A stretch of 64,000 bases of DNA from Streptantibioticus parmotrematis. GTDB taxonomy: Bacteria; Actinomycetota; Actinomycetes; Streptomycetales; Streptomycetaceae. The stretch is taken from NCBI RefSeq assembly GCF_019890615.1, contig NZ_JAINVZ010000003.1:186001-250000 (forward strand), in the 5' to 3' direction. The translations under genes were made by a program, and so were the position numbers. Positions within the stretch are counted from its first letter, which is position 1. Each line of letters opens with the position of its first letter. Positions 1 to 64,000 of this stretch are shown here, piece by piece. The notes beneath the pieces are model-generated. The model had not been told where the DNA came from and searched no databases. It worked only from the letters and a program-made list of their open reading frames with translations.

Positions 1-30
1 TCACGCCCCCGGTAGGGCATCATCGCCCGC

Positions 31-960
31 ATGACCTCACGTCTGATGCTGCTCGACACCGCCAGCCTCTACTTCCGGGCCTACTTCGGGGTCCCCGAGT
101 CCGTGAAGGCGCCGGACGGGACGCCGGTGAACGCCGTGCGCGGGCTGCTGGACTTCATCACCCGGCTCGTCGACGACCACGCTCCCGGCGAGCTGGTGGC
201 ATGCATGGACGCGGACTGGCGGCCGCAGTGGCGGGTCGACCTGATCCCCTCGTACAAGGCGCACCGGGTGGCCGAGGAGGTCCCGGCGGGGTCCGACGTG
301 GAGGAGGTGCCGGACACGTTGTCACCGCAGGTGCCGGTGATCGAGGCGGTGCTCGACGCGCTGGGCGTCGCCCGCGTCGGCGTCGCGGGCTACGAGGCGG
401 ACGACGTCATCGGCACCCTCACCGAGCGCGCCCAGGGGCCGGTGGACATCGTCACCGGCGATCGCGACCTCTACCAGCTGGTGGACGACGCGCGCGGGGT
501 GCGGGTGCTGTACCCGGTCAAGGGCGTCGGCACGCTGAACGTCACCGACGAGGCGGCGCTGCGCGAGAAGTACGGCGTGGACGGCGCGGGCTACGCCGAC
601 CTGGCGCTACTGCGCGGCGACCCCAGCGACGGGCTGCCCGGGGTCCCGGGGATCGGCGAGAAGACGGCGTCGAAGCTGCTGGCGCAGTACGGCGACCTGG
701 CCGGGATCCAGGCCGCGGCAGCCGATCCGGCCTCCGGGCTGACCCCGGCGCAGCGCAAGCGCCTGCTGGAGGCGACCGCCTATCTGGCCGTGGCGCCGAA
801 GGTGGTCAGGGTGGCCCGGGACGTGCCGCTGCCGCGGTTCGACCCGGCGCTGCCGGGTGAGCCGGCCGACCCGGCGGCGTTGGAGGAGCTGTCGAGCCGG
901 TGGGGTCTGGGCAGTTCGCTTCGCCGGACCGTCGAAGCTTTGGCCAACGCACACGTATGA
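31..960 (+). CDS. 5'-3' exonuclease (FEN/T5-exonuclease family)
   Basis: A stand-alone 309-residue 5'-3' exonuclease, related to the N-terminal domain of DNA polymerase I, expected to trim 5' flaps and RNA primers during repair and replication. Metal-binding acidic residues are visible: the Asp of LLDTASLY (residue 9), EADD (about 122-125) and GDRD (about 144-147). They are followed by a helix-3-turn-helix DNA-binding motif, GVPGIGEKTASKLL (about 204-217). The length is normal for the single-domain form. No strong ribosome site precedes the ATG, but TAGGGC at 13-18 could be a -10 box giving a very short leader. The role in vivo is inferred from the family. Confidence 0.93.
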   Translation: MTSRLMLLDTASLYFRAYFGVPESVKAPDGTPVNAVRGLLDFITRLVDDHAPGELVACMDADWRPQWRVDLIPSYKAHRVAEEVPAGSDVEEVPDTLSPQVPVIEAVLDALGVARVGVAGYEADDVIGTLTERAQGPVDIVTGDRDLYQLVDDARGVRVLYPVKGVGTLNVTDEAALREKYGVDGAGYADLALLRGDPSDGLPGVPGIGEKTASKLLAQYGDLAGIQAAAADPASGLTPAQRKRLLEATAYLAVAPKVVRVARDVPLPRFDPALPGEPADPAALEELSSRWGLGSSLRRTVEALANAHV

Positions 961-1024
961 TAGACATCTGATACGTCGCCGATATATCGATGACGACCGG
1001 AAAACCCTTCCACAGAGCGGGATA

Positions 1025-1047
1025 TGAGGTTAGGCTTACCTAACTCA
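1025..1047. promoter_or_regulatory. Iron box (DmdR/IdeR-type operator)
   Basis: An interrupted palindrome with core GTTAGGCTTACCTAAC lies 28 bases before the siderophore-interacting protein start. It closely matches the DtxR-family iron box (TTAGGTTAGGCTAACCTAA type) bound by DmdR1 in Streptomyces and IdeR in mycobacteria. It predicts repression of the downstream gene when iron is sufficient. The match was made by eye. Confidence 0.8.
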
Positions 1048-1074
1048 TAGACTTCGTGTGATCAGGGAGCGTGT

Positions 1075-1920
1075 ATGGCTGAGGCCCCGCAGCGCAGGTC
1101 GCGTCCGGTCTTCCGGGCGAGCGTCCTGCGCACCGAGCGGTTGACCCCGCACATGATCAGGGTGGTGCTCGGAGGCGGCCTCGACGGCTTCACCGCGGGC
1201 ACGTACACCGACCACTACGTGAAGCTGATCTTCCCGCAGGACGGCACCACCCTCCCGGAGCCGTTCGACCTGCGGCGCGTCCGCGAGGAACTGCCGCGCG
1301 AGCAGTGGCCCCGCACCCGCACCTACACCGTGCGGCACTGGGACCCGGACGCCGGCGAGCTGACCGTCGACTTCGTGCACCACGGCGACGAGGGCATCGC
1401 GGGCCCGTGGGCGGCGAACGCGCGGCCCGGCGACGAGCTGCTGTTCAGCGGCCCGGGAGGCGCCTACGCCCCGGACCCGACGGCCGCCTGGCACCTGCTC
1501 GCGGGCGACGAGAGCGCGCTGCCCGCGATCGCCGCGGCGGTCGAGCGGCTGCCCGAGGACGCGGTGGCGCACGTGTTCGTCGAGGTCGCCGACGAGCGGG
1601 AGGAACAGAAGCTCCAGGCCCCGTCCGGCGTCCGCATCACCTGGCTGCACCGCGACGCCCGTCCCATCGGCGAGGCGCTGGTGGGGGCCGTGCGGGCGCT
1701 GCCGTTCCCGGCCGGGACCCCGCAGGTCTTCGTGCACGGCGAGGCGAACTTCGTCAAGGAGCTGCGCCGCTACCTGCGCGTGGAGCGGCAGATCGAGCGC
1801 GAACTGCTGTCGGTCTCGGGCTACTGGCGCACCGGCGCCGACGAGGACGGCTGGCAGGCGTCGAAGTCCGACTGGAACCGCCAGGTGGAGTCCGAGCAGG
1901 AGAGCGGCACCGCTTCCTGA
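1075..1920 (+). CDS. Siderophore-interacting protein (NADPH-dependent ferric-siderophore reductase)
   Basis: This 281-residue cytoplasmic flavoprotein belongs to the ViuB/SIP family, which reduces ferric siderophores to release iron. The N-terminal FAD-binding barrel carries RTYTVRHWDP (about residues 82-91), the expected RxYT-type flavin motif, and the C-terminal half is the NAD(P)H-binding domain. Length is typical. The iron box just upstream supports induction under iron limitation. The gene stands alone: no siderophore synthesis or uptake genes are in the window, so its cognate siderophore cannot be named. Confidence 0.93.
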   Translation: MAEAPQRRSRPVFRASVLRTERLTPHMIRVVLGGGLDGFTAGTYTDHYVKLIFPQDGTTLPEPFDLRRVREELPREQWPRTRTYTVRHWDPDAGELTVDFVHHGDEGIAGPWAANARPGDELLFSGPGGAYAPDPTAAWHLLAGDESALPAIAAAVERLPEDAVAHVFVEVADEREEQKLQAPSGVRITWLHRDARPIGEALVGAVRALPFPAGTPQVFVHGEANFVKELRRYLRVERQIERELLSVSGYWRTGADEDGWQASKSDWNRQVESEQESGTAS

Positions 1921-1980
1921 CCCGGCCGCACGAGACGCCATCCGACGCCGCCCCCTGACACTCCGTCATACCGGCTGCCC

Positions 1981-2011
1981 ACGGCCGGGGTTCACCGTGA
2001 ACCCCGGCCGT
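1981..2011. terminator. Intrinsic terminator-like hairpin
   Basis: A perfect 15-base inverted repeat (arms 1981-1995 and 1997-2011) lies 60 bases after the siderophore-interacting protein stop and is followed by TCGTGGTTTT. It probably ends that transcript. Confidence 0.75.
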
Positions 2012-2091
2012 TCGTGGTTTTGCCAGACGCTCACTCACGGATGCGGCGCGTGGCGGCGGCGCCGGACGGAGGGACCGATAGCGTCGCCGGC

Positions 2092-3039
2092 ATGCGACGT
2101 GAGGATCGGGTGGCCGGGGCGGTCGTGGGATCCGCGACCGGCGACGCGCTGGGCGCACCGTTCGAGTTCGGCCCGCCGGGGGCGTACCGGGCACGGTTTC
2201 CCGACGGCGTGGGGATGATGTGCGCGGGCGGCGGCTGGGAGGCGGGCGAGGCGACGGACGACACGCAGATGGCCGTGCTGGTCGCCGAATCCCTGCTGGA
2301 GCGCGGCGGCTTCGACCCGGCCGACGTCTTCGCCCGCTTCCAGCGCTGGGCCGCGGCCGAGCCCAAGGACGTCGGGCTCCAGACGGAGGCCGTGCTGACC
2401 TCCGGCGAGCCGTGGGACCTGGCGGCGGCCCGGTACTACGGCACCCACCGCCGCGCCGCGGGCAACGGCGCCCTGATGCGGGCCACCACCTCGGCGGTCT
2501 ACTACGCGGCGCTGGGCCGGCAGGACACCATGGAGGCGGCCCGCGCGCTCGCCGCCCTCACCCACGGCGACCCGTCCGCGTGGGAAGGCTCGGCGCTCTA
2601 CCACGAGTTGCTGCGGATCGCGCTGGACGGCGGGGACCCGTGCGCCGCGCTGCCCGACGCGCTCGACGCCGTCGATCCGGCGCACCGCGACCGCTGGGCC
2701 GGGGTGCTCGGCCCCGACTGGCATCCGTCGCGGGCCACCGAGTTCAACGGCGCCGTGTGGCCCTGCCTGGGCTCGGCCGTCTGGGCGCTGCGCAGCACCG
2801 CCTCCTTTGAGGCGGCGCTCGGCGCGGCGGTCGACCTGGGCGGCGACACCGACACCGTGGCGGCGGTCACCGGCGGGCTGGCCGGCGCGGTGTACGGCCT
2901 CGCCGCGATCCCGGCACGCTGGACGCACCACCTGCACGTACTGCTGCCCGGCAGCCCTGGGCGCGTCCTGCGCACCCCCGAGCTGACCGCGCTGGCCCTG
3001 CGGCTGGACGGCGCGGCCGTCCCGGCGGACCGGGGCTGA
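2092..3039 (+). CDS. ADP-ribosylglycohydrolase family protein
   Basis: A 315-residue DraG-type hydrolase that removes ADP-ribose from proteins or small molecules using paired magnesium ions. Family motifs are clear: GDALGAPFE near the N-terminus, TDDTQMA (about residues 56-62), GNGALMR, and GGDTDTVAAVTGG near the C-terminus. I chose the ATG at 2092 over upstream in-frame starts because family similarity begins there (RVAGAVVGSATGDALG). In addition, TAGCGT at 2079-2084 lies exactly seven bases before it, which suggests a leaderless transcript. The target is unknown; no ADP-ribosyltransferase is nearby. Confidence 0.9.
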   Translation: MRREDRVAGAVVGSATGDALGAPFEFGPPGAYRARFPDGVGMMCAGGGWEAGEATDDTQMAVLVAESLLERGGFDPADVFARFQRWAAAEPKDVGLQTEAVLTSGEPWDLAAARYYGTHRRAAGNGALMRATTSAVYYAALGRQDTMEAARALAALTHGDPSAWEGSALYHELLRIALDGGDPCAALPDALDAVDPAHRDRWAGVLGPDWHPSRATEFNGAVWPCLGSAVWALRSTASFEAALGAAVDLGGDTDTVAAVTGGLAGAVYGLAAIPARWTHHLHVLLPGSPGRVLRTPELTALALRLDGAAVPADRG

Positions 3040-3063
3040 GGCGCCCGCCCGCGCCCGCTCCCC

Positions 3064-5898
3064 TCAGCCCAGCGAGGAGTACGCGACCACCCCGCGCAGC
3101 AGCCCGTCCACCGCCTTGCGGGCCGTGCGCCGCACGGTGCTGTCCTGCGGCGGCGCCTCGGCGATCTGGCCCAGCACGTCGATCAGTTGCTTGGTCCAGC
3201 GCACGAAGTCACCGGCCGGCATGTCCGCCTCGCGCAGCACCGCGTCCAGCCCCTTGCCGGAGGCCCACTGATGGGCGATCCAGGCGAAGCCGAGGTCGGG
3301 CTCGCGCTGGCCGACGCCCTCGGTCTGGTTGATCTTGTGCCGTTCCTCCAGGTCGTCCAGGCGCGACCAGATGCGGACCATCTCGGCCAGCGCCTCCCGC
3401 GCCGCGCCGCCGGGCACCTTCGGCGGCAGCGCGTCGTCGGCCGCGCGGGCCTCGTAGACCAACGCCGAGGCGCAGGCGGCCAGTTCGGCCGGGCCCAGGT
3501 CCTCCCAGACACGATCGCGCAGGCACTCGCTGGCCAGCAGGTCCAGCTCGCCGTACAGCCGTGACAGCCGTCGCCCGTCGCCGGTGACGGTGTCGCCCTC
3601 CAGATAGCCGAGTTCGGTCAGCAGCGCGCAGATGCGGTCGAAGGTGCGGGCGATGGTGTTGGTGCGTCCCTCGATGCGGTGCTCCAACTGCCGGGTGTCG
3701 CGCTGGAGTCGGTGGTAGCGCTCGGCCCAGCGGGCGTGGTCCTCGCGCTCGTCGCAGCCGTGGCACGGGTGCGCCCGGATCTCGGTGCGCAGCCGTGCGA
3801 TCTCGGTGTCGTCGGCCGCCGCGGAGCGGTCCTTGCGGCGCCGGGGCGCGTGGATGCCCGCCGAACCGGCCTTGGAGCGCATCGCGGACGCCAGGTCGCG
3901 CCGGGACTGCGGGCTGCGCGCGTTGAACGACTTGGGGATGCGCATCCGGTCCAGCGCCTCCACCGGCACCGGGAAGTCCGTCGACGCCAGCCGCTTGACC
4001 TGGCGTTCGGCGGTGAGCACCAGCGGGCGGGGACTGTCGTCGAAGTCGTGGTAGCCGGGGCGCTGCCGGGAGCGGCCCGGGCTGCGTCCGGCGGGCACGC
4101 CCGGATCCAGCACCAGCGCCAGCCCCGCGAAGCGTCCGGCGGGCACGTGGATGATGTCGCCGGGACGCAGCTTCTCCAGCGCCTCGGCGGCGGCCGCCCT
4201 GCGGTGCGCGGCGCCCTGCCGCGACAGCTCCGCCTCGCGGTCCTTCAGCTCCCTGCGCAGCCGGGCGTACTCATCGAAGTCGCCCAGGTGGCAGGTCATG
4301 CCCTCGCGGTAGCCCGCCAGGCCCTCCTCGTTGCGCTGCACCTGGCGGGAGATGCCCACCACCGAGCGGTCCGCCTGGAACTGCGCGAAGGAGGTCTCCA
4401 GCAGCTCCCGCGAGCGGTGCCGACCGAACTGGCCGACGAGGTTGACCGCCATGTTGTACGAGGGCCTGAAGGAGGAGCGCAGCGGATAGGTGCGCGTCCC
4501 GGCGAGGCCCGCCAAAGCCCCCGGGTCCATGCCGCGCTGCCACAGCACGACGGCGTGGCCCTCGACGTCGATGCCGCGGCGACCCGCCCGGCCGGTCAAC
4601 TGGGTGTACTCGCCGGGGGTGATGTCGGCGTGCGTCTCGCCGTTCCACTTGACGAGCTTCTCCAGCACCACCGAACGCGCGGGCATGTTGATGCCCAGCG
4701 CCAGGGTCTCGGTGGCGAACACCGCCTTGACCAGGCCCCGCACGAAGAGTTCCTCCACGACCTCCTTGAAGGTCGGCAGCATGCCCGCGTGGTGGGCGGC
4801 GATGCCGCGCTCCAGGCCCTCCAGCCACTCGAAGTAGCCCAGGACGTTGAGGTCCTCGTCGGGGATGGCGGCGGTGCGCTCCTCCACGATGGCGCGGACC
4901 TTCGCCCGCGCCTCCTCGTCGTTGAGGCGCAGTCCCGCGTACAGGCACTGCTGGACCGCCGCCTCGCAGGCCGCGCGGCTGAAGATGAACGTGATGGCGG
5001 GCAACAGGCCCTCGGCGTCCAGCCGTTCGATGACCTCGGGGCGGCCGGGCGTCCAGATGCGGCTGCGCTGGCGGCGGTCGCGCTCGCGGTCCGCCTCGTA
5101 GCCCCGGCGGCGGCGGTCGCGCGGGTTGAAGGTGCGGGTGTTCTCCATCCGCGCGAGCCGCACCAGGTCGGGGTTGACCTCCAGGCGTCCGCCGGGGCCC
5201 GCGCCGTCCTTCTCCTCGAACAGGTCGTACATCCGCCGTCCCGCCAGCACGTGCTGCCACAGCGGGACCGGGCGGTGCTCGGAGACGATCACGGCGGTGT
5301 CGCCGCGCACGGTGTCCAGCCAGTCGCCGAACTCCTCGGCGTTGGAGACCGTGGCCGACAGCGACACCAGGGTGACGGACTCCGGCAGGTGGATGATGAC
5401 CTCCTCCCAGACCGCGCCGCGGAAGCGGTCGGAGAGGTAGTGCACCTCGTCCATGACGACGTAGCCGAGGCCGTCGAGGGTCTGCGAGCCCGCGTAGAGC
5501 ATGTTGCGCAGCACCTCGGTGGTCATCACCACCACGGGCGCCTCGGAGTTGACGCTGTTGTCGCCGGTGAGCAGGCCGACCCGCTCGGGGCCGTAGCGGC
5601 GGGCCAGGTCCGCGTACTTCTGGTTGGACAGGGCCTTGATGGGCGTGGTGTAGAAGCACTTGCGGCCCTCGCGCAGCGCGAGGTGGACCGCGAACTCGCC
5701 CACGATGGTCTTGCCGGAGCCGGTGGGCGCCGCGACCAGCACGCCCTTGCCCGCCTCCATCTCCTGGCAGGCCTCGATCTGGAACGGGTCCAGGCCGAAG
5801 TCGTACATCTCGCGGAAGGAGCCGAAGGCGGTGGCCTGCTCGGCCGCGCGGCGCCGGGCGGCGGCGTAGCGCTCGGCTGGTGAGATCTCGTCGGTCAT
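3064..5898 (-). CDS. helY: HelY/SKI2-like DExH-box RNA helicase
   Basis: A 944-residue superfamily 2 helicase of the Mtr4/Ski2 (HelY) group, probably acting in RNA unwinding or decay. It shows APTGSGKT (Walker A), DEVH (motif II), SAT (motif III) and TGRAGRRG (motif VI), then a long C-terminal region typical of actinobacterial HelY. The open frame continues upstream into tatC, but family similarity begins at MTDEISPAERYAAARR, so I set the ATG at 5898. TAGGCT at 5909-5914 (minus strand) leaves a leader of only a few bases and no ribosome site. It follows tatC across a tandem repeat. Confidence 0.92.
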   Translation of the reverse strand: MTDEISPAERYAAARRRAAEQATAFGSFREMYDFGLDPFQIEACQEMEAGKGVLVAAPTGSGKTIVGEFAVHLALREGRKCFYTTPIKALSNQKYADLARRYGPERVGLLTGDNSVNSEAPVVVMTTEVLRNMLYAGSQTLDGLGYVVMDEVHYLSDRFRGAVWEEVIIHLPESVTLVSLSATVSNAEEFGDWLDTVRGDTAVIVSEHRPVPLWQHVLAGRRMYDLFEEKDGAGPGGRLEVNPDLVRLARMENTRTFNPRDRRRRGYEADRERDRRQRSRIWTPGRPEVIERLDAEGLLPAITFIFSRAACEAAVQQCLYAGLRLNDEEARAKVRAIVEERTAAIPDEDLNVLGYFEWLEGLERGIAAHHAGMLPTFKEVVEELFVRGLVKAVFATETLALGINMPARSVVLEKLVKWNGETHADITPGEYTQLTGRAGRRGIDVEGHAVVLWQRGMDPGALAGLAGTRTYPLRSSFRPSYNMAVNLVGQFGRHRSRELLETSFAQFQADRSVVGISRQVQRNEEGLAGYREGMTCHLGDFDEYARLRRELKDREAELSRQGAAHRRAAAAEALEKLRPGDIIHVPAGRFAGLALVLDPGVPAGRSPGRSRQRPGYHDFDDSPRPLVLTAERQVKRLASTDFPVPVEALDRMRIPKSFNARSPQSRRDLASAMRSKAGSAGIHAPRRRKDRSAAADDTEIARLRTEIRAHPCHGCDEREDHARWAERYHRLQRDTRQLEHRIEGRTNTIARTFDRICALLTELGYLEGDTVTGDGRRLSRLYGELDLLASECLRDRVWEDLGPAELAACASALVYEARAADDALPPKVPGGAAREALAEMVRIWSRLDDLEERHKINQTEGVGQREPDLGFAWIAHQWASGKGLDAVLREADMPAGDFVRWTKQLIDVLGQIAEAPPQDSTVRRTARKAVDGLLRGVVAYSSLG

Positions 5899-5973
5899 CG
5901 TGTCTACGAGCCTACCGGCCGGGTCCGACAGCCCGCGTGATCTTTTCCGGGCCCCGGCTCCGCGCTGTCCCCA

Positions 5974-6051
5974 CGACCGGGTGACGCTGTTCCCGCGACC
6001 GGGGTGGCGCTGTTCCCGCGATCGGGTGGCGGTTCCCGCGATCAGGTGGCG
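5974..6051. repeat. Short tandem repeat (about 3.5 copies, 20-23 bp) at the tatC stop
   Basis: Units begin at 5974, 5996, 6019 and 6039 (the last is partial), each of the form CGAyCGGGTGrCGCTGTTCCC with small changes. A more degenerate copy may precede 5974. The 6039 unit overlaps the last tatC codons and the stop (6042-6044), so the array runs from the tatC stop toward helY. It occupies the helY upstream region. Confidence 0.85.
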
Positions 6052-6971
6052 TCGTCGAAGCCGTCCGTGCGGTCGGCCTCCGGCAGCGCGGAGGGCGTCG
6101 CGACCGGCTCGACGGCGGGCAGGCCCTCGGGGGTGAGGTCCAGGTCGGAGGCCTCGTCCGGCGACAGCCCGTCGTCGGCCCGCTTCTCCTTGCGGCGGTC
6201 GTGGACGAGCGAGATCGCGACGGCGACGAAGTAGAGCACGACGATCGGCACGGCCAGCGCGAGCATGCCGACCGGGTCGGTGGTGGGCGTGGCGATGGCG
6301 GTGAAGATGGTGATGCCCATGACCATCCAGCGCCACCAGCGCAGCATCCTGCGCCCGCTGAGGATGCCGCCGAAGTTCAGCAGGACCAGCAGCAGCGGCA
6401 GCTCGAAGGCGAGCCCGAAGACGACCACCATCCGGGTCACCAGGTCGATGTAGTCGTCGACCGGGACGAGGTTGGTCACGTGGGCCGGGGTCAGGTGCAG
6501 CAGCACCGAGGCCGAGGTCGGCAGGATCGTGTACGCGAAGTAGCCGCCGAGGGCGAACAACGGCACGCCCGCGCCGACGAACGAGACCGCGTACCGCTTC
6601 TCGTGGGCGTGCAGGCCGGGGGCGATGAAGGCCCACAACTGGTAGAGCCAGACCGGCGCCGCGCAGACCACACCGGCCATCAGCGCCACCTTGAAGGCGA
6701 TGCTGAACGGGCCGAGGATGCCGCTCACCGTCAGGTTGGCGCACGGGTGGGCGCCGCTGAGGAGTTCGGAGGCGGGGCCGTGACAGCCCACCGCCTTCAG
6801 CAGCGGGTGGGCGAGGAACTCGATCAGCCGCTTCTGGAAGTAGGCCGCTACCGCGGTGACCACGCCCACCGCCAGCAACGACTTCACGAGGCGATTGCGC
6901 AGCTCACGCAGGTGGTCCACGAGCGGCATCCGCCCCTCGGGGTCCTTCGTCTTGCGGGCGGACTTGAGCAA
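6042..6971 (-). CDS. tatC: Sec-independent protein translocase subunit TatC
   Basis: A 309-residue integral membrane protein and core of the twin-arginine translocase, which exports folded proteins. The family signature MPLVDHLRELRNRLVKSL is at about residues 15-32, followed by six hydrophobic segments. An acidic cytoplasmic tail of about 55 residues extends the usual length, as is common in Streptomyces. The start is TTG at 6971 with GAGGA upstream. Unusually, no tatA lies next to it: the 191 bases between this start and the next gene are too short and contain no TatA-like frame. Confidence 0.95.
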   Translation of the reverse strand: MLKSARKTKDPEGRMPLVDHLRELRNRLVKSLLAVGVVTAVAAYFQKRLIEFLAHPLLKAVGCHGPASELLSGAHPCANLTVSGILGPFSIAFKVALMAGVVCAAPVWLYQLWAFIAPGLHAHEKRYAVSFVGAGVPLFALGGYFAYTILPTSASVLLHLTPAHVTNLVPVDDYIDLVTRMVVVFGLAFELPLLLVLLNFGGILSGRRMLRWWRWMVMGITIFTAIATPTTDPVGMLALAVPIVVLYFVAVAISLVHDRRKEKRADDGLSPDEASDLDLTPEGLPAVEPVATPSALPEADRTDGFDDAT

Positions 6972-7162
6972 CCCACGTCCTCATCTCGTGCGGCAGCCGT
7001 CGTCGTCGGCTTGGGTCTCGGTGGAGCGATGGTAACGCGCTGTGGTGAACCCCTGGCAATCCCCGGGGAACCGTCACGTCACCGCCCCCGGACGGCCGGG
7101 ACGACCCGCGGCCGAGGCGGCGCCGTCAGCCTACCCCTCCGGCCGGTACCGTCCGTAGGCGG

Positions 7163-7366
7163 TCACCGGCGCGCGATCTCGCCCGCCCGGACCGCCAGCG
7201 GCTCCGCGGTGCGCTGGAACTCCTCCGCCGCGCCCGCGATCGCCCGCGAACCGGCGGCGATGCTCGCGGAGAGCCTGCGGACCTCCAGGTGGACCCGGAT
7301 CGCGAGGACACCGAGGACCGCGATCCCGCAGAACGCCAGACCGGTCCAGACGAAGAGCCAGAGCAT
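7163..7366 (-). CDS. Small single-pass membrane protein of unknown function
   Basis: A 67-residue protein with one hydrophobic N-terminal segment (about residues 2-22), then an Arg/Ala-rich, probably amphipathic helix. The shape resembles TatA (membrane helix plus amphipathic helix), but the conserved FG of TatA between the two helices and its acidic tail are absent, so I do not call it TatA. The start is supported by TAGGCT at 7373-7378 (minus strand) exactly six bases before the ATG, indicating leaderless transcription. It lies between the zinc-ribbon gene and tatC. No function can be assigned. Confidence 0.7.
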   Translation of the reverse strand: MLWLFVWTGLAFCGIAVLGVLAIRVHLEVRRLSASIAAGSRAIAGAAEEFQRTAEPLAVRAGEIARR

Positions 7367-7425
7367 GCGGCGAGCCTAGTGCCTCTCCCTGGGCGACCGG
7401 TGACGCGGGCCACCGGGACGCGAGC

Positions 7426-7464
7426 CGGCTGATCCCGGGCGGGCGGGCCGCCCGGGATCAGCCG
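7426..7464. terminator. Strong terminator hairpin overlapping a stop codon
   Basis: Perfect 17-bp stem (7426-7442 with 7448-7464) and five-base loop. The right arm includes the stop codon of the zinc-ribbon gene (7458-7460), so the pafBC-zinc ribbon transcript appears to end right at its last codon. This separates it from the membrane protein/tatC unit. Confidence 0.75.
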
Positions 7465-7691
7465 ATGTGCAGCCGCATCGTGCGGACCCCGCCGCCGGTG
7501 AGCAGTTCCACGATGCGCTCCCCGGCCGGCTTGCGGACCGCGGCACCGCAGTCGGGGCAGGTGAAGGAGTAGAACGTGGTCCTGGCGGTGCGCCCGATGG
7601 CCAGGCGCAGGGCGGCGGCGCCGAGTTCGAAGCAGCCCCGGCAGTCGGGGCAGGCCGCGCGGAAGACCACGTCGTGCACGGTGGGCGTCAT
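7458..7691 (-). CDS. Small zinc-ribbon protein
   Basis: A 77-residue protein with two CPDC-type knuckles (ACPDCRGC at about 13-20, TCPDCGAA at about 44-51), predicted to bind one zinc ion. It starts 13 bases after the pafC stop, so it is probably co-transcribed with pafBC. Its role is unknown; such ribbons often mediate protein or nucleic-acid contacts. The stop codon lies inside a terminator stem. Confidence 0.8.
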   Translation of the reverse strand: MTPTVHDVVFRAACPDCRGCFELGAAALRLAIGRTARTTFYSFTCPDCGAAVRKPAGERIVELLTGGGVRTMRLHIG

Positions 7692-7704
7692 GGCGCGCCG
7701 CCCC

Positions 7705-8664
7705 TCACCGCTCGCCGTAGGCCGCGAGCGCCCGCTGCGCGGCGTCCCGGGCGCTGTCAGCCAGCGCCGACGGCGAGACGATGCGGCCGTCGCGGCCCAG
7801 GCGCAGCGCCAGCCTGCGCAGCGAGCCGGGGTCGGGGGTGCGCAGGGTGACGCGCAGCCCGCCGTCCGGCAGTTCCTCGGCGCTGTCGTACGGGTAGTAC
7901 TCGGCGACCCAGCGCCCGCCGGGGCCCACCTCCACGACCACCTCGGGGTCGTCGCCCGCGGGCTGCACCAGTCCGGCCGACAGGTCGCGCGGCTCGATGG
8001 GCGGCGGGTCGGACGGCTCGTCCAGCAGCTTGATCTCCGCGACCCGGTCCAGCCGGAAGGTGCGGCGGTCCTCCGAGAGCCTGCACCAGCCCTCGAAGTA
8101 GGTGTGGCCGACCGCGAACAGCCGGATCGGGTCCACCTCGCGCTCGGTCAGCTCGTCGCGGGCGGGCGAGTAGTAGCGGATCCACAGCCTGCGCCGCTCG
8201 GCGATGGCCCGGTCCACGTCGGCGAAGACACCGCCCTCGGACTCGAAGGTCACCGACAGCCGCGAGCTCGCCCCGGCCGCCTCGCCGGCCGCCGTCTCCA
8301 GCTTGGCGCAGGCCCGCAGCAGAGCCTGCCGGTCGCTCTCGCGCAGCCCCGGCAGGGTGGCGACGGCGCGGGCGGCCACCAGCAGGGCGGTCGCCTCGTC
8401 GGCGGCGAGCCGCAGCGGCTGGGCGACCTCGTCGGCGGTGGCGGCGTTGTGCCACCAGATGTGCTCGCCGTCGGTGTCGATGTCCAGCAGGTCGCCGCCG
8501 CGGAAGCTGGTGCCGCACATCGGCAGCACGTTGAGGTCGCCGATGAGTTCGGCCTCGCTGACCCCGAAGGCGCGGGCCACCTCGCCGACCCGGGCGCCCG
8601 GCCGCTCGCGCAGGTAGGTCACCAGGGACAGCATGCGGCGGGTCTGGTCGATCGCGTTGGACAT
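7705..8664 (-). CDS. pafC: PafC, WYL-domain transcriptional regulator
   Basis: A 319-residue WYL-family regulator that pairs with PafB. In mycobacteria PafBC activates the LexA-independent DNA-damage response; the WYL domain is thought to sense a ligand such as single-stranded DNA. Visible features are an N-terminal winged-helix region, a WYL region around RRLWIRYYSPARDE (about residues 153-166), and the C-terminal WCX extension. The ATG at 8664 has a GAGGGGG ribosome site. It follows pafB by 12 bases, so the two subunits are made from one message. Confidence 0.92.
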   Translation of the reverse strand: MSNAIDQTRRMLSLVTYLRERPGARVGEVARAFGVSEAELIGDLNVLPMCGTSFRGGDLLDIDTDGEHIWWHNAATADEVAQPLRLAADEATALLVAARAVATLPGLRESDRQALLRACAKLETAAGEAAGASSRLSVTFESEGGVFADVDRAIAERRRLWIRYYSPARDELTEREVDPIRLFAVGHTYFEGWCRLSEDRRTFRLDRVAEIKLLDEPSDPPPIEPRDLSAGLVQPAGDDPEVVVEVGPGGRWVAEYYPYDSAEELPDGGLRVTLRTPDPGSLRRLALRLGRDGRIVSPSALADSARDAAQRALAAYGER

Positions 8665-8676
8665 CTCGTGGCCCCC

Positions 8677-9645
8677 TCAGCCCTTCGCCACGGCACGCAG
8701 CCGGTCGATGACGTCCGCCCGCAGCTCCTCGGGGGCGAGCACCACCGCGTCCGCCCCGAACTCCACCAGCCAGGCGTCGAGCCCGTGCCCGTACGGGATC
8801 TCCAGCTCGTCCCAGTCCGCCGCCCACTCACCGCTCGCGGGGACGGTCTCGACCGCCTTCGCGCGCAGCGGGTACCCGGCGCCGCGGCGCAGCCGGATGC
8901 GCGCGGTGGAGGTGGCGCCCTCCCCGGCCCAGCTGGCCACCGTCTGCCGCACGTCGACGTGGTCGGGCACCTCGGCGGTGAACCGGCCGCCGCGCGGGCG
9001 GACCCGGCCGGTGATGCGGCTGAGCCGGAAGACCCGGCGGGCGGACCGCTCGCGGTCCCATCCGGCCAGGTACCAGTGGCCGCGCCAGCACTCCAGGGCC
9101 CACGGCTCGACCTCACGGGTCTCCGGGCGCACCGCGCTGGCCTTGCGGTACTCGAAGACGACGGGGCGGCGGTCGCGGGCGGCGAGCATCAGCGGCTCGA
9201 ACGCGGGCTCGTGGGCCGGGATGTGCGGCTCGATGACGCTGTGCCCCTCGCCGTACCCCTCCTCGGTGAACGGCACCCCGGCGGCCCGCAGCTTCTGGAG
9301 GGCGCCGCTGGCGGCACCGGCGAGGCGGGCCTGCTGCCACACCCGGGCGGCCAGGCTCAGCGCGGCGGCCTCCTCGGCGTCCAGGGCGATCTCGGGGAGG
9401 CGGTTGCGGTCGCGGCGGGCCACGTAGCCGGTCTCGCCGTCGAGCGCCTCGACGGTCTCGATGACCATGCCCAGCTCCCGCAGGTCGTCCTTGTCGCGCT
9501 CGAACATCCGGTTGAACGCGTCCTCGGTGCCGATCTCGCGGTAGGCCTCGATGGACAGGCGCAACTCGCGCTTGGCGAGCGGGCGACGGGTGTTCATCAG
9601 GCACAGTGCCAGGTTCATCAGTCGCTCGGCCTTGGCGATGGCCAC
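8677..9645 (-). CDS. pafB: PafB, WYL-domain transcriptional regulator
   Basis: A 322-residue partner of PafC with the same architecture: N-terminal helix-turn-helix (AKAERLMNLALCLMNTRRPL), then WYL and WCX domains (RPVVFEYRKASAV at about 159-171 matches the WYL core). The start is GTG at 9645 with AGGAGGGG upstream. It is expected to form the DNA-damage activator PafBC. Being encoded close to the Pup-proteasome genes is the usual actinobacterial arrangement, although the regulator itself does not conjugate Pup. Confidence 0.92.
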   Translation of the reverse strand: MAIAKAERLMNLALCLMNTRRPLAKRELRLSIEAYREIGTEDAFNRMFERDKDDLRELGMVIETVEALDGETGYVARRDRNRLPEIALDAEEAAALSLAARVWQQARLAGAASGALQKLRAAGVPFTEEGYGEGHSVIEPHIPAHEPAFEPLMLAARDRRPVVFEYRKASAVRPETREVEPWALECWRGHWYLAGWDRERSARRVFRLSRITGRVRPRGGRFTAEVPDHVDVRQTVASWAGEGATSTARIRLRRGAGYPLRAKAVETVPASGEWAADWDELEIPYGHGLDAWLVEFGADAVVLAPEELRADVIDRLRAVAKG

Positions 9646-9711
9646 GACGCACCCCTCCTGTTCAGCTGTTCCGCCGTCGAACCTACCGCTCCGCGCGCCC
9701 GCCGCAAAAGC

Positions 9712-9745
9712 CGACGGCCCCCGCCCGGAGGGGCGGGGGCCGTCG
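9712..9745. terminator. Intrinsic terminator after the FKBP gene
   Basis: Perfect 15-bp stem (9712-9726 with 9731-9745) with a GGAG loop, 28 bases after the FKBP stop on the minus strand and before pafB. It separates the FKBP and pafBC transcripts. Confidence 0.8.
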
Positions 9746-9773
9746 TCGGAACGGATGTCCGAACCGGGCTCGC

Positions 9774-10145
9774 TCAGACCTTGAGCAGGTCGACGACGAA
9801 GATCAGCGTCTCGCCGGGCTGGATCGCCGGGGTCGGGCTCTGGTTGCCGTAGGCGAGGTGCGCCGGGATGGTCAGCCGGCGGCGCCCGCCGACCTTCATG
9901 CCCTGCACGCCCTGGTCCCAGCCCTTGATGACCCGGCCGCCGCCGAGCGGGAAGGTGAACGCCTGGCCGCGGTTCCAGCTCGCGTCGAACTCCTCACCGG
10001 TGCTGAAGGCGACGCCCACGTAGTGGACGGTGACGTTCTGGCCGGCCTTGGCCTCCGCGCCCTCGCCCACCCAGATGTCCTCGATCTCCAGGTCCGCGGG
10101 CGCCTGGCCCTCCGGGAAGTCGATCTCGGGCTTTTCGATGTTCAC
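9774..10145 (-). CDS. FKBP-type peptidyl-prolyl isomerase (cytoplasmic)
   Basis: A 123-residue single-domain FKBP that catalyses cis-trans isomerisation of prolyl bonds. The core VTVHYVGVAFSTGEEFDASW and the GWDQGVQGMKVGGRRRL stretch carry the usual active-site aromatic and hydrophobic residues. I chose GTG at 10145 (VNIEKPEID) because GAGGAG lies seven bases upstream and relatives begin there. Longer in-frame starts at the 10202 end have no such support. It lies beside a second, lipoprotein FKBP gene on the same strand. Confidence 0.93.
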   Translation of the reverse strand: MNIEKPEIDFPEGQAPADLEIEDIWVGEGAEAKAGQNVTVHYVGVAFSTGEEFDASWNRGQAFTFPLGGGRVIKGWDQGVQGMKVGGRRRLTIPAHLAYGNQSPTPAIQPGETLIFVVDLLKV

Positions 10146-10211
10146 GTCGGTGCTCCTCAGTGCGATGTCCTGCGACCGGGACAGTCTCCCATCCCGGCCC
10201 ACGGGAGATGA

Positions 10212-11198
10212 TCAGACCGTGCCCAGGATGTCGACCGAGAAGACCAGCGTCTCGGTGCCGGAGATGCCCGCCTGGGGGTTGCCCTGGGAGCCGTAGCCGT
10301 CCGCGGGCGGGATCACGACCAGCACCCGGTCACCGACGTGCTTGCCGACCAGGGCCTTGTCCCAGCCGGGGACGACCGAGCCGGTGCCGATCTGGAAGCC
10401 GGTGGCGCCACCGTGGTCCCAGGACGAGTCGAACTTCTTGCCGTTGGACCACATGACGCCGGTGTACTGGGCGATCAGGCCCTGGCCCTTCTTGACGACC
10501 GGGCCGGTGCCCTGGATCAGCACCTGCTGCTTGAGCTGCGACGGGGCCTTCTCACCCTTGGGGATGGTGATGACGGCCGGCTTCTGCGACGGCGACTGCA
10601 CCGTCGGCAGGCCCGACTGGCTCGGCGCCTGGGTGCCCTTGGCCTCGGCCTTGGCGTCGAAGGAGCCCGCGGCGGCGACGTCGACCACCCACACCAGGGT
10701 GTCGGAGGCGGAGATGCCGGACTGCGGGTTGAGGCCGGAGCCGACGAGGTCGCCCGCGGTGCCCTGCACCAGGACCCGGCTGCCGGTCTTCTGGCCGACG
10801 ACCGCGTCGAGGACCTTCTCGGGCAGCTGCTGGCTGGCCTGCCCGGTCTGGAGCACCAGCTGCTGGTGCGGGCTGTTCGCCGAGGAGGTGGTGGTCCAGG
10901 AGCTGACGATGGGCTGGCCGTTCTTCCAGTTCTCCGCCTGGACGTCGGCCCGGACCCAGTCGCCCTTCTTGATGGTCGTGCCGGAGCCCGCGTCGAGCGT
11001 CTTGACGACGGTGCTCTTCGACGGGTCCCCCTTCTTGGGGATGGTGATGGCGGGCTTGCTGCCCTCCTTGCCGGTGACCTGGGCCACCGCGCCGGAGGAA
11101 CCGCTCGATGAGTTGGATCCACAGGCCGCCGCGGTGAGCAGGAGGGCCGGTGCCACCAGCATCGCGGCGGCGCGTCGTACGAACGTAGTGCGAGTCAT
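10212..11198 (-). CDS. FKBP-type peptidyl-prolyl isomerase, secreted lipoprotein
   Basis: A 328-residue protein with a signal peptide ending in LLLTAAACGS, a loose lipobox with Cys at about residue 26, so probably membrane-anchored on the outside. Two FKBP units follow. The N-terminal one (about 60-180) is divergent and may be inactive. The C-terminal one (about 210-328, IAQYTGVMWSNGKKFDSSWD and PGWDKALVGKHVGD) looks catalytic. It presumably helps fold exported proteins. It sits 66 bases upstream of the cytoplasmic FKBP gene on the same strand, and downstream of pafA beyond a hairpin. Confidence 0.9.
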   Translation of the reverse strand: MTRTTFVRRAAAMLVAPALLLTAAACGSNSSSGSSGAVAQVTGKEGSKPAITIPKKGDPSKSTVVKTLDAGSGTTIKKGDWVRADVQAENWKNGQPIVSSWTTTSSANSPHQQLVLQTGQASQQLPEKVLDAVVGQKTGSRVLVQGTAGDLVGSGLNPQSGISASDTLVWVVDVAAAGSFDAKAEAKGTQAPSQSGLPTVQSPSQKPAVITIPKGEKAPSQLKQQVLIQGTGPVVKKGQGLIAQYTGVMWSNGKKFDSSWDHGGATGFQIGTGSVVPGWDKALVGKHVGDRVLVVIPPADGYGSQGNPQAGISGTETLVFSVDILGTV

Positions 11199-11251
11199 CA
11201 GTCCAACCGGGGTCGCGAGCGGGCAATGCGTGCCACTGTACGACGAAGGAA

Positions 11252-11280
11252 GGGCCCCGTACGAGAAACGTACGGGGCCC
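11252..11280. terminator. Terminator hairpin downstream of pafA
   Basis: Perfect 12-bp stem GGGCCCCGTACG (11252-11263) with 11269-11280, loop AGAAA, about 80 bases beyond the pafA stop on the minus strand. Confidence 0.75.
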
Positions 11281-11361
11281 CGGCACTCGCTTGACGCCTC
11301 ATGTGACTCATGTGATGAACCTATGGAGATCGCGAGGGGCGCCGATCACCTCACGACCGGG

Positions 11362-12723
11362 TCACATTCCGGCGATCAGCTTCTCCACCCGGTCGTCCAC
11401 CGAACGGAACGGGTCCTTGCACAGCACCGTGCGCTGCGCCTGGTCGTTCAGCTTCAGGTGCACCCAGTCGACGGTGAAGTCGCGGCGCTGCTCCTGGGCG
11501 CGCCGGATGAAGTCCCCGCGCAGCCGCGCCCGGGTGGTCTGCGGGGGCACCGACTTGGCCTCGAAGATCCGCAGGTCGTCGCAGATCCGCTTGGCCTGGC
11601 CCTTGCGCTCCAGCAGGTAGTACAGCCCGCGGCGGCGGTGGATGTCGTGGTACGCGAGGTCTATCTGCGCGATCCTCGGGTGCGACATGGTGATGTTGTC
11701 GCGCTTGCGGTACCGCTCGATGAGCTGGTACTTCATCACCCAGTCGATCTCGGTGCCGATCGACGACAGGTCGCCGGAGCCGATCGCCTCCAGCGCGCGG
11801 CCCCACAGGTCGAGGACCTGCGCGGTGACCCCGTTGCGGATGCCGCGGCGCTCGCAGAAGTCGACCGCCTTGGAGTAGTACTCCTCCTGGATGTCCAGCG
11901 CGGAGGCCTCTCGGCCGCTGGCCAGCCGCACCTTGCGGCGTCCCGTTATGTCGTGGCTGACCTCGCGGATCGCCCGGATCGGGTTCTCCAGGGTCAGGTC
12001 GCGCATCACGGTACCGGCCTCGATCATGCGCAGCACCAGATCGGTGGCGCCGACCTTGAGCAGCATGGTCGTCTCGGACATGTTGGAGTCGCCGACGATG
12101 ACGTGCAGCCTGCGGTAGCGCTCGGCGTCGGCGTGCGGCTCGTCCCGGGTGTTGATGATGGGGCGCGAGCGCGTGGTGGCCGAGCTGACGCCCTCCCAGA
12201 TGTGCTCGGCGCGCTGGCTGACGCAGTAGACCGCGCCGCGTGGCGTCTGGAGCACCTTGCCCGCACCGCACAGCAGCTGACGCGTGACCAGGAACGGAAT
12301 CAGGATGTCGGCGAGGCGGGAGAATTCACCGTGCCGGGCGACCAGATAGTTCTCGTGGCAGCCGTACGAATTGCCCGCGGAATCGGTGTTGTTCTTGAAC
12401 AGATAGACGTCGCCGGCGATCCCCTCCTCGTGGAGCCTGCGCTCGGCGTCCACCAGCAGGCCTTCCAGGATGCGCTCTCCGGCCTTGTCGTGGGTGACCA
12501 GTTCGGTCACGTTGTCGCACTCGGGAGTGGCGTACTCCGGGTGCGAGCCCACGTCGAGGTAGAGGCGGGCGCCGTTCTTCAGGAAGACGTTGCTGCTGCG
12601 ACCCCATGACACGACACGGCGGAAGAGGTACCGCGCCACTTCGTCCGGCGACAGGCGTCGCTGTCCCCGGAACGTGCACGTGACGCCGTACTCGTTCTCC
12701 AGCCCGAAAATGCGGCGGTCCAT
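11362..12723 (-). CDS. pafA: PafA, Pup-protein ligase
   Basis: A 453-residue ligase of the carboxylate-amine (glutamine synthetase-like) family. It uses ATP to join the C-terminal glutamate of Pup to lysines of target proteins. The N-terminus [15 protein letters not shown] carries the nucleotide/metal-binding Glu residues, and HENYL and NTRDEPHAD are family-typical. It is paralogous to Dop in this window but lacks the Dop-specific loop. The ATG at 12723 has no ribosome site. TAATGT (12730-12735, minus strand) lies exactly six bases before it, so the mRNA is probably leaderless. That -10 overlaps the stop of the upstream MFS gene. Confidence 0.96.
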
Positions 12724-12732
12724 GACTGAACA

Positions 12733-13983
12733 TTACGCCTGATGACTACTGCTGAAACCGGGTTCGGCGGGCACGATTCGATCATTTTCCTTCCGCTGCC
12801 GCAGGTTTGGCGTGGCGAGAAAGCGGCTACCGGCCAACAGGACCAGCAACGCGACCGTGCCGCCCGCCCCCGCGACGGCGAACGCCGCCCGCGCGGCGCC
12901 GTACTGGGCGGCGGGACCGGCCACCGCCGTGCCCAGCGACGCACCGACGCCGAACGCGGTCACCACCCAGGAGAACGCCTCCGTGACGGTGCCCGCCGGG
13001 GCGTGCCGGTCGACCACGACGAACGCGCAGGCGAGCACCGGCGCGAGGAACAGTCCGGCGAGCGCGGACAGCGCCGTCATCACGGCGACCGGCGCGTCGG
13101 CCACCAACGGCAGGTAGGAGACGGCGAGGGCGAGCATCAGCAGCCGCAGCCGCCGCTCCGGCACGCCGGCCCAGGTGCGCGCCCCGTACGTCACCCCGCC
13201 GACGAGCGCGCCGAAGCCCAGCGCGGACAGCAGCCAGCTGGAGACCATGCCGCCGCCGTGCGCGTCGGCGTACGCCACGGCCGCCACCGCGATCGAGCCC
13301 AGCGCCAGTCCGACGAAGAACAGCGAGCCCAGCAGCGTCAGCAGACCGCGCGAGCGCAGCGGCCCGAGCCAGTGCGTGTCGCGCTCCCCCGCCCGCCAGC
13401 GGCGCGAGGGCCCGGAGGTGACCACGCACAGCGTCCCGGCGACCCCGACCAGGGCCAGTGTCACCAGCGCGGCGGCGGTGGACGCGGCGGCCACGATCAG
13501 GGTGACCAGCAGCGGGCCGACCGCGAACATCACCTCCTGGGCGGCGGCGTCCAGCGCGTAGGCGGCGTGCACCTGCTCCTGGCGTCCGCCCAGCACGCTC
13601 GGCCACAGCGCCCGCAACGCGCCCTCCAGCGGCGGCGTGGCCAGGCCCGCGACCGCCATCGCCGCGCAGGACAGCGGCAGCGGGCGGGGGCCGGTCAGGG
13701 CGAACAGCGTGGTCGCGGCGGCGGCCACCACGGCGCCGCCGAGCAGCACGCCCGGCTGGCCGCGCTTGTCGACCAGCCGTCCCAGCACCGGCTGGCCGAT
13801 GGCGTTGCCGAGGCCGTAGACCGCGGAGAGCGCCCCGGCGAGGGTGAAGTCGCCGCCGTGGGCCCGGGTGAACAGCACGATCGCCAGCGCGGCGGTCGCG
13901 TTGGGCAGCCGCCCGACCAGAGTGCCGGTCAGCAGCCGCAGCGCGTGCCGGGTACGCAGCAGCGGCAGATAGCCGGTCGCCAT
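12733..13983 (-). CDS. MFS transporter (12-TM, efflux type)
   Basis: A membrane protein of about 416 residues with around twelve hydrophobic segments and a GRLVDKRG loop after the second helix, the hallmark of the major facilitator superfamily. Substrate is unknown; the family and the divergent LacI-type regulator suggest a regulated exporter. The start is uncertain: ATG at 13983 follows GGGGAGG very closely, while an in-frame GTG at 14013 adds ten residues. The shared intergenic space contains a palindrome that probably binds the LacI protein. Confidence 0.88.
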   Translation of the reverse strand: MATGYLPLLRTRHALRLLTGTLVGRLPNATAALAIVLFTRAHGGDFTLAGALSAVYGLGNAIGQPVLGRLVDKRGQPGVLLGGAVVAAAATTLFALTGPRPLPLSCAAMAVAGLATPPLEGALRALWPSVLGGRQEQVHAAYALDAAAQEVMFAVGPLLVTLIVAAASTAAALVTLALVGVAGTLCVVTSGPSRRWRAGERDTHWLGPLRSRGLLTLLGSLFFVGLALGSIAVAAVAYADAHGGGMVSSWLLSALGFGALVGGVTYGARTWAGVPERRLRLLMLALAVSYLPLVADAPVAVMTALSALAGLFLAPVLACAFVVVDRHAPAGTVTEAFSWVVTAFGVGASLGTAVAGPAAQYGAARAAFAVAGAGGTVALLVLLAGSRFLATPNLRQRKENDRIVPAEPGFSSSHQA

Positions 13984-14045
13984 GTCCTCCCCGTTCCCGC
14001 GGGCGGTGCCCACGGTGTCGTGCGCGGCTCACCCGCGCGAGGTTT

Positions 14046-14074
14046 TACGTATAACGTCGATCGCGTCATACGTA
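14046..14074. promoter_or_regulatory. Probable LacI-family operator
   Basis: Inverted repeat TACGTATAACG (14046-14056) / CGTCATACGTA (14064-14074), one mismatch, seven-base spacer. It lies between the divergent MFS and LacI-family genes in an otherwise GC-rich stretch. This is the position and size expected for an operator controlling both. Inferred, not tested. Confidence 0.65.
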
Positions 14075-14137
14075 GCATGGGCGCACCCCGCGCGTCCAAC
14101 CACGGACCGCGGGGACCGACCGGAAGGAGCGCGGCAG

Positions 14138-15193
14138 GTGCCGCCCACCACCCGTCCCACCTCACGGGACGTCGCCCGCGAAGCGGGCGTCTCGCAGGCC
14201 ACGGTCTCGCTCGTGCTGGGCGGCAAGTGGCGCGGGCGGGTCTCCCCCGCGACGGCGGACGCGGTACGCGAGACCGCCCTGCGGCTGGGCTACCGGCCCA
14301 ACCTCGCGGCCCGCAGCCTGCGGCTCGGCCGCACCAGGACCGCGCTGCTGGTGGTGCCCGCGCTCACCAACGAGTACTTCGCCCGGGTCCACACCGGCGC
14401 CGCCCGGGTCGCCGCCGCACACGACTTCGGGGTGGTGCTCTACCCCTCGCCGGAGGGCGTGGGTCCGGCCCGCGACCCGTTCGGCTCGGCGCGGGCGGCG
14501 CTGGACGGGGTGATCGCCTCCTCGATGGCGGCCGACGCGCTGGCCGCGATCAGCGGGGAGACGGCCGCGGCTCCGCGGACGGCGGGCGGACCGGGCGGGC
14601 TGCCGCTGGTCATGCTGGACAGCGACCCGGCGCAGAGCGGGGCGGCGGCCACCGTCAACCTGGACCTCGCCTCCGGCATGCGGCAGGTGACGGGCCATCT
14701 GGCGGCGCTGGGCCACCGCAGGATCGCGCACATCGCCTCGGCGGTCGACTCCTGGACCTTCCGGGTGCGCCGCGCCGCGTTCGACGCCGCGACGCGGGAC
14801 CTGCCCGGCGCGGTCGTCACCCGGCGGACGGCGGCGCTCAGCGTCGAGGGCGGTCTGCGGGCCACGCACGACGCGCTGACCGCGCCGGGAGCCCGGCCGA
14901 CCGCGCTGGTCTGCGACGACGACGTGCTCGCCGCGGGCGCCTGCAAGGCGGCACGGCGGCTGGGGCTGCGGGTGCCGCTGGACGTGTCGGTCACCGGGTT
15001 CGACGACCTGGCGCTGGCGACCGCGGTGGAACCCGAACTGACCACCGTGCGGCTCCCGGCCGACGAGGCCGGGGCCCGGGGCATGGCCGCGCTGCTCGCG
15101 GTGATCGACGGGCTGAGCCCGCAACAGGCCGACCTGCCGGTCGAGTTGATGATCCGTGGCTCCACCGGGCCGTGCCCGGTGGAGCCACGGTGA
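14138..15193 (+). CDS. LacI-family transcriptional regulator
   Basis: A 351-residue repressor. The N-terminal helix-turn-helix TSRDVAREAGVSQATVSLVLGG (about residues 7-28) includes the hinge-contacting pattern of the LacI family, followed by a periplasmic-binding-protein-like effector domain with VTGFDDLALA near the end. I chose GTG at 14138 because GGAAGGAG precedes it and the HTH should start within ten residues. Upstream in-frame codons run through the palindromic operator. It probably controls itself and the divergent MFS gene. Effector unknown. The last codons are also a terminator stem. Confidence 0.92.
   Translation: MPPTTRPTSRDVAREAGVSQATVSLVLGGKWRGRVSPATADAVRETALRLGYRPNLAARSLRLGRTRTALLVVPALTNEYFARVHTGAARVAAAHDFGVVLYPSPEGVGPARDPFGSARAALDGVIASSMAADALAAISGETAAAPRTAGGPGGLPLVMLDSDPAQSGAAATVNLDLASGMRQVTGHLAALGHRRIAHIASAVDSWTFRVRRAAFDAATRDLPGAVVTRRTAALSVEGGLRATHDALTAPGARPTALVCDDDVLAAGACKAARRLGLRVPLDVSVTGFDDLALATAVEPELTTVRLPADEAGARGMAALLAVIDGLSPQQADLPVELMIRGSTGPCPVEPR
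15155..15189. terminator. Terminator embedded in the end of the LacI-family coding sequence
   Basis: A perfect 16-bp stem (15155-15170 with 15174-15189) and three-base loop lies entirely within the last coding codons, ending two bases before the stop codon. Because prcA converges and stops at 15211, it can serve both directions. Confidence 0.75.
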
Positions 15194-15210
15194 ACGCCGC
15201 TCCGGAGCGG

Positions 15211-15972
15211 CTACTCCTGCTCGGTGGAGTCCTCGTCCGCCCCGGCGTCCTGCGACGCCGGGGCCTCGGCGGCCCCGGACTCCAGCAGCCGGGTGAGCGC
15301 ACCGCCCAGCACCCGGCGGAACTTGCGCTGCTGCGGCCGGGTGCGGTCCAGCACCGCGACCTCCAACTGCTCGGCGGTCAGCCGCCGTTCGCCGCCGTTG
15401 TTGTCCCTGCCGAGGGAGTCCACGGCGAGCTTGAGCGCCTGGGCGAGCGTCATGTCGTCGCGGTGGCGCTGGTCGAGGTAGGTGCCGATCTGGTCGGAGT
15501 TGCCGCCGACCGCCACCGCGCCGTGCTCGTCGACGATGGAACCGTCGTGCGGCAGCCGGTAGATCTGGTCGTCCTCGGGGGCCGCGCCGACCTCCGCCAC
15601 GATCAGCTCCACCTCGTACGGCTTCTCGCCGACGCTGGAGAAGATGGTGCCCAGCGTCTGCGCGTAGACGTTCGCCAGGCCCCTGGCCGTGACGTCGTCC
15701 CGGTCGTAGGTGTAACCGCGCAGGTCGGCGTAGCGCACGCCGCCGATCCGCAGGTTCTCGAACTCGTTGTACTTGCCGACCGCGGCGAACGCGATGCGGT
15801 CGTAGATCTCACTGACCTTGTGGAGCGCCCGGGACGGGTTCTCGGCGACGAAGAGGATGCCGTCGGTGTACTGGAGCACGACGACGCTGCGTCCGCGCGC
15901 GATGCCCTTGCGGGCGTACTCGGCGCGATCCGCCATGGCCTGCTGTGGTGAGACATAGAACGGCGTCGACAC
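15211..15972 (-). CDS. prcA: Proteasome alpha subunit
   Basis: A 253-residue alpha-type 20S subunit that forms the outer rings of the core particle and the gate contacted by Arc. Family sequence is clear from [20 protein letters not shown] through [10 protein letters not shown] and [11 protein letters not shown]. It lacks a catalytic N-terminal Thr, as expected of alpha subunits. The C-terminus is an acidic tail. The start is GTG at 15972. It follows prcB by 59 bases on the same strand, the standard order pup-prcB-prcA. Confidence 0.96.
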
Positions 15973-16031
15973 CGGCTATCCGTCCCTTTCTGTCAGTGCG
16001 GAGTGCTGTCCGGTCACGTGGGTCGCGCCGC

Positions 16032-16877
16032 CTACAGGACGGAGGCCCGCGGGCCGTCCGGTTCCTGGAGCCGCCGCTCGTGGATGGCGCGCACGATGTC
16101 CGCCCCTTCCTCGTCACCGAGCCTGCGGAAGCCGTCCTCGGTGATGACGGTGACGATCGGATAGATCCGCCGGGCGAGGTCGGGGCCGCCGGTCGCCGAG
16201 TCGTCGTCGGCGGCGTCGTAGAGCGCCTGGACGACGGCGGTGACCGCCTGCTGCTCCGTCAGGTCCTTGCGGTAGAGCTTCTTCAGGGCGCCGCGCGCGA
16301 AGACCGAGCCGGAGCCGGTGGCCGCGAAGCCGTGCTCCTCGGAGCGGCCGCCGGTCACGTCGTACGAGAAGATCCGGCCTCGCTCGCGGTCGGTGTCGTA
16401 CCCCGCGAAGAGCGGGACCACCGCCAGGCCCTGCAGGGCCATGCCGAGGTTGCCGCGGATCATCGTGGACAGCCGGTTGGCCTTGCCCTCCAGGGAGAGC
16501 GTGGCCCCCTCGATCTTCTCGTAGTGCTCCAGCTCCAGCTGGAAGAGCTTGACCATCTCCACCGCGAGGCCCGCCGTGCCGGCGATGCCGACCGCGGAGA
16601 ACTCGTCGGCGGGGAAGACCTTCTCGATGTCGCGCTGCGCGATGACGTTGCCCATCGTCGCGCGGCGGTCACCGGCGAGCACGACGCCGCCGGGGAAGGT
16701 GGCGGCGACGATGGTGGTGCCGTGCGGGATCTCCACGGCGCCCTGCACCGGGGGCAACGAGCGCCCGCCCGGCAGGAGTTCGGGCGCGTGCGACCCCAGG
16801 AAGTCGAGGAACGACGACGATCCGGGCGTCAGGAAGGCAGCTGGTAGACGCCCGGTGCTACGAGTGTTGGCTTCCAC
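16032..16877 (-). CDS. prcB: Proteasome beta subunit (precursor)
   Basis: The 281-residue catalytic subunit of the 20S proteasome. A propeptide of about 53 residues ends at HG before TTIVAATF, so self-cleavage should expose Thr54 as the nucleophile; the Lys/Asp partners follow in [15 protein letters not shown]. The start is GTG at 16877 with GGAAGGAAA upstream. It is translated together with prcA. The 279 bases to the pup stop hold no gene I can support; from memory S. coelicolor has an endonuclease VII-like gene there. Confidence 0.96.
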
Positions 16878-17156
16878 ACGTTTCCTTCCGGGTATGCGGC
16901 GGCCCGACGTGGGGACGTCCGGGTCGTCCTTGAGCTCTGTGATGCGTCAGTTGCGGTTGATGCACGGTACGCCAGGACCCTACCCGCCGGGCGGCGGTGA
17001 TCCACATCCGGAACCGAAGCCGAACGGCCCCCGCGACGGCGTGCCACCGGACGCCTCCGGCCACGGGTCGGGCAGGGGACGACGAGGCCCGCCGACGACG
17101 GGGGCGCTCCGCAGCGGAAGCGCTCCCTCCCGTCGCGCGGGCCGGGTCCTCGCCGC

Positions 17157-17372
17157 CTACTGTCCGCCCTTTTGGACAAAGCTCCGGACGAAGTCCTCCG
17201 CGTTCTCCTCCAGGACGTCGTCGATCTCGTCCAGGACGGAGTCGACGTCGTCCGAGAGCTTCTCCTGGCGCTCCTTGAGGTCCGTGGTGGACTGCTCGTC
17301 CTCGGTGGTCTCCTCGACCTCCTCGGTGGAACGCGTCGCTCGCTGCTGCCCGCCGGTGTCCTTGGTAGCCAT
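17157..17372 (-). CDS. pup: Prokaryotic ubiquitin-like protein Pup
   Basis: A 71-residue acidic, largely disordered protein that is attached to lysines as a degradation tag. It ends in GGQ, so the final Gln must be deamidated to Glu by Dop before PafA can use it. The coiled region around TTDLKERQEKLSDDVDSVLD (about 29-48) is the Arc-binding helix. I set the ATG at 17372, preceded by GAGGGG; the in-frame extension upstream has no similarity. It lies between dop and prcB on the same strand. Confidence 0.97.
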   Translation of the reverse strand: MATKDTGGQQRATRSTEEVEETTEDEQSTTDLKERQEKLSDDVDSVLDEIDDVLEENAEDFVRSFVQKGGQ

Positions 17373-17548
17373 GTGCCCCTCACCCCGCTCGGTTGCATGT
17401 CCTGCAAGATCAGACCCTACAAGCCGGGTCCGACATCGGCTCTGTTCTCCGGTGACCAGGTGCTGCGGCGGTCCGGGCCGGCCGGTGAGCCGGTTCACCC
17501 CCTTCAACGCTCGGGGGTCACCTGGATGATTCCCTCCCGGACCGCCTT

Positions 17549-19060
17549 TCAGCCGCCCGAGAGGATCCGGACCAGGTCCTCCGCCGTGTGGCAGCGGTCC
17601 AGCAGCTCCTTGACGTGGTTGCGGGTGCCGCGCAGTGGCTCCAGCGTGGGCACCCGTTGCAGGGAGTCACGGCCGGGCAGGTCGAAGATGACCGAATCCC
17701 ACGAGGCCGCCGCCACGTCGTCCGCGTACTGCTCCAGACAGCGGCCCCGGAAGTAGGCCCTGGTGTCCTCAGGAGGCTTGATACGGGCCTGGGAGACCGC
17801 GTCCTCGTCCAGGAGCCGTTTCATCCGGCCCCGGGCCACCAGACGGTTGTACAGGCCCTTGTCGGGGCGTACGTCCGCGTACTGCAGGTCGACGAGGTGC
17901 AGCCGGGCGGCGTCCCAGTCGATGCCGTCCCGCCTGCGGTAGCCCTCCAGCAGCTCCCGCTTGGCCACCCAGTCCAGCTCGCCCGCCAGGCTCATGGGAT
18001 CGCTCTCCAGGCGCCCCAGGACGTCCTCCCAGCGGGTCAGCACGTCCCTGGTCTGCTCGTCGGCGTCGGTGCCGTAGCGGTCCTCGACGTACTTGCGGGC
18101 CAGCTCGTAGTACTCCATCTGGAGCTGCACCGCGGTGAGGGTGCGGCCGCTGCGCAGCGTGATCAGGTGTCGCAGACCGGGGTCGTGGGAGACCTGGTGC
18201 AGGGTGCGCACCGGCTGGTCCACGGCCAGGTCGACGGCGATGAACCCGTCCTCGATCATGGACAGGACCAGGGAGGTGGTGCCCAGTTTGAGGTAGGTGG
18301 AGATCTCCGAGAGGTTGGCGTCGCCGATGATGACGTGCAGCCTGCGGTACTTCTCGGCGTCCGCGTGCGGTTCGTCGCGGGTGTTGATGATGGGCCGCTT
18401 GAGGGTGGTCTCCAGACCCACCTCGACCTCGAAGTAGTCCGCCCGCTGGCTGATCTGGAAGCCGTGCTCCCCGCCGTCCTGCCCGATGCCGACCCGGCCG
18501 GCGCCGGTGAAGACCTGACGGGAAACGAAGAACGGGGTCAGATGGCGGACGATGTCCGAGAAGGCGGTCTCCCGCTTCATCAGGTAGTTCTCGTGGGTGC
18601 CGTAGGAGGCGCCCTTGTTGTCGGTGTTGTTCTTGTACAGGTGGATGGGCTGCGCGCCGGGCAGCTGGGCGGCCCGTTCGGCCGCCTCGGCCATGATGCG
18701 TTCGCCCGCCTTGTCCCACAGCACCGCGTCCCGGGGGTTGGTGACCTCGGGGGCGCTGTACTCCGGGTGGGCGTGGTCGACGTAGAGCCGGGCACCGTTG
18801 GTGAGGATCACGTTGGCCAGCCCGATGTCCTCGTCGGTGAGCTGGCTGGAGTCCGCGGAGTCCCGGGCGAGGTCGAAGCCGCGGGCGTCCCGCAGCGGGT
18901 TCTCCTCCTCGAAGTCCCAGCGGGCCCGGCGCGCCCGGTGCATCGCCGCCGCGTAGGCGTTGACGATCTGGGACGAGGTGAGCATGGCATTGGCGTTCGG
19001 GTGGCCCGGGACGGAGATCCCGTACTCCGTCTCGATCCCCATTACTCGCCGTACGGTCAT
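17549..19060 (-). CDS. dop: Dop, Pup deamidase/depupylase
   Basis: A 503-residue paralogue of PafA that hydrolyses the Pup C-terminal amide (Gln to Glu) and removes Pup from substrates. [13 protein letters not shown] (residues 4-16) carries the catalytic metal/ATP ligands. The extra segment near residues 40-80 ([17 protein letters not shown]) is the Dop-specific loop absent from Paf[18 protein letters not shown] and [17 protein letters not shown] are family-typical. The ATG at 19060 follows AAGGAGGG. It lies between arc and pup. Confidence 0.96.
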
Positions 19061-19180
19061 GCGGCCCTCCTTGCGCGTGGCGCGGTACCGAAGAGCGTAG
19101 AGCGCGAGGAGGGCGGCGGGGAGATCATTTGGCGCTTTCCTCGGCTTCGGCCCCGGACCAGGAAAAACGTGTCCGGCCGC

Positions 19181-19204
19181 GGGTACCGGTGGGGACCGGT
19201 ACCC
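19181..19204. terminator. Hairpin after arc
   Basis: Perfect 10-bp stem GGGTACCGGT (19181-19190) with 19195-19204 and GGGG loop, just beyond the arc stop on the minus strand. It is likely a full or partial terminator before dop. Confidence 0.6.
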
Positions 19205-19221
19205 GGCAGCCGGACGGCGTC

Positions 19222-20988
19222 CTACAGGTACTGCCCGGTGTTGGCCACGGTGTCGATCGAGCGACCGGTGTCGGCGCCCTGCTTGCCGGTGACGAGGGTG
19301 CGGATGAAGACGATCCGCTCGCCCTTCTTTCCGGAGATGCGGGCCCAGTCGTCCGGGTTGGTGGTGTTCGGCAGGTCCTCGTTCTCCTTGAACTCGTCCA
19401 CGCAGGCGGAGAGCAGGTGGGAGACGCGCAGGCCCTTCTGGTTGTGGTCGAGGAAGTCCTTGATCGCCATCTTCTTGGCCCGGTCCACGATGTTCTGGAT
19501 CATGGCGCCGGAGTTGAAGTCCTTGAAGTACAGGACCTCCTTGTCACCGTTGGCGTAGGTGACCTCCAGGAAGCGGTTCTCCTCGGTCTCCGCGTACATC
19601 CGCTCGACCACCGACTGGATCATGGCGCCGACGGTGGCGTCGGGCGACGCGCCGTGCTCCGACAGGTCGTCGGTGTGCAGCGGGAGCTTCGCGGTGAGGT
19701 ACTTCGAGAAGATGTCCTTGGCGGCCTCGGCGTCCGGACGCTCGATCTTGATCTTCACGTCCAGCCGGCCGGGGCGCAGGATGGCCGGGTCGATCATGTC
19801 CTCGCGGTTGGAGGCGCCGATGACGATGACGTTCTCCAGGCCCTCGACGCCGTCGATCTCGGCGAGCAGCTGCGGGACGATGGTGTTCTCCACGTCCGAG
19901 CTGACGCCGGAGCCGCGGGTGCGGAAGAGCGACTCCATCTCGTCGAAGAAGACGATGACGGGGGTGCCCTCGCTCGCCTTCTCCCGGGCCCGCTGGAAGA
20001 CCAGGCGGATGTGCCGCTCGGTCTCGCCGACGTACTTGTTGAGCAGCTCGGGGCCCTTGATGTTCAGGAAGTAGCTCTTGCCCTGGGGCTGCCCGGTGAC
20101 CTCGGCGACCTTCTTGGCAAGGGAGTTGGCGACCGCCTTGGCGATGAGCGTCTTGCCGCATCCGGGCGGGCCGTAGAGCAGAACGCCCTTGGGCGGGCGC
20201 AGTTCGTGCTCCCGGAACAGGTCCGGGTAGAGGTAGGGGAGTTCGACCGCGTCGCGGATCAGCTCGATCTGGTTGCCCAGGCCGCCGATCTTGTCGTAGT
20301 CGATGTCCGGGACTTCCTCCAGGACGAGTTCCTCGACCTCGCTCTTGGGGACGACCTCGTAGACGTAGCCGGAGCGCGGCTCCAGCAGCAGGGCGTCGCC
20401 GGCGCGGATGGTGACGTCCAGCAGCGGTTCGGCGAGCCGGACCACCCGCTCCTCGTCGGTGTGCCCTATCACCAGCGCCCGTTCGCCGTCCTCGAGGATC
20501 TCCTTGAGGGTGACGATGTCGCCGACGCTCTCGAACTCCATCGCGTCGACCACGTTGAGCGCTTCGTTGAGCATGACCTCCTGGCCACGCCGGAGTTCGT
20601 CCACCTCGACGGACGGGCTGACGTTCACCCGCAGCTTCCGGCCGCCGGTGAAGATGTCGGCCGTACCGTCGTCGTTCGCTTGCAGGAAGACGCCGAATCC
20701 GGCAGGCGGCTGGGCGAGCCGGTCCACTTCCTCCTTGAGGGCCACGATCTGGTCGCGCGCCTCACGCAGGGTGTTGGCCAGTCGTTCGTTCTGCGCGGAA
20801 ACGCCTGCCAGGTTGGTCTGGAGCTCGACGATCCGCTCTTCGAGAATCCTCGTGTGCCGCGGAGAGTCGGCGAGCTTACGTCGCAGGACGGCGATTTCCT
20901 GCTCGAGAAAGGCCACCTGGCTCGCGGGGTCCTCCGAACCCCGTGCGGGCCGGTTGCCACGGTTCATGTCGTCGTCGTGGGCTGCCAC
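19222..20988 (-). CDS. arc: Arc/Mpa, proteasome-associated AAA ATPase
   Basis: The 588-residue hexameric unfoldase that feeds pupylated proteins to PrcAB. In order: N-terminal coiled coil (about 20-95, binds Pup), OB domains (about 95-240), AAA module with Walker A GPPGCGKT (about 272-279) and Walker B FFDEMES (about 344), and a C-terminal GQYL, the penultimate-Tyr motif that docks on the alpha ring. I chose GTG at 20988 because GGAGGAGGTGAGG precedes it and relatives start VAAHDDD. A TAGGGT -10 is visible at 21027-21032 (minus strand). Confidence 0.96.
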
Positions 20989-21298
20989 GGTCCTCACCTC
21001 CTCCAGGGGGAGCTGGACGCTTTCAGACCCTACCTGGGCCGGTGCGGGTTGAAACCCCTAGATCACAAACCCGGTCGGGGTGTGTCCGATCTTCACCCTT
21101 GCGCGCGCCCCCACGTCAGGGAGATACCCACCCAACAACATCGGAAAGCGACCGGTTGTATCGTCAGTTTGGTCAACACCCGCCAGGATCCGTTATTCCC
21201 GGCGGTTCCGGGACCGTCCCGGGCGGGTACGCACGGCCTGCGCAACGGCGCGGACCGGACGACCGGGCGAGACGACGAACGGCAGGCGAGGGATTTTC
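20989..21298. other. Divergent promoter region between arc and the ferredoxin gene
   Basis: 310 bases without a gene. It contains the arc ribosome site, a TAGGGT -10 candidate for arc at 21027-21032 (minus strand), and the GAGGGA ribosome site for the ferredoxin at about 21288-21293. No repeat or recognisable operator was seen. Confidence 0.5.
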
Positions 21299-21598
21299 GT
21301 GAGCGAGGCTGTGGACGCGACGGGTGAGGCGCTGGAGGTCTGGATCGACCAGGACCTGTGCACCGGCGACGGGATCTGCGCCCAGTACGCGCCGGAGGTC
21401 TTCGAGCTGGACATCGACGGGCTGGCCTACGTCAAGGGTGAGGACGAGGAGTTGCGCGCGGAGCCGGGGGCGACCGTTCCCGTGCCGCTGCCGCTGCTGA
21501 CCGACGTGGTGGACTCCGCGAAGGAGTGCCCCGGCGATTGCATCCATGTGCGCAGGGTGTCCGACCGCGTAGAGGTGTACGGGCCGGACGCGGAGTGA
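21299..21598 (+). CDS. Ferredoxin ([3Fe-4S]/[4Fe-4S] type)
   Basis: A 99-residue acidic ferredoxin, a soluble electron carrier. CTGDGIC (about residues 21-27) and ECPGDC (about 78-83) supply the cluster cysteines. The extra Cys of CPGDC compared with the minimal pattern leaves the cluster type open. GTG at 21299 is preceded by GAGGGA. It lies opposite arc, an arrangement I recall from other streptomycetes. No partner oxidoreductase is adjacent, so the electron acceptor is unknown. Confidence 0.9.
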   Translation: MSEAVDATGEALEVWIDQDLCTGDGICAQYAPEVFELDIDGLAYVKGEDEELRAEPGATVPVPLPLLTDVVDSAKECPGDCIHVRRVSDRVEVYGPDAE

Positions 21599-21603
21599 CG
21601 CGT

Positions 21604-21634
21604 CGCCCCGGCGGTTCCTGGAAGCGCCGGGGCG
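21604..21634. terminator. Terminator hairpin after the ferredoxin gene
   Basis: Perfect 10-bp stem CGCCCCGGCG (21604-21613) with 21625-21634 and an 11-base loop, six bases after the ferredoxin stop. Confidence 0.7.
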
Positions 21635-21747
21635 TTCACCCGCGATGACCGGGCGGGCACGGGTCGCGTACGGGCGGCGCGGCAGGTCTTCGCACGGCTT
21701 CGGGCCGCGGTCCGCCCTGGCCGGATCCCGTCGGGTACGGGGTCGGC

Positions 21748-22308
21748 TCAGACGCTGTTGGCGTGCGGGCCGGGGATCGCGACGTAGCGGCCGTCGTTCC
21801 AGACCCAGCTGAACTTCCGCGCCAGGTCCGGGCAGCAGCGCGGCACCTGGTTCGAGGAGTAGCCGAGCAGGGTGGCCGAGACGGTGCGTCCGGTGACGGT
21901 GAAGTCCCGCAGGCTCAGCTTGTTCGCGGGGTCGACGAGGGTGCCGACGACGCGCGGCGTCCCGCCCGGTGCGGCGGGCTGGTCGAGCACGTAGACGCCG
22001 CTGGGCGGGGTGCCGGTCGGGGCGTCGCAGCGGACCACGGCGACCGTCTCCGGGCGCCCGTCGCCGTCGAGGTCGGCGGCGGCCTTCGTGACCACGTCGA
22101 CCGGCAGGCCGTGGCAGGCGATCGGGTAGTGGGCGGCCGAGGCGTTCGGGGCGCCGGGCGCGGTGGCGGGGGCGAGGGTGGGGGCGGCGCCCGCGGGCTG
22201 CGCGAGCACGCAGATCGCGACGGCGGCGGCGAGGCCCAGGCCGGTCGCGAGCCAGTGCGCCGCGGTGGCGCGGGTGTGGGGAAGGTCCGGTCCGGCGGAA
22301 GGCTGCAC
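21748..22308 (-). CDS. Secreted protein of unknown function with an FG-GAP-like motif
   Basis: A 186-residue protein with an N-terminal hydrophobic signal segment (about residues 20-42, ending near QPAGAAP) and one calcium-loop-like motif ADLDGDGRPETVAVVRC (FG-GAP/VCBS type). Three cysteines (CHG, RCDA, PRCCPD region) could form disulfides outside the cell. I chose GTG at 22308 because AGGAG lies about ten bases upstream and the signal peptide begins soon after. No function can be assigned. It is convergent with the ferredoxin gene. Confidence 0.7.
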   Translation of the reverse strand: MQPSAGPDLPHTRATAAHWLATGLGLAAAVAICVLAQPAGAAPTLAPATAPGAPNASAAHYPIACHGLPVDVVTKAAADLDGDGRPETVAVVRCDAPTGTPPSGVYVLDQPAAPGGTPRVVGTLVDPANKLSLRDFTVTGRTVSATLLGYSSNQVPRCCPDLARKFSWVWNDGRYVAIPGPHANSV

Positions 22309-22625
22309 GCGCGAACGTCTCCTGGAACTCGGGCCGTAAGGCGTGTCCGAAGGGGTGGCCAGCATGGTGCCACAGGTCACACGGCGTGGGACCACCGGGG
22401 CGGCCGTCGGCACGGTGTGCGCACGCGGGCTCGGGGCGGCGCGCAAGCGCCCCCTGGTCATCCAACGACTCGGCGCCGCCGCCGGGTTCCCGGAACGGGG
22501 AACTCGGCGACGGCGCCGGGAGGTTGAGGCGCGCGGGCGCTTCGTCGAGGCACGCGGGCGCTTCGGGACGGGCGGGCGCTTCGAGGGCGGGCGGCGGGTG
22601 TGGACCCGCCCCCTTGGGGTGACGG
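22309..22625. other. Intergenic stretch with no supported gene
   Basis: 317 bases between the secreted-protein start and the trmI stop. Apart from the tandem repeat at 22526-22585 and the ribosome site of the secreted-protein gene, no gene or operator was recognised. Confidence 0.5.
22526..22585. repeat. Short tandem repeat downstream of trmI
   Basis: Three units of 19-21 bases beginning at 22526, 22547 and 22567 share the core GCGGGCGCTTCG. They lie 40 bases beyond the trmI stop (minus strand), in a stretch without a supported gene. Confidence 0.75.
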
Positions 22626-23573
22626 CTACGCGGTCGGGGGCTCGTCCTGCGGGGCGGCGGCGCCTTCGCGGGCGGCCGGGGTCGCGTCCTTCCCTCCCCA
22701 GCCCGCGTAGTCCTCGCCGTAGGCGCCCTTGGCGGGCCTGCGGCGGCGCAGCGGGGGCTCGACACCGTCCGCGAGGCGGCGGGCGGTCAGCAGGAAGCCG
22801 GTGTGGCCGATCATGCGGTGGTCGGGCCGCACCGCGAGACCCTCGACGTGCCAGGTGCGCACCATGGTCTCCCACGCGGTCGGCTCGTTGAACGTGCCGT
22901 GTTCGCGGATCGCCTCGACGGTGCGGGCCAGCTGCGTGGTGGTGGCAACGTAGGCGCACAGCATGCCGCCGGGCACCAGGGCCTTGGAGACCGGCTCCAG
23001 GCACTCCCAGGGGGCGAGCATGTCGAGGATGACGCGGTCGACGTCGGTGTCGGACAGGTTGTCCTGGAGGTCGCCGACGGTCAGCTGCCAGGCCGGGTGC
23101 TCGCCGCCGAAGTAGCGGCGCACGTTGTCCGCGGCGATCTCGGCGAAGTCGGGGCGGCGCTCGTAGCTGTGCAGCATGCCCTGGTCGCCGACCGCGCGCA
23201 GCAGGAAGCAGCTGAGCGAGCCGGAGCCGACTCCCGCCTCGACCACCCGCGCGCCGGGGAAGATGTCGGCCATCGACAGGATCTGCCCCGCGTCCTTGGG
23301 GTAGACCACGGCGGCACCGCGGGGCATGGACAGGACGTAGTCGGGGAGCAGGGGCCGCAACGCGAGGTACGCGATGTTCCCCGTGGTACGCACGACACTG
23401 CCTTCGGGGGCGCCGATCAGCTCGTCGTGCGGGAAAGAGCCCTTGTGGGTGTGGAAGCTCTTGCCCGCTTCGAGCGTGAAGGTGTGGTGGCGTCCCTTGG
23501 GGTCGGTGAGCTGGACCTGGTCCCCGACCTGGAAGGGCCCGCGACGGCGGGCGGCACCGGTCGGTTCGGACAT
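22626..23573 (-). CDS. trmI: tRNA (adenine-58-N1)-methyltransferase TrmI
   Basis: A 315-residue SAM-dependent enzyme that methylates A58 in the T-loop of tRNAs, stabilising their fold. An N-terminal beta domain (DQVQLTDPKGRHHTFTLEAG) precedes the Rossmann domain with VVEAGVGSGSLSCFLL (about 109-124) and the catalytic-site ILDMLAPWE (about 184-192). The C-terminus has a Lys/Arg-rich tail. The ATG at 23573 has no ribosome site, and TAGGCT (23580-23585, minus strand) is exactly six bases upstream, so the mRNA is probably leaderless. Confidence 0.93.
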   Translation of the reverse strand: MSEPTGAARRRGPFQVGDQVQLTDPKGRHHTFTLEAGKSFHTHKGSFPHDELIGAPEGSVVRTTGNIAYLALRPLLPDYVLSMPRGAAVVYPKDAGQILSMADIFPGARVVEAGVGSGSLSCFLLRAVGDQGMLHSYERRPDFAEIAADNVRRYFGGEHPAWQLTVGDLQDNLSDTDVDRVILDMLAPWECLEPVSKALVPGGMLCAYVATTTQLARTVEAIREHGTFNEPTAWETMVRTWHVEGLAVRPDHRMIGHTGFLLTARRLADGVEPPLRRRRPAKGAYGEDYAGWGGKDATPAAREGAAAPQDEPPTA

Positions 23574-23666
23574 GTGAACAGCCTATCCGAGGTCAGCGGG
23601 TGCCCCGGCCGCCGCGGGCCCGTCCTCCCCGACCAACCCGCCCTTCGCGACCAGGTCGGCGCGGGG

Positions 23667-24911
23667 CTACGGGCGGGCCGGCTGGGCCATCGCCTGGACG
23701 AAGGCCCGCTCGACGTCCGCGGTGGACAGGACGCCGTAGATCTCGCCGGTGGGCTCCAGGACCAGGTACTCGCTGGCCGGGGTCTCGCGCAGGGTGTCGA
23801 GCAGCTCCTCGCCCGACAGCTCGGCCGACACCCGCATCCCGGGCCGCAGGTCCTGGGTGAGGCCGCTGACGGCGACCCAGGGGCGGCGGTGCTCGGGGAT
23901 GCTCATGATCGCGCTCTCCCGGACCAGGCCGGTGGCGTCGCCGTGCGGGTCGACGACGACCAGGGCGCGGGCACCGGCCTCGTTGGCCCGGCGCAGCGCC
24001 TCGGACAGCGGGGTGCCCGGTTCGACCGGGACCGCCCGGCGGGTCAGGGTGCGGGCGCGCAGGCCGGGGAGCCGCTCGCGCAGCCGGGCCATGCGCAGGC
24101 TGTTGCCCGCGCCGGTCCAGATGATGGCGGCCAGGATGGCGGCGAGCAGCGCGTCGGTGAGCGAGTCGGCGCCGGTGACGGTCGTCTGGTCGCCGCGCCC
24201 GCCCGCGTAGCTGAGCAGGGGCAGCCCGATCAGCACGGCGACGGCGAGCGCGCGGCCGGTCCAGGCGGCGGCGACGGTGCCGGTCATCGGCCTGCCGCTG
24301 AGCTTCCAGACCACGGCGCGCAGCATCCGGCCGCCGTCCAGCGGCAGCCCGGGCAGCAGGTTGAAGGCGGCAACGATGAGGTTGGAGACCATCAGTCCGG
24401 CGAGCAGCACGCCGGGCACCGTGCCGGGGGTGACGCCGCGCATGCCGAGGTAGAAGACCCCGGCCAGCACCAGGGACAGCAGCGGCCCGACGAAGGCCAG
24501 CACGAACTCCCGGCCGGGACTGTCGGACTCCTTCTCGATCTCCGAGACACCGCCGAAGAACTGGAGCTGGATGCGGCGCACCGGCAGGTCGAAGCGGAGC
24601 GCGGCGACGGTGTGGGCGAGCTCGTGGACCAGCACGGAGGCGTAGAAGGCGACCGCGAAGAACAGCGACACCAGGTAGCGGGCGGCGCCCAGCTCCGGCA
24701 GGACCCGGTCGAGCTGGCCGCCGAAGACCCAGGTGATGAGCGCGGCGACCAGGAACCAGCTGGGCGCCACGTAGACCGGCACGCCGAAGGGGCGGCCCAT
24801 GAGGATGCCGCCTCCCGCCTCGCGCGGGCGCTTGCCTCCTCCGCCGCCCTTGGGCCCCGGCCCGGGGGCCGCTCCCCCGCTGCCGGACTGCGGATGCCCG
24901 CTGTTGTCCAC
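23667..24911 (-). CDS. Site-2-type membrane metalloprotease with CBS domains
   Basis: A 414-residue intramembrane zinc protease (M50). HELAH (about residues 96-100) supplies two zinc ligands and catalytic Glu; LPGLPLDGGRML (about 185-196) supplies the third ligand Asp. Several hydrophobic segments surround these, and about residues 250-400 form a pair of CBS domains that may sense nucleotides. The Gly/Pro-rich N-terminus is probably cytoplasmic. GTG at 24911 with GAGGGG upstream. Substrate unknown; family members often cleave anti-sigma factors. Confidence 0.92.
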   Translation of the reverse strand: MDNSGHPQSGSGGAAPGPGPKGGGGGKRPREAGGGILMGRPFGVPVYVAPSWFLVAALITWVFGGQLDRVLPELGAARYLVSLFFAVAFYASVLVHELAHTVAALRFDLPVRRIQLQFFGGVSEIEKESDSPGREFVLAFVGPLLSLVLAGVFYLGMRGVTPGTVPGVLLAGLMVSNLIVAAFNLLPGLPLDGGRMLRAVVWKLSGRPMTGTVAAAWTGRALAVAVLIGLPLLSYAGGRGDQTTVTGADSLTDALLAAILAAIIWTGAGNSLRMARLRERLPGLRARTLTRRAVPVEPGTPLSEALRRANEAGARALVVVDPHGDATGLVRESAIMSIPEHRRPWVAVSGLTQDLRPGMRVSAELSGEELLDTLRETPASEYLVLEPTGEIYGVLSTADVERAFVQAMAQPARP

Positions 24912-25026
24912 TGTGTCCCCTCGTCAAGGTGAACCCCGTACTCGATCATGCGGTACGGGGCGTCTGCCGTCGATGGTAACGACGCGGTGCGCGGGGATGT
25001 CAGTGGCGCCCCTTAGGGTCGGTGCC

Positions 25027-25986
25027 ATGAACGCCAGGCCCGAACTCGCCGCTCCCAGGCCCCCGTCGTCGCTGTCGCCGTCCCGGGCCGGGGACTTCAT
25101 ACGGTGCCCGCTGCTGTACCGCTTCCGGGTCATCGACCGGCTCCCGGAGAAGCCCAGCGAGGCGGCGACCCGCGGGACCGTGGTCCACGCGGTGCTTGAG
25201 CGCCTGTTCGACGTCCCCGCGATCGAGCGTACGCCGCTGCTGGCCCGTTCGATGGTGGCGCCGCAGTGGCAGCGGCTGCTGGCCGAGCGCCCCGAGCTGG
25301 CCGAGCTGTTCGCGCCGGAGTCGCCCGGCGGGGCGACGGACCCGGCGGACGACGCAGGGGTGGCCGACGTGGGACCGGAGGCCGCGGAGAGTGCGGCCGG
25401 GCCGTCCGCGGCGGAGCGGCTGGCGCGGTGGCTGGAGAGCGCCGAGCGGCTGGTGGAGCGCTGGTTCTCGCTGGAGGACCCGACGCGCCTGGAGCCGGCC
25501 GAGCGCGAGCTGTACGTCGAGACGGCGCTGGAGTCGGGCCTCGTGCTGCGCGGCTACGTGGACCGGCTGGACGTGGCGCCCACCGGCGACCTGCGGGTCG
25601 TCGACTACAAGACGGGCAAGGCACCGCGCCCGGAGTACGCGGCCGAGGCGCTGTTCCAGATGAAGTTCTACGCGCTGGTGCTGTGGCGGCTGCGCGGGGT
25701 GGTGCCGCGCCGCCTCCAGCTGGTCTACCTCGGCAGCGGCGACGTGCTGACGTACGACCCGACCGAGCAGGACCTGCGCGGGGTGGAGCGCAAGCTGCTG
25801 GCGCTGTGGGAGGCCATCCGGCGGGCCACCGAGACCGGCGACTGGCGCCCGCGGCCCGGCAGGCTGTGCGACTGGTGCGACCACCGTGCGCTGTGCCCTT
25901 CGTTCGGCGGCACGCCCCCGGTCTATCCACTGCCCACGACGCGGACGGCTCCGGACGATCTGGTGCCGTCCGATCCGGCCGGTTAG
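25027..25986 (+). CDS. PD-(D/E)XK nuclease (RecB/Cas4-like, probable Fe-S cluster)
   Basis: A 319-residue nuclease of the RecB/AddB/Cas4 superfamily. The catalytic core is TGDLRVVDYKTGKA (about 190-203). Cys in IRCPLLYRF (about residue 27) together with the C-terminal CDWCDHRALC (about 281-290) matches the four-cysteine [4Fe-4S] arrangement of Cas4 and AddB. No CRISPR array or cas gene is present, so it is a housekeeping DNA-processing enzyme rather than an adaptation protein. ATG at 25027 has no ribosome site; TAGGGT (25014-25019) lies seven bases upstream, suggesting a leaderless mRNA. Confidence 0.9.
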   Translation: MNARPELAAPRPPSSLSPSRAGDFIRCPLLYRFRVIDRLPEKPSEAATRGTVVHAVLERLFDVPAIERTPLLARSMVAPQWQRLLAERPELAELFAPESPGGATDPADDAGVADVGPEAAESAAGPSAAERLARWLESAERLVERWFSLEDPTRLEPAERELYVETALESGLVLRGYVDRLDVAPTGDLRVVDYKTGKAPRPEYAAEALFQMKFYALVLWRLRGVVPRRLQLVYLGSGDVLTYDPTEQDLRGVERKLLALWEAIRRATETGDWRPRPGRLCDWCDHRALCPSFGGTPPVYPLPTTRTAPDDLVPSDPAG

Positions 25987-26027
25987 GCCAGAATGGGGCC
26001 GACCGCCCCCTGCCCGAAGGAGATCCC

Positions 26028-26699
26028 GTGGCGATCCGCGTCCTGCTCGTGGACGACCAGCCGCTGTTGCGCACCGGTTTCCGGATGATCCTGGAGGCGG
26101 AGGCGGACCTCGCGGTGGTCGGCGAGGCCGGGGACGGCCTGCAGGCGCTGGAGCAGGTGCGCGCGCTACAGCCCGACGTGGTGCTGATGGACATCCGGAT
26201 GCCCCGGATGGACGGTGTCGAGGCGACCCGGCAGATCACCGGCCCGGGGCGGGACGGCCCGGCGAAGGTCCTGGTGCTCACCACGTTCGACCTGGACGAG
26301 TACGTGGTGGAGGCGCTGCGCGCGGGCGCCAGCGGCTTCCTGCTCAAGGACGCGCCGGCGGTCGAGCTGGTGCAGGCGATCCGGGTGGTGGCCGCGGGCG
26401 AGGCGATGCTCGCGCCGAGCATCACGCGAAGGCTGCTGGACAAGTACGCGGGACGGCTGCCGTCCGGCGAGGAGCCGCTGCCGCAGGCGCTGGGCACGCT
26501 GACCGAGCGCGAGGTGGAGGTGCTCAAGCTGGTGGCCAGGGGGCTGTCCAACGCCGAGATCGCCGCCGAGCTGTTCGTCAGCGAGACCACCGTCAAGACG
26601 CACGTCGGCCATGTGCTGACCAAGCTGGGCCTGCGGGACCGGGTGCAGGCCGCGGTGTACGCGTACGAGAGCGGCCTGGTGCGGCCCGGGGCGTCCTGA
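26028..26699 (+). CDS. NarL/LuxR-family response regulator (orphan)
   Basis: A 223-residue two-component regulator. The receiver domain has the acidic pair VDDQ, phospho-acceptor Asp54 in VLMDIRMPRMDG, and the Lys of LKDAP; the LuxR-type helix-turn-helix TEREVEVLKLVARGLSNAEI starts at about residue 156. GTG at 26028 is preceded by GAAGGAGATCCC, an excellent ribosome site. No histidine kinase is adjacent, so its signal and partner are unknown. Confidence 0.93.
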   Translation: MAIRVLLVDDQPLLRTGFRMILEAEADLAVVGEAGDGLQALEQVRALQPDVVLMDIRMPRMDGVEATRQITGPGRDGPAKVLVLTTFDLDEYVVEALRAGASGFLLKDAPAVELVQAIRVVAAGEAMLAPSITRRLLDKYAGRLPSGEEPLPQALGTLTEREVEVLKLVARGLSNAEIAAELFVSETTVKTHVGHVLTKLGLRDRVQAAVYAYESGLVRPGAS

Positions 26700-26751
26700 T
26701 CCGCTCCCGGTGAGGACGGTCCGGAGACTCCCGTTGCGGAAGATCCGGAAA

Positions 26752-26792
26752 GGGGTGGGCCCCGGTGCTTCGTACGCACCGGGGCCCACCCC
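26752..26792. terminator. Bidirectional terminator
   Basis: Perfect 17-bp stem (26752-26768 with 26776-26792), loop TTCGTAC, between the convergent response-regulator gene and the solute-binding protein gene. Confidence 0.85.
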
Positions 26793-26825
26793 TTCGTCAC
26801 CGGCCCTGACGGGCCGCCGTCCGGA

Positions 26826-28424
26826 TCACTCCGAGACGCCGCGGCCCAGCTCCCAGAACTGGAGCTCCGAGGAGGAGTTGAGCGCCCACTCGGTGCCCGT
26901 GATGTCGTTCTTGGCGGCCAGGTACTGCTTGCCCTGCCACAGCGGGATGAACGGCACGTCCTGCGCGAGGTCCTGCTGCGCGGTCTCGAAGCTGTTCACG
27001 GTCGCGCTGCGCTCGGTCTGCTTGCGCTCGGCCGGGATGATCTGGTCCTCGATCTGGCTGTTGCGGTACGGCGTCCCGAGGATGTTGTCCTTGCCCATGA
27101 ACGGCGCCAGGTAGTTGTCCGGGTCCGGGAAGTCGGGGAACCAGCCCATGCCCCAGACCTGGTACTTGTCGTTGAGCGAGGCGTTGCGGAAGGTGTCCCA
27201 CGGCACGCCCTGGAGCGTGATCTTGAACAGACCGCTGGCTTCCAGCTGCTTCTTCAGCTCGGCGAACTCGTTGGCCGTCACCGAGCCGTAGTGGTCGGTG
27301 GTGTAGGTCAGCGTCAGCGGGACCGGCGTGGTGATCCCGGCCTTCTGCAGTGTCTGCTTGGCCTTGGAGACGCTGGGCTCACCGTAGGTGTTGAAGAACG
27401 AGTTGCTGTGGCCGGTGATGCCCTGCGGGATCATCGAGTACAGCGCCTCGGAGGTGCGCGCGTAGACGTCGCGGACCAGCGCCTCGCGGTCGACGACCTC
27501 GGCGACGGCCTTGCGGACGGCGACGCTCTTGACGGTCGGGTCGTTGGTGTTGAAGACCAGGTAGCGGATCTCCGAGCCGGGCGCCTCGACCAGGTTGATC
27601 TTGCTGGACGTGGTGTCCTGGAACTTGGCTATCTCGTCCGGCGTCATGGTGCGGTTGACGACGTCGACCTGGCCGTTCTGCAGCGCCTGGACCATCGCGG
27701 CCGAGGTCTTGTAGAACTTCAGGGTGATCTTGTCGTTGTTGAGCTTGAAGGCACCCTTGTAGTTGGGGTTCTTGTCGAAGACCGCCTCGTCGCCCTGCTT
27801 GAAGGAGTCCAGCTTGTACGGGCCGGAGCCGACGAGCTTCGTACCGGCGAGGATCTTGTTCGCCGGGTAGACCTTGCTGTCGACGATCGCCGCCGCCGGG
27901 GTCGCCAGCTTGTAGGGGAAGGTGGCGTCCGGGGTCTTGAGGTGGAAGACGATGGTGTCGTCCGTCGGGGCCTCGACCTTGTCGACGTTGTCGAGCAGCG
28001 AGGACGGACCGTTGGGGTCGTGGATGCCCAGCTGACGGTCGATGGAGAACTTGACGTCCTTCGAGGTCAGCGGGTCACCATTGGAGAACTTCAGGCCGCC
28101 GTGCAGGGTGCAGCGGTAGGTCTCGCCCAGCTGGTCGGTGAAGCCGCACTTGCTCGCGGCGTCCGGGATCGGGTCGGTGCCGGTGGGCGGGAAGCTCAGC
28201 AGGGTCTGCAGGGTGTTGCCGAGGATGTTCCACTCGCCGATGTCGTAGGAGTCGGCCGGATCCAGCGGTGCCGGGCTGTCCTTGGTCACCTCGATCTGGT
28301 CGGTGGTGCCCACGACGATGGCGTCGCCGCCGCCCCCACTGCCGCCGCTCGAACCACCGCACGCGGCAAGGGCGGGCGCGATCAGGCCCACCACGGCCGG
28401 CAGCACCAGTAGCTTGCGATTCAT
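26826..28424 (-). CDS. ABC transporter solute-binding lipoprotein (family 5, peptide/oligopeptide type)
   Basis: A 532-residue extracellular lipoprotein that captures a ligand for an ABC importer. The signal peptide ends in the lipobox ALAACGG (Cys at about residue 22), followed by a Gly/Ser linker and the SBP_bac_5 fold (DPADSYDIGEWNILGNTLQTL, then WGMGWFPDFPDPDNYLAPF near the C-terminus). I chose ATG at 28424 with AGGGAGA upstream; longer frames lack a signal peptide. No permease or ATPase genes lie nearby, so the partner transporter is elsewhere and the ligand unknown. Confidence 0.92.
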   Translation of the reverse strand: MNRKLLVLPAVVGLIAPALAACGGSSGGSGGGGDAIVVGTTDQIEVTKDSPAPLDPADSYDIGEWNILGNTLQTLLSFPPTGTDPIPDAASKCGFTDQLGETYRCTLHGGLKFSNGDPLTSKDVKFSIDRQLGIHDPNGPSSLLDNVDKVEAPTDDTIVFHLKTPDATFPYKLATPAAAIVDSKVYPANKILAGTKLVGSGPYKLDSFKQGDEAVFDKNPNYKGAFKLNNDKITLKFYKTSAAMVQALQNGQVDVVNRTMTPDEIAKFQDTTSSKINLVEAPGSEIRYLVFNTNDPTVKSVAVRKAVAEVVDREALVRDVYARTSEALYSMIPQGITGHSNSFFNTYGEPSVSKAKQTLQKAGITTPVPLTLTYTTDHYGSVTANEFAELKKQLEASGLFKITLQGVPWDTFRNASLNDKYQVWGMGWFPDFPDPDNYLAPFMGKDNILGTPYRNSQIEDQIIPAERKQTERSATVNSFETAQQDLAQDVPFIPLWQGKQYLAAKNDITGTEWALNSSSELQFWELGRGVSE

Positions 28425-28503
28425 CCTCGTTGGTCTCCCTTGTCGGCGTTGGCTGTTCGCACTGCGGAGGGCGCTACGCCGGCGCCGCCCGCTCCCCCGT
28501 ACA

Positions 28504-28809
28504 TCATCGGTGTCGTACCTGTGTCCCTGCCGGGACGGCGGAGTGGAGCGGCTCCTTGGCGGGCGGGTGCGGCGGGCCGGCCAACACCGTGTGCGGGACG
28601 CCCCGTTCGGCGAGGGGTCCGTGCACACCACCGCGGTCCGTGTCGCACGCTGCCGCGACGATACCGAGGTTGCGGTGGTTCCGTACCAAGGAGACGCCAA
28701 AGTTCTCGCTCCGTGCGGCAGGGCCGCCACCGCACCGGCCGGGGACGGCCACGCGGGAGCGGTGCGCGGCGGGGTGCGTCCCGCGCCGCGTGCCCGGGTA
28801 GGCGGTCAT
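28504..28809 (-). CDS. Possible small protein upstream of the solute-binding gene
   Basis: A 101-residue open frame with an excellent ribosome site (GAAGGAGGG, five bases before the ATG at 28809), ending 79 bases before the solute-binding protein. About 84% of its third codon positions are G or C, lower than neighbours but coding-like. The sequence is Arg/His/Pro-rich without hydrophobic segments or motifs I recognise. It could be a regulatory leader peptide, a small orphan gene, or spurious. Confidence 0.35.
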   Translation of the reverse strand: MTAYPGTRRGTHPAAHRSRVAVPGRCGGGPAARSENFGVSLVRNHRNLGIVAAACDTDRGGVHGPLAERGVPHTVLAGPPHPPAKEPLHSAVPAGTQVRHR

Positions 28810-29276
28810 CGGCCCTCCTTCATGGTCTCGGTGCGGCGGCAGCGGTCACGGCGGCTTGGTGAGCGGCATCTCGTGAATCCGTTGCCCAATGCCGATCTGG
28901 TGTTTCGGCATTGACCAGCGAAGACCCTAGTAGGAGCACCTGACTGCACCAGAACACGGACCAGTTGAGGCGGAATCACACCGAGATAACGACGCGTCGC
29001 ACTCCGATATCCGGACACCGGCGCGTTCTTCCCTTGCGGCCACCAAACGGGACACAAGGGCGCCCGGAAGGCCTTCAGGGGCCGCCGTCTATCACATGCC
29101 ACGACGCACGTCAACGGACGCGCCAGTGACAAGAATCACGGAACCCGCCGTGCGGGGCCCTCCGGGAATTCGATCAGCGTATTCGTCACGGAAAATGAGC
29201 AGGCGGGAGCCGAGAGTTCTCGCGGGGAATTGCGCGGCACGCTCAGTGCACGGGTTGTTCCTTCACCGTCATCGTT
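28810..29276. promoter_or_regulatory. AT-richer intergenic region with an inverted repeat
   Basis: 467 bases without a supported gene, visibly lower in GC than its surroundings. It contains a perfect inverted repeat CAATGCCGA (28887-28895) / TCGGCATTG (28905-28913) with a nine-base spacer, suitable as an operator for the leftward small frame and solute-binding gene. I see no clear promoter hexamers. Confidence 0.5.
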
Positions 29277-29978
29277 TCAGGTGGCGGGTGCCATCACCGA
29301 GCGGAGAAAAGTCAGATCGACCTGTTCCAGGGACGTCACGACGGTGCGTCCGGGAGCCGCCGAGATGGGCACCAGCGAGGGCACCGCGACCACCCGGCAG
29401 CCGGCCGCCTCGGCGGAGGCGACCCCCGTCAGGGTGTCCTCCACGACCACGCAGTCGGCCGGATCGGCGCCGAGCCCGGCGGCGGCCGTCAGGTACGGCT
29501 CGGGGTGCGGTTTGGTGTGGGTGACCTCGTCGCCGGCGACCGACAGCGCGAAGTTCTCCGGGCCGAGGGAGCGCAGCACGATGTCGATGATGTGCCGGTG
29601 GGAGGCGGAGACCAGTGCGGTGGGCACCTGGTGGGCGGCGAGTTCGGTCAGCAGGCGCCGGGCGCCCGGCATCAACGGGACACCGCGGCCGATGAGTTCC
29701 GTGAACCGGCCGTTGATCAGGACGGACAGCTCGTCGAAGGTCTGCCGGACGCCGGTGACGGCGATCAGGTGCGCCACGCTGCGCGTCATCGGGCCGCCGA
29801 TGACGACCTGGCGGTGCTCCTCGCCCAGGACGTGGCCCAGCTCGGCGAAGACCTCGCTCTCGGCGGACCACCAGAACCCCTCGGTGTCCACCAGGGTGCC
29901 GTCCATGTCGAGCAGCACGGCCCGCGGGGACGGGCCGTCGGTGCGCTGGACCTGGACGGCGGGGACGCTGCTGGTCAT
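29277..29978 (-). CDS. HAD-family hydrolase (beta-phosphoglucomutase-like phosphatase)
   Basis: A 233-residue haloacid-dehalogenase phosphatase. Motif I LLDMDGTLVDTE (about 22-33) has the nucleophile and acid Asp pair; motif II is in TALVSASH; motif III Lys in HTKPHPEPYL; motif IV VVVEDTLTG. A helical cap lies between motifs I and II. Substrate unknown. I chose the ATG at 29978 because GGAGGT sits seven bases upstream and motif I falls at a normal distance. It lies downstream of metH on the same strand, 223 bases away. Confidence 0.92.
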   Translation of the reverse strand: MTSSVPAVQVQRTDGPSPRAVLLDMDGTLVDTEGFWWSAESEVFAELGHVLGEEHRQVVIGGPMTRSVAHLIAVTGVRQTFDELSVLINGRFTELIGRGVPLMPGARRLLTELAAHQVPTALVSASHRHIIDIVLRSLGPENFALSVAGDEVTHTKPHPEPYLTAAAGLGADPADCVVVEDTLTGVASAEAAGCRVVAVPSLVPISAAPGRTVVTSLEQVDLTFLRSVMAPAT

Positions 29979-30201
29979 CCGGATACCTCCGTAGGGGACG
30001 AAGAGGCCGGCCGTCCACCACTGACGCGGTGAGCGACCGGCCTCCACCGGACCGTCCAGTGTACGTCCGGGGTGGATCATCCGCCCGGCGAGCGCGTGGC
30101 CGTACGGGCTCGCCGGGGGAAACACCGGGTGACGCGCCCGTCCGTGCCACCGGAGTGCGGCGCCGCGCGGCACGCCCGCCTTGGCGCAGGCCCGCGGGGC
30201 G

Positions 30202-33200
30202 TCACCTGGCGTTGAAGTACTTCGCCTCCGGGTGGTGGATCACGATGGCGTCCGTGGACTGCTCGGGGTGGAGCTGGAACTCCTCCGACAGCTCGACGCC
30301 GATCCGGCCCGGCTCCAGCAGTTCGGCGATCTTCGCCCGGTCCTCCAGGTCGGGGCAGGCGCCGTAGCCCAGCGAGAAGCGGGCACCGCGGTACTTCAGG
30401 GCGAACATGTCCTCGACGTCCGCCGGGTCCTCCCCGCCGAAGCCCAGCTCGGCGCGGACCCGGGCGTGCCAGTACTCGGCGAGCGCCTCGGCGAGCTGGA
30501 CGGACAGGCCGTGCAGCTCCAGGTAGTCGCGGTAGGAGTCGGCGGCGAACAGTTCGTTGGCCGCCTCGGAGACCTTGCTGCCCACGGTGACGACCTGGAA
30601 GCCGACCACGTCGGTCTCGCCGGTCTCCTGCGGCCGGAAGAAGTCGGCCAGGCAGAGCCTGCGGCCGCGGCGCTGGCGGGGGAAGGTGAAGCGGACCCGC
30701 TCCGAGCCGTCCTCGTGCAGCACGATCAGGTCGTCGCCCTTGGAGACGCAGGGGAAGTAGCCGTAGGTGACGGCGGCCTCCAGCAGGCCTTCCGTCTGGA
30801 GCTTGTCGAGCAGTCCGCGCAGCCGGGGGCGGCCCTCGTCCTCCACCAGCTCCTCGTAGGTGGGCCCGCCCGCGCGGGCCTGCTTCAGGCCCCACTGCCC
30901 CTTGAACAGGGCGCCCTCGTCCAGCCAGGAGGCGTAGTCCTTGAGCGGGATGCCCTTGACGACCCGGCTGCCCCAGAACGGCGGGGCGGGCACCGGGTTG
31001 TCGACGGAGACGTCGGAGCGGACCTGGCCGAGGTTCTCCTGCGGCTCGGTCTCGGGCAGGTCGCGCTTGGGCACCCGGCGGGCCTTGAGCTCGGGCAGGG
31101 TGGCGCCGGGCACGCCGCGCTTGACGGCGATGAGCGCGTCCATCAGGCGCAGGCCCTCGAAGGCGTCGCGGGCGTAGCGGACCTCGCCCTCGTAGATCTC
31201 GTGCAGGTCCTGCTCGACGTAGGCGCGGGTGAGGGCGGCGCCGCCGAGGATCACGGGGAAGTCGGCGGACAGCCCGCGCTGGTTGAGCTCCTCCAGGTTC
31301 TCCTTCATGATCACCGTGGACTTCACCAGCAGCCCGGACATGCCGATCACGTCGGCCCGGTGCTCCTGGGCGGCGTCCAGGATCGCCGAGACGGGCTGCT
31401 TGATGCCGAGGTTGACCACGTTGTAGCCGTTGTTGGACAGGATGATGTCGACGAGGTTCTTGCCGATGTCGTGGACGTCGCCGCGGACGGTGGCGAGCAC
31501 GATGGTGCCCTTGCCGGCCTCGTCGCTCTTCTCCATGTGCGGTTCGAGGTGGGCCACCGCGCTCTTCATCACCTCGGCGGACTGCAGGACGAACGGCAGC
31601 TGCATCTGGCCGGAGCCGAACAGCTCGCCGACCACCTTCATGCCTTCCAGCAGCGTGTCGTTGACGATCTCCAGGGCGGGCCGCCCGGCCAGCGCCTCGT
31701 CGAGGTCGGCCTCCAGGCCGTTGCGTTCGCCGTCGATGATGCGGCGCTGGAGCCGTTCGTCCAGCGGCAGGGCGGCGAGTTCCTCGGCGCGGCCGGCCTT
31801 GACGGACTTGGTGTCGACGCCTTCGAACAGCTCCAGGAACCGCTGCAACGGGTCGTAGCCCTCGCGCCTGCGGTCGTGGATCAGGTCGAGGGCGACCTCG
31901 CGCTGCTCCTCGGGGATGCGGGCGACGGGAAGGATCTTGGCGGCGTGCACGATCGCCGAGTCGAGGCCCGCCTCGACGCACTCGTTGAGGAAGACGGAGT
32001 TGAGGACCATCCGGGCGGGCGGGTTGAGCCCGAAGGAGACGTTGGACAGGCCCAGGGTGGTCTGCACGTCGGGGTGGCGGCGCTTGAGTTCGCGGATCGC
32101 CTCGATGGTGGCGACGGCGTCCTTGCGGGACTCCTCCTGGCCGGTGGCGATGGTGAAGGTCAGGCAGTCGACGATGATGTCGCTCTCGTGCACGCCCCAG
32201 TTGCCGGTCAGGTCGGCGATCAGCCGCTCGGCGACGGCGACCTTGTGCTCGGGGGTGCGGGCCTGGCCCTCCTCGTCGATGGTGAGGGCGATCAGGGCGG
32301 CGCCGTGCTCGACGGCGAGCGCGGTGACCTTCTGGAAGCGGGATTCGGGGCCGTCGCCGTCCTCGTAGTTGACGGAGTTGATGACGGCGCGCCCGCCCAG
32401 CAGCTCCAGCCCGGCCTGCAGGACGGCCGGTTCGGTGGAGTCCAGCACGATCGGCAGGGTGGAGGCGGTCGCCAGGCGCCCGGCGATCTCGCGCATGTCC
32501 ACGGCGCCGTCGCGGCCCACGTAGTCGACGCACAGGTCGAGCAGGTGGGCGCCTTCGCGGATCTGTTCGCGGGCCATCTCCACGCAGTCGTCCCAGCGGC
32601 CCTCCAGCATGGCTTCGCGGAACTTCTTGGAGCCGTTGGCGTTGGTGCGCTCACCGATGGCCAGGTACGAGGTGTCCTGGCGGAACGGCACGGCCTGGTA
32701 GAGGGAGGCGGCGCCGGGCTCCGGGCGCGGGGTGCGGGGGGCGACCTCGTGGCCGCGGACCCGCTCGACGACCTGGCGCAGGTGCTCCGGCGTGGTGCCG
32801 CAACAGCCGCCGACCAGCGACAGGCCGTACTCGCGCACGAACACCTCCTGGGCGTCGGCGAGTTCGGACGGGGTGAGCGGGTAGTGGGCGCCGTCCTTGC
32901 CGAGGACCGGCAGGCCCGCGTTGGGCATGGCGGAGACGCCGATGCGGGCGTGCCGGGCGAGGTGGCGCAGGTGCTCGCTCATCTCGGCGGGGCCGGTGGC
33001 GCAGTTGAGGCCGATCAGGTCGATGCCGAGCGGTTCCAGCGCGGTCAGGGCGGCGCCGATCTCGGAGCCGAGCAGCATGGTGCCGGTGGTCTCCACCGTG
33101 ACCTGGCACAGCAGCGGCAGGTCGACCCCGGCGGCCTTCAGGGCGCGGCGGGCGCCGATGAGGGACGCCTTGGTCTGGAGCAGGTCCTGGGTGGTCTCCA

Positions 33201-33705
33201 CCAGGACGGCGTCCGCGCCGCCGGCGACCAGGCCCTCGACCTCGGTCTGGTAGGCGTCGCGCAGCGCGGTGTACGGGGCGTGGCCGAGGGTGGGCAGCTT
33301 GGTGCCGGGGCCGACCGAGCCGAGCACCCAGCGCGGGCGGTCGGGGGTGGCGTGGCGGTCGGCGACCTCGCGGGCGATGCGGGCACCGGCCTCGGACAGC
33401 TCGAAGACGCGGTCCGCGATGTCGTACTCGCCGAGGGCGGCGAGGTTGGCGCCGAAGGTGTTGGTCTCGACGCAGTCCACTCCGACGGCGAAGTACTCCT
33501 CGTGCACGGCGGCGACGATGTCGGGCCGGGTGATGTTGAGGACCTCGTTGCAGCCTTCGAGGCCCTGGAAGTCGTCGAGGGACGGGTCCTGGGCCTGGAG
33601 CATGGTCCCCATCGCGCCGTCGGCCACCACCACGCGGGTGGCGAGCGCCTCACGGAGGGCGGCTGCGCGGGACTGCTGGGCGGTCTGCTGGGACGGCGAG
33701 GCCAT
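30202..33705 (-). CDS. metH: Cobalamin-dependent methionine synthase
   Basis: This 1167-residue enzyme transfers a methyl group from methyltetrahydrofolate to homocysteine through cobalamin. In order: homocysteine domain (about 15-320; zinc cysteines in GLNC near 233 and GGCCGT near 297), pterin-binding domain (about 340-620; IGERTNANGSKKF), cobalamin domain with DVHDIGKN near 742 (His is the lower cobalt ligand), and SAM-binding reactivation domain to the end (RFSLGYGACPD). All four modules are present. ATG at 33705 follows GGGAG. The leader has a strong hairpin but I could not find a B12-box riboswitch. Confidence 0.96.
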   Translation of the reverse strand: MASPSQQTAQQSRAAALREALATRVVVADGAMGTMLQAQDPSLDDFQGLEGCNEVLNITRPDIVAAVHEEYFAVGVDCVETNTFGANLAALGEYDIADRVFELSEAGARIAREVADRHATPDRPRWVLGSVGPGTKLPTLGHAPYTALRDAYQTEVEGLVAGGADAVLVETTQDLLQTKASLIGARRALKAAGVDLPLLCQVTVETTGTMLLGSEIGAALTALEPLGIDLIGLNCATGPAEMSEHLRHLARHARIGVSAMPNAGLPVLGKDGAHYPLTPSELADAQEVFVREYGLSLVGGCCGTTPEHLRQVVERVRGHEVAPRTPRPEPGAASLYQAVPFRQDTSYLAIGERTNANGSKKFREAMLEGRWDDCVEMAREQIREGAHLLDLCVDYVGRDGAVDMREIAGRLATASTLPIVLDSTEPAVLQAGLELLGGRAVINSVNYEDGDGPESRFQKVTALAVEHGAALIALTIDEEGQARTPEHKVAVAERLIADLTGNWGVHESDIIVDCLTFTIATGQEESRKDAVATIEAIRELKRRHPDVQTTLGLSNVSFGLNPPARMVLNSVFLNECVEAGLDSAIVHAAKILPVARIPEEQREVALDLIHDRRREGYDPLQRFLELFEGVDTKSVKAGRAEELAALPLDERLQRRIIDGERNGLEADLDEALAGRPALEIVNDTLLEGMKVVGELFGSGQMQLPFVLQSAEVMKSAVAHLEPHMEKSDEAGKGTIVLATVRGDVHDIGKNLVDIILSNNGYNVVNLGIKQPVSAILDAAQEHRADVIGMSGLLVKSTVIMKENLEELNQRGLSADFPVILGGAALTRAYVEQDLHEIYEGEVRYARDAFEGLRLMDALIAVKRGVPGATLPELKARRVPKRDLPETEPQENLGQVRSDVSVDNPVPAPPFWGSRVVKGIPLKDYASWLDEGALFKGQWGLKQARAGGPTYEELVEDEGRPRLRGLLDKLQTEGLLEAAVTYGYFPCVSKGDDLIVLHEDGSERVRFTFPRQRRGRRLCLADFFRPQETGETDVVGFQVVTVGSKVSEAANELFAADSYRDYLELHGLSVQLAEALAEYWHARVRAELGFGGEDPADVEDMFALKYRGARFSLGYGACPDLEDRAKIAELLEPGRIGVELSEEFQLHPEQSTDAIVIHHPEAKYFNAR

Positions 33706-33742
33706 AGGAACTGCTCCCTGGGATGCGACGGCTGTCGGCTTT

Positions 33743-33766
33743 GCGCACCCCGCTCGCGGGGTGCGC
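33743..33766. promoter_or_regulatory. Perfect hairpin in the metH leader
   Basis: An 11-bp perfect stem GCGCACCCCGC (33743-33753) with 33756-33766, two-base gap, 38 bases before the metH start. TAGGCT at about 33776-33781 (minus strand) is a possible -10 just upstream, which would put the hairpin at the very 5' end of the transcript. Confidence 0.5.
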
Positions 33767-33902
33767 ACCCGGCCAGCCTAGCGGCGTCGGCCCGGGACCA
33801 CGCAGCGCGTTCCGAGGGATGGGACGCGCCGAGTGGCTGACGCGGTGGCCGGATCCGGAGGGTGGCGGGTGCGGTCCGGGACACGGTTGGCAGACTTTTG
33901 CC

Positions 33903-33944
33903 TACGATGGTGTTCGGCATCGCCCGATGCTGTTCAGCATTGCC
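33903..33944. promoter_or_regulatory. gylR promoter and probable autoregulatory operators
   Basis: TACGAT at 33903-33908 is a candidate -10. Immediately downstream are two direct repeats 20 bases apart, TGTTCGGCATCGCC (33911-33924) and TGTTCAGCATTGCC (33931-33944). The perfect palindrome ATGCTG-TT-CAGCAT (33927-33940) overlaps the second. This is a fitting site for IclR-type tetramers to repress their own gene. Confidence 0.6.
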
Positions 33945-34014
33945 GACCGCAAGTGGCTCTGCCCGGACACTGCGGGCGGGTCGAGGACGACGGCGGCACA
34001 CGGAGGTTGGCCCC

Positions 34015-34782
34015 ATGGCAGGAAGCATCCAGTCGGTCGAGCGCGCGGCCGCGATCCTGCGGCTGCTCGCCGGGGGCGAACGACGGCTGGGGCTGACCGA
34101 CATCGCGTCCACGCTCGGCCTGGCCAAGGGGACCGCCCACGGCATCCTGCGCACCCTCCAGCAGGAGGGCTTCGTGGAGCAGGACACCGCCTCCGGCCGC
34201 TACCAGCTGGGCGCCGAACTGCTGCGCCTGGGCAACAGCTACCTGGACGTCCACGAGCTGCGCGCCCGCGCCCTGGTGTGGACCGACGACCTGGCCCGCT
34301 CCAGCGGGGAGAGCGTCTACCTGGGGGTGCTGCACCAGCAGGGGGTGCTGATCGTGCACCACGTCTTCCGGCCCGACGACAGCCGCCAGGTGCTGGAGAT
34401 CGGCGCGATGCAGCCGCTGCACTGCACGGCGCTGGGCAAGGTGCTGGCCGCGTACGACCCGGTCGCGCACTCCGAGGCGCTGGAGGGCGCGCGGGAGGAG
34501 TTCACCCCGCGCACGCTGACGGCCGTGCCGGACTTCGAAGCAGTGCTCGACCTGACCCGCGCCCGGGGCTGGGCGGTGGACCTGGAGGAGACCTGGGACG
34601 GGGTGGCCTCGGTCGCGGCGCCCATCCACGACCGGCGGCGGATGCCGGTGGGCGCGGTGGGGATCACCGGCGCGGTGGAGCGGATGTGCGAGAACGGCGA
34701 GGTGCGGGCGCGGCTGGTGGCCGCGGTGCGCGACTGCGCCCGGTCGGTCTCCCGCGACCTGGGCGGGGGGCGCTTCCAGTGA
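34015..34782 (+). CDS. gylR: GylR, IclR-family repressor of the glycerol operon
   Basis: A 255-residue regulator with an N-terminal winged helix (SVERAAAILRLLAGGERRLGLTDIASTL split over about residues 7-34) and the C-terminal IclR effector domain (about 80-250; TALGKVLAAYDP). It lies just upstream of glpF-glpK-glpD, the position of GylR in S. coelicolor, where it represses glycerol catabolism until glycerol 3-phosphate relieves it. ATG at 34015 follows CGGAGG. Repeated sites around its own promoter suggest autoregulation. Confidence 0.93.
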   Translation: MAGSIQSVERAAAILRLLAGGERRLGLTDIASTLGLAKGTAHGILRTLQQEGFVEQDTASGRYQLGAELLRLGNSYLDVHELRARALVWTDDLARSSGESVYLGVLHQQGVLIVHHVFRPDDSRQVLEIGAMQPLHCTALGKVLAAYDPVAHSEALEGAREEFTPRTLTAVPDFEAVLDLTRARGWAVDLEETWDGVASVAAPIHDRRRMPVGAVGITGAVERMCENGEVRARLVAAVRDCARSVSRDLGGGRFQ

Positions 34783-34869
34783 GGCACGGTCTGCGCAGGT
34801 CGTACGGGATGTCCGTGAGGACCGTTGATAACTGTTTGGGCTCTTCGCCGGGAGCGGTCTCCGCGCCCC

Positions 34870-34925
34870 TTGACGCCATCCATACCGAGAGTAAAACTTC
34901 CGTTCGGCGGTCGACATTGTCGAAC
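34870..34925 (+). promoter_or_regulatory. glp operon promoter and operator
   Basis: TTGACG (34870-34875) and TAAAAC (34892-34897) with a 16-base spacer form a good housekeeping promoter. GTTCG (34902-34906) and CGAAC (34921-34925) make an inverted repeat over the predicted start site, beginning with the same GTTCGGC found in the gylR operators. Repressor binding here would block initiation. Confidence 0.65.
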
Positions 34926-34991
34926 ACCGGACGGGACCCGGGGTCCGCCACCTTGCTCATCGGATGGGCATGAGAACGTAAGGAGCCCGCT

Positions 34992-35789
34992 TTGTCCAAC
35001 GGTCACGTCTTCGTCGGCGAACTCATCGGTACCGCCGTTCTGATTCTTCTCGGTGGTGGCGTGTGCGCCGCCGTCACGCTCAAGCATTCCAAGGCCAAGG
35101 ACGCCGGATGGGTGGCGATCACCTTCGGGTGGGGCTTCGCCGTCCTGGCCGGCGCCTACATCTCCAACGGCCTGTCCGGCGGACAGCTGAACCCGGCGGT
35201 GACCATCGGCGTGGCCATCAAGACCGGCCAGTGGAACCAGGTGCCGGTCTACCTCGGCGGGCAGATCCTGGGCGCGATCATCGGCGCCACCCTGGTGTGG
35301 CTCGCCTACTACGGGCAGTTCGCCGCGCACATGACCGACCCGGAGATCGTCGGCGGCACCCAGGCCGACCCGGCGGGCCCGGTCACCCAGGAGGAGGACC
35401 GCTCCGGCCAGCCCGGCGGCCCGGTGCTGGGGATCTTCTCCACCGGTCCGGAGATCCGCAACGTCGTCCAGAACCTGGCCACCGAGATCATCGGGACCAC
35501 CGTGCTGGTGCTCTTCATCCTGACGATGGGCATGACGAAGGGCCTGGCCCTCAACGGCCTCGGCATCCTGCTGGTGGCACTGCTGGTGGTCGGCATCGGC
35601 CTGTCGCTGGGCGGCCCGACCGGCTACGCCATCAACCCCGCGCGCGACCTCGGCCCGCGCATCGTCCACGCCCTGCTGCCGCTGCCCAACAAGGGCGGCT
35701 CCGACTGGGGCTACGCGTGGATACCGGTGGTGGGTCCGCTGATCGGCGGCGCCGTCGCGGGCGGTATCTACCAGCTCGCGTTCGCCTGA
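34992..35789 (+). CDS. glpF: Glycerol facilitator (aquaglyceroporin)
   Basis: This 265-residue channel of the MIP family lets glycerol enter the cell. Six membrane segments and two pore loops with LNPAVTIG (about 69-76) and INPARDLG (about 217-224) are visible; the Asp after the second NPAR favours glycerol over water. A hydrophilic insertion (about 115-150) lies between the halves, common in streptomycetes. The start codon is TTG at 34992 with AAGGAG eight bases upstream. It is the first gene of the glpFKD operon. Confidence 0.94.
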
Positions 35790-35844
35790 TGCCGCATCCG
35801 TACGAGACCGACCGCCGCACCCTCACCAGACTTCAGGAGCACCA

Positions 35845-37389
35845 GTGACCGACACCACCGAAGCCGCCGCCTCCTCGCACGGCACGGGTCCGTTCATCGC
35901 GGCCATCGACCAGGGCACCACGTCCTCGCGCTGCATCGTCTTCGACCGCGACGGCCGCATCGTCGCCGTCGACCAGAAGGAGCACGAGCAGATCTTCCCC
36001 AAGCCCGGCTGGGTCGAGCACGACGCCGCCGAGATCTGGACCAACGTCCAGGAGGTCGTGGCCGGCGCGCTGGACAAGGCCGGGATCACCACCGCCGACG
36101 TCAAGGCACTGGGCATCACCAACCAGCGCGAGACCACCGTGCTGTGGGACAAGGCGACCGGTGAGCCGGTGCACAACGCCATCGTCTGGCAGGACACCCG
36201 CACCGACGGCCTGTGCAAGGAGCTGGGCCGCAACGTCGGCCAGGACCGCTTCCGCCGTGAGACCGGCCTGCCGCTGGCGTCGTACTTCGCGGGCCCGAAG
36301 ATCCGCTGGATGCTCGACAACGTCGAGGGCCTGCGCGAACGCGCCGAGGCCGGCGAGATCCTCTTCGGCACCATGGACAGCTGGGTCATCTGGAACCTGA
36401 CCGGCGGCGCCCAGGGCGGTGTGCACGTCACCGACGTCACCAACGCCTCGCGCACCCTGCTGATGAACCTGCGCACCCTGGACTGGGACGACAAGATCCT
36501 GTCCTCCATGGAGATCCCGGCGGCCGTGCTGCCCGAGATCCGCTCGTCCGCCGAGGTGTACGGCACCGCCAAGGGCGCGCTGGAGGGCGTGCCGGTGGCG
36601 TCCGCGCTGGGCGACCAGCAGGCCGCGCTGTTCGGGCAGACCTGCTTCAGCAAGGGCGAGGCCAAGTCGACGTACGGCACCGGCACGTTCCTGCTGCTCA
36701 ACACCGGTGACGAGCCGGTCAACAGCTACAACGGCCTGCTGACCACGGTCGGTTACCGCATCGGCGACCAGAAGCCGGTCTACGCGCTGGAGGGCTCCAT
36801 CGCGGTCACCGGTTCGCTGGTGCAGTGGATGCGCGACCAGATGGGCCTGATCAAGTCGGCCGCCGAGATCGAGACGCTGGCGATGTCGGTCGAGGACAAC
36901 GGCGGCGCCTACTTCGTGCCGGCCTTCTCCGGGCTGTTCGCGCCCTACTGGCGTTCCGACGCGCGCGGTGTCATCGCGGGCCTGACCCGTTACGTCACCA
37001 AGGCGCACATCGCCCGCGCCGTGCTGGAGGCGACCGCCTGGCAGACCCGGGAGATCGTCGACGCGATGAACAAGGACTCCGGTGTGGAGCTGACCTCCCT
37101 CAAGGTCGACGGCGGCATGACCAGCAACAACCTGCTGATGCAGACCATCGCCGACGCGCTGGACGCGCCGGTGGTGCGGCCGATGGTGGCCGAGACGACC
37201 TGTCTGGGCGCCGCCTACGCGGCCGGGCTCGCGGTCGGCTTCTGGCAGGACACCGACGAGCTGCGCGCCAACTGGCGCCGCGCGGCCGAATGGACCCCCC
37301 GTATGGACGCGGCCGACCGTGACCGCGAGTACAAGAACTGGCTCAAGGCCGTCGAGCGGACCATGGGCTGGATCGAAGAGGAGCACTGA
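35845..37389 (+). CDS. glpK: Glycerol kinase
   Basis: A 514-residue FGGY kinase that phosphorylates glycerol to glycerol 3-phosphate, trapping it in the cell. [15 protein letters not shown] (about 17-31) is the ATP-binding start; [25 protein letters not shown] and [12 protein letters not shown] are family-typical. GTG at 35845 follows CAGGAG. It lies 55 bases after glpF and eight bases before glpD, so the three are translated from one message. Confidence 0.96.
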
Positions 37390-37397
37390 GTAGAGAT

Positions 37398-39005
37398 ATG
37401 ACCACCCTGCAGAGCGTCCCGGCCCTCGGGACGCATCCGGCCGCCGGTCGCAACGCAAGCCGCAGCGAGACCCGGGATCTCCTGAGCCACGCCACGTACG
37501 ACCTGCTCGTGATCGGCGGAGGCATCCTGGGCACCTCGGTGGCCTGGCACGCGGCCCAGGCCGGGCTGCGGGTCGCGATGGTGGACGCCGGCGACTTCGC
37601 CGGCGCCACCTCGTCCGCGTCCTCCAAGCTGGTCCACGGCGGTCTGCGCTACCTGCAGACCGGCGCGGTCAAGCTGGTCGCGGAGAACCACCACGAGCGG
37701 CGGGTGCTGGCCAAGGACGTGGCCCCGCACCTGGTCAACCCGCTCACGTTCTACCTGCCGGTCTACAAGGGCGGCCCGGTCGGCGCCGCCAAGCTGGGCG
37801 CCGGTGTCTTCGCCTACTCGGCGCTGTCCGCCTTCGGCGACGGCGTCGGCAAGGTGATATCCCCGGCGAAGGCGCAGGCCGCCAACCCTGGTCTGCGCAC
37901 CGACAACCTCAAGGCCGTCGCGGTCTACTACGACCACCAGATGAACGACTCGCGGGTGGCCGTCATGACGGTCCGCGCGGCCGTGGAGTCCGGTGCCGTG
38001 GTGCTCAACCACGCCGAGGTGACCGGGCTGCGCTTCACCCGCGGCCGGGTCAGCGGCGCGGAGCTGAAGGACCGCGTCGACGGCACCGAGTTCGGCGTCA
38101 ACGCGCGCGTGGTGCTCAACGCCACCGGCCCCTGGGTCGACCACCTGCGCAAGCTGGAGGACAGCGGCGCCGACCCGTCGATCCGCCTGTCCAAGGGCGC
38201 GCACATCGTGATGAAGCGCAAGTCGCCATGGAAGGCCGCCATGGCCACCCCGATCGACAAGTACCGCATCACCTTCGCCCTGCCGTGGGAGGACCAGCTG
38301 CTGCTGGGCACCACCGACGAGATGTACGAGGGCGACCCGGCGGACGTGCGGGCCACCGAGTCCGACATCCAGCAGATCCTGGACGAGGCGGCGTTCTCCA
38401 TCCGGGACGCCGACCTGGACCGGTCCTTGATGACCTACGCCTTCGCGGGCCTGCGGGTGTTGCCCGGCGGCCCCGGTGACGTGGCGCAGGCCAAGCGCGA
38501 GACGGTGGTGACCGAGGGCCGCGGCGGGATGCTGTCGGTGGCCGGCGGCAAGTGGACCACCTACCGGCACATCGGCCGCACGGTGATGCGCAAGCTCGCC
38601 GAGCTGCCCGGTCATCCGCTGGGCGAGGACATGCAGCCGATCGGCGACCTGGTGCGCCGGGTGCCGCTGCCGGGCGTCGCCAACCCCAACGCGGTCGCCC
38701 ACCGGCTGCTGGTGGACCGCGACCCGGGCACCCGCATCGACCCGCTGACGGCCCGTCATCTCGCCACGCACTACGGCGCGTTGTCGTTCGACATCGCCCG
38801 GCTGGTGAACGAGGACCCGGCCCTGGGCGAGCGCGTCCACCCGGACGGCCCGGAGATCTGGGCGCAGGTCGTCTACGCCCGCGACCACGAGTGGGCCGAG
38901 ACGGTCGACGACGTGCTGCGCCGCCGCACCACGCTGACCGTCCGCGGTCTGGACACCGACGAGGTGCGCGACCGGGTGGGCAAGCTGCTGGCCGAGCGCG
39001 ACTGA
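37398..39005 (+). CDS. glpD: Glycerol-3-phosphate dehydrogenase (FAD-dependent)
   Basis: A 535-residue membrane-associated flavoenzyme that oxidises glycerol 3-phosphate to dihydroxyacetone phosphate and passes electrons to quinones. VIGGGILGTSVAW (about 38-50) is the dinucleotide fold for FAD; SSKLVHGGLRYL (about 75-86) and LPWEDQLLLGTTD are family signatures, with a C-terminal helical domain beyond about residue 400. The start at 37398 is eight bases after glpK, consistent with translational coupling. Confidence 0.95.
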   Translation: MTTLQSVPALGTHPAAGRNASRSETRDLLSHATYDLLVIGGGILGTSVAWHAAQAGLRVAMVDAGDFAGATSSASSKLVHGGLRYLQTGAVKLVAENHHERRVLAKDVAPHLVNPLTFYLPVYKGGPVGAAKLGAGVFAYSALSAFGDGVGKVISPAKAQAANPGLRTDNLKAVAVYYDHQMNDSRVAVMTVRAAVESGAVVLNHAEVTGLRFTRGRVSGAELKDRVDGTEFGVNARVVLNATGPWVDHLRKLEDSGADPSIRLSKGAHIVMKRKSPWKAAMATPIDKYRITFALPWEDQLLLGTTDEMYEGDPADVRATESDIQQILDEAAFSIRDADLDRSLMTYAFAGLRVLPGGPGDVAQAKRETVVTEGRGGMLSVAGGKWTTYRHIGRTVMRKLAELPGHPLGEDMQPIGDLVRRVPLPGVANPNAVAHRLLVDRDPGTRIDPLTARHLATHYGALSFDIARLVNEDPALGERVHPDGPEIWAQVVYARDHEWAETVDDVLRRRTTLTVRGLDTDEVRDRVGKLLAERD

Positions 39006-39221
39006 CGGACAGGCCGCGTTCCGCGCGGGACGGCCGGGCACGGGGACCTCCCGCCGCCCGGTCGTTCGCGTCCGCGGGGACGACCGGGTCCCGCCCCGGG
39101 TCTGCGGACTCGCGCGGCGAAAGCCGTAGGCTGGTGGCGCACTGAAGTCGTCGCCGCCCGTGCCGTGGGCGGCGCAGCGGTTCGCGGCGGACGCTCCGCC
39201 GAGGACGGAAGGAGGCACTGG

Positions 39222-40373
39222 GTGATCGAGCTCTCGGGGGTACCCGAGCTGATCGACCCGGTCATGGTGGCCGCGTTCGAAGGCTGGAACGACGCCGGGG
39301 ACGCCGCGTCCAGCGCGGTCGCCCACCTGGACCGGGAGTGGAAGGGAGAGGTCTTCGCGGCGCTCGACGCCGAGGACTACTACGACTTCCAGGTCAACCG
39401 GCCCACGGTATGGCTGGACAACGGGACCCGGAAGATCACCTGGCCCACCACCCGGCTGTCCGTGGTCCGTGTCCCCGGCCCCTCCCCGCGCGACCTGGTC
39501 CTGGTCCGGGGCATAGAGCCCAGCATGCGCTGGCGGTCGTTCTGCAACGAACTGCTGGGCTTCGCCCACGAGTTGGGCGTCGAGATGGTGGTGGTCCTGG
39601 GCGCGCTGCTCGGCGACACCCCGCACACCCGGCCGGTCCCGGTCACCGGCGTCACCTCCGACCCGGACCTCGCCCGCACCCTCAGCCTGGAGGAGTCGCG
39701 CTACGAGGGCCCCACCGGCATCGTCGGCATCCTCCAGGAGGCCTGCACGCACGCGGGCATCCCCACCGTCAGCCTGTGGGCCGCGGTGCCGCACTACGTG
39801 TCGCAGCCGCCCAACCCCAAGGCGACGCTGGCACTGCTCAACCGGCTGGAGGACCTGATCGACCTGCGGGTGCCCACCGGTGAACTCCCCGAGGACGCCC
39901 GCGCCTGGCAGCTGGGCGTGGACCAACTCGCCGCCGAGGACAGCGAGGTGGCGGAGTACGTGCAGACGCTGGAGGAGGCACGGGACACCGCGGAGCTCCC
40001 GGAGGCGTCGGGCGAGGCCATCGCCCGGGAGTTCGAGCGCTATCTGCGCCGCCGCGACGGCCAGCCCGGCGGCCAGGGCACCTCGCACGCCACCGAGACC
40101 GGCGACCTGGGCGGCCCCGGCCCGTTCCGGCGCGGCACCACCGGCCAGGGCGGCCCGCTCCCCCGGGACCGGGAGGACCGCGAGGACCGCGACGAGGGCG
40201 AGCGCGACGACCGGGCCGAGGGCGACCGCGAAGGGGACGGGCGCGAGGGAGGCGGGCGTGAGGGCGGCGGCCAGGACGAATCCGCCCCCGGCGGCTCCTC
40301 CGGCTCTGGCTCCGACGCCGACGACTCCGGCTCCGGCTCCGGTGACGCGGCGGACGGTCCCGGCGAGGACTGA
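39222..40373 (+). CDS. PAC2-family protein with long disordered tail
   Basis: A 383-residue protein whose first 285 or so residues form a PAC2 domain (IELSGVPELIDPVMVAAFEGWNDAGDAAS split at the start; VVVLGALLGDTPHTRPVPVTG). PAC2 domains occur in proteasome-assembly chaperones; function in actinobacteria is unknown. The last 90 or so residues are low-complexity, first Arg/Asp/Glu repeats, then Gly/Ser/Asp. GTG at 39222 is preceded by GGAAGGAGG. Whether the tail is functional is open. It lies between the glp operon and the convergent mshC. Confidence 0.88.
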   Translation: MIELSGVPELIDPVMVAAFEGWNDAGDAASSAVAHLDREWKGEVFAALDAEDYYDFQVNRPTVWLDNGTRKITWPTTRLSVVRVPGPSPRDLVLVRGIEPSMRWRSFCNELLGFAHELGVEMVVVLGALLGDTPHTRPVPVTGVTSDPDLARTLSLEESRYEGPTGIVGILQEACTHAGIPTVSLWAAVPHYVSQPPNPKATLALLNRLEDLIDLRVPTGELPEDARAWQLGVDQLAAEDSEVAEYVQTLEEARDTAELPEASGEAIAREFERYLRRRDGQPGGQGTSHATETGDLGGPGPFRRGTTGQGGPLPRDREDREDRDEGERDDRAEGDREGDGREGGGREGGGQDESAPGGSSGSGSDADDSGSGSGDAADGPGED

Positions 40374-40388
40374 CGCACCGACGCATGA

Positions 40389-40430
40389 ACGAGGGCGGTC
40401 CCGGCCATCACCGGCCGGGACCGCCCTCGT
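40389..40430. terminator. Bidirectional terminator
   Basis: Perfect 18-bp stem (40389-40406 with 40413-40430) and six-base loop between the convergent PAC2 and mshC genes. Confidence 0.88.
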
Positions 40431-40453
40431 GCGTGTACGCGGAGCGCGTAGTG

Positions 40454-41683
40454 CTACAGCGCGACGCCCAGCAGCGCGTCCACCGCCCGCGAGACCAGAC
40501 CGGGCGCGCCCGTGTCCGTGCCGCCCTCGGCGTCCTGCCGCGCCACCCACGCGTCGACAGCGGCGAGCGCGGCCGGCGCGTTCAGGTCGTCGGCGAGCGC
40601 CGCGCGGACCTGCTCCACCAGCGCCTCGGCCGCCGGGCCGTCCGGCCGGGAGACGGCGGCGCGCCAGCGGCCGAGCCGGGCGACCGCCTCGTCCAGCACC
40701 GCGTCGGTCCAGTCCCAGTCGGTGCGGTAGTGACGGGACAGCAGGGCGAGGCGTATGGCTGCCGGGTCGACGCCGTCCTGCCGCAGGCGTGAGACGAAGA
40801 CCAGGTTGCCCTTGGACTTCGACATCTTCTCGCCGTCGAGACCGACCATGCCGGCGTGCACGTACGCCTTGGCCATCGGGAACTCGCCGGTGAGCACCTG
40901 CGCGTGCGAGGCGCCCATCTCGTGGTGCGGGAAGGCCAGGTCGGAGCCGCCGCCCTGGACGTCGAAGCCCATCCCGAGGTGGTCCAGCGCGATGGCGACG
41001 CACTCGATGTGCCAGCCGGGCCTGCCGGGGCCCAGCGAGCCGCCGTCCCAGCTGGGCTCGCCGTCGCGGGCGGCCATCCACAGCATGGGGTCCAGCGGGT
41101 TCTTCTTGCCCGGGCGGTCCGGGTCGCCGCCGCGCTCGGCGGACAGGTGGCGCATGGTCGCGGCGTCGAGCCCCGAGACACCGCCGAAATGCGGGTCGGA
41201 ATCGACGGAGAAGTAGATGTCGCCGTCGAGTTCGTAGGCGGCGCCCTGCTCGCGCAGCCGCTCCACCAGGGGGACGATCCCGGGTATCGCCTCGACCGCG
41301 CCGATGTAGTGACGCGGCGGCAGCAACCGCAGGGCCGTCATGTCCTCGCGGAACAGGGCGGTTTCACGTTCCGCCAGCTCGGTCCAGTCGACACCGGTGG
41401 CGACGGCGCGCTCCAGCAGCGGGTCGTCCACGTCGGTGACGTTCTGTACGTAGTGGACCTGCCGCTTCGTGTCGAGCCACACGCGCTGCACCAGGTCGAA
41501 CGCGGTGTAGGTGGCCGCGTGCCCCATGTGGGTGGCGTCGTAGGGGGTGATGCCGCATACGTAGATGCGGGCGACGGGACCGGGGTCCAGGGTGACCGTA
41601 CCGCCGGTCGCGGTGTCGTGGAGGCGGAGTTCGTGTCCCCTGCCCGGCAGGGCGGGGACCTCCGAAGCGGGCCAGGCATGCAT
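40454..41683 (-). CDS. mshC: Mycothiol cysteine ligase MshC
   Basis: A 409-residue ligase that joins cysteine to glucosaminyl-inositol using ATP, the third step of mycothiol synthesis. It is a paralogue of cysteinyl-tRNA synthetase: [14 protein letters not shown] (about 43-56) holds zinc Cys43 and the HIGH-like motif, KMSKSKGN lies near 284-291, and the tRNA-binding domain is missing. [14 protein letters not shown] and [10 protein letters not shown] are family-typical. ATG at 41683 lacks a ribosome site; TAGGCT (41690-41695, minus strand) is six bases away, so probably leaderless. Confidence 0.95.
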
Positions 41684-41802
41684 GCCCCGAGCCTAACCGG
41701 ACGAACGTTCCCGCTACGACCCGGGACGGCTCGGGTTGGCCGGTTGGGCGCTCTTGCCGGAACCCGTCCCGACGTGCATACGGGCGCGGGGCACGGCCCG
41801 GG

Positions 41803-42669
41803 TCACACCGGGGGCCACGGGATGGCGGGCCAGCCGCCACCGGGCTCGGGATGGCGTCCGGAGGCCAGCAGGGCGGCCATCCTGGCCCGCAGGGCGTCGG
41901 TCTCGGCGGGGGTGAGCAGTCCGGCCAGCCGGGCGCCCAGATCGCCGTCCAGCGCGGCGCTCAGGTCCCGCAGCGCGGTCCGCGCCTCCTCGGTCAGCGG
42001 ATCGCCCGCCCAGCCCCACAGCAGCGTGCGCAGCTTGTCCTCGGTGTGGAAGGTCACCCCGTGGTCGATGCCGTAGAGCCTGCCGTCGGCGGTCGGCAGC
42101 AGGTGGCCGCCCTTGCGGTCGGCGTTGTTGATCACGGCGTCCAGCACCGCCAGCCGCCGCAGCCGCTCGTCGTCGGCGTGCACCAGCAGCGCGGTGTGGC
42201 CCTCGGCGACCTCCGCCTCGACCACGGCCTTCCAGCCCGCGCCCGGCTCGTCGTCCTCCACGAGGGCCAGCAGGGCGGTGTCGGGGTCGGCCTCGATCCA
42301 CAGCTGGCACATGCCCTCGCCGTACGGCCCGTCGCGCAGCACGGTCGGCGGCACCAGGTCCCATCCGGTGGCCTCGGAGACCAGGTAGGCGGCGACCTCG
42401 CGGGCGGCCAGGGTGCCGTCGGGGAAGTCCCACAGCGGCCGCTCGCCGGCGACCGGCTTGTAGACGCAGGTGGCCTCACGGCCGTCGAGGGCGACCACGC
42501 AGTACAGGACGGCGTTGGACGCCTCGCGCAGCCTGCCGCGCACCGTCAGCTCGCCGCGGGTGAGCAGATCGACGTCGGCGGCGCCGTCCGGGGACGCCAC
42601 GGGGGCCGCGTGCGACGGCGTCGCGGTGGGCGTCAGCCCGCCCTGCGGTACCCGTTCTGACGCGGGCAT
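41803..42669 (-). CDS. SCO1664-type protein with phosphatidylinositol-kinase-like fold
   Basis: A 288-residue protein of the conserved actinobacterial group next to mshC, with a kinase-like fold. Features: KPVAGERPLWDFPDGTLAAR (about 72-91, possible nucleotide-binding Lys), LDAVINNADRKGGHLL and LYGIDHGVTFH, which resemble catalytic-loop and metal-binding DxD/H elements of PI3/4-kinase-like proteins. Substrate unknown. I chose ATG at 42669, with GGAAGGA upstream; it overlaps the DUF3090 gene by 37 bases, so the two are translated together. Confidence 0.82.
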   Translation of the reverse strand: MPASERVPQGGLTPTATPSHAAPVASPDGAADVDLLTRGELTVRGRLREASNAVLYCVVALDGREATCVYKPVAGERPLWDFPDGTLAAREVAAYLVSEATGWDLVPPTVLRDGPYGEGMCQLWIEADPDTALLALVEDDEPGAGWKAVVEAEVAEGHTALLVHADDERLRRLAVLDAVINNADRKGGHLLPTADGRLYGIDHGVTFHTEDKLRTLLWGWAGDPLTEEARTALRDLSAALDGDLGARLAGLLTPAETDALRARMAALLASGRHPEPGGGWPAIPWPPV

Positions 42670-43229
42670 ACGTGTCCTTCCGGGTCCAGGGGCAGGCTGC
42701 ACAGCGGGCAGGGCGGACGGCCTGCCGAGACCACCTCCAGCGCCCGCTTGGCGAACGACCTGGCCTGCGGGCCGGTGAGCCGCACGCGCAGCATCGGGGG
42801 GCCGTTCTCCTCGTCCTGGAGCAGCATCTCCTCGGCCGCCTCCAGATCGTCGGACGACATCTCGTCGGTGTCCAGTTCGACCAGGGCCTGTGCCTCGAGG
42901 ATCATCCGCTCGGCCGTGGTGTCCCAGGCCAGCGCCATGGTGCCGACCCGGAACTCCTCCTCGACGGGGGTGTCGAGCGGCGCGGCGTCGGCGAGCTCCG
43001 AGGGGGCCACCGCGGGCACCGAGGTGCTGCCGCCGCTGCGGCGCACCACCTCGTCGAGGAGTTCGTCGACCCGTTCGGCGAGCGCCTCCACCTGGCTCTT
43101 CTCCAGCGCCACGCTGGTGGTGCGACCGGCGGCGGTGGCCTGCAGGAAGAAGGTGCGCTGACCGGGCTGCCCGACCGTGCCGGCCACGAACCGGTCCGGC
43201 TGCTCGTAGAAGAACACCTGACGGGGCAC
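42633..43229 (-). CDS. DUF3090 family protein
   Basis: A 198-residue conserved actinobacterial protein. The C-terminus has a CPLC-x(n)-C zinc-finger-like cluster (PPCPLCSLPLDPEGHVCP at about 172-189), and an acidic stretch is near residues 115-140. It overlaps the SCO1664-type gene downstream and follows the phosphatase gene. Function unknown; constant clustering with mshC suggests a shared process but that is inference. GTG at 43229 with CGGAGC upstream. Confidence 0.85.
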   Translation of the reverse strand: MPRQVFFYEQPDRFVAGTVGQPGQRTFFLQATAAGRTTSVALEKSQVEALAERVDELLDEVVRRSGGSTSVPAVAPSELADAAPLDTPVEEEFRVGTMALAWDTTAERMILEAQALVELDTDEMSSDDLEAAEEMLLQDEENGPPMLRVRLTGPQARSFAKRALEVVSAGRPPCPLCSLPLDPEGHVCPRQNGYRRAG

Positions 43230-43328
43230 GTTCGCTCCGTTTGCTCGACTGGACGGTTTGTACTCAGTGCGTACGGCCGCGCATGGGGTCGCGTGGAATC
43301 CGTTGCACCACCCTACTGCGCTCGGGGA

Positions 43329-44024
43329 TCACGGTGCGCCCGTGGCTCCGCCGACCACCGCGTCGTGGTCCGCGCCCTGCGCCGGGCGGGGCACCAGGCC
43401 GCCGAACTCGCCGGTGTCGCCCAGCCGCACCAGGTACGGGCGCATCGGGGTGTAGCGGATGGCGGTCACCGAGCAGGGCTCGACGGACAGCCGCTGGAAG
43501 AGGTCCAGGTGCATCCCGAGCGCGTCGGCGGCGACCGACTTGATGATGTCGCCGTGCGAGCAGGCCAGGTAGACCGCGTCGGGCCCGTGCTCACGCTCGA
43601 TCCGCTCGTTCCAGTCGCGTATCGCCTCCACCGCGCGGTGCTGCATGGCGCGCACCGACTCGCCGTCCTCGCCGGGGAAGACGGCCGCGGAGGGGTGGCG
43701 CTGGACGGTCTGCCACAGCGGCTCGTCCGCCAGCTCGGCGAGCTTGCGGCCGGTCCAGTCGCCGTAGCGGCACTCCCCCAGCCGGTCGTCGGTGTACGAG
43801 GGCAGCTCGGGGCGGGCGGCCAGCAGCGGGGCCAGGGTCTCCCGGCAGCGCTGCAGCGGGCTGCTGACGACGGCGGAGACCGGCAGCCCGGCGAGGCGTC
43901 CGGCCAGGGCGGCGGCCTGGGCGGCGCCGTGCTCGTCCAGGGCGACACCCGGGCTCCAGCCGGCGAGCACCCCGTCCGCGTTGGCGGTGGACCGGCCGTG
44001 CCGGACCAGGATGACAGTGGGCAT
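43329..44024 (-). CDS. Histidine phosphatase family protein (MSMEG_4193-type)
   Basis: A 231-residue phosphoglycerate-mutase-fold phosphatase. The catalytic motif LVRHGRS (about 6-12), Arg in SPLQRCRET, and the second His in CSHGDIIKS are present. Substrate unknown. I prefer ATG at 44024 to GTG at 44030: TACGCT (44032-44037, minus strand) is seven bases before the ATG, and no ribosome site is visible, so the message is probably leaderless. It is divergent from corA. Confidence 0.88.
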   Translation of the reverse strand: MPTVILVRHGRSTANADGVLAGWSPGVALDEHGAAQAAALAGRLAGLPVSAVVSSPLQRCRETLAPLLAARPELPSYTDDRLGECRYGDWTGRKLAELADEPLWQTVQRHPSAAVFPGEDGESVRAMQHRAVEAIRDWNERIEREHGPDAVYLACSHGDIIKSVAADALGMHLDLFQRLSVEPCSVTAIRYTPMRPYLVRLGDTGEFGGLVPRPAQGADHDAVVGGATGAP

Positions 44025-44083
44025 GGTCACGAGCGTACGGCGCGGCTAGGACTTCCCCGAAGGCGGCGGGCACAATGTCCGGC

Positions 44084-45067
44084 GTGATCGTGGACTGCGC
44101 CATCTACAAGGGCGGGCACCGTACCCCGGGTCCCGCCGACTTCTCCGACGCCCTCGCCGAGGCCCGCAGGGACGGCGACGCGTTCCTGTGGATCGGACTG
44201 CACGAGCCCACACCGGAGGAGTTCTCCCTGGTGTCCGGGGAGTTCGGGCTGCACCCGCTGGCGGTGGAGGACGCCCTCAGCGCGCACCAGCGGCCCAAGC
44301 TGGAGGTCTACGACGACTCGCTGTTCCTGGTGCTCAAGCCGTGCACGTACGACGACGCGACCTCCAGCGTCTCCACGGAGGAGCTGATGGTCTTCGTCGG
44401 CGACTCGTTCGTGGTGACGGTGCGGCACGGCGAGGGGCAGGCGCTGGCGGAGGTGCGCAGGCGCCTGGAGGAGGCCCCGAAGGTGCTGGCGCACGGCCCC
44501 TGCGCGGTGCTGTACGCGGTCAGCGACGCCACCGTGGACCACTACATCGACGTGGCCGCCGAGTTGCAGGTGGACCTCGACCAGCTGGAGGAGGAGGTCT
44601 TCGCGCCGGACGGCGCCGACGCGAAGAACACCGCGGGCCGGGTCTACGGCTTCAAGCGGCAGGTGCTGGAGTTCCGCCGGGCGACGCAGCCGCTGGTCGA
44701 GCCCATGCGGCGGCTCGCGGAGGCGGGCGTGCCGTACGTCAGCCCGCGCAGCAGGCCGTTCTTCCGCGACGTCAGCGACCACCTCACCCGCGTCACCGAG
44801 CAGGTGGAGGGCCTCGACCGGCTGCTGACCGACATACTCGGCGCCCATCTGACGCAGGTGGGCGTGCGGCAGAACGACGACATGCGCAAGATCTCCGCGT
44901 GGGCGGCGATCGCGGCGGTGCCGACGCTCATCGCCGGCGTGTACGGCATGAACTTCGACCACATGCCGGAGCTGCACACCCGCTACGGCTATCCGGCGGT
45001 GCTGGTCGCCATGCTCGCGGTGTGCGCGGTGCTCTACCGGTTCTTCCGCAAGCGCGACTGGCTGTAG
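44084..45067 (+). CDS. corA: CorA-family magnesium/divalent cation transporter
   Basis: A 327-residue channel: large cytoplasmic funnel, then two C-terminal membrane segments with the signature YGMNF (about residue 288) between them and a Lys/Arg end. I prefer GTG at 44084 (VIVDCAIYKGG) over ATG at 44075, because CACAAT at 44071-44076 fits a -10 box exactly seven bases before the GTG and overlaps the ATG, and no ribosome site exists for either. It probably has a leaderless message and is divergent from the phosphatase gene. Confidence 0.92.
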   Translation: MIVDCAIYKGGHRTPGPADFSDALAEARRDGDAFLWIGLHEPTPEEFSLVSGEFGLHPLAVEDALSAHQRPKLEVYDDSLFLVLKPCTYDDATSSVSTEELMVFVGDSFVVTVRHGEGQALAEVRRRLEEAPKVLAHGPCAVLYAVSDATVDHYIDVAAELQVDLDQLEEEVFAPDGADAKNTAGRVYGFKRQVLEFRRATQPLVEPMRRLAEAGVPYVSPRSRPFFRDVSDHLTRVTEQVEGLDRLLTDILGAHLTQVGVRQNDDMRKISAWAAIAAVPTLIAGVYGMNFDHMPELHTRYGYPAVLVAMLAVCAVLYRFFRKRDWL

Positions 45068-45402
45068 CGGCCGTCCGCCGCCGTTCGCGGCCCGTCGCCC
45101 ACGAGCCCGTATCGAACGCGTAACCCTTCGGCCGCCGCGGCGTTGAAGGGGTGTCGGCCGTGGCGGGGAAGACCCCCCGAGCCCCCACCACGGCCGCAGA
45201 AACGTCACGACGTGGTGCGACGCGCGCCCGCCCCGGTGCCGCCCGCCGTCGTGTCCGGGCCGTCCCGATGTGCCCGTCGCTGCCGTCCGTCGCCGGTTCC
45301 CGCCCTTTCACCGCAGTTCTCCCCCCGTGCCGGTCGGTATGGCTGGGTAAGGTGCCAAAGGGCAGTGGGACACCAGGGGACGGGATCGCGAAGCAGGTGG
45401 AC
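45068..45402. other. Intergenic region with an imperfect hairpin
   Basis: 335 bases without a supported gene. CGGCCGTGG (45155-45163) pairs with 45188-45196, and an inner GGGG/CCCC extends the stem; this may end the corA transcript. The rest shows no repeat or operator I recognise. Confidence 0.5.
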
Positions 45403-46008
45403 ATGTTCAGCAAGGCGGCCAGGAGTCGTCCGGGGACGGGACGTCTGGGACCTGCCGGGTCCGACTGGTCGTCGTACCCCCGTCTCGAGGACGCCGCCCG
45501 GGCCTACTTCCTGCACGCGGACGTCGCGTTGGAGGCGGTCGGCGGGGTGCTGGGCCGCCGCAAGGTGCGCGGCTTCACCCTGGAGCGGGTGGTGGACCTG
45601 ACGGAGGCGGGCGCGTCGGTGTGGCAGGAGGCGGCGGTGTGCGACGGCCGCCGGCTCATCCTGTGGCACAGCGAGGAGCTGGCCGACGAGGCGGCACCCG
45701 GGGGCACGGTGCTGGACTCCTCGATCCAGGTGCTGCCGCTGGGCGCGATCGGCCACGTGGGGATGCGCACGCTGGTGGGGCGCGACGAGCGCGGCGCCCG
45801 GGTGGACCGCGGGGTCTACCTGGTCCTCGCGACCGCCACGCCGCACGAGTTGAGCGCCGTGCAGACCGATCCGGACTCCCCGGTCGCCTCGGCCCGGCTG
45901 CGCCCCGAGGCGTTCCGCTTCAGCAAGTCGCTGGAGGACGGCGGCCCGGGGCAGATAGCCCGTCTGATCGACTTCGGCCGCCTGCTGGGACGGCTCGTAC
46001 CGCACTGA
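45403..46008 (+). CDS. Conserved hypothetical protein
   Basis: A 201-residue soluble protein without a motif I recognise. It has a basic N-terminus, a mixed alpha/beta pattern (RRLILWHSEELADEA, VYLVLATATPHEL) and no membrane segments or cysteine pairs. The start is uncertain: ATG at 45403 has only AGGTGG upstream, and in-frame GTG codons exist up to about 60 bases earlier. Its last two codons and stop form the first unit of a 26-bp tandem repeat. Confidence 0.65.
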   Translation: MFSKAARSRPGTGRLGPAGSDWSSYPRLEDAARAYFLHADVALEAVGGVLGRRKVRGFTLERVVDLTEAGASVWQEAAVCDGRRLILWHSEELADEAAPGGTVLDSSIQVLPLGAIGHVGMRTLVGRDERGARVDRGVYLVLATATPHELSAVQTDPDSPVASARLRPEAFRFSKSLEDGGPGQIARLIDFGRLLGRLVPH

Positions 46009-46103
46009 CAGCTGTGACGCCCGGGCCGCACTGACGGGCGTACGCCCCGGGCCGCACTGACAGGCGTGACGCCGGGCCCGCACTGACGTGCCGTCAATCG
46101 CGG
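46000..46103. repeat. 26-bp tandem repeat, four copies, starting at a stop codon
   Basis: CCGCACTGAC occurs at 46000, 46026, 46052 and 46078, exactly 26 bases apart, with the intervening 16 bases partly conserved (GGCGTGACGCCCGGG type). The first copy encodes the last two residues (Pro-His) and TGA stop of the upstream gene. Neighbouring units can pair (ACGCCC with GGGCGT), so the RNA would form serial hairpins between the two convergent genes. Confidence 0.9.
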
Positions 46104-46174
46104 GCCCGGCGGCGGACGTCGGACGTCGGCCGCCGGGCGGGGCGTTCAGCGGGGGCCGGCCCCCGGCGCGCGGG

Positions 46175-47224
46175 TCACGCCAGGCCGGCGTGCTCCGCGG
46201 CCTCGACGCCGGCGCGCAGGGCGGCCAGCCGCTCGTCCAGGGTGAAGCCCGCCGGGGTCAGGGTCAGCGTGGTGACGCCCGCCTCGGCGTAGGCGCGCAT
46301 GCGGTCGGCGATGCGCTCCACGCCGCCGAGCAGGCAGGTGGAGTCGATCAGGTCGCGCGGCACGGCCGCGGCGGCGCCGTCCTTGTCGCCCGCCAGGTAC
46401 TTGTCCTGGATCTCGGCGGCCTCCTTCTCGTATCCCATGCGCTGGGCGAGCCGGTTGTAGAAGTTCTGCTTGCGGCTGCCCATGCCGCCGACGTACAGCG
46501 CGGTGTACGGGCGGAAGAGGTCGGCCAGCGCGTCCACGTCGTCGCCGAGCGCGATCGGCAGCGTCGGGCAGACGTCGAAGCCGTCCATGGTCTTGCCCGC
46601 CTTCTCGCGGCCCGCGCGGACCGGGGCGATGGCGGTCTCCTCCAGGTGCTCGGCGGAGGGGAAGATCAGCAGCGCGCCGTCGGCGATCTCGCCGGTCTGC
46701 TCCAGGTTCTTCGGACCGATGGCGGCGATGTACAGCGGGATGTACTCGCGCACCGGGTGCACCGTCAGCTTCAGCGGCTTGCCAGGGCCGCCGGGCAGCG
46801 GCAGCGTCCAGTGCTCGCCCTCGTGCGACAGGCGCTCGCGGGACATCGCCTTGCGGACGATCTCCACGTACTCGCGGGTGCGCGCCAGCGGCTTGTCGAA
46901 CTTCACGCCGTACCAGCCCTCGGACACCTGCGGGCCGGAGACGCCGAGGCCCAGCCGGAACCGGCCGCCGGAGAGGGTGTCCAGCGTGGCCGCGGTCATC
47001 GCGGTCATCGCCGGGGTGCGCGCCGGGATCTGGAAGATCGCCGAGCCGACGTCGATGCGCTCGGTCTGGGCCGCGACCCACGACAGCACGGTCGCCGCGT
47101 CGGAGCCGTAGGCCTCGGCGGCCCAGCAGACCGCGTAGCCGAGCCGGTCCGCCTCGCGCGCGACCGCGAGGTTGTCCGCGTCCATTCCGGCACCCCAGTA
47201 GCCGAGGTTGATGCCGAGCCGCAT
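46175..47224 (-). CDS. LLM-class F420-dependent oxidoreductase
   Basis: A 349-residue TIM-barrel enzyme of the luciferase-like family that uses cofactor F420 (or FMN). MRLGINLGYWGAG at the start, then LGLGVSGPQVSEGWYGVKFD (about 92-111), which is typical of F420-dependent members. Substrate unknown. ATG at 47224 has AGGGAGA upstream. The small inverted repeat TACTG-AA-CAGTA (47236-47247) just before the ribosome site could be a repressor site. Confidence 0.9.
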   Translation of the reverse strand: MRLGINLGYWGAGMDADNLAVAREADRLGYAVCWAAEAYGSDAATVLSWVAAQTERIDVGSAIFQIPARTPAMTAMTAATLDTLSGGRFRLGLGVSGPQVSEGWYGVKFDKPLARTREYVEIVRKAMSRERLSHEGEHWTLPLPGGPGKPLKLTVHPVREYIPLYIAAIGPKNLEQTGEIADGALLIFPSAEHLEETAIAPVRAGREKAGKTMDGFDVCPTLPIALGDDVDALADLFRPYTALYVGGMGSRKQNFYNRLAQRMGYEKEAAEIQDKYLAGDKDGAAAAVPRDLIDSTCLLGGVERIADRMRAYAEAGVTTLTLTPAGFTLDERLAALRAGVEAAEHAGLA

Positions 47225-47351
47225 AACGGTCTCCCTACTGAACAGTAACGTCGTCGTCCTTCCGGACTGTAGCGCGGTCCGGCGTCTTCCACGCCTGTCA
47301 GGTGTGCCACACCGCGCCACGGCGGGCCGTTGGCCAGTAATGTCACCGGGC

Positions 47352-48332
47352 ATGGAGCAAAGGCATCTCGGCCGTACGGGGTTGCGCGTCTCGCGACTGG
47401 GGTTGGGCACTTTGACGTGGGGCCGGGACACCGGCGAACGCGACGCCGCGGACCAGCTGAAGACCTTCTGGGAAGCGGGCGGCAGCCTGGTCGACACCGC
47501 TGATGTGTACGCGGACGGCGGCGCCGAGTACCTGCTGGGGCGGCTCCTGGAGAACCTCGTGCCGCGCTCCGACCTGGTGATCGCCACCAAGGCGGGCAGC
47601 GTCCCGCACCCCGACCGGCGCTTCGACTGCTCGCGCGGCCATCTGCTGTCCGCGCTGGACGCCTCGTTGCGGCGGCTGGGCACCGACCACGTGGACCTGT
47701 GGCAGGTGCACGCCTTCGACGCCGGGACGCCGCTGGACGAGACGCTCCAGGCGCTGGACATCGCGGTCTCCACCGGACGCGCCCGCTACGCCGGGGTGTC
47801 GAACTTCTCCGGCTGGCAGCTGGCCAAGGCCGCCACCTGGCAGCTCGCCGGGATCGGCCGGACCCCGCTGGCCTCGATACAGATGGAGTACTCCCTGCTG
47901 CAACGCGGCGTGGAACGCGAGGTGCTGCCCGCCGCGCGCGACCTGGGGGTGGGCCTGCTGCCCTCCTCGCCGCTGGGGCGCGGGGTGCTGACGGCCAAGT
48001 ACCGCGACGGCATCCCGCAGGACTCCCGGGGCGCCTCGGAACACCTCGCGCCGTTCGTCGCGCCCTACCTGGACGACGCCGCCGGGCACATCGTCGACGC
48101 GGTGGTGACGGCCGCCGACGGGCTCGCGGTCTCCCCGCTCCAGGTGGCGCTGGCGTGGGTGCGCGACCGGCCCGGCGTGACCGCGCCGGTGCTCGGCGCG
48201 CGCGACGCGCGGCAGCTCGGCGAGGCGTTGTCAGTGGAGGCCCTTACGCTTCCGGAAGAGATCAACCAGGCGCTGGACGACGTGTCGGCGCCCGTGCACC
48301 GGTATCCGGACGACGGCTGGAGCACGCTGTGA
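47352..48332 (+). CDS. Aldo/keto reductase
   Basis: A 326-residue NADPH-dependent reductase with TIM-barrel fold. Catalytic residues are visible: Asp and Tyr in LVDTADVYADGGAE (about 47-60), Lys in VIATKAGS, and His in LWQVHAFD. Substrate unknown. ATG at 47352 has no ribosome site; TAATGT (47338-47343) lies eight bases upstream, so the message is probably leaderless or nearly so. It precedes the RecD2-like gene by 22 bases and may be co-transcribed with it. Confidence 0.92.
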   Translation: MEQRHLGRTGLRVSRLGLGTLTWGRDTGERDAADQLKTFWEAGGSLVDTADVYADGGAEYLLGRLLENLVPRSDLVIATKAGSVPHPDRRFDCSRGHLLSALDASLRRLGTDHVDLWQVHAFDAGTPLDETLQALDIAVSTGRARYAGVSNFSGWQLAKAATWQLAGIGRTPLASIQMEYSLLQRGVEREVLPAARDLGVGLLPSSPLGRGVLTAKYRDGIPQDSRGASEHLAPFVAPYLDDAAGHIVDAVVTAADGLAVSPLQVALAWVRDRPGVTAPVLGARDARQLGEALSVEALTLPEEINQALDDVSAPVHRYPDDGWSTL

Positions 48333-48354
48333 GTGAGGCAGGCGAGGAAGCGCG

Positions 48355-50493
48355 ATGAGCACGGACGGGACGGACGGGACACCGGCGGAGCGGCCGCCCG
48401 AGCGGGCGGAGCCGACCGGGCGGGAGTCCGCCGGGGCCGGCGCGGGGGCGTCGGGCGCCTCGCCCGAGCTCGCGCGGCTCGCGGCGGCCGTGAAGGCCAT
48501 CGAGCGACGCGAACCGGCCGACGGGCCCCCCGCCGCGTCGGCGCCGCCCCGGCCGCGTGCCGAGGCACCCGCGCCCGCCCCGGCGACGCCGCCGCCCGCC
48601 GCGGCCCCCGCCGCCGTGCCCGCGCCCTCCACTCCGCTGCCGCAGGAGCCGTCGGCCGCCGCGCGGGCGGTGCTGGCGCGGGGCGGTGCGCCGGAGACAC
48701 TGGCCGAACCCGCCGTGGAGGCCCTCGGCGAGCGCGCCGGGGAGCTGCTCGCCGAGGACCCCTGGCTGGTGCTCTCCCTCGCGGGGGTGCGCCCCGACCA
48801 GGCGGACGGCTTCGCCCGCGCGCTGCTCGGCGACGCCTGCGGCCCCGGCGACGAGCGGCGCGGCCGGGCCGTCACCGGCTGGCTGATGCACCGCGCCGCG
48901 GACGCCGGGCACACCGCGCTGGAGTGGTCCGTGCTGCTGGAGGCGCTGCGCGGGCAGTCGGTGCCGGACGCGGAGGACGCGTTGCGCAGGGCGGTCGAGG
49001 AGGGCCAGGTGATGGTCTTCCAGGACGAGCCGGAGGGCGAGGGACGTGGCCCCGCGTCCGACGACGAGGACGCACCGGTCACCGTGCTGCTGGCGCTCGA
49101 CCGGTACGCGCTGGCCGAGGAGAGCCTCGCGGACGGCCTCGTACGACTGCTGAACACGTTCGAGACCGAATCGGACGAACAGGCCGACGCGGAAAGGCCG
49201 TTGGGCACCGAGGACGGGACGGACGCGGCCGAGGATGACGCCGCGGCGGACGACGACGGCGCCGAAGCAGACCCCGTCGCCGTGCGCGTACGGGCGGACT
49301 GGGCCGCGATCGAGGCCGCCGCGCCCTCGCCGTCGGCCGCCGCGCTGGTCCGGGCCGTCGCCGGGAGCGGCCTGGTGACCCACAGCGGGGGCGAAGCGGC
49401 CCGCGCCGAGCCTGCCGCCCTCGTCGCGGCGGCCCGGGCGGCCGGGCTGCGGGCCTTCGCGGCGGCGCACACCGAGGACGGCAGGCGGCGACTGGCCGAA
49501 CTGCTCGGCGCCGGGGCCGAGGGCGCCGCGGTCACCGTCGACGGCCTGCTCTCCGGCGCCGAGGGCCCCGGACGCGGCCACGACGGCGCGCTCGAACTCG
49601 ACCTGCTCGCCGTGCTCGACGCCCCGCAGCTGGACGTCGAACGCGCGGCGACGCTGGTCGAGGCGGTGCCGGACGGCGCGCGGCTGGTCCTCGGCGGCGA
49701 TCCCGCGGTGCTGTGGTCGGCGGGCCCAGGACGCGCGTTCGCCGACCTGCTGGCGGCGAAGGTGTGCCCGCAGGTCGTCTCCCGCACCCCGGACCCGGGC
49801 CCGGTCGGTGATCTGGTGTCCGGCATCGCGATCGGCGAGCTGGAACCGGTGGAGGCGCCTGGCAAGGAGGTCGTGATCGTACCGGTGCGCGAACCGGCCG
49901 AGGCGGTGCACCGCACCGTGCAGTTGATGGCCGATTCCGTGCCCCGGGCCATCGGCGTCCCGGTGGAGCGGACCCAGGTCGTCACCCCCGGCCACGGCGG
50001 TCCCGCGGGCACGCGGGCACTCAACGCGGCGCTCAAGGAACGGCTGAATCCCGGCCCCGGCCGGTTCGCCGGGTTCGACCCCGGGGACCGGGTGGTGTAC
50101 GCGCCGGGGCCCGGCCGGGCGGTGTCGGGCACCGTGGTCTCCGGTGACGCCGAGGGCCTGCGCCTGGACTGCGGGGGCACGGCGGTCGTGGTGCCGCCGG
50201 AGCGGGTGCGCGCCGCGCTGCGGCACGGCTGGGCGATCACCGCCCATCAGGCGGTCGGTACGTGCTGGCCCGCGGTGGTCGTGGTGCTGCCGGGCGACGC
50301 CGCGTCGTCGCTGACCCGGGGCTGGGTCTACACGGCGTTCAGCCGCGCCCAGCGTCATCTGTCCGTCGTCCAGGGCGTCGACCAGGCCCTGGCGCGGGCG
50401 GTACGGGAGGTTCCGGCGAAGGAGCGCACGACCCGGCTGCGGGCCGTCCTGCGCGAGCAGACGGCGGACGCCGAGCCGGTCCCGCAGGCCTGA
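48355..50493 (+). CDS. Degenerate RecD2-like helicase (helix-hairpin-helix protein)
   Basis: A 712-residue protein with the layout of RecD2 helicases: Ala/Pro-rich N-terminus, helix-hairpin-helix region (about 100-215), two helicase-like domains, SH3-like insert (about 575-620) and C-terminal motif region HGWAITAHQAVGT...YTAFSRAQ (about 623-665). The ATPase motifs are ruined: the Walker A position (about 340) reads THSGGEAARAEP, Walker B DEAS is LDAP, and GDPDQLPSVGPG is GDPAVLWSAGPG. It is therefore probably a DNA-binding or scaffold protein without helicase activity. GAGGAA precedes ATG 48355. Confidence 0.8.
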   Translation: MSTDGTDGTPAERPPERAEPTGRESAGAGAGASGASPELARLAAAVKAIERREPADGPPAASAPPRPRAEAPAPAPATPPPAAAPAAVPAPSTPLPQEPSAAARAVLARGGAPETLAEPAVEALGERAGELLAEDPWLVLSLAGVRPDQADGFARALLGDACGPGDERRGRAVTGWLMHRAADAGHTALEWSVLLEALRGQSVPDAEDALRRAVEEGQVMVFQDEPEGEGRGPASDDEDAPVTVLLALDRYALAEESLADGLVRLLNTFETESDEQADAERPLGTEDGTDAAEDDAAADDDGAEADPVAVRVRADWAAIEAAAPSPSAAALVRAVAGSGLVTHSGGEAARAEPAALVAAARAAGLRAFAAAHTEDGRRRLAELLGAGAEGAAVTVDGLLSGAEGPGRGHDGALELDLLAVLDAPQLDVERAATLVEAVPDGARLVLGGDPAVLWSAGPGRAFADLLAAKVCPQVVSRTPDPGPVGDLVSGIAIGELEPVEAPGKEVVIVPVREPAEAVHRTVQLMADSVPRAIGVPVERTQVVTPGHGGPAGTRALNAALKERLNPGPGRFAGFDPGDRVVYAPGPGRAVSGTVVSGDAEGLRLDCGGTAVVVPPERVRAALRHGWAITAHQAVGTCWPAVVVVLPGDAASSLTRGWVYTAFSRAQRHLSVVQGVDQALARAVREVPAKERTTRLRAVLREQTADAEPVPQA

Positions 50494-50504
50494 CGCTCCG
50501 CGCC

Positions 50505-50535
50505 GCGGGGGCCCGCCGGTGTGGCGGGCCTCCGC
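50505..50535. terminator. Bidirectional terminator
   Basis: 13-bp stem with one G-U pair (50505-50517 with 50523-50535), five-base loop, between the convergent RecD2-like gene and the acidic-protein gene. Confidence 0.75.
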
Positions 50536-50548
50536 GGGCGGTCCGGTC

Positions 50549-51208
50549 TCAGCCGTCCGTCGTGGCGCCGGCGGTCCCGCCGCCGCTTCCGGCTCCGGTG
50601 GCGCCGTCCGCTGCGTAGTCCTCCTCGCCCTCGTCGTCGAAGACCGCGCTGACGTCGAAGCGGCAGATGACCATGGCCGGGTCGGCCTGGTCGAAGGGCG
50701 CGGACAGCCACTCCCCCGGCTCCGCGGGTTCCACGGCCGACACCCACAGCGTGGAGTCGCCCTCCTCCAGACCGAACTCCTTGTGGCGCGCGGCGATCTC
50801 GTCCGGCTCGTACTCGCCGAACAGCACGCCGATCCCGGCGCCCACCCCGCCGCCACCCGCGCCGGCCGGACCGCTGACGCGTTCCGCCTGGGCGAGCAGC
50901 CGCTGCGGGTCGGTCACGGCGTAGTCGCGCCGGATCAGCAGACTGATCGCGTTCGGCTCCCTGGGCCCGGAGTAGGCGGGCAGCGTGTCCGTCGGGATCT
51001 CGAAGGGGGTGACCTCGTCGTAGGTGTCGTAGAGCAGCTCGTCGTAGGCCTCGGCCGCGGTGGCGAGGTCGTCGAACGCGGCGAAGACGGCCGGGTCGTC
51101 GTCGCCGGTGCGGTTCTCGATGGCGGCCAGATGACGGTCGATGGCTGCTTTGACCGCCTCGGCGGCGGCACGTACCTCGGCAACGGTTGGCTGCGCGGCA
51201 TCAGACAT
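50549..51208 (-). CDS. Conserved acidic protein of unknown function
   Basis: A 219-residue, strongly acidic soluble protein, with a helical N-terminus (TVAEVRAAAEAVKAAIDRHL) and a Gly-rich tail after an Asp/Glu patch (FDDEGEEDYAADG). No motif recognised. I chose ATG at 51208 because TAGCGT (51216-51221, minus strand) lies seven bases before it and no ribosome site is present. It is divergent from the DUF5703 gene with overlapping promoter space. Confidence 0.72.
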   Translation of the reverse strand: MSDAAQPTVAEVRAAAEAVKAAIDRHLAAIENRTGDDDPAVFAAFDDLATAAEAYDELLYDTYDEVTPFEIPTDTLPAYSGPREPNAISLLIRRDYAVTDPQRLLAQAERVSGPAGAGGGGVGAGIGVLFGEYEPDEIAARHKEFGLEEGDSTLWVSAVEPAEPGEWLSAPFDQADPAMVICRFDVSAVFDDEGEEDYAADGATGAGSGGGTAGATTDG

Positions 51209-51255
51209 GAGGCAGACGCTATCCGCACAGGGCGGTTGGCCGCACAATGGATCCG

Positions 51256-51444
51256 ATGCCGGAATACGAGTTTCAAGACGTGTACGTCCCAAGGGGCGTC
51301 TCCCGTAACGCCACGCGGCGCCTGCTGACCGACCACGCCGAGTACGGGCACTGGGAGCTGGAGCGCCTGCGGCTCTACCCGGACGGGAGCCGCAAGGTGC
51401 GGCTGCGGCGCCGGATCATCCGTCAGGTCCGCGCCACCTGGTGA
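51256..51444 (+). CDS. DUF5703-like small basic protein
   Basis: A 62-residue basic protein (PEYEFQDVYVPRGVSR start; KVRLRRRIIRQVRATW end), conserved in streptomycetes and assigned to DUF5703 from memory. The Arg-rich C-terminus could bind nucleic acid. ATG at 51256 lies seven bases after CACAAT (51243-51248) and lacks a ribosome site, so the mRNA is probably leaderless. Only 47 bases separate it from the divergent acidic-protein start. Confidence 0.75.
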   Translation: MPEYEFQDVYVPRGVSRNATRRLLTDHAEYGHWELERLRLYPDGSRKVRLRRRIIRQVRATW

Positions 51445-51529
51445 CCGTGGCGCACAGGGTCAGGGCCGGGGCCGCCGCGCTCGTCGCGACTGCCCCGGCC
51501 CTGCTCCTGAACGCCACGGCCTCCGAATT

Positions 51530-51547
51530 CCGCCCGCCCACGGGCGG
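51530..51547. terminator. Short terminator hairpin before chpC end
   Basis: 7-bp stem CCGCCCG (51530-51536) with CGGGCGG (51541-51547), between the convergent DUF5703 and chpC genes. Confidence 0.5.
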
Positions 51548-51569
51548 GGTACGGCCGGCTACGCGCGGC

Positions 51570-52370
51570 TCAGCGACCGGCGACGCTGCGGCCCTTGCGG
51601 TACAGCGCGGCACCGGCGAGCAGGAACGCGGCACCGGCGACGCCAGCGGTCCCGGCCTGGTCGGCACCCGTGTGCGCGAGCACCGGCGGGGTCGTCACGT
51701 GCTGCGGCGGGGTGTAGTGCACCGGCTGCGACGGGACGGGCGCGTGGTGCGCCGGCGGGGTGTGGTGCTGGGGTGCCGGCGGCGTGTGGTGCTGCGGCGG
51801 CGTCACGTGGTGCGGCGGCGGGCAGTGGTGGGCCGGCGGCTGGTGGCCGTGGTGGTGCTGCGGCGGCGTGACGTGACGCGGCGGCGGGCAGTGGTGCGGC
51901 GGAGTGGGCTTGTGCTCGTGGGTGACCGAGACGTTGCCGCAACTGTTGCCGAACGTGGGGTTCAGCGCGCCGACCACGTCGACGGAGTTGCCGCACGCGT
52001 TCACCGGCACGTGGACCGGCACCTGCGCGGTGTTGCCCGAGCCGACGCCCGGGGAGCCGACGCTGTGGCCGACCGCACCGGAGCCCGCCGTGGCGTGTCC
52101 GGCACCGTGGCCGTGGCCGTGGTGGACCGAGACGTTGGCGCACTTGTTGCCGAACGCCGGGTTGAGCGCGCCGACCACGTTGACGGTGTTGCCGCAGACG
52201 TTGACCGGCACGTGGACCGGCACCTGGACGGTGTTGCCGGACAGGACCCCGGGGGATCCGACCGCGGCTCCGGTCGCGCCCGCGTCCGCGTAGGCGCAGC
52301 CGCCGGTGACGGCGAGCACGCCTCCCGTGGCGACAGCGGTGATCAGGCCCTTCTTCGCGACCTGCCTCAT
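51570..52370 (-). CDS. chpC: Long chaplin with sortase signal (ChpC-like)
   Basis: A 266-residue cell-wall-anchored chaplin that helps make aerial hyphae hydrophobic. Signal peptide (1 to about 29), two chaplin domains (about 31-79 and 97-149), each with GN-V-QVPVHVPVN-CGN and a Cys pair, a His/Pro linker (about 150-230) containing HHCPPP twice, then sortase motif LAHTG (231-235), a membrane segment and Lys/Arg tail. LAxTG is the class E sortase signal. ATG at 52370 follows AGGGAA. The linker is longer and richer in His than I would expect of ChpC. Confidence 0.93.
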   Translation of the reverse strand: MRQVAKKGLITAVATGGVLAVTGGCAYADAGATGAAVGSPGVLSGNTVQVPVHVPVNVCGNTVNVVGALNPAFGNKCANVSVHHGHGHGAGHATAGSGAVGHSVGSPGVGSGNTAQVPVHVPVNACGNSVDVVGALNPTFGNSCGNVSVTHEHKPTPPHHCPPPRHVTPPQHHHGHQPPAHHCPPPHHVTPPQHHTPPAPQHHTPPAHHAPVPSQPVHYTPPQHVTTPPVLAHTGADQAGTAGVAGAAFLLAGAALYRKGRSVAGR

Positions 52371-52402
52371 GTGTTCCCTGCCTTCTGGTGTATCCGGGTA
52401 CA

Positions 52403-52420
52403 CGCGGGCGACCGCCCGCG
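52403..52420. other. Hairpin between chpH and chpC
   Basis: 8-bp stem CGCGGGCG (52403-52410) with 52413-52420, two-base gap, just upstream of chpC. It may reduce read-through from chpH or mark a separate chpC transcript. Confidence 0.35.
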
Positions 52421-52556
52421 CTGAGGGAGTCCGATCGTGGACTCGTCGTGACCTGGCCCCCGAAGACCACTCATGTCCCTGGAGACCACTGACGGCCCCG
52501 GAGCGCGGCAGCGCTCCAGGGCCGGACAGGTCAGACCACTGGGGTCCGACGCGACG

Positions 52557-52790
52557 TCACTTGTTGACGCAGGTGTTGCCGAAGGCGGGGTTGAGCAGCC
52601 CGATGATGTCCACGGTGTTGCCGCAGATGTTGACCGGAATGTGAACCGGGACCTGGATCACGTTGCCGGAGATGACACCGGGCGACTGCACAGCGGCACC
52701 CTGGGCACCGGAGTCGGCGACGGCCATGCCCGCACCCGCGAGCACCAGACCGGTGGTGGCAGCCGCAGCGGCGACGACCTTCTTGATCAT
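52557..52790 (-). CDS. chpH: Short secreted chaplin (ChpH-like)
   Basis: A 77-residue secreted surface-active protein: signal peptide (1 to about 26), then one chaplin domain with VIQVPVHIPVNICGNTVDII and a Cys pair (CGN, NTC). Such chaplins assemble into amyloid-like fibrils at the air-water interface. ATG at 52790 follows a perfect AGGAGGA. It lies 186 bases upstream of the long chaplin, as chpH lies next to chpC in S. coelicolor. Confidence 0.95.
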   Translation of the reverse strand: MIKKVVAAAAATTGLVLAGAGMAVADSGAQGAAVQSPGVISGNVIQVPVHIPVNICGNTVDIIGLLNPAFGNTCVNK

Positions 52791-53004
52791 TGTTCCTCCT
52801 CGTTGGCAGTGCGGTCCCAGCCGCGGACCGCACTGACCTAACGAAGTCGCCGGGGGCGGGCAACGAGCGATCGAATCCATTCACCCGTTCCGGCTAAGGC
52901 CGTACACGTAACCGAATGATCGGACGCGGTCGGAACCCGGCGCGCGAGCTGTCGACCTGAGCTGACGTTGCGTCAACTTCGGTCGGCACCAGTGCGGCAG
53001 GGGT

Positions 53005-54330
53005 TCAGCACTGGTCCAGGAACCGGTCGAGCACGCGCACGCCGAACTTGAGTCCGTCGACCGGCACCCGCTCGTCCACGCCGTGGAACATCCCGGCGAA
53101 GTCCAGCTCCGGGGGCAGCCGCAGCGGCGCGAAGCCGAAGCAGCGGATGCCCAGGTCGTCGAAGGACTTGGCGTCGGTGCCGCCGGACAGGCAGTACGGC
53201 ACGGCCCGCGCGATCGGGTCCTCGGCCCGCAGCGCCGACTGCATGGCGTCCACCAGGGAGCCGTCGAAGCTGGTCTCCAGCGCCTTGTCGGCGTGCACGT
53301 CCTCCCGCTTGACCCGCGGCCCGAGCACCCGGTCGAGGTCGGCGAGGAACTCGTCCTCGAAGCCGGGCAGGAACCGCCCGTCCACGTGGGCGACGGCCTG
53401 CCCGGGGATGACGTTGACCTTGTACCCGGCGCCCAGCATGGTCGGCTGCGCGGTGTTGCGCAGCGTGGCGCCGATCAGCTTGGCGATGCCACCGAGCTTG
53501 GCGAGCGTGGCGTCCATGTCCTCCGGGTCGAGCGGGGTGCCCAGCGCGTCGGACAGCTCGTCCAGGAACGACCGCACGGTCTTGGTGACGCGCACCGGGA
53601 ACTTGTGGCGGCCCAGCCGGGCGACCGCCTCGCACAGCTCGGTGATGGCGTTGTCGTCGTTGGTCATCGAGCCGTGGCCCGCGGTGCCGTCCACGGTGAG
53701 CCGCATCCAGTGCATGCCCTTCTCCGCGGTCTCCACCAGGTAGAGCCGCAGCTGCTCGTTGACCGTGAAGGAGAAGCCGCCGACCTCGCCGATCGCCTCG
53801 GTGACGCCCTCGAACAGGTCGGGGTGCTCGCGCACCAGGTGCTTGGCGCCCCAGACGCCGCCCGCCTCCTCGTCGGCGAGGAACGCCAGCACGATGTCGC
53901 GCGGCGGCCTGCGACCGCTGCGCAGCCGGTCACGGACGACGGCCAGCGTCATCGCGTCCATGTCCTTCATGTCGACCGCGCCGCGCCCCCACACGCAGTC
54001 GTCCGCGATCTCGCCGGCGAAGGGGTGGTGGGTCCAGTCGTCCGCGTTGGCGGGGACCACGTCCAGGTGACCGTGGATCAGCAGGGCGGGGCGCGAGGAG
54101 TCCTCGCCCGCGATGCGCGCGACGGTGGAGGCGCGGCCCTTGTGCGATTCGAAGACCTGCGGTTCGAGCCCGACCTCGGCGAGCTTCTCGGCGACGTACT
54201 CGGCCGCCACCCGCTCCCCGGGCCCCGAGTGGTCGCCGTAGTTGCTGGTGTCGATGCGGATCAGGTCGCGGCACAGGTCCACCACCTCGTCCTGTCCGCT
54301 GACCGTCGGTACCGGCTTCGACTCGCTCAC
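53005..54330 (-). CDS. M20-family metallopeptidase
   Basis: A 441-residue zinc peptidase of the ArgE/DapE/carboxypeptidase G2 group. Zinc ligands: His in LLIHGHLDVVPA (about 83-94), Asp in GRGAVDMKD (about 116-124), Glu pair in FLADEEAGG (about 149-157), and a late His in GMFHGVDERVP. A dimerisation domain sits between. Substrate unknown. GTG at 54330 follows GAGGAGG. Confidence 0.92.
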   Translation of the reverse strand: MSESKPVPTVSGQDEVVDLCRDLIRIDTSNYGDHSGPGERVAAEYVAEKLAEVGLEPQVFESHKGRASTVARIAGEDSSRPALLIHGHLDVVPANADDWTHHPFAGEIADDCVWGRGAVDMKDMDAMTLAVVRDRLRSGRRPPRDIVLAFLADEEAGGVWGAKHLVREHPDLFEGVTEAIGEVGGFSFTVNEQLRLYLVETAEKGMHWMRLTVDGTAGHGSMTNDDNAITELCEAVARLGRHKFPVRVTKTVRSFLDELSDALGTPLDPEDMDATLAKLGGIAKLIGATLRNTAQPTMLGAGYKVNVIPGQAVAHVDGRFLPGFEDEFLADLDRVLGPRVKREDVHADKALETSFDGSLVDAMQSALRAEDPIARAVPYCLSGGTDAKSFDDLGIRCFGFAPLRLPPELDFAGMFHGVDERVPVDGLKFGVRVLDRFLDQC

Positions 54331-54541
54331 GTTGCCTCCTCATGACGATCGCCGCGCCCGCGCGGCTCCCCCGCCATCCTCTCGCGCGGCCCGCGCCGCG
54401 CCCAAGGCGGACGCGGGTCGTCACACGCTCGTCACAACCCCGCGGGCCGTGGGCGGACCTGGGGCTTCGTGGTGATCGGGGCCCCGCAATCTTTGCTATG
54501 GTTTACCGCGTCGCGCCGGGAGACCCGGTGGCGGCGACCCG

Positions 54542-54629
54542 GTCCGGGTGGCGGAATGGCAGACGCGCTAGCTTGAGGTGCTAGTGCCCTTTATCGGGCG
54601 TGGGGGTTCAAGTCCCCCCTCGGACACCA
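54542..54629 (+). tRNA. tRNA-Leu (anticodon GAG)
   Basis: A complete cloverleaf: acceptor GTCCGGG pairs with CTCGGAC, D-arm, anticodon stem CTAGC/GCTAG with loop TTGAGGT (anticodon GAG, reading CUC/CUU), long class II variable arm GCCC/GGGC, and T-arm GGGGGTTCAAGTCCCCC. CCA is encoded (54627-54629). A TATGGT -10 candidate is at 54497-54502. Confidence 0.97.
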
Positions 54630-54633
54630 TGAC

Positions 54634-54664
54634 AGAAGGACCCCTGCTGAGCAGGGGTCCTTCT
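54634..54664. terminator. Terminator after tRNA-Leu
   Basis: Perfect 14-bp stem AGAAGGACCCCTGC (54634-54647) with 54651-54664, loop TGA, followed by CGTTT. Confidence 0.9.
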
Positions 54665-55192
54665 CGTTTCCCGGACCGCCGCTCCCGCCGGCCCCACCCA
54701 CTGACCGCGCGGGGCCGACGCGGCACCGACCGAGGGCGGCCCCACGCTCCCGGCCCCGTCGCCGGGACCCGTCCACAGAGGCGCCCCAATCCGTGACCGG
54801 GGGCCCATGGCGACCCCCGCATCCGGCAGACCAGCCGCCCGCGCCGGGAGAGTATCGAACACTCCCGCATTCCCCGGTCCACGAGAATGCGTCACACATC
54901 CTTCGCCCGCCTAACTACCTTATTCTGGGGCCGAGTTGAGGATTTCCTGGCGCGCCGCACAGCGGCAAATCCGCCCGATCACCAAGATCCCCACGAGTCG
55001 GCGACGGCGAACGAGCGACCATTCAAACAGGGATGATTCGGACAGCCCACTCGACCTGACGTTCGGCGATTCCATACCGAACGCCACAATAAGGGGCAAT
55101 TCAGGCACAGTAAATATGGCAATTGTAGCTGGAAAGTGTCGCAATTCCAGCTCGACGGAAATTCGGCGCGTTTCCGGATCTACTCTGCCGAT
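54665..55192. other. AT-richer gene-free stretch upstream of the MFS gene
   Basis: 528 bases without a supported gene; GC falls clearly in 54900-55190. It contains a perfect inverted repeat AGCTGGAA (55127-55134) / TTCCAGCT (55145-55152) 41 bases before the MFS start, a possible operator. No integrase or duplicated tRNA end was seen. Confidence 0.55.
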
Positions 55193-56449
55193 ATGGGAAC
55201 ACTGAAATCTCTGCGTAGCTTTCCCATGTCCGTACGACTGCTGCTGATCAACCAGTTCACCGTTGATTTCGGCTTCTACCTGTTGATCCCCTACCTCGCG
55301 ACGCACCTCGGCAGAGACCTCGGGATGTCCACCGCTCTGGTCGGGGTGGTGCTGGGAGTGCGCAACCTGTGCTCGCAGTCCCTGTTCGTGCTCGGCGGCA
55401 GCGCCGCGGACCGGCTGGGGGCACACCGCGTGATCCCGTGCGGCTGCGTGCTGCGCACCGTGGGCTTCGGGCTCTTCGCCTTCGGCGAGGGAACGTGGGT
55501 GGTGCTCGTCGCCTCCGCGCTGAGCGGCCTGTCCGCCGCGCTGTTCTACCCGTCGGCGCGTGCCTACCTGGCCGTCGAGGCACGGGAGCGCAGCGCGGAG
55601 GCGTTCGGGCTGCTGAACATCTTCGAGACCGCGGGCGGCCTGCTCGGACTGGTCCTGGGCAGCCTGCTGTTCCTGGTGAACTTCAAGGTCTGCGCGCTCG
55701 CCGCCACCTCGCTGTTCGCGGTGCTGACGGTGGCCCAGATGTTCGCGCTGCCCGCCCACAAGGTGTCCCCGTCACGCGCCGGGGTGCTGGCCGACTGGCG
55801 CGAGGCGTTCGGCAACCGGAGCTTCATGGCCTTCGCGGCCACCATGGTGGGCATGGCGACCCTCCAGAACCAGATGTACCTGCTGATGCCGGAGGGGGCC
55901 CGCCGGGCGTCCGGCTGGGACGGGGCGAGCGGGCTGCCGCCCACCCTCGGCACCGTCGCCAACCTGGTCTTCCAACTGCGCATCACCCGTTTCGTCCAGA
56001 CCCGCGGCGGCCCCTCGCGCTGGGTCGGCCCCGGACTCGCCCTGATGGGGCTCGGGTTCGTGCCGCCCGCGCTGGTGGCGGACCTCAGGGATCCGCCGGA
56101 CGCGTCCGCCGCCGTGCTGCGCACGCTGCCGCTGGCCGCCGGGGTCTGCCTGATGTACCTGGGCCTGATGGTGGCGCAGCCGGCCGTGATGGAGCTGATC
56201 CCCCGGTTCGGCCGCGAGGAGCTGACGGGGACGTACTTCGGCCTCTTCTACGTCTTCTCCGGCGCCGCGTGCGCGGGCGGGAACTTCGTGATCGGCTGGG
56301 CGATGGACATAGGCCGGCACAGCGGGCACGAGTGGTTGCCCTGGGCGTGCTGCGTGGCGTTCGGGCTGATGTCGGCCGTGGGCACCCTCTGCCTGCGGTC
56401 GCTACGGGCCCTCCCGAGCGAACCGGAGGGCGCGCTGTCGGCGGCGTGA
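55193..56449 (+). CDS. MFS transporter (MdtH-like)
   Basis: A 418-residue membrane protein with about twelve hydrophobic segments and the loop SAADRLGAHRV after helix 2. Similarity in pattern to the MdtH drug-efflux group; substrate unknown. I chose ATG at 55193 because TACTCT (55181-55186) lies six bases before it and no ribosome site is seen, suggesting a leaderless mRNA. The gene stands between a tRNA and a hydrolase, after an AT-richer stretch, so it may have been acquired; its own codons look native. Confidence 0.88.
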   Translation: MGTLKSLRSFPMSVRLLLINQFTVDFGFYLLIPYLATHLGRDLGMSTALVGVVLGVRNLCSQSLFVLGGSAADRLGAHRVIPCGCVLRTVGFGLFAFGEGTWVVLVASALSGLSAALFYPSARAYLAVEARERSAEAFGLLNIFETAGGLLGLVLGSLLFLVNFKVCALAATSLFAVLTVAQMFALPAHKVSPSRAGVLADWREAFGNRSFMAFAATMVGMATLQNQMYLLMPEGARRASGWDGASGLPPTLGTVANLVFQLRITRFVQTRGGPSRWVGPGLALMGLGFVPPALVADLRDPPDASAAVLRTLPLAAGVCLMYLGLMVAQPAVMELIPRFGREELTGTYFGLFYVFSGAACAGGNFVIGWAMDIGRHSGHEWLPWACCVAFGLMSAVGTLCLRSLRALPSEPEGALSAA

Positions 56450-56606
56450 CAGCTTCGGTCCCCACGGGTCAACCCGCTTGCCCGCGGCCGGGGTCGACCG
56501 GCGGTAGGTGACGAGCGGGCGTCTGCCCGGGGATGGCTGAACGGCTTCCGGCATACTGCGCTCGACGCGGGAGCGGCCCGCGCGAGGCGACGAGGTGGGG
56601 TCCGGG

Positions 56607-57395
56607 ATGCGTCAGGTGGCCGAGTCGGCGGGCGGCGTGCGTATCGCGTACGAGAGGGACGGGCGCGGCGACCCCGCGCTGGTCCTCGTGCACGGCTGGT
56701 GCTGCGACCGGTCGTACTTCGCCCCGCAGCACGCGCACTTCACCGGGGAGCGCGCCGTCGTCTCGCTCGACCTGCGCGGGCACGGCGACAGCGACCGGCC
56801 CGACCCCGGCGACCCGGGGTGCTACACCGTTGCCGCCTTCGCCGACGACGTGCGCGCGGTGATCCGGCACGCGGGACTGCGTCGCCCGGTCGTCGTCGGC
56901 CACAGCCTGGGCGGACTGGTCGCGCTGGCCTGCGCGGCGTTCCCCGACGAGGTGGGGGCCGCGGTCCTGGTCGATCCGGCGCCGCTGGCGAAGGAGGCGG
57001 CCAAGGCCCGGTTCGCGCGGTCGGTGGCCGAGGTCGCCGCCGACCACGACGGCTCCTGGCGCCGGGGGTTCGCCGCCCGGCGGATGCTGGCCACCGACAC
57101 CGCGCGCCGCGAGGAGACGATCGCGGGCGCGGCCGTGGTGCCGGCGGCGGTCGCGGCGGAGGGGATGCGGGCGATGGCGGAGTTCGACGGCGCGGGAGCA
57201 CTGGCCCGTGCGGCGGTGCCGCTGCTGGCGATCACCGCGGACGAGCCGGAGCCGGCGCTCCGCGAGCACCCGGGTGTCGCGCTGGGCCGCACGGTCGGGG
57301 CCGGTCACTTCGTGCAGTTGGAGGTGCCCGACCAGGTCGACGCGATGCTGGAACGATTCCTGCGGGTCGTGCTGCCGGGCGCGGCGACGGCTTGA
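56607..57395 (+). CDS. Alpha/beta-fold hydrolase
   Basis: A 262-residue esterase/hydrolase. VLVHGWCCD (oxyanion region, about 27-35), nucleophile Ser in VVGHSLGG (about 97-104) and the catalytic His in GAGHFVQLE (about 234-242) are present. Substrate unknown. I chose ATG at 56607 with GAGGTGGGG upstream; GTG at 56595 is an alternative. It is convergent with the thiolase gene 19 bases away. Confidence 0.9.
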   Translation: MRQVAESAGGVRIAYERDGRGDPALVLVHGWCCDRSYFAPQHAHFTGERAVVSLDLRGHGDSDRPDPGDPGCYTVAAFADDVRAVIRHAGLRRPVVVGHSLGGLVALACAAFPDEVGAAVLVDPAPLAKEAAKARFARSVAEVAADHDGSWRRGFAARRMLATDTARREETIAGAAVVPAAVAAEGMRAMAEFDGAGALARAAVPLLAITADEPEPALREHPGVALGRTVGAGHFVQLEVPDQVDAMLERFLRVVLPGAATA

Positions 57396-57414
57396 CCGCG
57401 GCGCGTGTCCCGAG

Positions 57415-58608
57415 TCACCGCTCCAGGACCAGCGCCAGCCCCTGCCCCACGCCGATGCACAGCGCGGCCAGCCCGGTGCCCGAGCCTCCCGCCGCCGCGA
57501 GCTGGTGGGCGACCGCGCCCGCGAGCCGGGCACCGGAGGCGCCCAGCGGATGGCCGATGGCGATGGCTCCGCCGCGCGGGTTGACGACCGCGGGGTCGAG
57601 GTCGGGCCACTCGGCGAGGCACCCCAACGCCTGGGCGGCGAAAGCCTCGTTGAGCTCGAACGTGCGCAGGTCGCCGAAGCCCCGGCCCGCCTTGGCCAGT
57701 GCCTTGCGCACCGCCTCGGCCGGGCCCAGGCCGAAGAACTGCGGCTCGATGCCGGTCACCGCGCACGCGCCGATCCGGGCCAGCGGTTCGCGACCGGTCG
57801 CGCGCAGCCCTTCCTCGTCGCAGAGCAGCAGCGCGGCGGCGCCGTCGTTGAGCGGGGAGGAGTTGCCCGCGGTGACCGTGCCGCCGTCGCGGAACGCGGG
57901 CTTGAGACGCCCGAGCGCCTCCATCGAGGTGTTGTCCCGCACGGTCTCGTCACGGGTCAGGTCCACGCCCTCGTACGGCACCACCTCGGCGTCGTACGCG
58001 CCGTCCTTCCAGGCCCGGGCGGCCTTCTCGTGGCTGGCGAGGGCGAAGGCGTCCTGCGCCTCGCGGGTGATGCCGTGCCGGTCGGCGACGAGCTCCGCGC
58101 CCTCGCCGAGAGCGACCGTCCACTCCGTCGGCATCAGCGGGTTGGTCATGCGCCAGCCGAGCGTGGTGGAGAACATCTGCTGGTGGCCCGCGGGGAAGGC
58201 GCGCTCGGGCTTCGGCAGCACCCAGGGGGCGCGCGACATCGACTCGACACCGCCCGCCACCACGACCGAGGCGTCGCCGACCGCCACCGCGCGGGCGGCC
58301 TGGATGACCGCTTCGAGACCGGATCCGCACAGCCGGTTGACGGTCACGCCGGGCACGGTGACCGGCAGTCCCGCGAGCAGGGCGGCCATCCGGGCCACGT
58401 CGCGGTTCTCCTCGCCCGCGCCGTTGGCGTTGCCCATGACCACGTCGTCGACGCGCGCCGGGTCCAGGTCGGGCGAGCGGCCGACGAGGGCCCTCACGAC
58501 GTGCGCGGCGAGGTCGTCCGGCCGCACCGACGACAGCGCGCCGCCGTACTTCCCCACGGGGGTCCGGACGGCGTCCACGACGTAGACGTCACGCATCGGG
58601 TCGTTCAT
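57415..58608 (-). CDS. Thiolase (acetyl-CoA acyltransferase, 3-oxoadipyl-CoA-thiolase-like)
   Basis: A 397-residue thiolase that splits or forms 3-ketoacyl-CoA. The acylated Cys is in NRLCGSGLEAV (about residue 89), the catalytic His in GHPLGASGAR and second Cys in LCIGVGQG. VESMSRAPWVLPKP resembles PcaF/PaaJ-type thiolases of aromatic degradation, but no other such genes are present, so the specificity is open. ATG at 58608 follows CGAGGA. It is divergent from the encapsulin gene, 320 bases away. Confidence 0.92.
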   Translation of the reverse strand: MNDPMRDVYVVDAVRTPVGKYGGALSSVRPDDLAAHVVRALVGRSPDLDPARVDDVVMGNANGAGEENRDVARMAALLAGLPVTVPGVTVNRLCGSGLEAVIQAARAVAVGDASVVVAGGVESMSRAPWVLPKPERAFPAGHQQMFSTTLGWRMTNPLMPTEWTVALGEGAELVADRHGITREAQDAFALASHEKAARAWKDGAYDAEVVPYEGVDLTRDETVRDNTSMEALGRLKPAFRDGGTVTAGNSSPLNDGAAALLLCDEEGLRATGREPLARIGACAVTGIEPQFFGLGPAEAVRKALAKAGRGFGDLRTFELNEAFAAQALGCLAEWPDLDPAVVNPRGGAIAIGHPLGASGARLAGAVAHQLAAAGGSGTGLAALCIGVGQGLALVLER

Positions 58609-58928
58609 CAGCGTCCTCGGTGATGGATTCCTCGGTGGCCCGACCGGACGTTCGTGCGGTGAACCAGCGTTCACCCTCCCGGTCGCCCCGAGTCTCCTGC
58701 CGCCTCGCTCCGCCTGTCAACGCCCGCCCGGCGCACGCCACCCGGCACTTCGCGAATCGCGCGCCGTCGCGCACGCTCTCCGTACGCGCCGTTCGCGCGT
58801 ACGAGACCCAGTAATTCGTTCCATCCCGCTGTCCGATGCGTCGATTCACCTGTCCGTGTGATGACAGTGCCCGGTGATCAACGCCACCATTGATCCGCAG
58901 GCCACACGAATTAGGGGAGGGACCTTCG
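58609..58928. promoter_or_regulatory. Divergent control region of thiolase and encapsulin operon
   Basis: 320 bases without a gene, lower in GC near the encapsulin end. Two small inverted repeats are present: CTGTC (58850-58854) / GACAG (58863-58867), and GATCAA (58876-58881) / TTGATC (58890-58895). Ribosome site GGGGAGGGA precedes the encapsulin ATG. No firm -35/-10 pair was identified. Confidence 0.5.
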
Positions 58929-60371
58929 ATGTCGGTCGATGCAGGCCTTGGCGTGGAATCAAACGGGGATTCCGGGGATTCGCGTGCGCAGAACGGCCAG
59001 GCGCAATTGAGCCTGAGCACCGCCGCCGCGCGGAACCTGGCGACCACGACCAAGTCCGCACCGCAGATGCAGGGCATTACCTCGCGCTGGTTGCTGCGCA
59101 TTCTGCCATGGGTCCAAGTAGCGGGTGGCACGTACCGGGTCAACCGGCGGCTGACCTACACGGTCGGCGACGGCCGGGTCGACTTCGTCCAGACCGGGTC
59201 CGAGGTCCGGGTCATTCCCGAAGAGCTGGGCGAGCTGGCGCTGTTGCGCGACTTCGGCGACGTCGAGGTGCTGCGCGCGCTGGCCGGCCGTTTCACCCAG
59301 CGGGAGTTCGAGCCGGGCCAGGTCATCGTGGAGGCGGGCGCCCCCGCCAACCACGTCTTCCTGATCGTCCACGGCAAGATCGACAAACTCGGCGAGGGCA
59401 AGTACGGCGAGCCGGCCGTGCTCGGCGTGCTGGCGGACGGCGACCACTTCGGCGACCGTTCCCTGGGCGACGAGGACGGCGCCTGGGAGTTCACCGCCAA
59501 GGCGAAGACGGCGGTGACGGTGATGTCGCTGTCCAGGGAGGAGTTCGCCGCGGTCGCCGCGCAGTCCGAGTCGCTGCGCGAGCGGGTCGCCGAGTACCTG
59601 GCGGGCTCGGGCCCGGCGCGCAACAAGCACGGTGAGGCGGAGATCGCCCTGTCCTCGGGCCACGAGGGCGAGGCCCTGCTGCCCGGTACGTTCGTGGACT
59701 ACGAACTCTCGCCGCGCGAGTACGAGTTGAGCGTCGCCCAGACCGTCCTGCGGGTACACAGCAGGGTCGCCGACCTCTACAACCAGCCGATGAACCAGGT
59801 CGAGCACCAGTTGCGGCTCACCGTCGAGGCGCTGCGCGAGCGCCAGGAACACGACCTGATCAACCACCGCGAGTTCGGGCTGCTGCACAACGCGGAGTAC
59901 AGCCAGCGCCTTCACGCCCGGTCCGGCCCGCCGACCCCGGACGACCTGGACGAGTTGATCAGCCGCCGCCGCAACACCCAGTACCTGCTGGCCCACCCGC
60001 GCACCATCGCCGCCTTCGGCCGGGAATGCAACAAGCGCGGGCTCTACCCGGGCAATGTGGAGTTCCACGGAAACGCCGTGCCGTCCTGGCGAGGAGTTCC
60101 CCTCCTCCCCTGCAACAAGATCCCGGTCAACGGCGGCAACACCAGTTCCATCATCGCGCTGCGAGTCGGCGAGGACAACCAGGGCGTCATCGGGCTCCAC
60201 CAGGCCGGAATCCCGGACGAGTTCGAGCCCAGTCTCTCGGTGCGATTCATGGGAATCAACGAGAAGGCGATCATCTCCTATCTGGTGACCGCCTACTACT
60301 CGGCGGCCATTCTGGTTCCCGACGCGATCGGCGTCCTGGAGAATGTCGAAGTCTCCCTCTCCCATGACTGA
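58929..60371 (+). CDS. Family 2B encapsulin shell protein with cNMP-binding-domain insertion
   Basis: A 480-residue HK97-fold protein expected to assemble into a protein compartment. A disordered N-arm (1 to about 45) and [20 protein letters not shown] lead into the shell fold. Residues 105-225 are an inserted cyclic-nucleotide-binding-like domain ([34 protein letters not shown]). The shell fold resumes with [20 protein letters not shown] and ends in [10 protein letters not shown]. The phosphate-binding cassette lacks the Arg expected for cAMP. ATG at 58929 follows GGGGAGGG. The downstream prenyl synthase is the likely cargo. Confidence 0.92.
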
Positions 60372-60398
60372 CATTCCCTGAAAGGGCGTTGGGCGTAA

Positions 60399-60460
60399 GG
60401 CAGGGCGCGCGTCACAGGATGGACGCGACAAGCGGCATCCCGATGACCGCGCGCCCTGCC
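60399..60460. other. Long intercistronic hairpin between encapsulin and prenyl synthase
   Basis: Perfect 13-bp arms GGCAGGGCGCGCG (60399-60411) and 60448-60460 enclose 36 bases that can pair further. It begins 27 bases after the shell gene stop. No T-run follows, so it may attenuate or stabilise rather than fully terminate. Confidence 0.7.
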
Positions 60461-60583
60461 GAACGCTTGTCCTCGCACGCCGGTTGCCGTCACCGTAAGT
60501 GGTGGTGATCTCACCCGTTTCCCCCCTCGTTCAGTTCGCGCAGCCCTGACCCAAGTCCTCACTGAAGCCGAGGTGCGTCAACC

Positions 60584-61645
60584 ATGGGAATCTCCACGCT
60601 CGACCGCGAAGGCATCGATCGCGACGGCCACGAGGCGGCGGCCGTGCTCGCCCGTGCCAGGCAGTCGGTGAACCCGGTGCTGAGGTCGGCGGTGGCTTCA
60701 CTGCCCGGCTCCATGCGGCGGATCGCCGGCTACCACTTCGGCTGGCTCGACAGCGACGGCGCACCGGCGAGCGGCGATTCCGGCAAGGCGATACGTCCCG
60801 CGCTGGTGCTCGCCTCCGCTCAGGCCCTCGGGGGCCCGCACGCAGCGCAGGGTGCCGTACGGGCGGCGGCGGCCGTGGAGTTGGTGCACAACTTCACCCT
60901 GCTCCACGACGACGTCATCGACCGCGACCCGACCCGTCGGCACCGTCCCACCGCGTGGTCGGTCTTCGGCAGTGCCGACGCCATCCTCGCCGGTGACGCC
61001 ATGCAGGCCCTCGCGCTGCGCGTGCTGGCGGAGGACGACCACCCGGCGTCGGCGCGGGCGGCGGCCCGGCTGGCGTCCTGCGTCATCGAACTGTGCGACG
61101 GGCAGCACGCGGACTGCGACTTCGAGCACCGCGACGACGTCTCGCTGCGCGAGTGCCTGGCGATGGCGGAGGCGAAGACGGGCGCGCTGCTGGGGTGCGC
61201 GTGCGCCCTGGGCGCCCTCTACGCGCAGGCGCCGCCGGAGGCGGTGGAGGCGATGGACGCCTTCGGCCGCCAGGTCGGGCTGGCGTTCCAGCTCATCGAC
61301 GACCTGATCGGCATCTGGGGCGACCCGCAGGTGACGGGCAAGCCGGTGGGCGCGGACCTGGCGGCCCGCAAGAAGTCCCTGCCGGTGGTCGCCGCCCTGC
61401 GTTCCGGCACCCCCGCCGGGGCGGAGCTCGCCCGGATCTACGGAACTGACGAGCCCCTGACCGCCGCCGAGCTGCACGGCGCGGCGGAGTCGATCGATCG
61501 CGCGGGCGGCCGGGACTGGGCCCAGATGCAGGCCTGCGACCGCATGGCGGGCGCGATCGGCCACCTGTCCGGCGCGATCCCGGACGGCGCACAGGCCGGT
61601 GAGCTGCTGGCCCTGGCGGAACTGGTGACCCGCCGCAGCCACTGA
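60584..61645 (+). CDS. Polyprenyl diphosphate synthase (probable encapsulin cargo)
   Basis: A 353-residue trans-prenyltransferase that condenses isopentenyl diphosphate onto allylic diphosphates. Substrate Lys/Arg in GKAIRP (68-71), first Asp-rich motif HDDVIDRD (D109-D113), second motif QLIDDLIGIWGDP (D239-D240; the last Asp is Gly, as in many Streptomyces enzymes). Phe104, five residues before the first motif, suggests a short product such as GGPP. The N-terminal tail is only about 20 residues. ATG at 60584 follows GAGGTG. It lies 212 bases after the shell gene. Confidence 0.93.
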   Translation: MGISTLDREGIDRDGHEAAAVLARARQSVNPVLRSAVASLPGSMRRIAGYHFGWLDSDGAPASGDSGKAIRPALVLASAQALGGPHAAQGAVRAAAAVELVHNFTLLHDDVIDRDPTRRHRPTAWSVFGSADAILAGDAMQALALRVLAEDDHPASARAAARLASCVIELCDGQHADCDFEHRDDVSLRECLAMAEAKTGALLGCACALGALYAQAPPEAVEAMDAFGRQVGLAFQLIDDLIGIWGDPQVTGKPVGADLAARKKSLPVVAALRSGTPAGAELARIYGTDEPLTAAELHGAAESIDRAGGRDWAQMQACDRMAGAIGHLSGAIPDGAQAGELLALAELVTRRSH

Positions 61646-61654
61646 CCGCGATCC

Positions 61655-61686
61655 GGCCGGGCCCAGGCGCCGACCTGGGCCCGGCC
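61655..61686. terminator. Terminator after the prenyl synthase
   Basis: Perfect 13-bp stem GGCCGGGCCCAGG (61655-61667) with 61674-61686, six-base loop, ten bases after the gene. Confidence 0.82.
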
Positions 61687-61870
61687 ATCGCGCTGCCCGC
61701 CACCGGCTGCCCGCCACCGTGGGGAATTCCCCTGATCGACCGCGTCGGTCCCCCCTTCGTTTGCCACTGCCGTGATGGCATGCACATGCGCACCGGGTGA
61801 ACGGGGGCATGGCGGAGCGGGGTGCCATCACACAGCGGGACGACATCAACTGGAGACCCCAGGAGGGCTC

Positions 61871-63118
61871 GTGACGAAACGTTCGTTCCTCGGCCGCCGG
61901 TCGCGGTCACGCATCGCGGTGACCGTACTGGGCGCCTGCGCCGTGCTGCTGGCAGGGAGTGCGGCCGGGGGCGCGTCCGCCGCCGACCGGGTCCGGGTGA
62001 CCCGGCACACCACCCTCGCCCCGGGGGTCACGTACGAGGAGTTCTCGGTCCAGGAGACCGGTGGCACGGCCCACGGGTACGTCCTCGTGGCCGATCTGAC
62101 CAACCGCCACGTCTCCGCCGATCTGCTGACGCCCGGCACGGTGGCGAGACCCGGGACCGTCTCCGACCTGGCCGACTCACAGGGCGCGGTCGGCGGGGTC
62201 AACGCGGACTTCTTCGACAACAGCGAGACCCAGCACCCCGGCGTCGAGCCCACCAGCGCGGCCGTGGGTCCGGCCGTCGGGCGCGGGATCACGTACAAGG
62301 CGGCGGTGCCGGACGGTCAGCGCTTCGGTCCGGCGATGCCGCCGGGCGACTCGACCCGCGATGTGATCGGGGTCGGCGCGGACCGGGTGGCCCGGCTGGA
62401 CCGGCTCACCCTCTCCGGTGCGGTGTCCGCCGCCGGCCGCACGATCGCGTTGCGCGGCCTCAACCAGTACGCGCTGCCGGTCGGCGGGGTCGGCGCGTAC
62501 ACCTCGCTGTGGGGGTCGGCCTCCCGCGAGCGGGCGGTCTGCGGCACCGACACCGACCGCGCCGCGGGGTGCACGACCGAGACCTACGAGGTGACGGTAC
62601 GTCAGGGCAAGGTGGTGTCGGTCTCCGACTCCCCCGGTTCCGGGACCATCGCGCGGGGCACGGTGGTGCTGGTGGGGCGCGAGGGCGGTGCGACGGCGCT
62701 GCGTGCGCTGCGGGTCGGGGAGCGGGTGACGGTCAGCGACCGTCTGACCGGGTCCGGTGGGTCGCCGCTGCGGTTCGCGGTCGGCGGGTTCCCGTTGCTG
62801 CGTGGCGGCGCGCCGCTGTCCGGTCTGGACGACACGACGACCGCGATCCGCACCAGCGCGGGATTCGCCACGGGCGGCCACCGCTTCTACCTGATGGCCC
62901 TGGACGGCGGTTCGGGGCACGGTGTGGGGCTGACGGTCGCCGAACTCGCCTCGCTCATGCGGGACTTGGGGGCGTCGTCGGCGGTGGACCTGGACGGCGG
63001 CGGCTCGTCGACACTGGTGGCCAGGCAGCCGCACGCGGCGGAGGTCACCGTGGTCAACCATCCGTCGGACGGGGCGGAGCGCCCGGTGCCCGAGGGGATC
63101 GGGATCTTCTCCCGCTAG
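61871..63118 (+). CDS. Secreted phosphodiester glycosidase (NAGPA domain)
   Basis: A 415-residue exported protein. The signal peptide (about 1-38, basic start then AVTVLGACAVLLAG, ending ASAAD) is followed by a NAGPA-type domain: GGVNADFFDN (about 116-125), GGFPLLRGGAPL and the hallmark AVDLDGGGSSTLV (about 377-389). Such enzymes uncap GlcNAc-1-phosphodiesters; here a cell-wall or teichoic-acid substrate is a guess. GTG at 61871 follows AGGAGG. Confidence 0.9.
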   Translation: MTKRSFLGRRSRSRIAVTVLGACAVLLAGSAAGGASAADRVRVTRHTTLAPGVTYEEFSVQETGGTAHGYVLVADLTNRHVSADLLTPGTVARPGTVSDLADSQGAVGGVNADFFDNSETQHPGVEPTSAAVGPAVGRGITYKAAVPDGQRFGPAMPPGDSTRDVIGVGADRVARLDRLTLSGAVSAAGRTIALRGLNQYALPVGGVGAYTSLWGSASRERAVCGTDTDRAAGCTTETYEVTVRQGKVVSVSDSPGSGTIARGTVVLVGREGGATALRALRVGERVTVSDRLTGSGGSPLRFAVGGFPLLRGGAPLSGLDDTTTAIRTSAGFATGGHRFYLMALDGGSGHGVGLTVAELASLMRDLGASSAVDLDGGGSSTLVARQPHAAEVTVVNHPSDGAERPVPEGIGIFSR

Positions 63119-63126
63119 CGGAGACG

Positions 63127-63155
63127 TGGGCGTCCGGCCTTCCGCCGGACGCCCA
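63127..63155. terminator. Bidirectional terminator
   Basis: Perfect 12-bp stem TGGGCGTCCGGC (63127-63138) with 63144-63155, loop CTTCC, between the glycosidase and the convergent MarR gene. Confidence 0.85.
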
Positions 63156-63199
63156 ACTCATCTGTTACAGGCCGCCGTTACCGCTGCCACGGGCCGCCG

Positions 63200-63670
63200 T
63201 CATCGCGTTCCGTCGTCCTCGTCCGCCGCGCGGAACGGTCCGCGCATCACGAACTCGCGCAACTGCCGGGCGAAGACCGCCACCTCCTGCGGTTCCCAGT
63301 CGCTGAGGGCCGCGTTGATGTGGCCGGCCAGGCGTTCCCGTAGTACGTCCACTGTCTCCTCCCCGCGCGAGGTGAGCACCAGCAGTGACGCGCGCGCGTC
63401 ATCGGGGTCGGGCTCCCGGCGCACCAGGCCGGCTTCCTCCAGCCGGGTCGCGCGCCGGGTCACGCCCGAGCGGTCGAGGCCGATCTCCGGTGCCAGTTCC
63501 GCCGCGCTGCGCGGGCCGGACCTGGCCAGGCCGCTGAGCACCGGATACGTCAGTTCATCCACTCCCTCCCCCAGTCCGTCGGTCAGGCCCTGATAGAGGC
63601 GTGCCCGGGTGGTGCGCTTGAGCAGTACGCCCAGCGCTTCGGCGATCTCGTGTCCCGCGTCGTTCTCCAC
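63200..63670 (-). CDS. MarR-family transcriptional repressor
   Basis: A 156-residue winged-helix repressor: dimerisation helices at both ends, DNA-binding region SAAELAPEIGLDRSGVTRRA (about 54-73) and wing VRREPDPDDARASLL with its typical DxR. GTG at 63670 lies six bases after TAATCT (63677-63682, minus strand), so the message is probably leaderless. Two identical-arm palindromes in the divergent promoter are likely its binding sites, implying control of itself and the NTF2-like gene. Ligand unknown. Confidence 0.93.
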   Translation of the reverse strand: MENDAGHEIAEALGVLLKRTTRARLYQGLTDGLGEGVDELTYPVLSGLARSGPRSAAELAPEIGLDRSGVTRRATRLEEAGLVRREPDPDDARASLLVLTSRGEETVDVLRERLAGHINAALSDWEPQEVAVFARQLREFVMRGPFRAADEDDGTR

Positions 63671-63682
63671 CCCTCCAGATTA

Positions 63683-63740
63683 GCGTGCGCGACGCACGCA
63701 GCATGGTGTACGGTGTGACCACAGCGTGCGCCGCGCACGC
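63683..63740. promoter_or_regulatory. Twin MarR operators
   Basis: Two palindromes with identical 7-bp arms, GCGTGCG-CGA-CGCACGC (63683-63699) and GCGTGCG-CCG-CGCACGC (63724-63740), 41 bases centre to centre. The first abuts the -10 of the MarR gene; the second lies at the predicted start site of the rightward gene (TACGGT -10 at 63709-63714). Confidence 0.8.
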
Positions 63741-63784
63741 AAATCTGAAAGTGCGGCGCCTTGAAGAACACGAGAGGTTTCGCC

Positions 63785-64000
63785 ATGTCCCGTCACACCG
63801 CCATCGTTCCCGCCCTCACCGACCTGCTCTTCAACCGGGAGCTGACCCTCGACGAGGCCGTCGACCGCCACTTCTCCCCCGAGTACCGCCAGCGCACCGA
63901 CGGCGCCTGGGCGAACCGCGCCGAGTTCACCGCGCACATCGCCCACCTGCGGGAGCTGGTCGCCGAGGGCGAGGTCGTGGTGCACGACGAGCTCGCCGAC
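63785..64000 (+). CDS. NTF2-like/SnoaL-fold protein (cut by window end)
   Basis: The first 72 codons of a gene that runs off the window. The start MSRHTAIVPALTDLLFNREL and EAVDRHFSPEYRQRTDG match small SnoaL/NTF2-like proteins, which include polyketide cyclases and isomerases. ATG at 63785 has GAGAGG upstream. It is divergent from marR and downstream of the second MarR operator, so it is probably the regulated target. Function cannot be given from this fragment. Confidence 0.75.
   Translation, partial: MSRHTAIVPALTDLLFNRELTLDEAVDRHFSPEYRQRTDGAWANRAEFTAHIAHLRELVAEGEVVVHDELAD

Follow-up and report, generated by a model that had tools for sequence, protein, structure and literature searches.

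Family 2B encapsulins linked to polyprenyl transferases (PT) are among the most numerous predicted encapsulin classes, and about 900 operons of this kind were catalogued in 2021, 888 of them in Actinobacteria (PMC8346489). The same survey described the cargo class as carrying a disordered N-terminal domain of 50-100 residues with no motif (PMC8346489). The Family 2 cargos cited as studied are cysteine desulfurases and terpene cyclases, and a literature search, run without subscription papers and preprints, found no bench study of a PT encapsulin and, for the years after 2021, a single relevant paper, the 2025 study of Streptomyces lydicus. There, the Enc2 protein alone forms a T=1 particle of 28 nm, with its outward-facing domains above the two-fold pores; motif 1 is diagnostic in two-component systems, being TVWK in S. 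lydicus Enc1 and RRRK in Enc2, and the Family 2B insertion domains studied are reported as not binding cyclic nucleotides (PMC12407261).

Judged by sequence, the locus at positions 58929-61645 of the window (the whole 64-kb stretch of DNA that was analysed) is another representative of this catalogued class, in which the pairing of a Family 2B shell with a polyprenyl transferase is established. It consists of two open reading frames on the + strand, a 480-aa shell protein at 58929-60371 and a 353-aa synthase at 60584-61645, which are separated by a gap of 212 nt and which both start and end exactly where the preliminary description had placed them. With a single shell, a single short-tailed putative cargo and no further genes, the pair offers a compact test case that could show whether isoprenoid chain building is truly compartmentalised and whether a short peptide suffices for shell loading.

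Results

The shell protein

58929..60371, + strand: Family 2B encapsulin shell gene, 480 aa, with Enc2-type motif 1 (SRR-RN); NF041163, Pfam SrpI-like, PDB 9bix/9bhu/9bje, alignment of motif 1 with the published motif
59301..59564, + strand: cNMP-binding-like domain in the E-loop, residues 125-212; PF00027, 60 bits, and structural matches to cyclic-nucleotide-binding domains
59616..60356, + strand: HK97-type shell domain after the insertion, residues 230-476; PF19307, 460 bits

The upstream gene had been assigned to Family 2B, and the assignment is well founded, as the protein reaches 776 bits (1.1e-233; cut-off 400) against the NCBIfam model NF041163 encap_f2b, contains the SrpI-like domain at residues 230-476 and is 59-67% identical to the solved 2B shells 9bix, 9bhu and 9bje over the structurally aligned parts, with a sequence match to 9bix of E 1.4e-208. 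Structure prediction of the 480-residue protein, proposed in the preliminary description as a check, did return the 2B shell 9bhu (Z 26.6, 335 residues, rmsd 5.3), but the model is poor (mean pLDDT 57.7), and the claim of an HK97 fold therefore rests on the identity to the solved shells. The cNMP-like insertion claimed at residues 105-225 agrees with the PF00027 match, and the resumption of the shell domain at residue 230 fits an insertion within the E-loop. Judged by eye, the inserted domain is without the usual phosphate-binding arginine.

When encapsulins and a single Toxoplasma protein are set aside, the inserted domain (window 59244-59600, residues ~106-224) is matched best in sequence by the PKA regulatory subunits 6h4g, 6flo and 6ftf, which are of kinetoplastid origin and responsive to nucleosides rather than to cAMP; these matches are a possible ligand lead.

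In the alignment, motif 1 of the shell reads SRR-RN, which is of the Enc2 type, and the synthase-adjoining shell is also Enc2-type in most of the aligned two-shell operons. From the self-assembly of S. lydicus Enc2 and the Enc2-type motif 1 found here, we infer that this shell would likewise self-assemble into an icosahedral particle.

The prenyl diphosphate synthase

60584..61645, + strand: prenyl diphosphate synthase gene, 353 aa, putative cargo; NF041169, 503 bits, PF00348, model pLDDT 92, Z 44.0 to 3nf2
60908..60922, + strand: first Asp-rich motif (FARM), DDVID, residues 109-113, with Phe at -5; translation
61298..61312, + strand: second Asp-rich motif (SARM), variant DDLIG, residues 239-243; translation, DDxxG in all matches checked

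The product of the downstream gene is, by its family matches, an all-trans prenyl diphosphate synthase. It scores 503 bits against NF041169 f2_encap_cargo4 ("family 2 encapsulin cargo protein polyprenyl transferase"; cut-off 450), in line with the known cargo class to which it had been attributed and to which the ~900 published operons are already assigned (PMC8346489), and matches PF00348 at 4.5e-62; against the IdsB model it scores 402 bits, under the cut-off of 475. The AlphaFold model of the synthase (pLDDT 92) finds its best match in 3nf2, a polyprenyl synthetase of S. coelicolor (Z 44.0 over 332 residues, rmsd 1.7). Of the two Asp-rich motifs described earlier, the FARM DDVID is canonical; the SARM is DDLIG and thus of the form DDxxG, not DDxxD, though this form is normal for the clade and occurs in all 132 encapsulin-type synthase matches and in 15 paralogue matches.

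The Phe five residues ahead of the first Asp-rich motif is present as described earlier; however, the GGPP product that had been deduced from it does not follow. The residue is found in 132/132 encapsulin-type synthase matches and in 19 of 20 paralogue matches, as well as in synthases beside geosmin-type cyclases, and it is shared by the paralogue C9:64074-65087 of this genome, which adjoins two genes of the squalene/phytoene-synthase family, as would be expected for a hopanoid-type FPP synthase, and is probably an FPP synthase. Being near-invariant in the clade and its paralogues, Phe -5 is uninformative as a chain-length marker. In related genera the encapsulin-linked synthase stands in one operon with geosmin-type cyclases, the substrate of which is FPP (PMC8346489); taken with the Phe -5 of the probable FPP synthase, these operons make C15 at least as likely as C20 for the predicted short-chain product.

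Isoprenoid genes and other neighbours

The earlier statement that no terpene genes lie nearby holds, as no terpene cyclase, squalene/phytoene synthase or UbiA gene was found in the 64-kb window, and elsewhere on the contig the first such genes are met some 105-114 kb past the pair. The neighbours within the window encode a thiolase, an alpha/beta hydrolase, an MFS transporter, a NAGPA-type protein and a MarR regulator. On the minus strand, at 51570-52403 and 52557-52880, there are two open reading frames that appear chaplin-like by eye, a long one with a LAHTG sorting-like end and a short one.

Other actinobacterial families, chiefly Pseudonocardiales, contribute ten related loci (L068, L070, L072, L073, L077, L085, L087, L092, L094 and L097) at which IspH (LytB) is encoded directly 3' of the synthase. 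IspH makes IPP and DMAPP, and its position at these loci puts the supply of both inside the synthase cluster, which supports an isoprenoid role. At several related loci, geosmin-type cyclases with the GPTGLGT motif are found in the same operon.

One of the related loci, L085:1-9268, unites a geosmin-type cyclase, a 2-MIBS-like cyclase, a 2B shell, a synthase, IspH and a further cyclase with GPSGLGTSAAR. The cyclase loading motif also occurs as an orphan in small open reading frames of two encapsulin operons, L044:5515-5847 (~111 aa, GPTGLGTASTR) and L076:~441-617 (~58 aa, GPTGLGTAAAR), both with plausible ribosome-binding sites and the former without a Pfam domain; these may be tag-only adaptors or cyclase remnants. 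Several chance occurrences are expected for the GPTGLGT heptapeptide alone, and the longer motif looks unlikely by chance.

Linkage of shell and synthase across genomes

Among 121 Streptomycetaceae genomes, 59 contain a synthase above the NF041169 cut-off, and in all 59 a 2B shell is located directly upstream on the same strand. For 47 of these the shell came from the shell-search listing, and the remaining 12 loci were fetched and all contain a shell, spaced 85-239 nt from the synthase by match boundaries. In contrast, of 91 listed synthases below the cut-off none lies near a shell among the matches listed, and no shell was found in the sequence retrieved around 20 such synthases; the control rests on the shells among the matches listed and on these 20 loci. 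The pairing of the shell with a prenyl diphosphate synthase, as originally noticed in the window, is far beyond chance. In a named collection a shell is present at 70 of the 80 closest loci, and five of the other ten are interrupted by contig ends. By sequence, a Family 2B Enc2-type subunit and an all-trans prenyl diphosphate synthase are inherited as neighbours throughout Streptomycetaceae.

No third gene beside the pair is common to the sampled loci, and therefore no better cargo candidate is encoded nearby; likewise, none of the neighbours of the pair in the window belongs to a family shared with the other sampled loci.

Five close relatives of the synthase (L033, L069, L088, L090 and L095) are without a shell within ~6 kb. 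The N-terminal peptide of the shell-less Amycolatopsis members is similar to that of the shell-linked relative L096, and their loci have possibly lost the shell secondarily.

The synthase N-terminus

60584..60616, + strand: N-terminal peptide of residues 1-11, predicted to be disordered and a candidate signal for loading; pLDDT <50, recurring N-terminus in relatives

The synthase does not have the long disordered domain that the survey describes for its cargo class. The part ahead of the Pfam match is 65 residues long, but pLDDT is <50 for residues 1-11 only, and a confident helix begins at about residue 12 in the AlphaFold model. The 50-100 residue domain is a reported general trait of the class that lies outside the NF041169 definition; because it is absent here, only membership of the sequence family, not packaging, is claimed for the enzyme. 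The N-terminus has 49 residues before the YHFG landmark, compared with mostly 42-143 in encapsulin-linked enzymes and about 35-60 in most paralogues, where only assignable start codons were counted. The GPxGLGT cargo motif was found neither in the synthase nor anywhere in the window, and the gap between the two genes holds no adaptor open reading frame with a convincing start.

The extreme N-terminus nevertheless recurs. In hand-collected N-termini of the wider clade, the first 8-9 residues are similar, with Arg at position 8 in 25 of 26 and Leu at position 6 in 20 of 26, and an added linker, which may reach ~60 residues, follows the peptide in some cases and is missing in others; several Streptomyces have instead M-x-E-F-M-T-E followed by longer linkers. 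It is conceivable, though we hold the idea only tentatively and at less than even confidence, that these synthases are loaded through a conserved ~8-residue peptide at the very start of the chain, which reads M-G-[IT]-x-T-L-[DE]-R in the wider clade and M-x-E-F-M-T-E in several Streptomyces and is joined to a linker that varies greatly in length. If true, such an arrangement would explain why the 2021 survey lacked a targeting motif. In a codon test the ratio of nonsynonymous to synonymous differences was 2.3 for the peptide, 7.7 for the unaligned stretch that follows and 0.57 for the core, values that are suggestive only and partly circular because the sequences were chosen by a pattern.

Inverted repeats

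60393..60466, no strand: inverted repeat in the shell-synthase gap, with arms at 60393-60411 and at 60448-60466; may be an attenuator, an mRNA protector or a terminator
61655..61686, no strand: perfect 13-nt hairpin past the synthase, probable terminator; inverted-repeat search

Just past the stop codon of the shell gene there is an inverted repeat with a perfect 13-nt core that 0/1000 dinucleotide shuffles reach; the repeat lacks a T-tract. Arms of at least 11 nt occur in 20 of 50 homologous gaps against 0.9 expected, an enrichment that may reflect ordinary gene-end hairpins, as related sequences are included and there is no control set of other gaps. The repeat could act by limiting read-through into the cargo gene, by protecting the mRNA of the shell or by terminating transcription, and in the last case the shell and the synthase would be separate units.

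Discussion

The most probable explanation, which we favour with fair though not high confidence, is that an Enc2-type shell encloses the short-chain (C15 or C20) synthase as a shell-plus-cargo unit, the product of which is used elsewhere. About 60 subunits would self-assemble into a T=1 shell displaying the cNMP-like domains outside, over the two-fold pores, with one or a few synthase dimers loaded inside, most likely via the short N-terminal peptide and not via a long disordered domain. IPP and an allylic diphosphate would enter through the pores and be converted to a C15 or C20 prenyl diphosphate, which would then exit to terpene synthases encoded elsewhere, several of which are present in the genome, while the inter-gene hairpin may hold the enzyme level below that of the shell.

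Packaging is made less simple by the model and sequence of the synthase, that is by the missing 50-100 residue disordered domain, an N-terminus no longer than that of shell-less paralogues and the lack of GPxGLGT; the absence of a product-using gene nearby and the strong hairpin between the genes further count against a packaged unit. The short disordered stretch of 11 residues, the paralogue-like length, the missing known cargo motif and the hairpin would all suit an arrangement in which the two genes are co-inherited and co-regulated, with the synthase unpackaged in the cytosol or docked on the shell exterior and another protein as the real cargo. We regard this as unlikely in view of the strict 59/59 linkage, the lack of any third gene common to the sampled loci and the ~900 such operons assigned in print (PMC8346489).

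Enclosure of the synthase also has to be weighed against two roles that start from the shell. The particle might be chiefly developmental or regulatory, of the EshA/EshB type, with the outer domain sensing a small ligand and the synthase secondary: in S. coelicolor the eshA paralogue eshB (SCO5249) is up-regulated in development (PMC3878966), and the S. venezuelae eshA is in an operon with 2-MIB genes yet dispensable for 2-MIB synthesis (PMC6428758). However, the linked enzyme is kept at every above-cut-off locus sampled, and the reported failure of studied Family 2B insertion domains to bind cyclic nucleotides (PMC12407261) speaks against such sensing, so this role appears improbable. Least probable of all, and by a long way from the favoured explanation, is a mixed compartment built from this shell together with a second Family 2B shell encoded in the genome (C1:450141-451490, L098; 65% identical), which would bring the synthase and a 2-MIB cyclase together despite their distant loci. 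The second shell stands in a 2-MIB operon with a cyclase that bears GPKGLGT twice, followed by a methyltransferase, relatives hold cyclase and synthase in one operon, and S. lydicus Enc1 and Enc2 do form mixed shells (PMC12407261), but both shells of this genome have an Enc2-type motif 1.

Compared with the catalogued PT encapsulin operons (PMC8346489), the locus likewise couples a Family 2B shell with a polyprenyl transferase and comes from an actinobacterium, and it differs in that its synthase has ~11 disordered N-terminal residues, not 50-100, and is without adjoining precursor or tailoring genes. A possible counterpart in S. coelicolor is formed by EshB/SCO5249, a cyclic-nucleotide-binding-like EshA paralogue (PMC3878966), and SCO5250, which is listed among isoprenoid-precursor genes (PMC7494193), a correspondence suggested by adjoining locus numbers and annotation only. 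The fold and the domain insertion are shared with the solved shells of S. griseus (9bhu) and of S. lydicus Enc2 (9bix) and Enc1 (9bje), at the 59-67% identity given above, whereas the S. lydicus proteins belong to a two-component putative xylulose-kinase system with a native cargo that has not been determined. The closest comparison within the same genome is the EshA-type shell of the 2-MIB operon on contig C1, which is likewise of Family 2B and 65% identical, but there a terpene cyclase with GPKGLGT motifs stands as putative cargo in place of the synthase, and a methyltransferase comes next.
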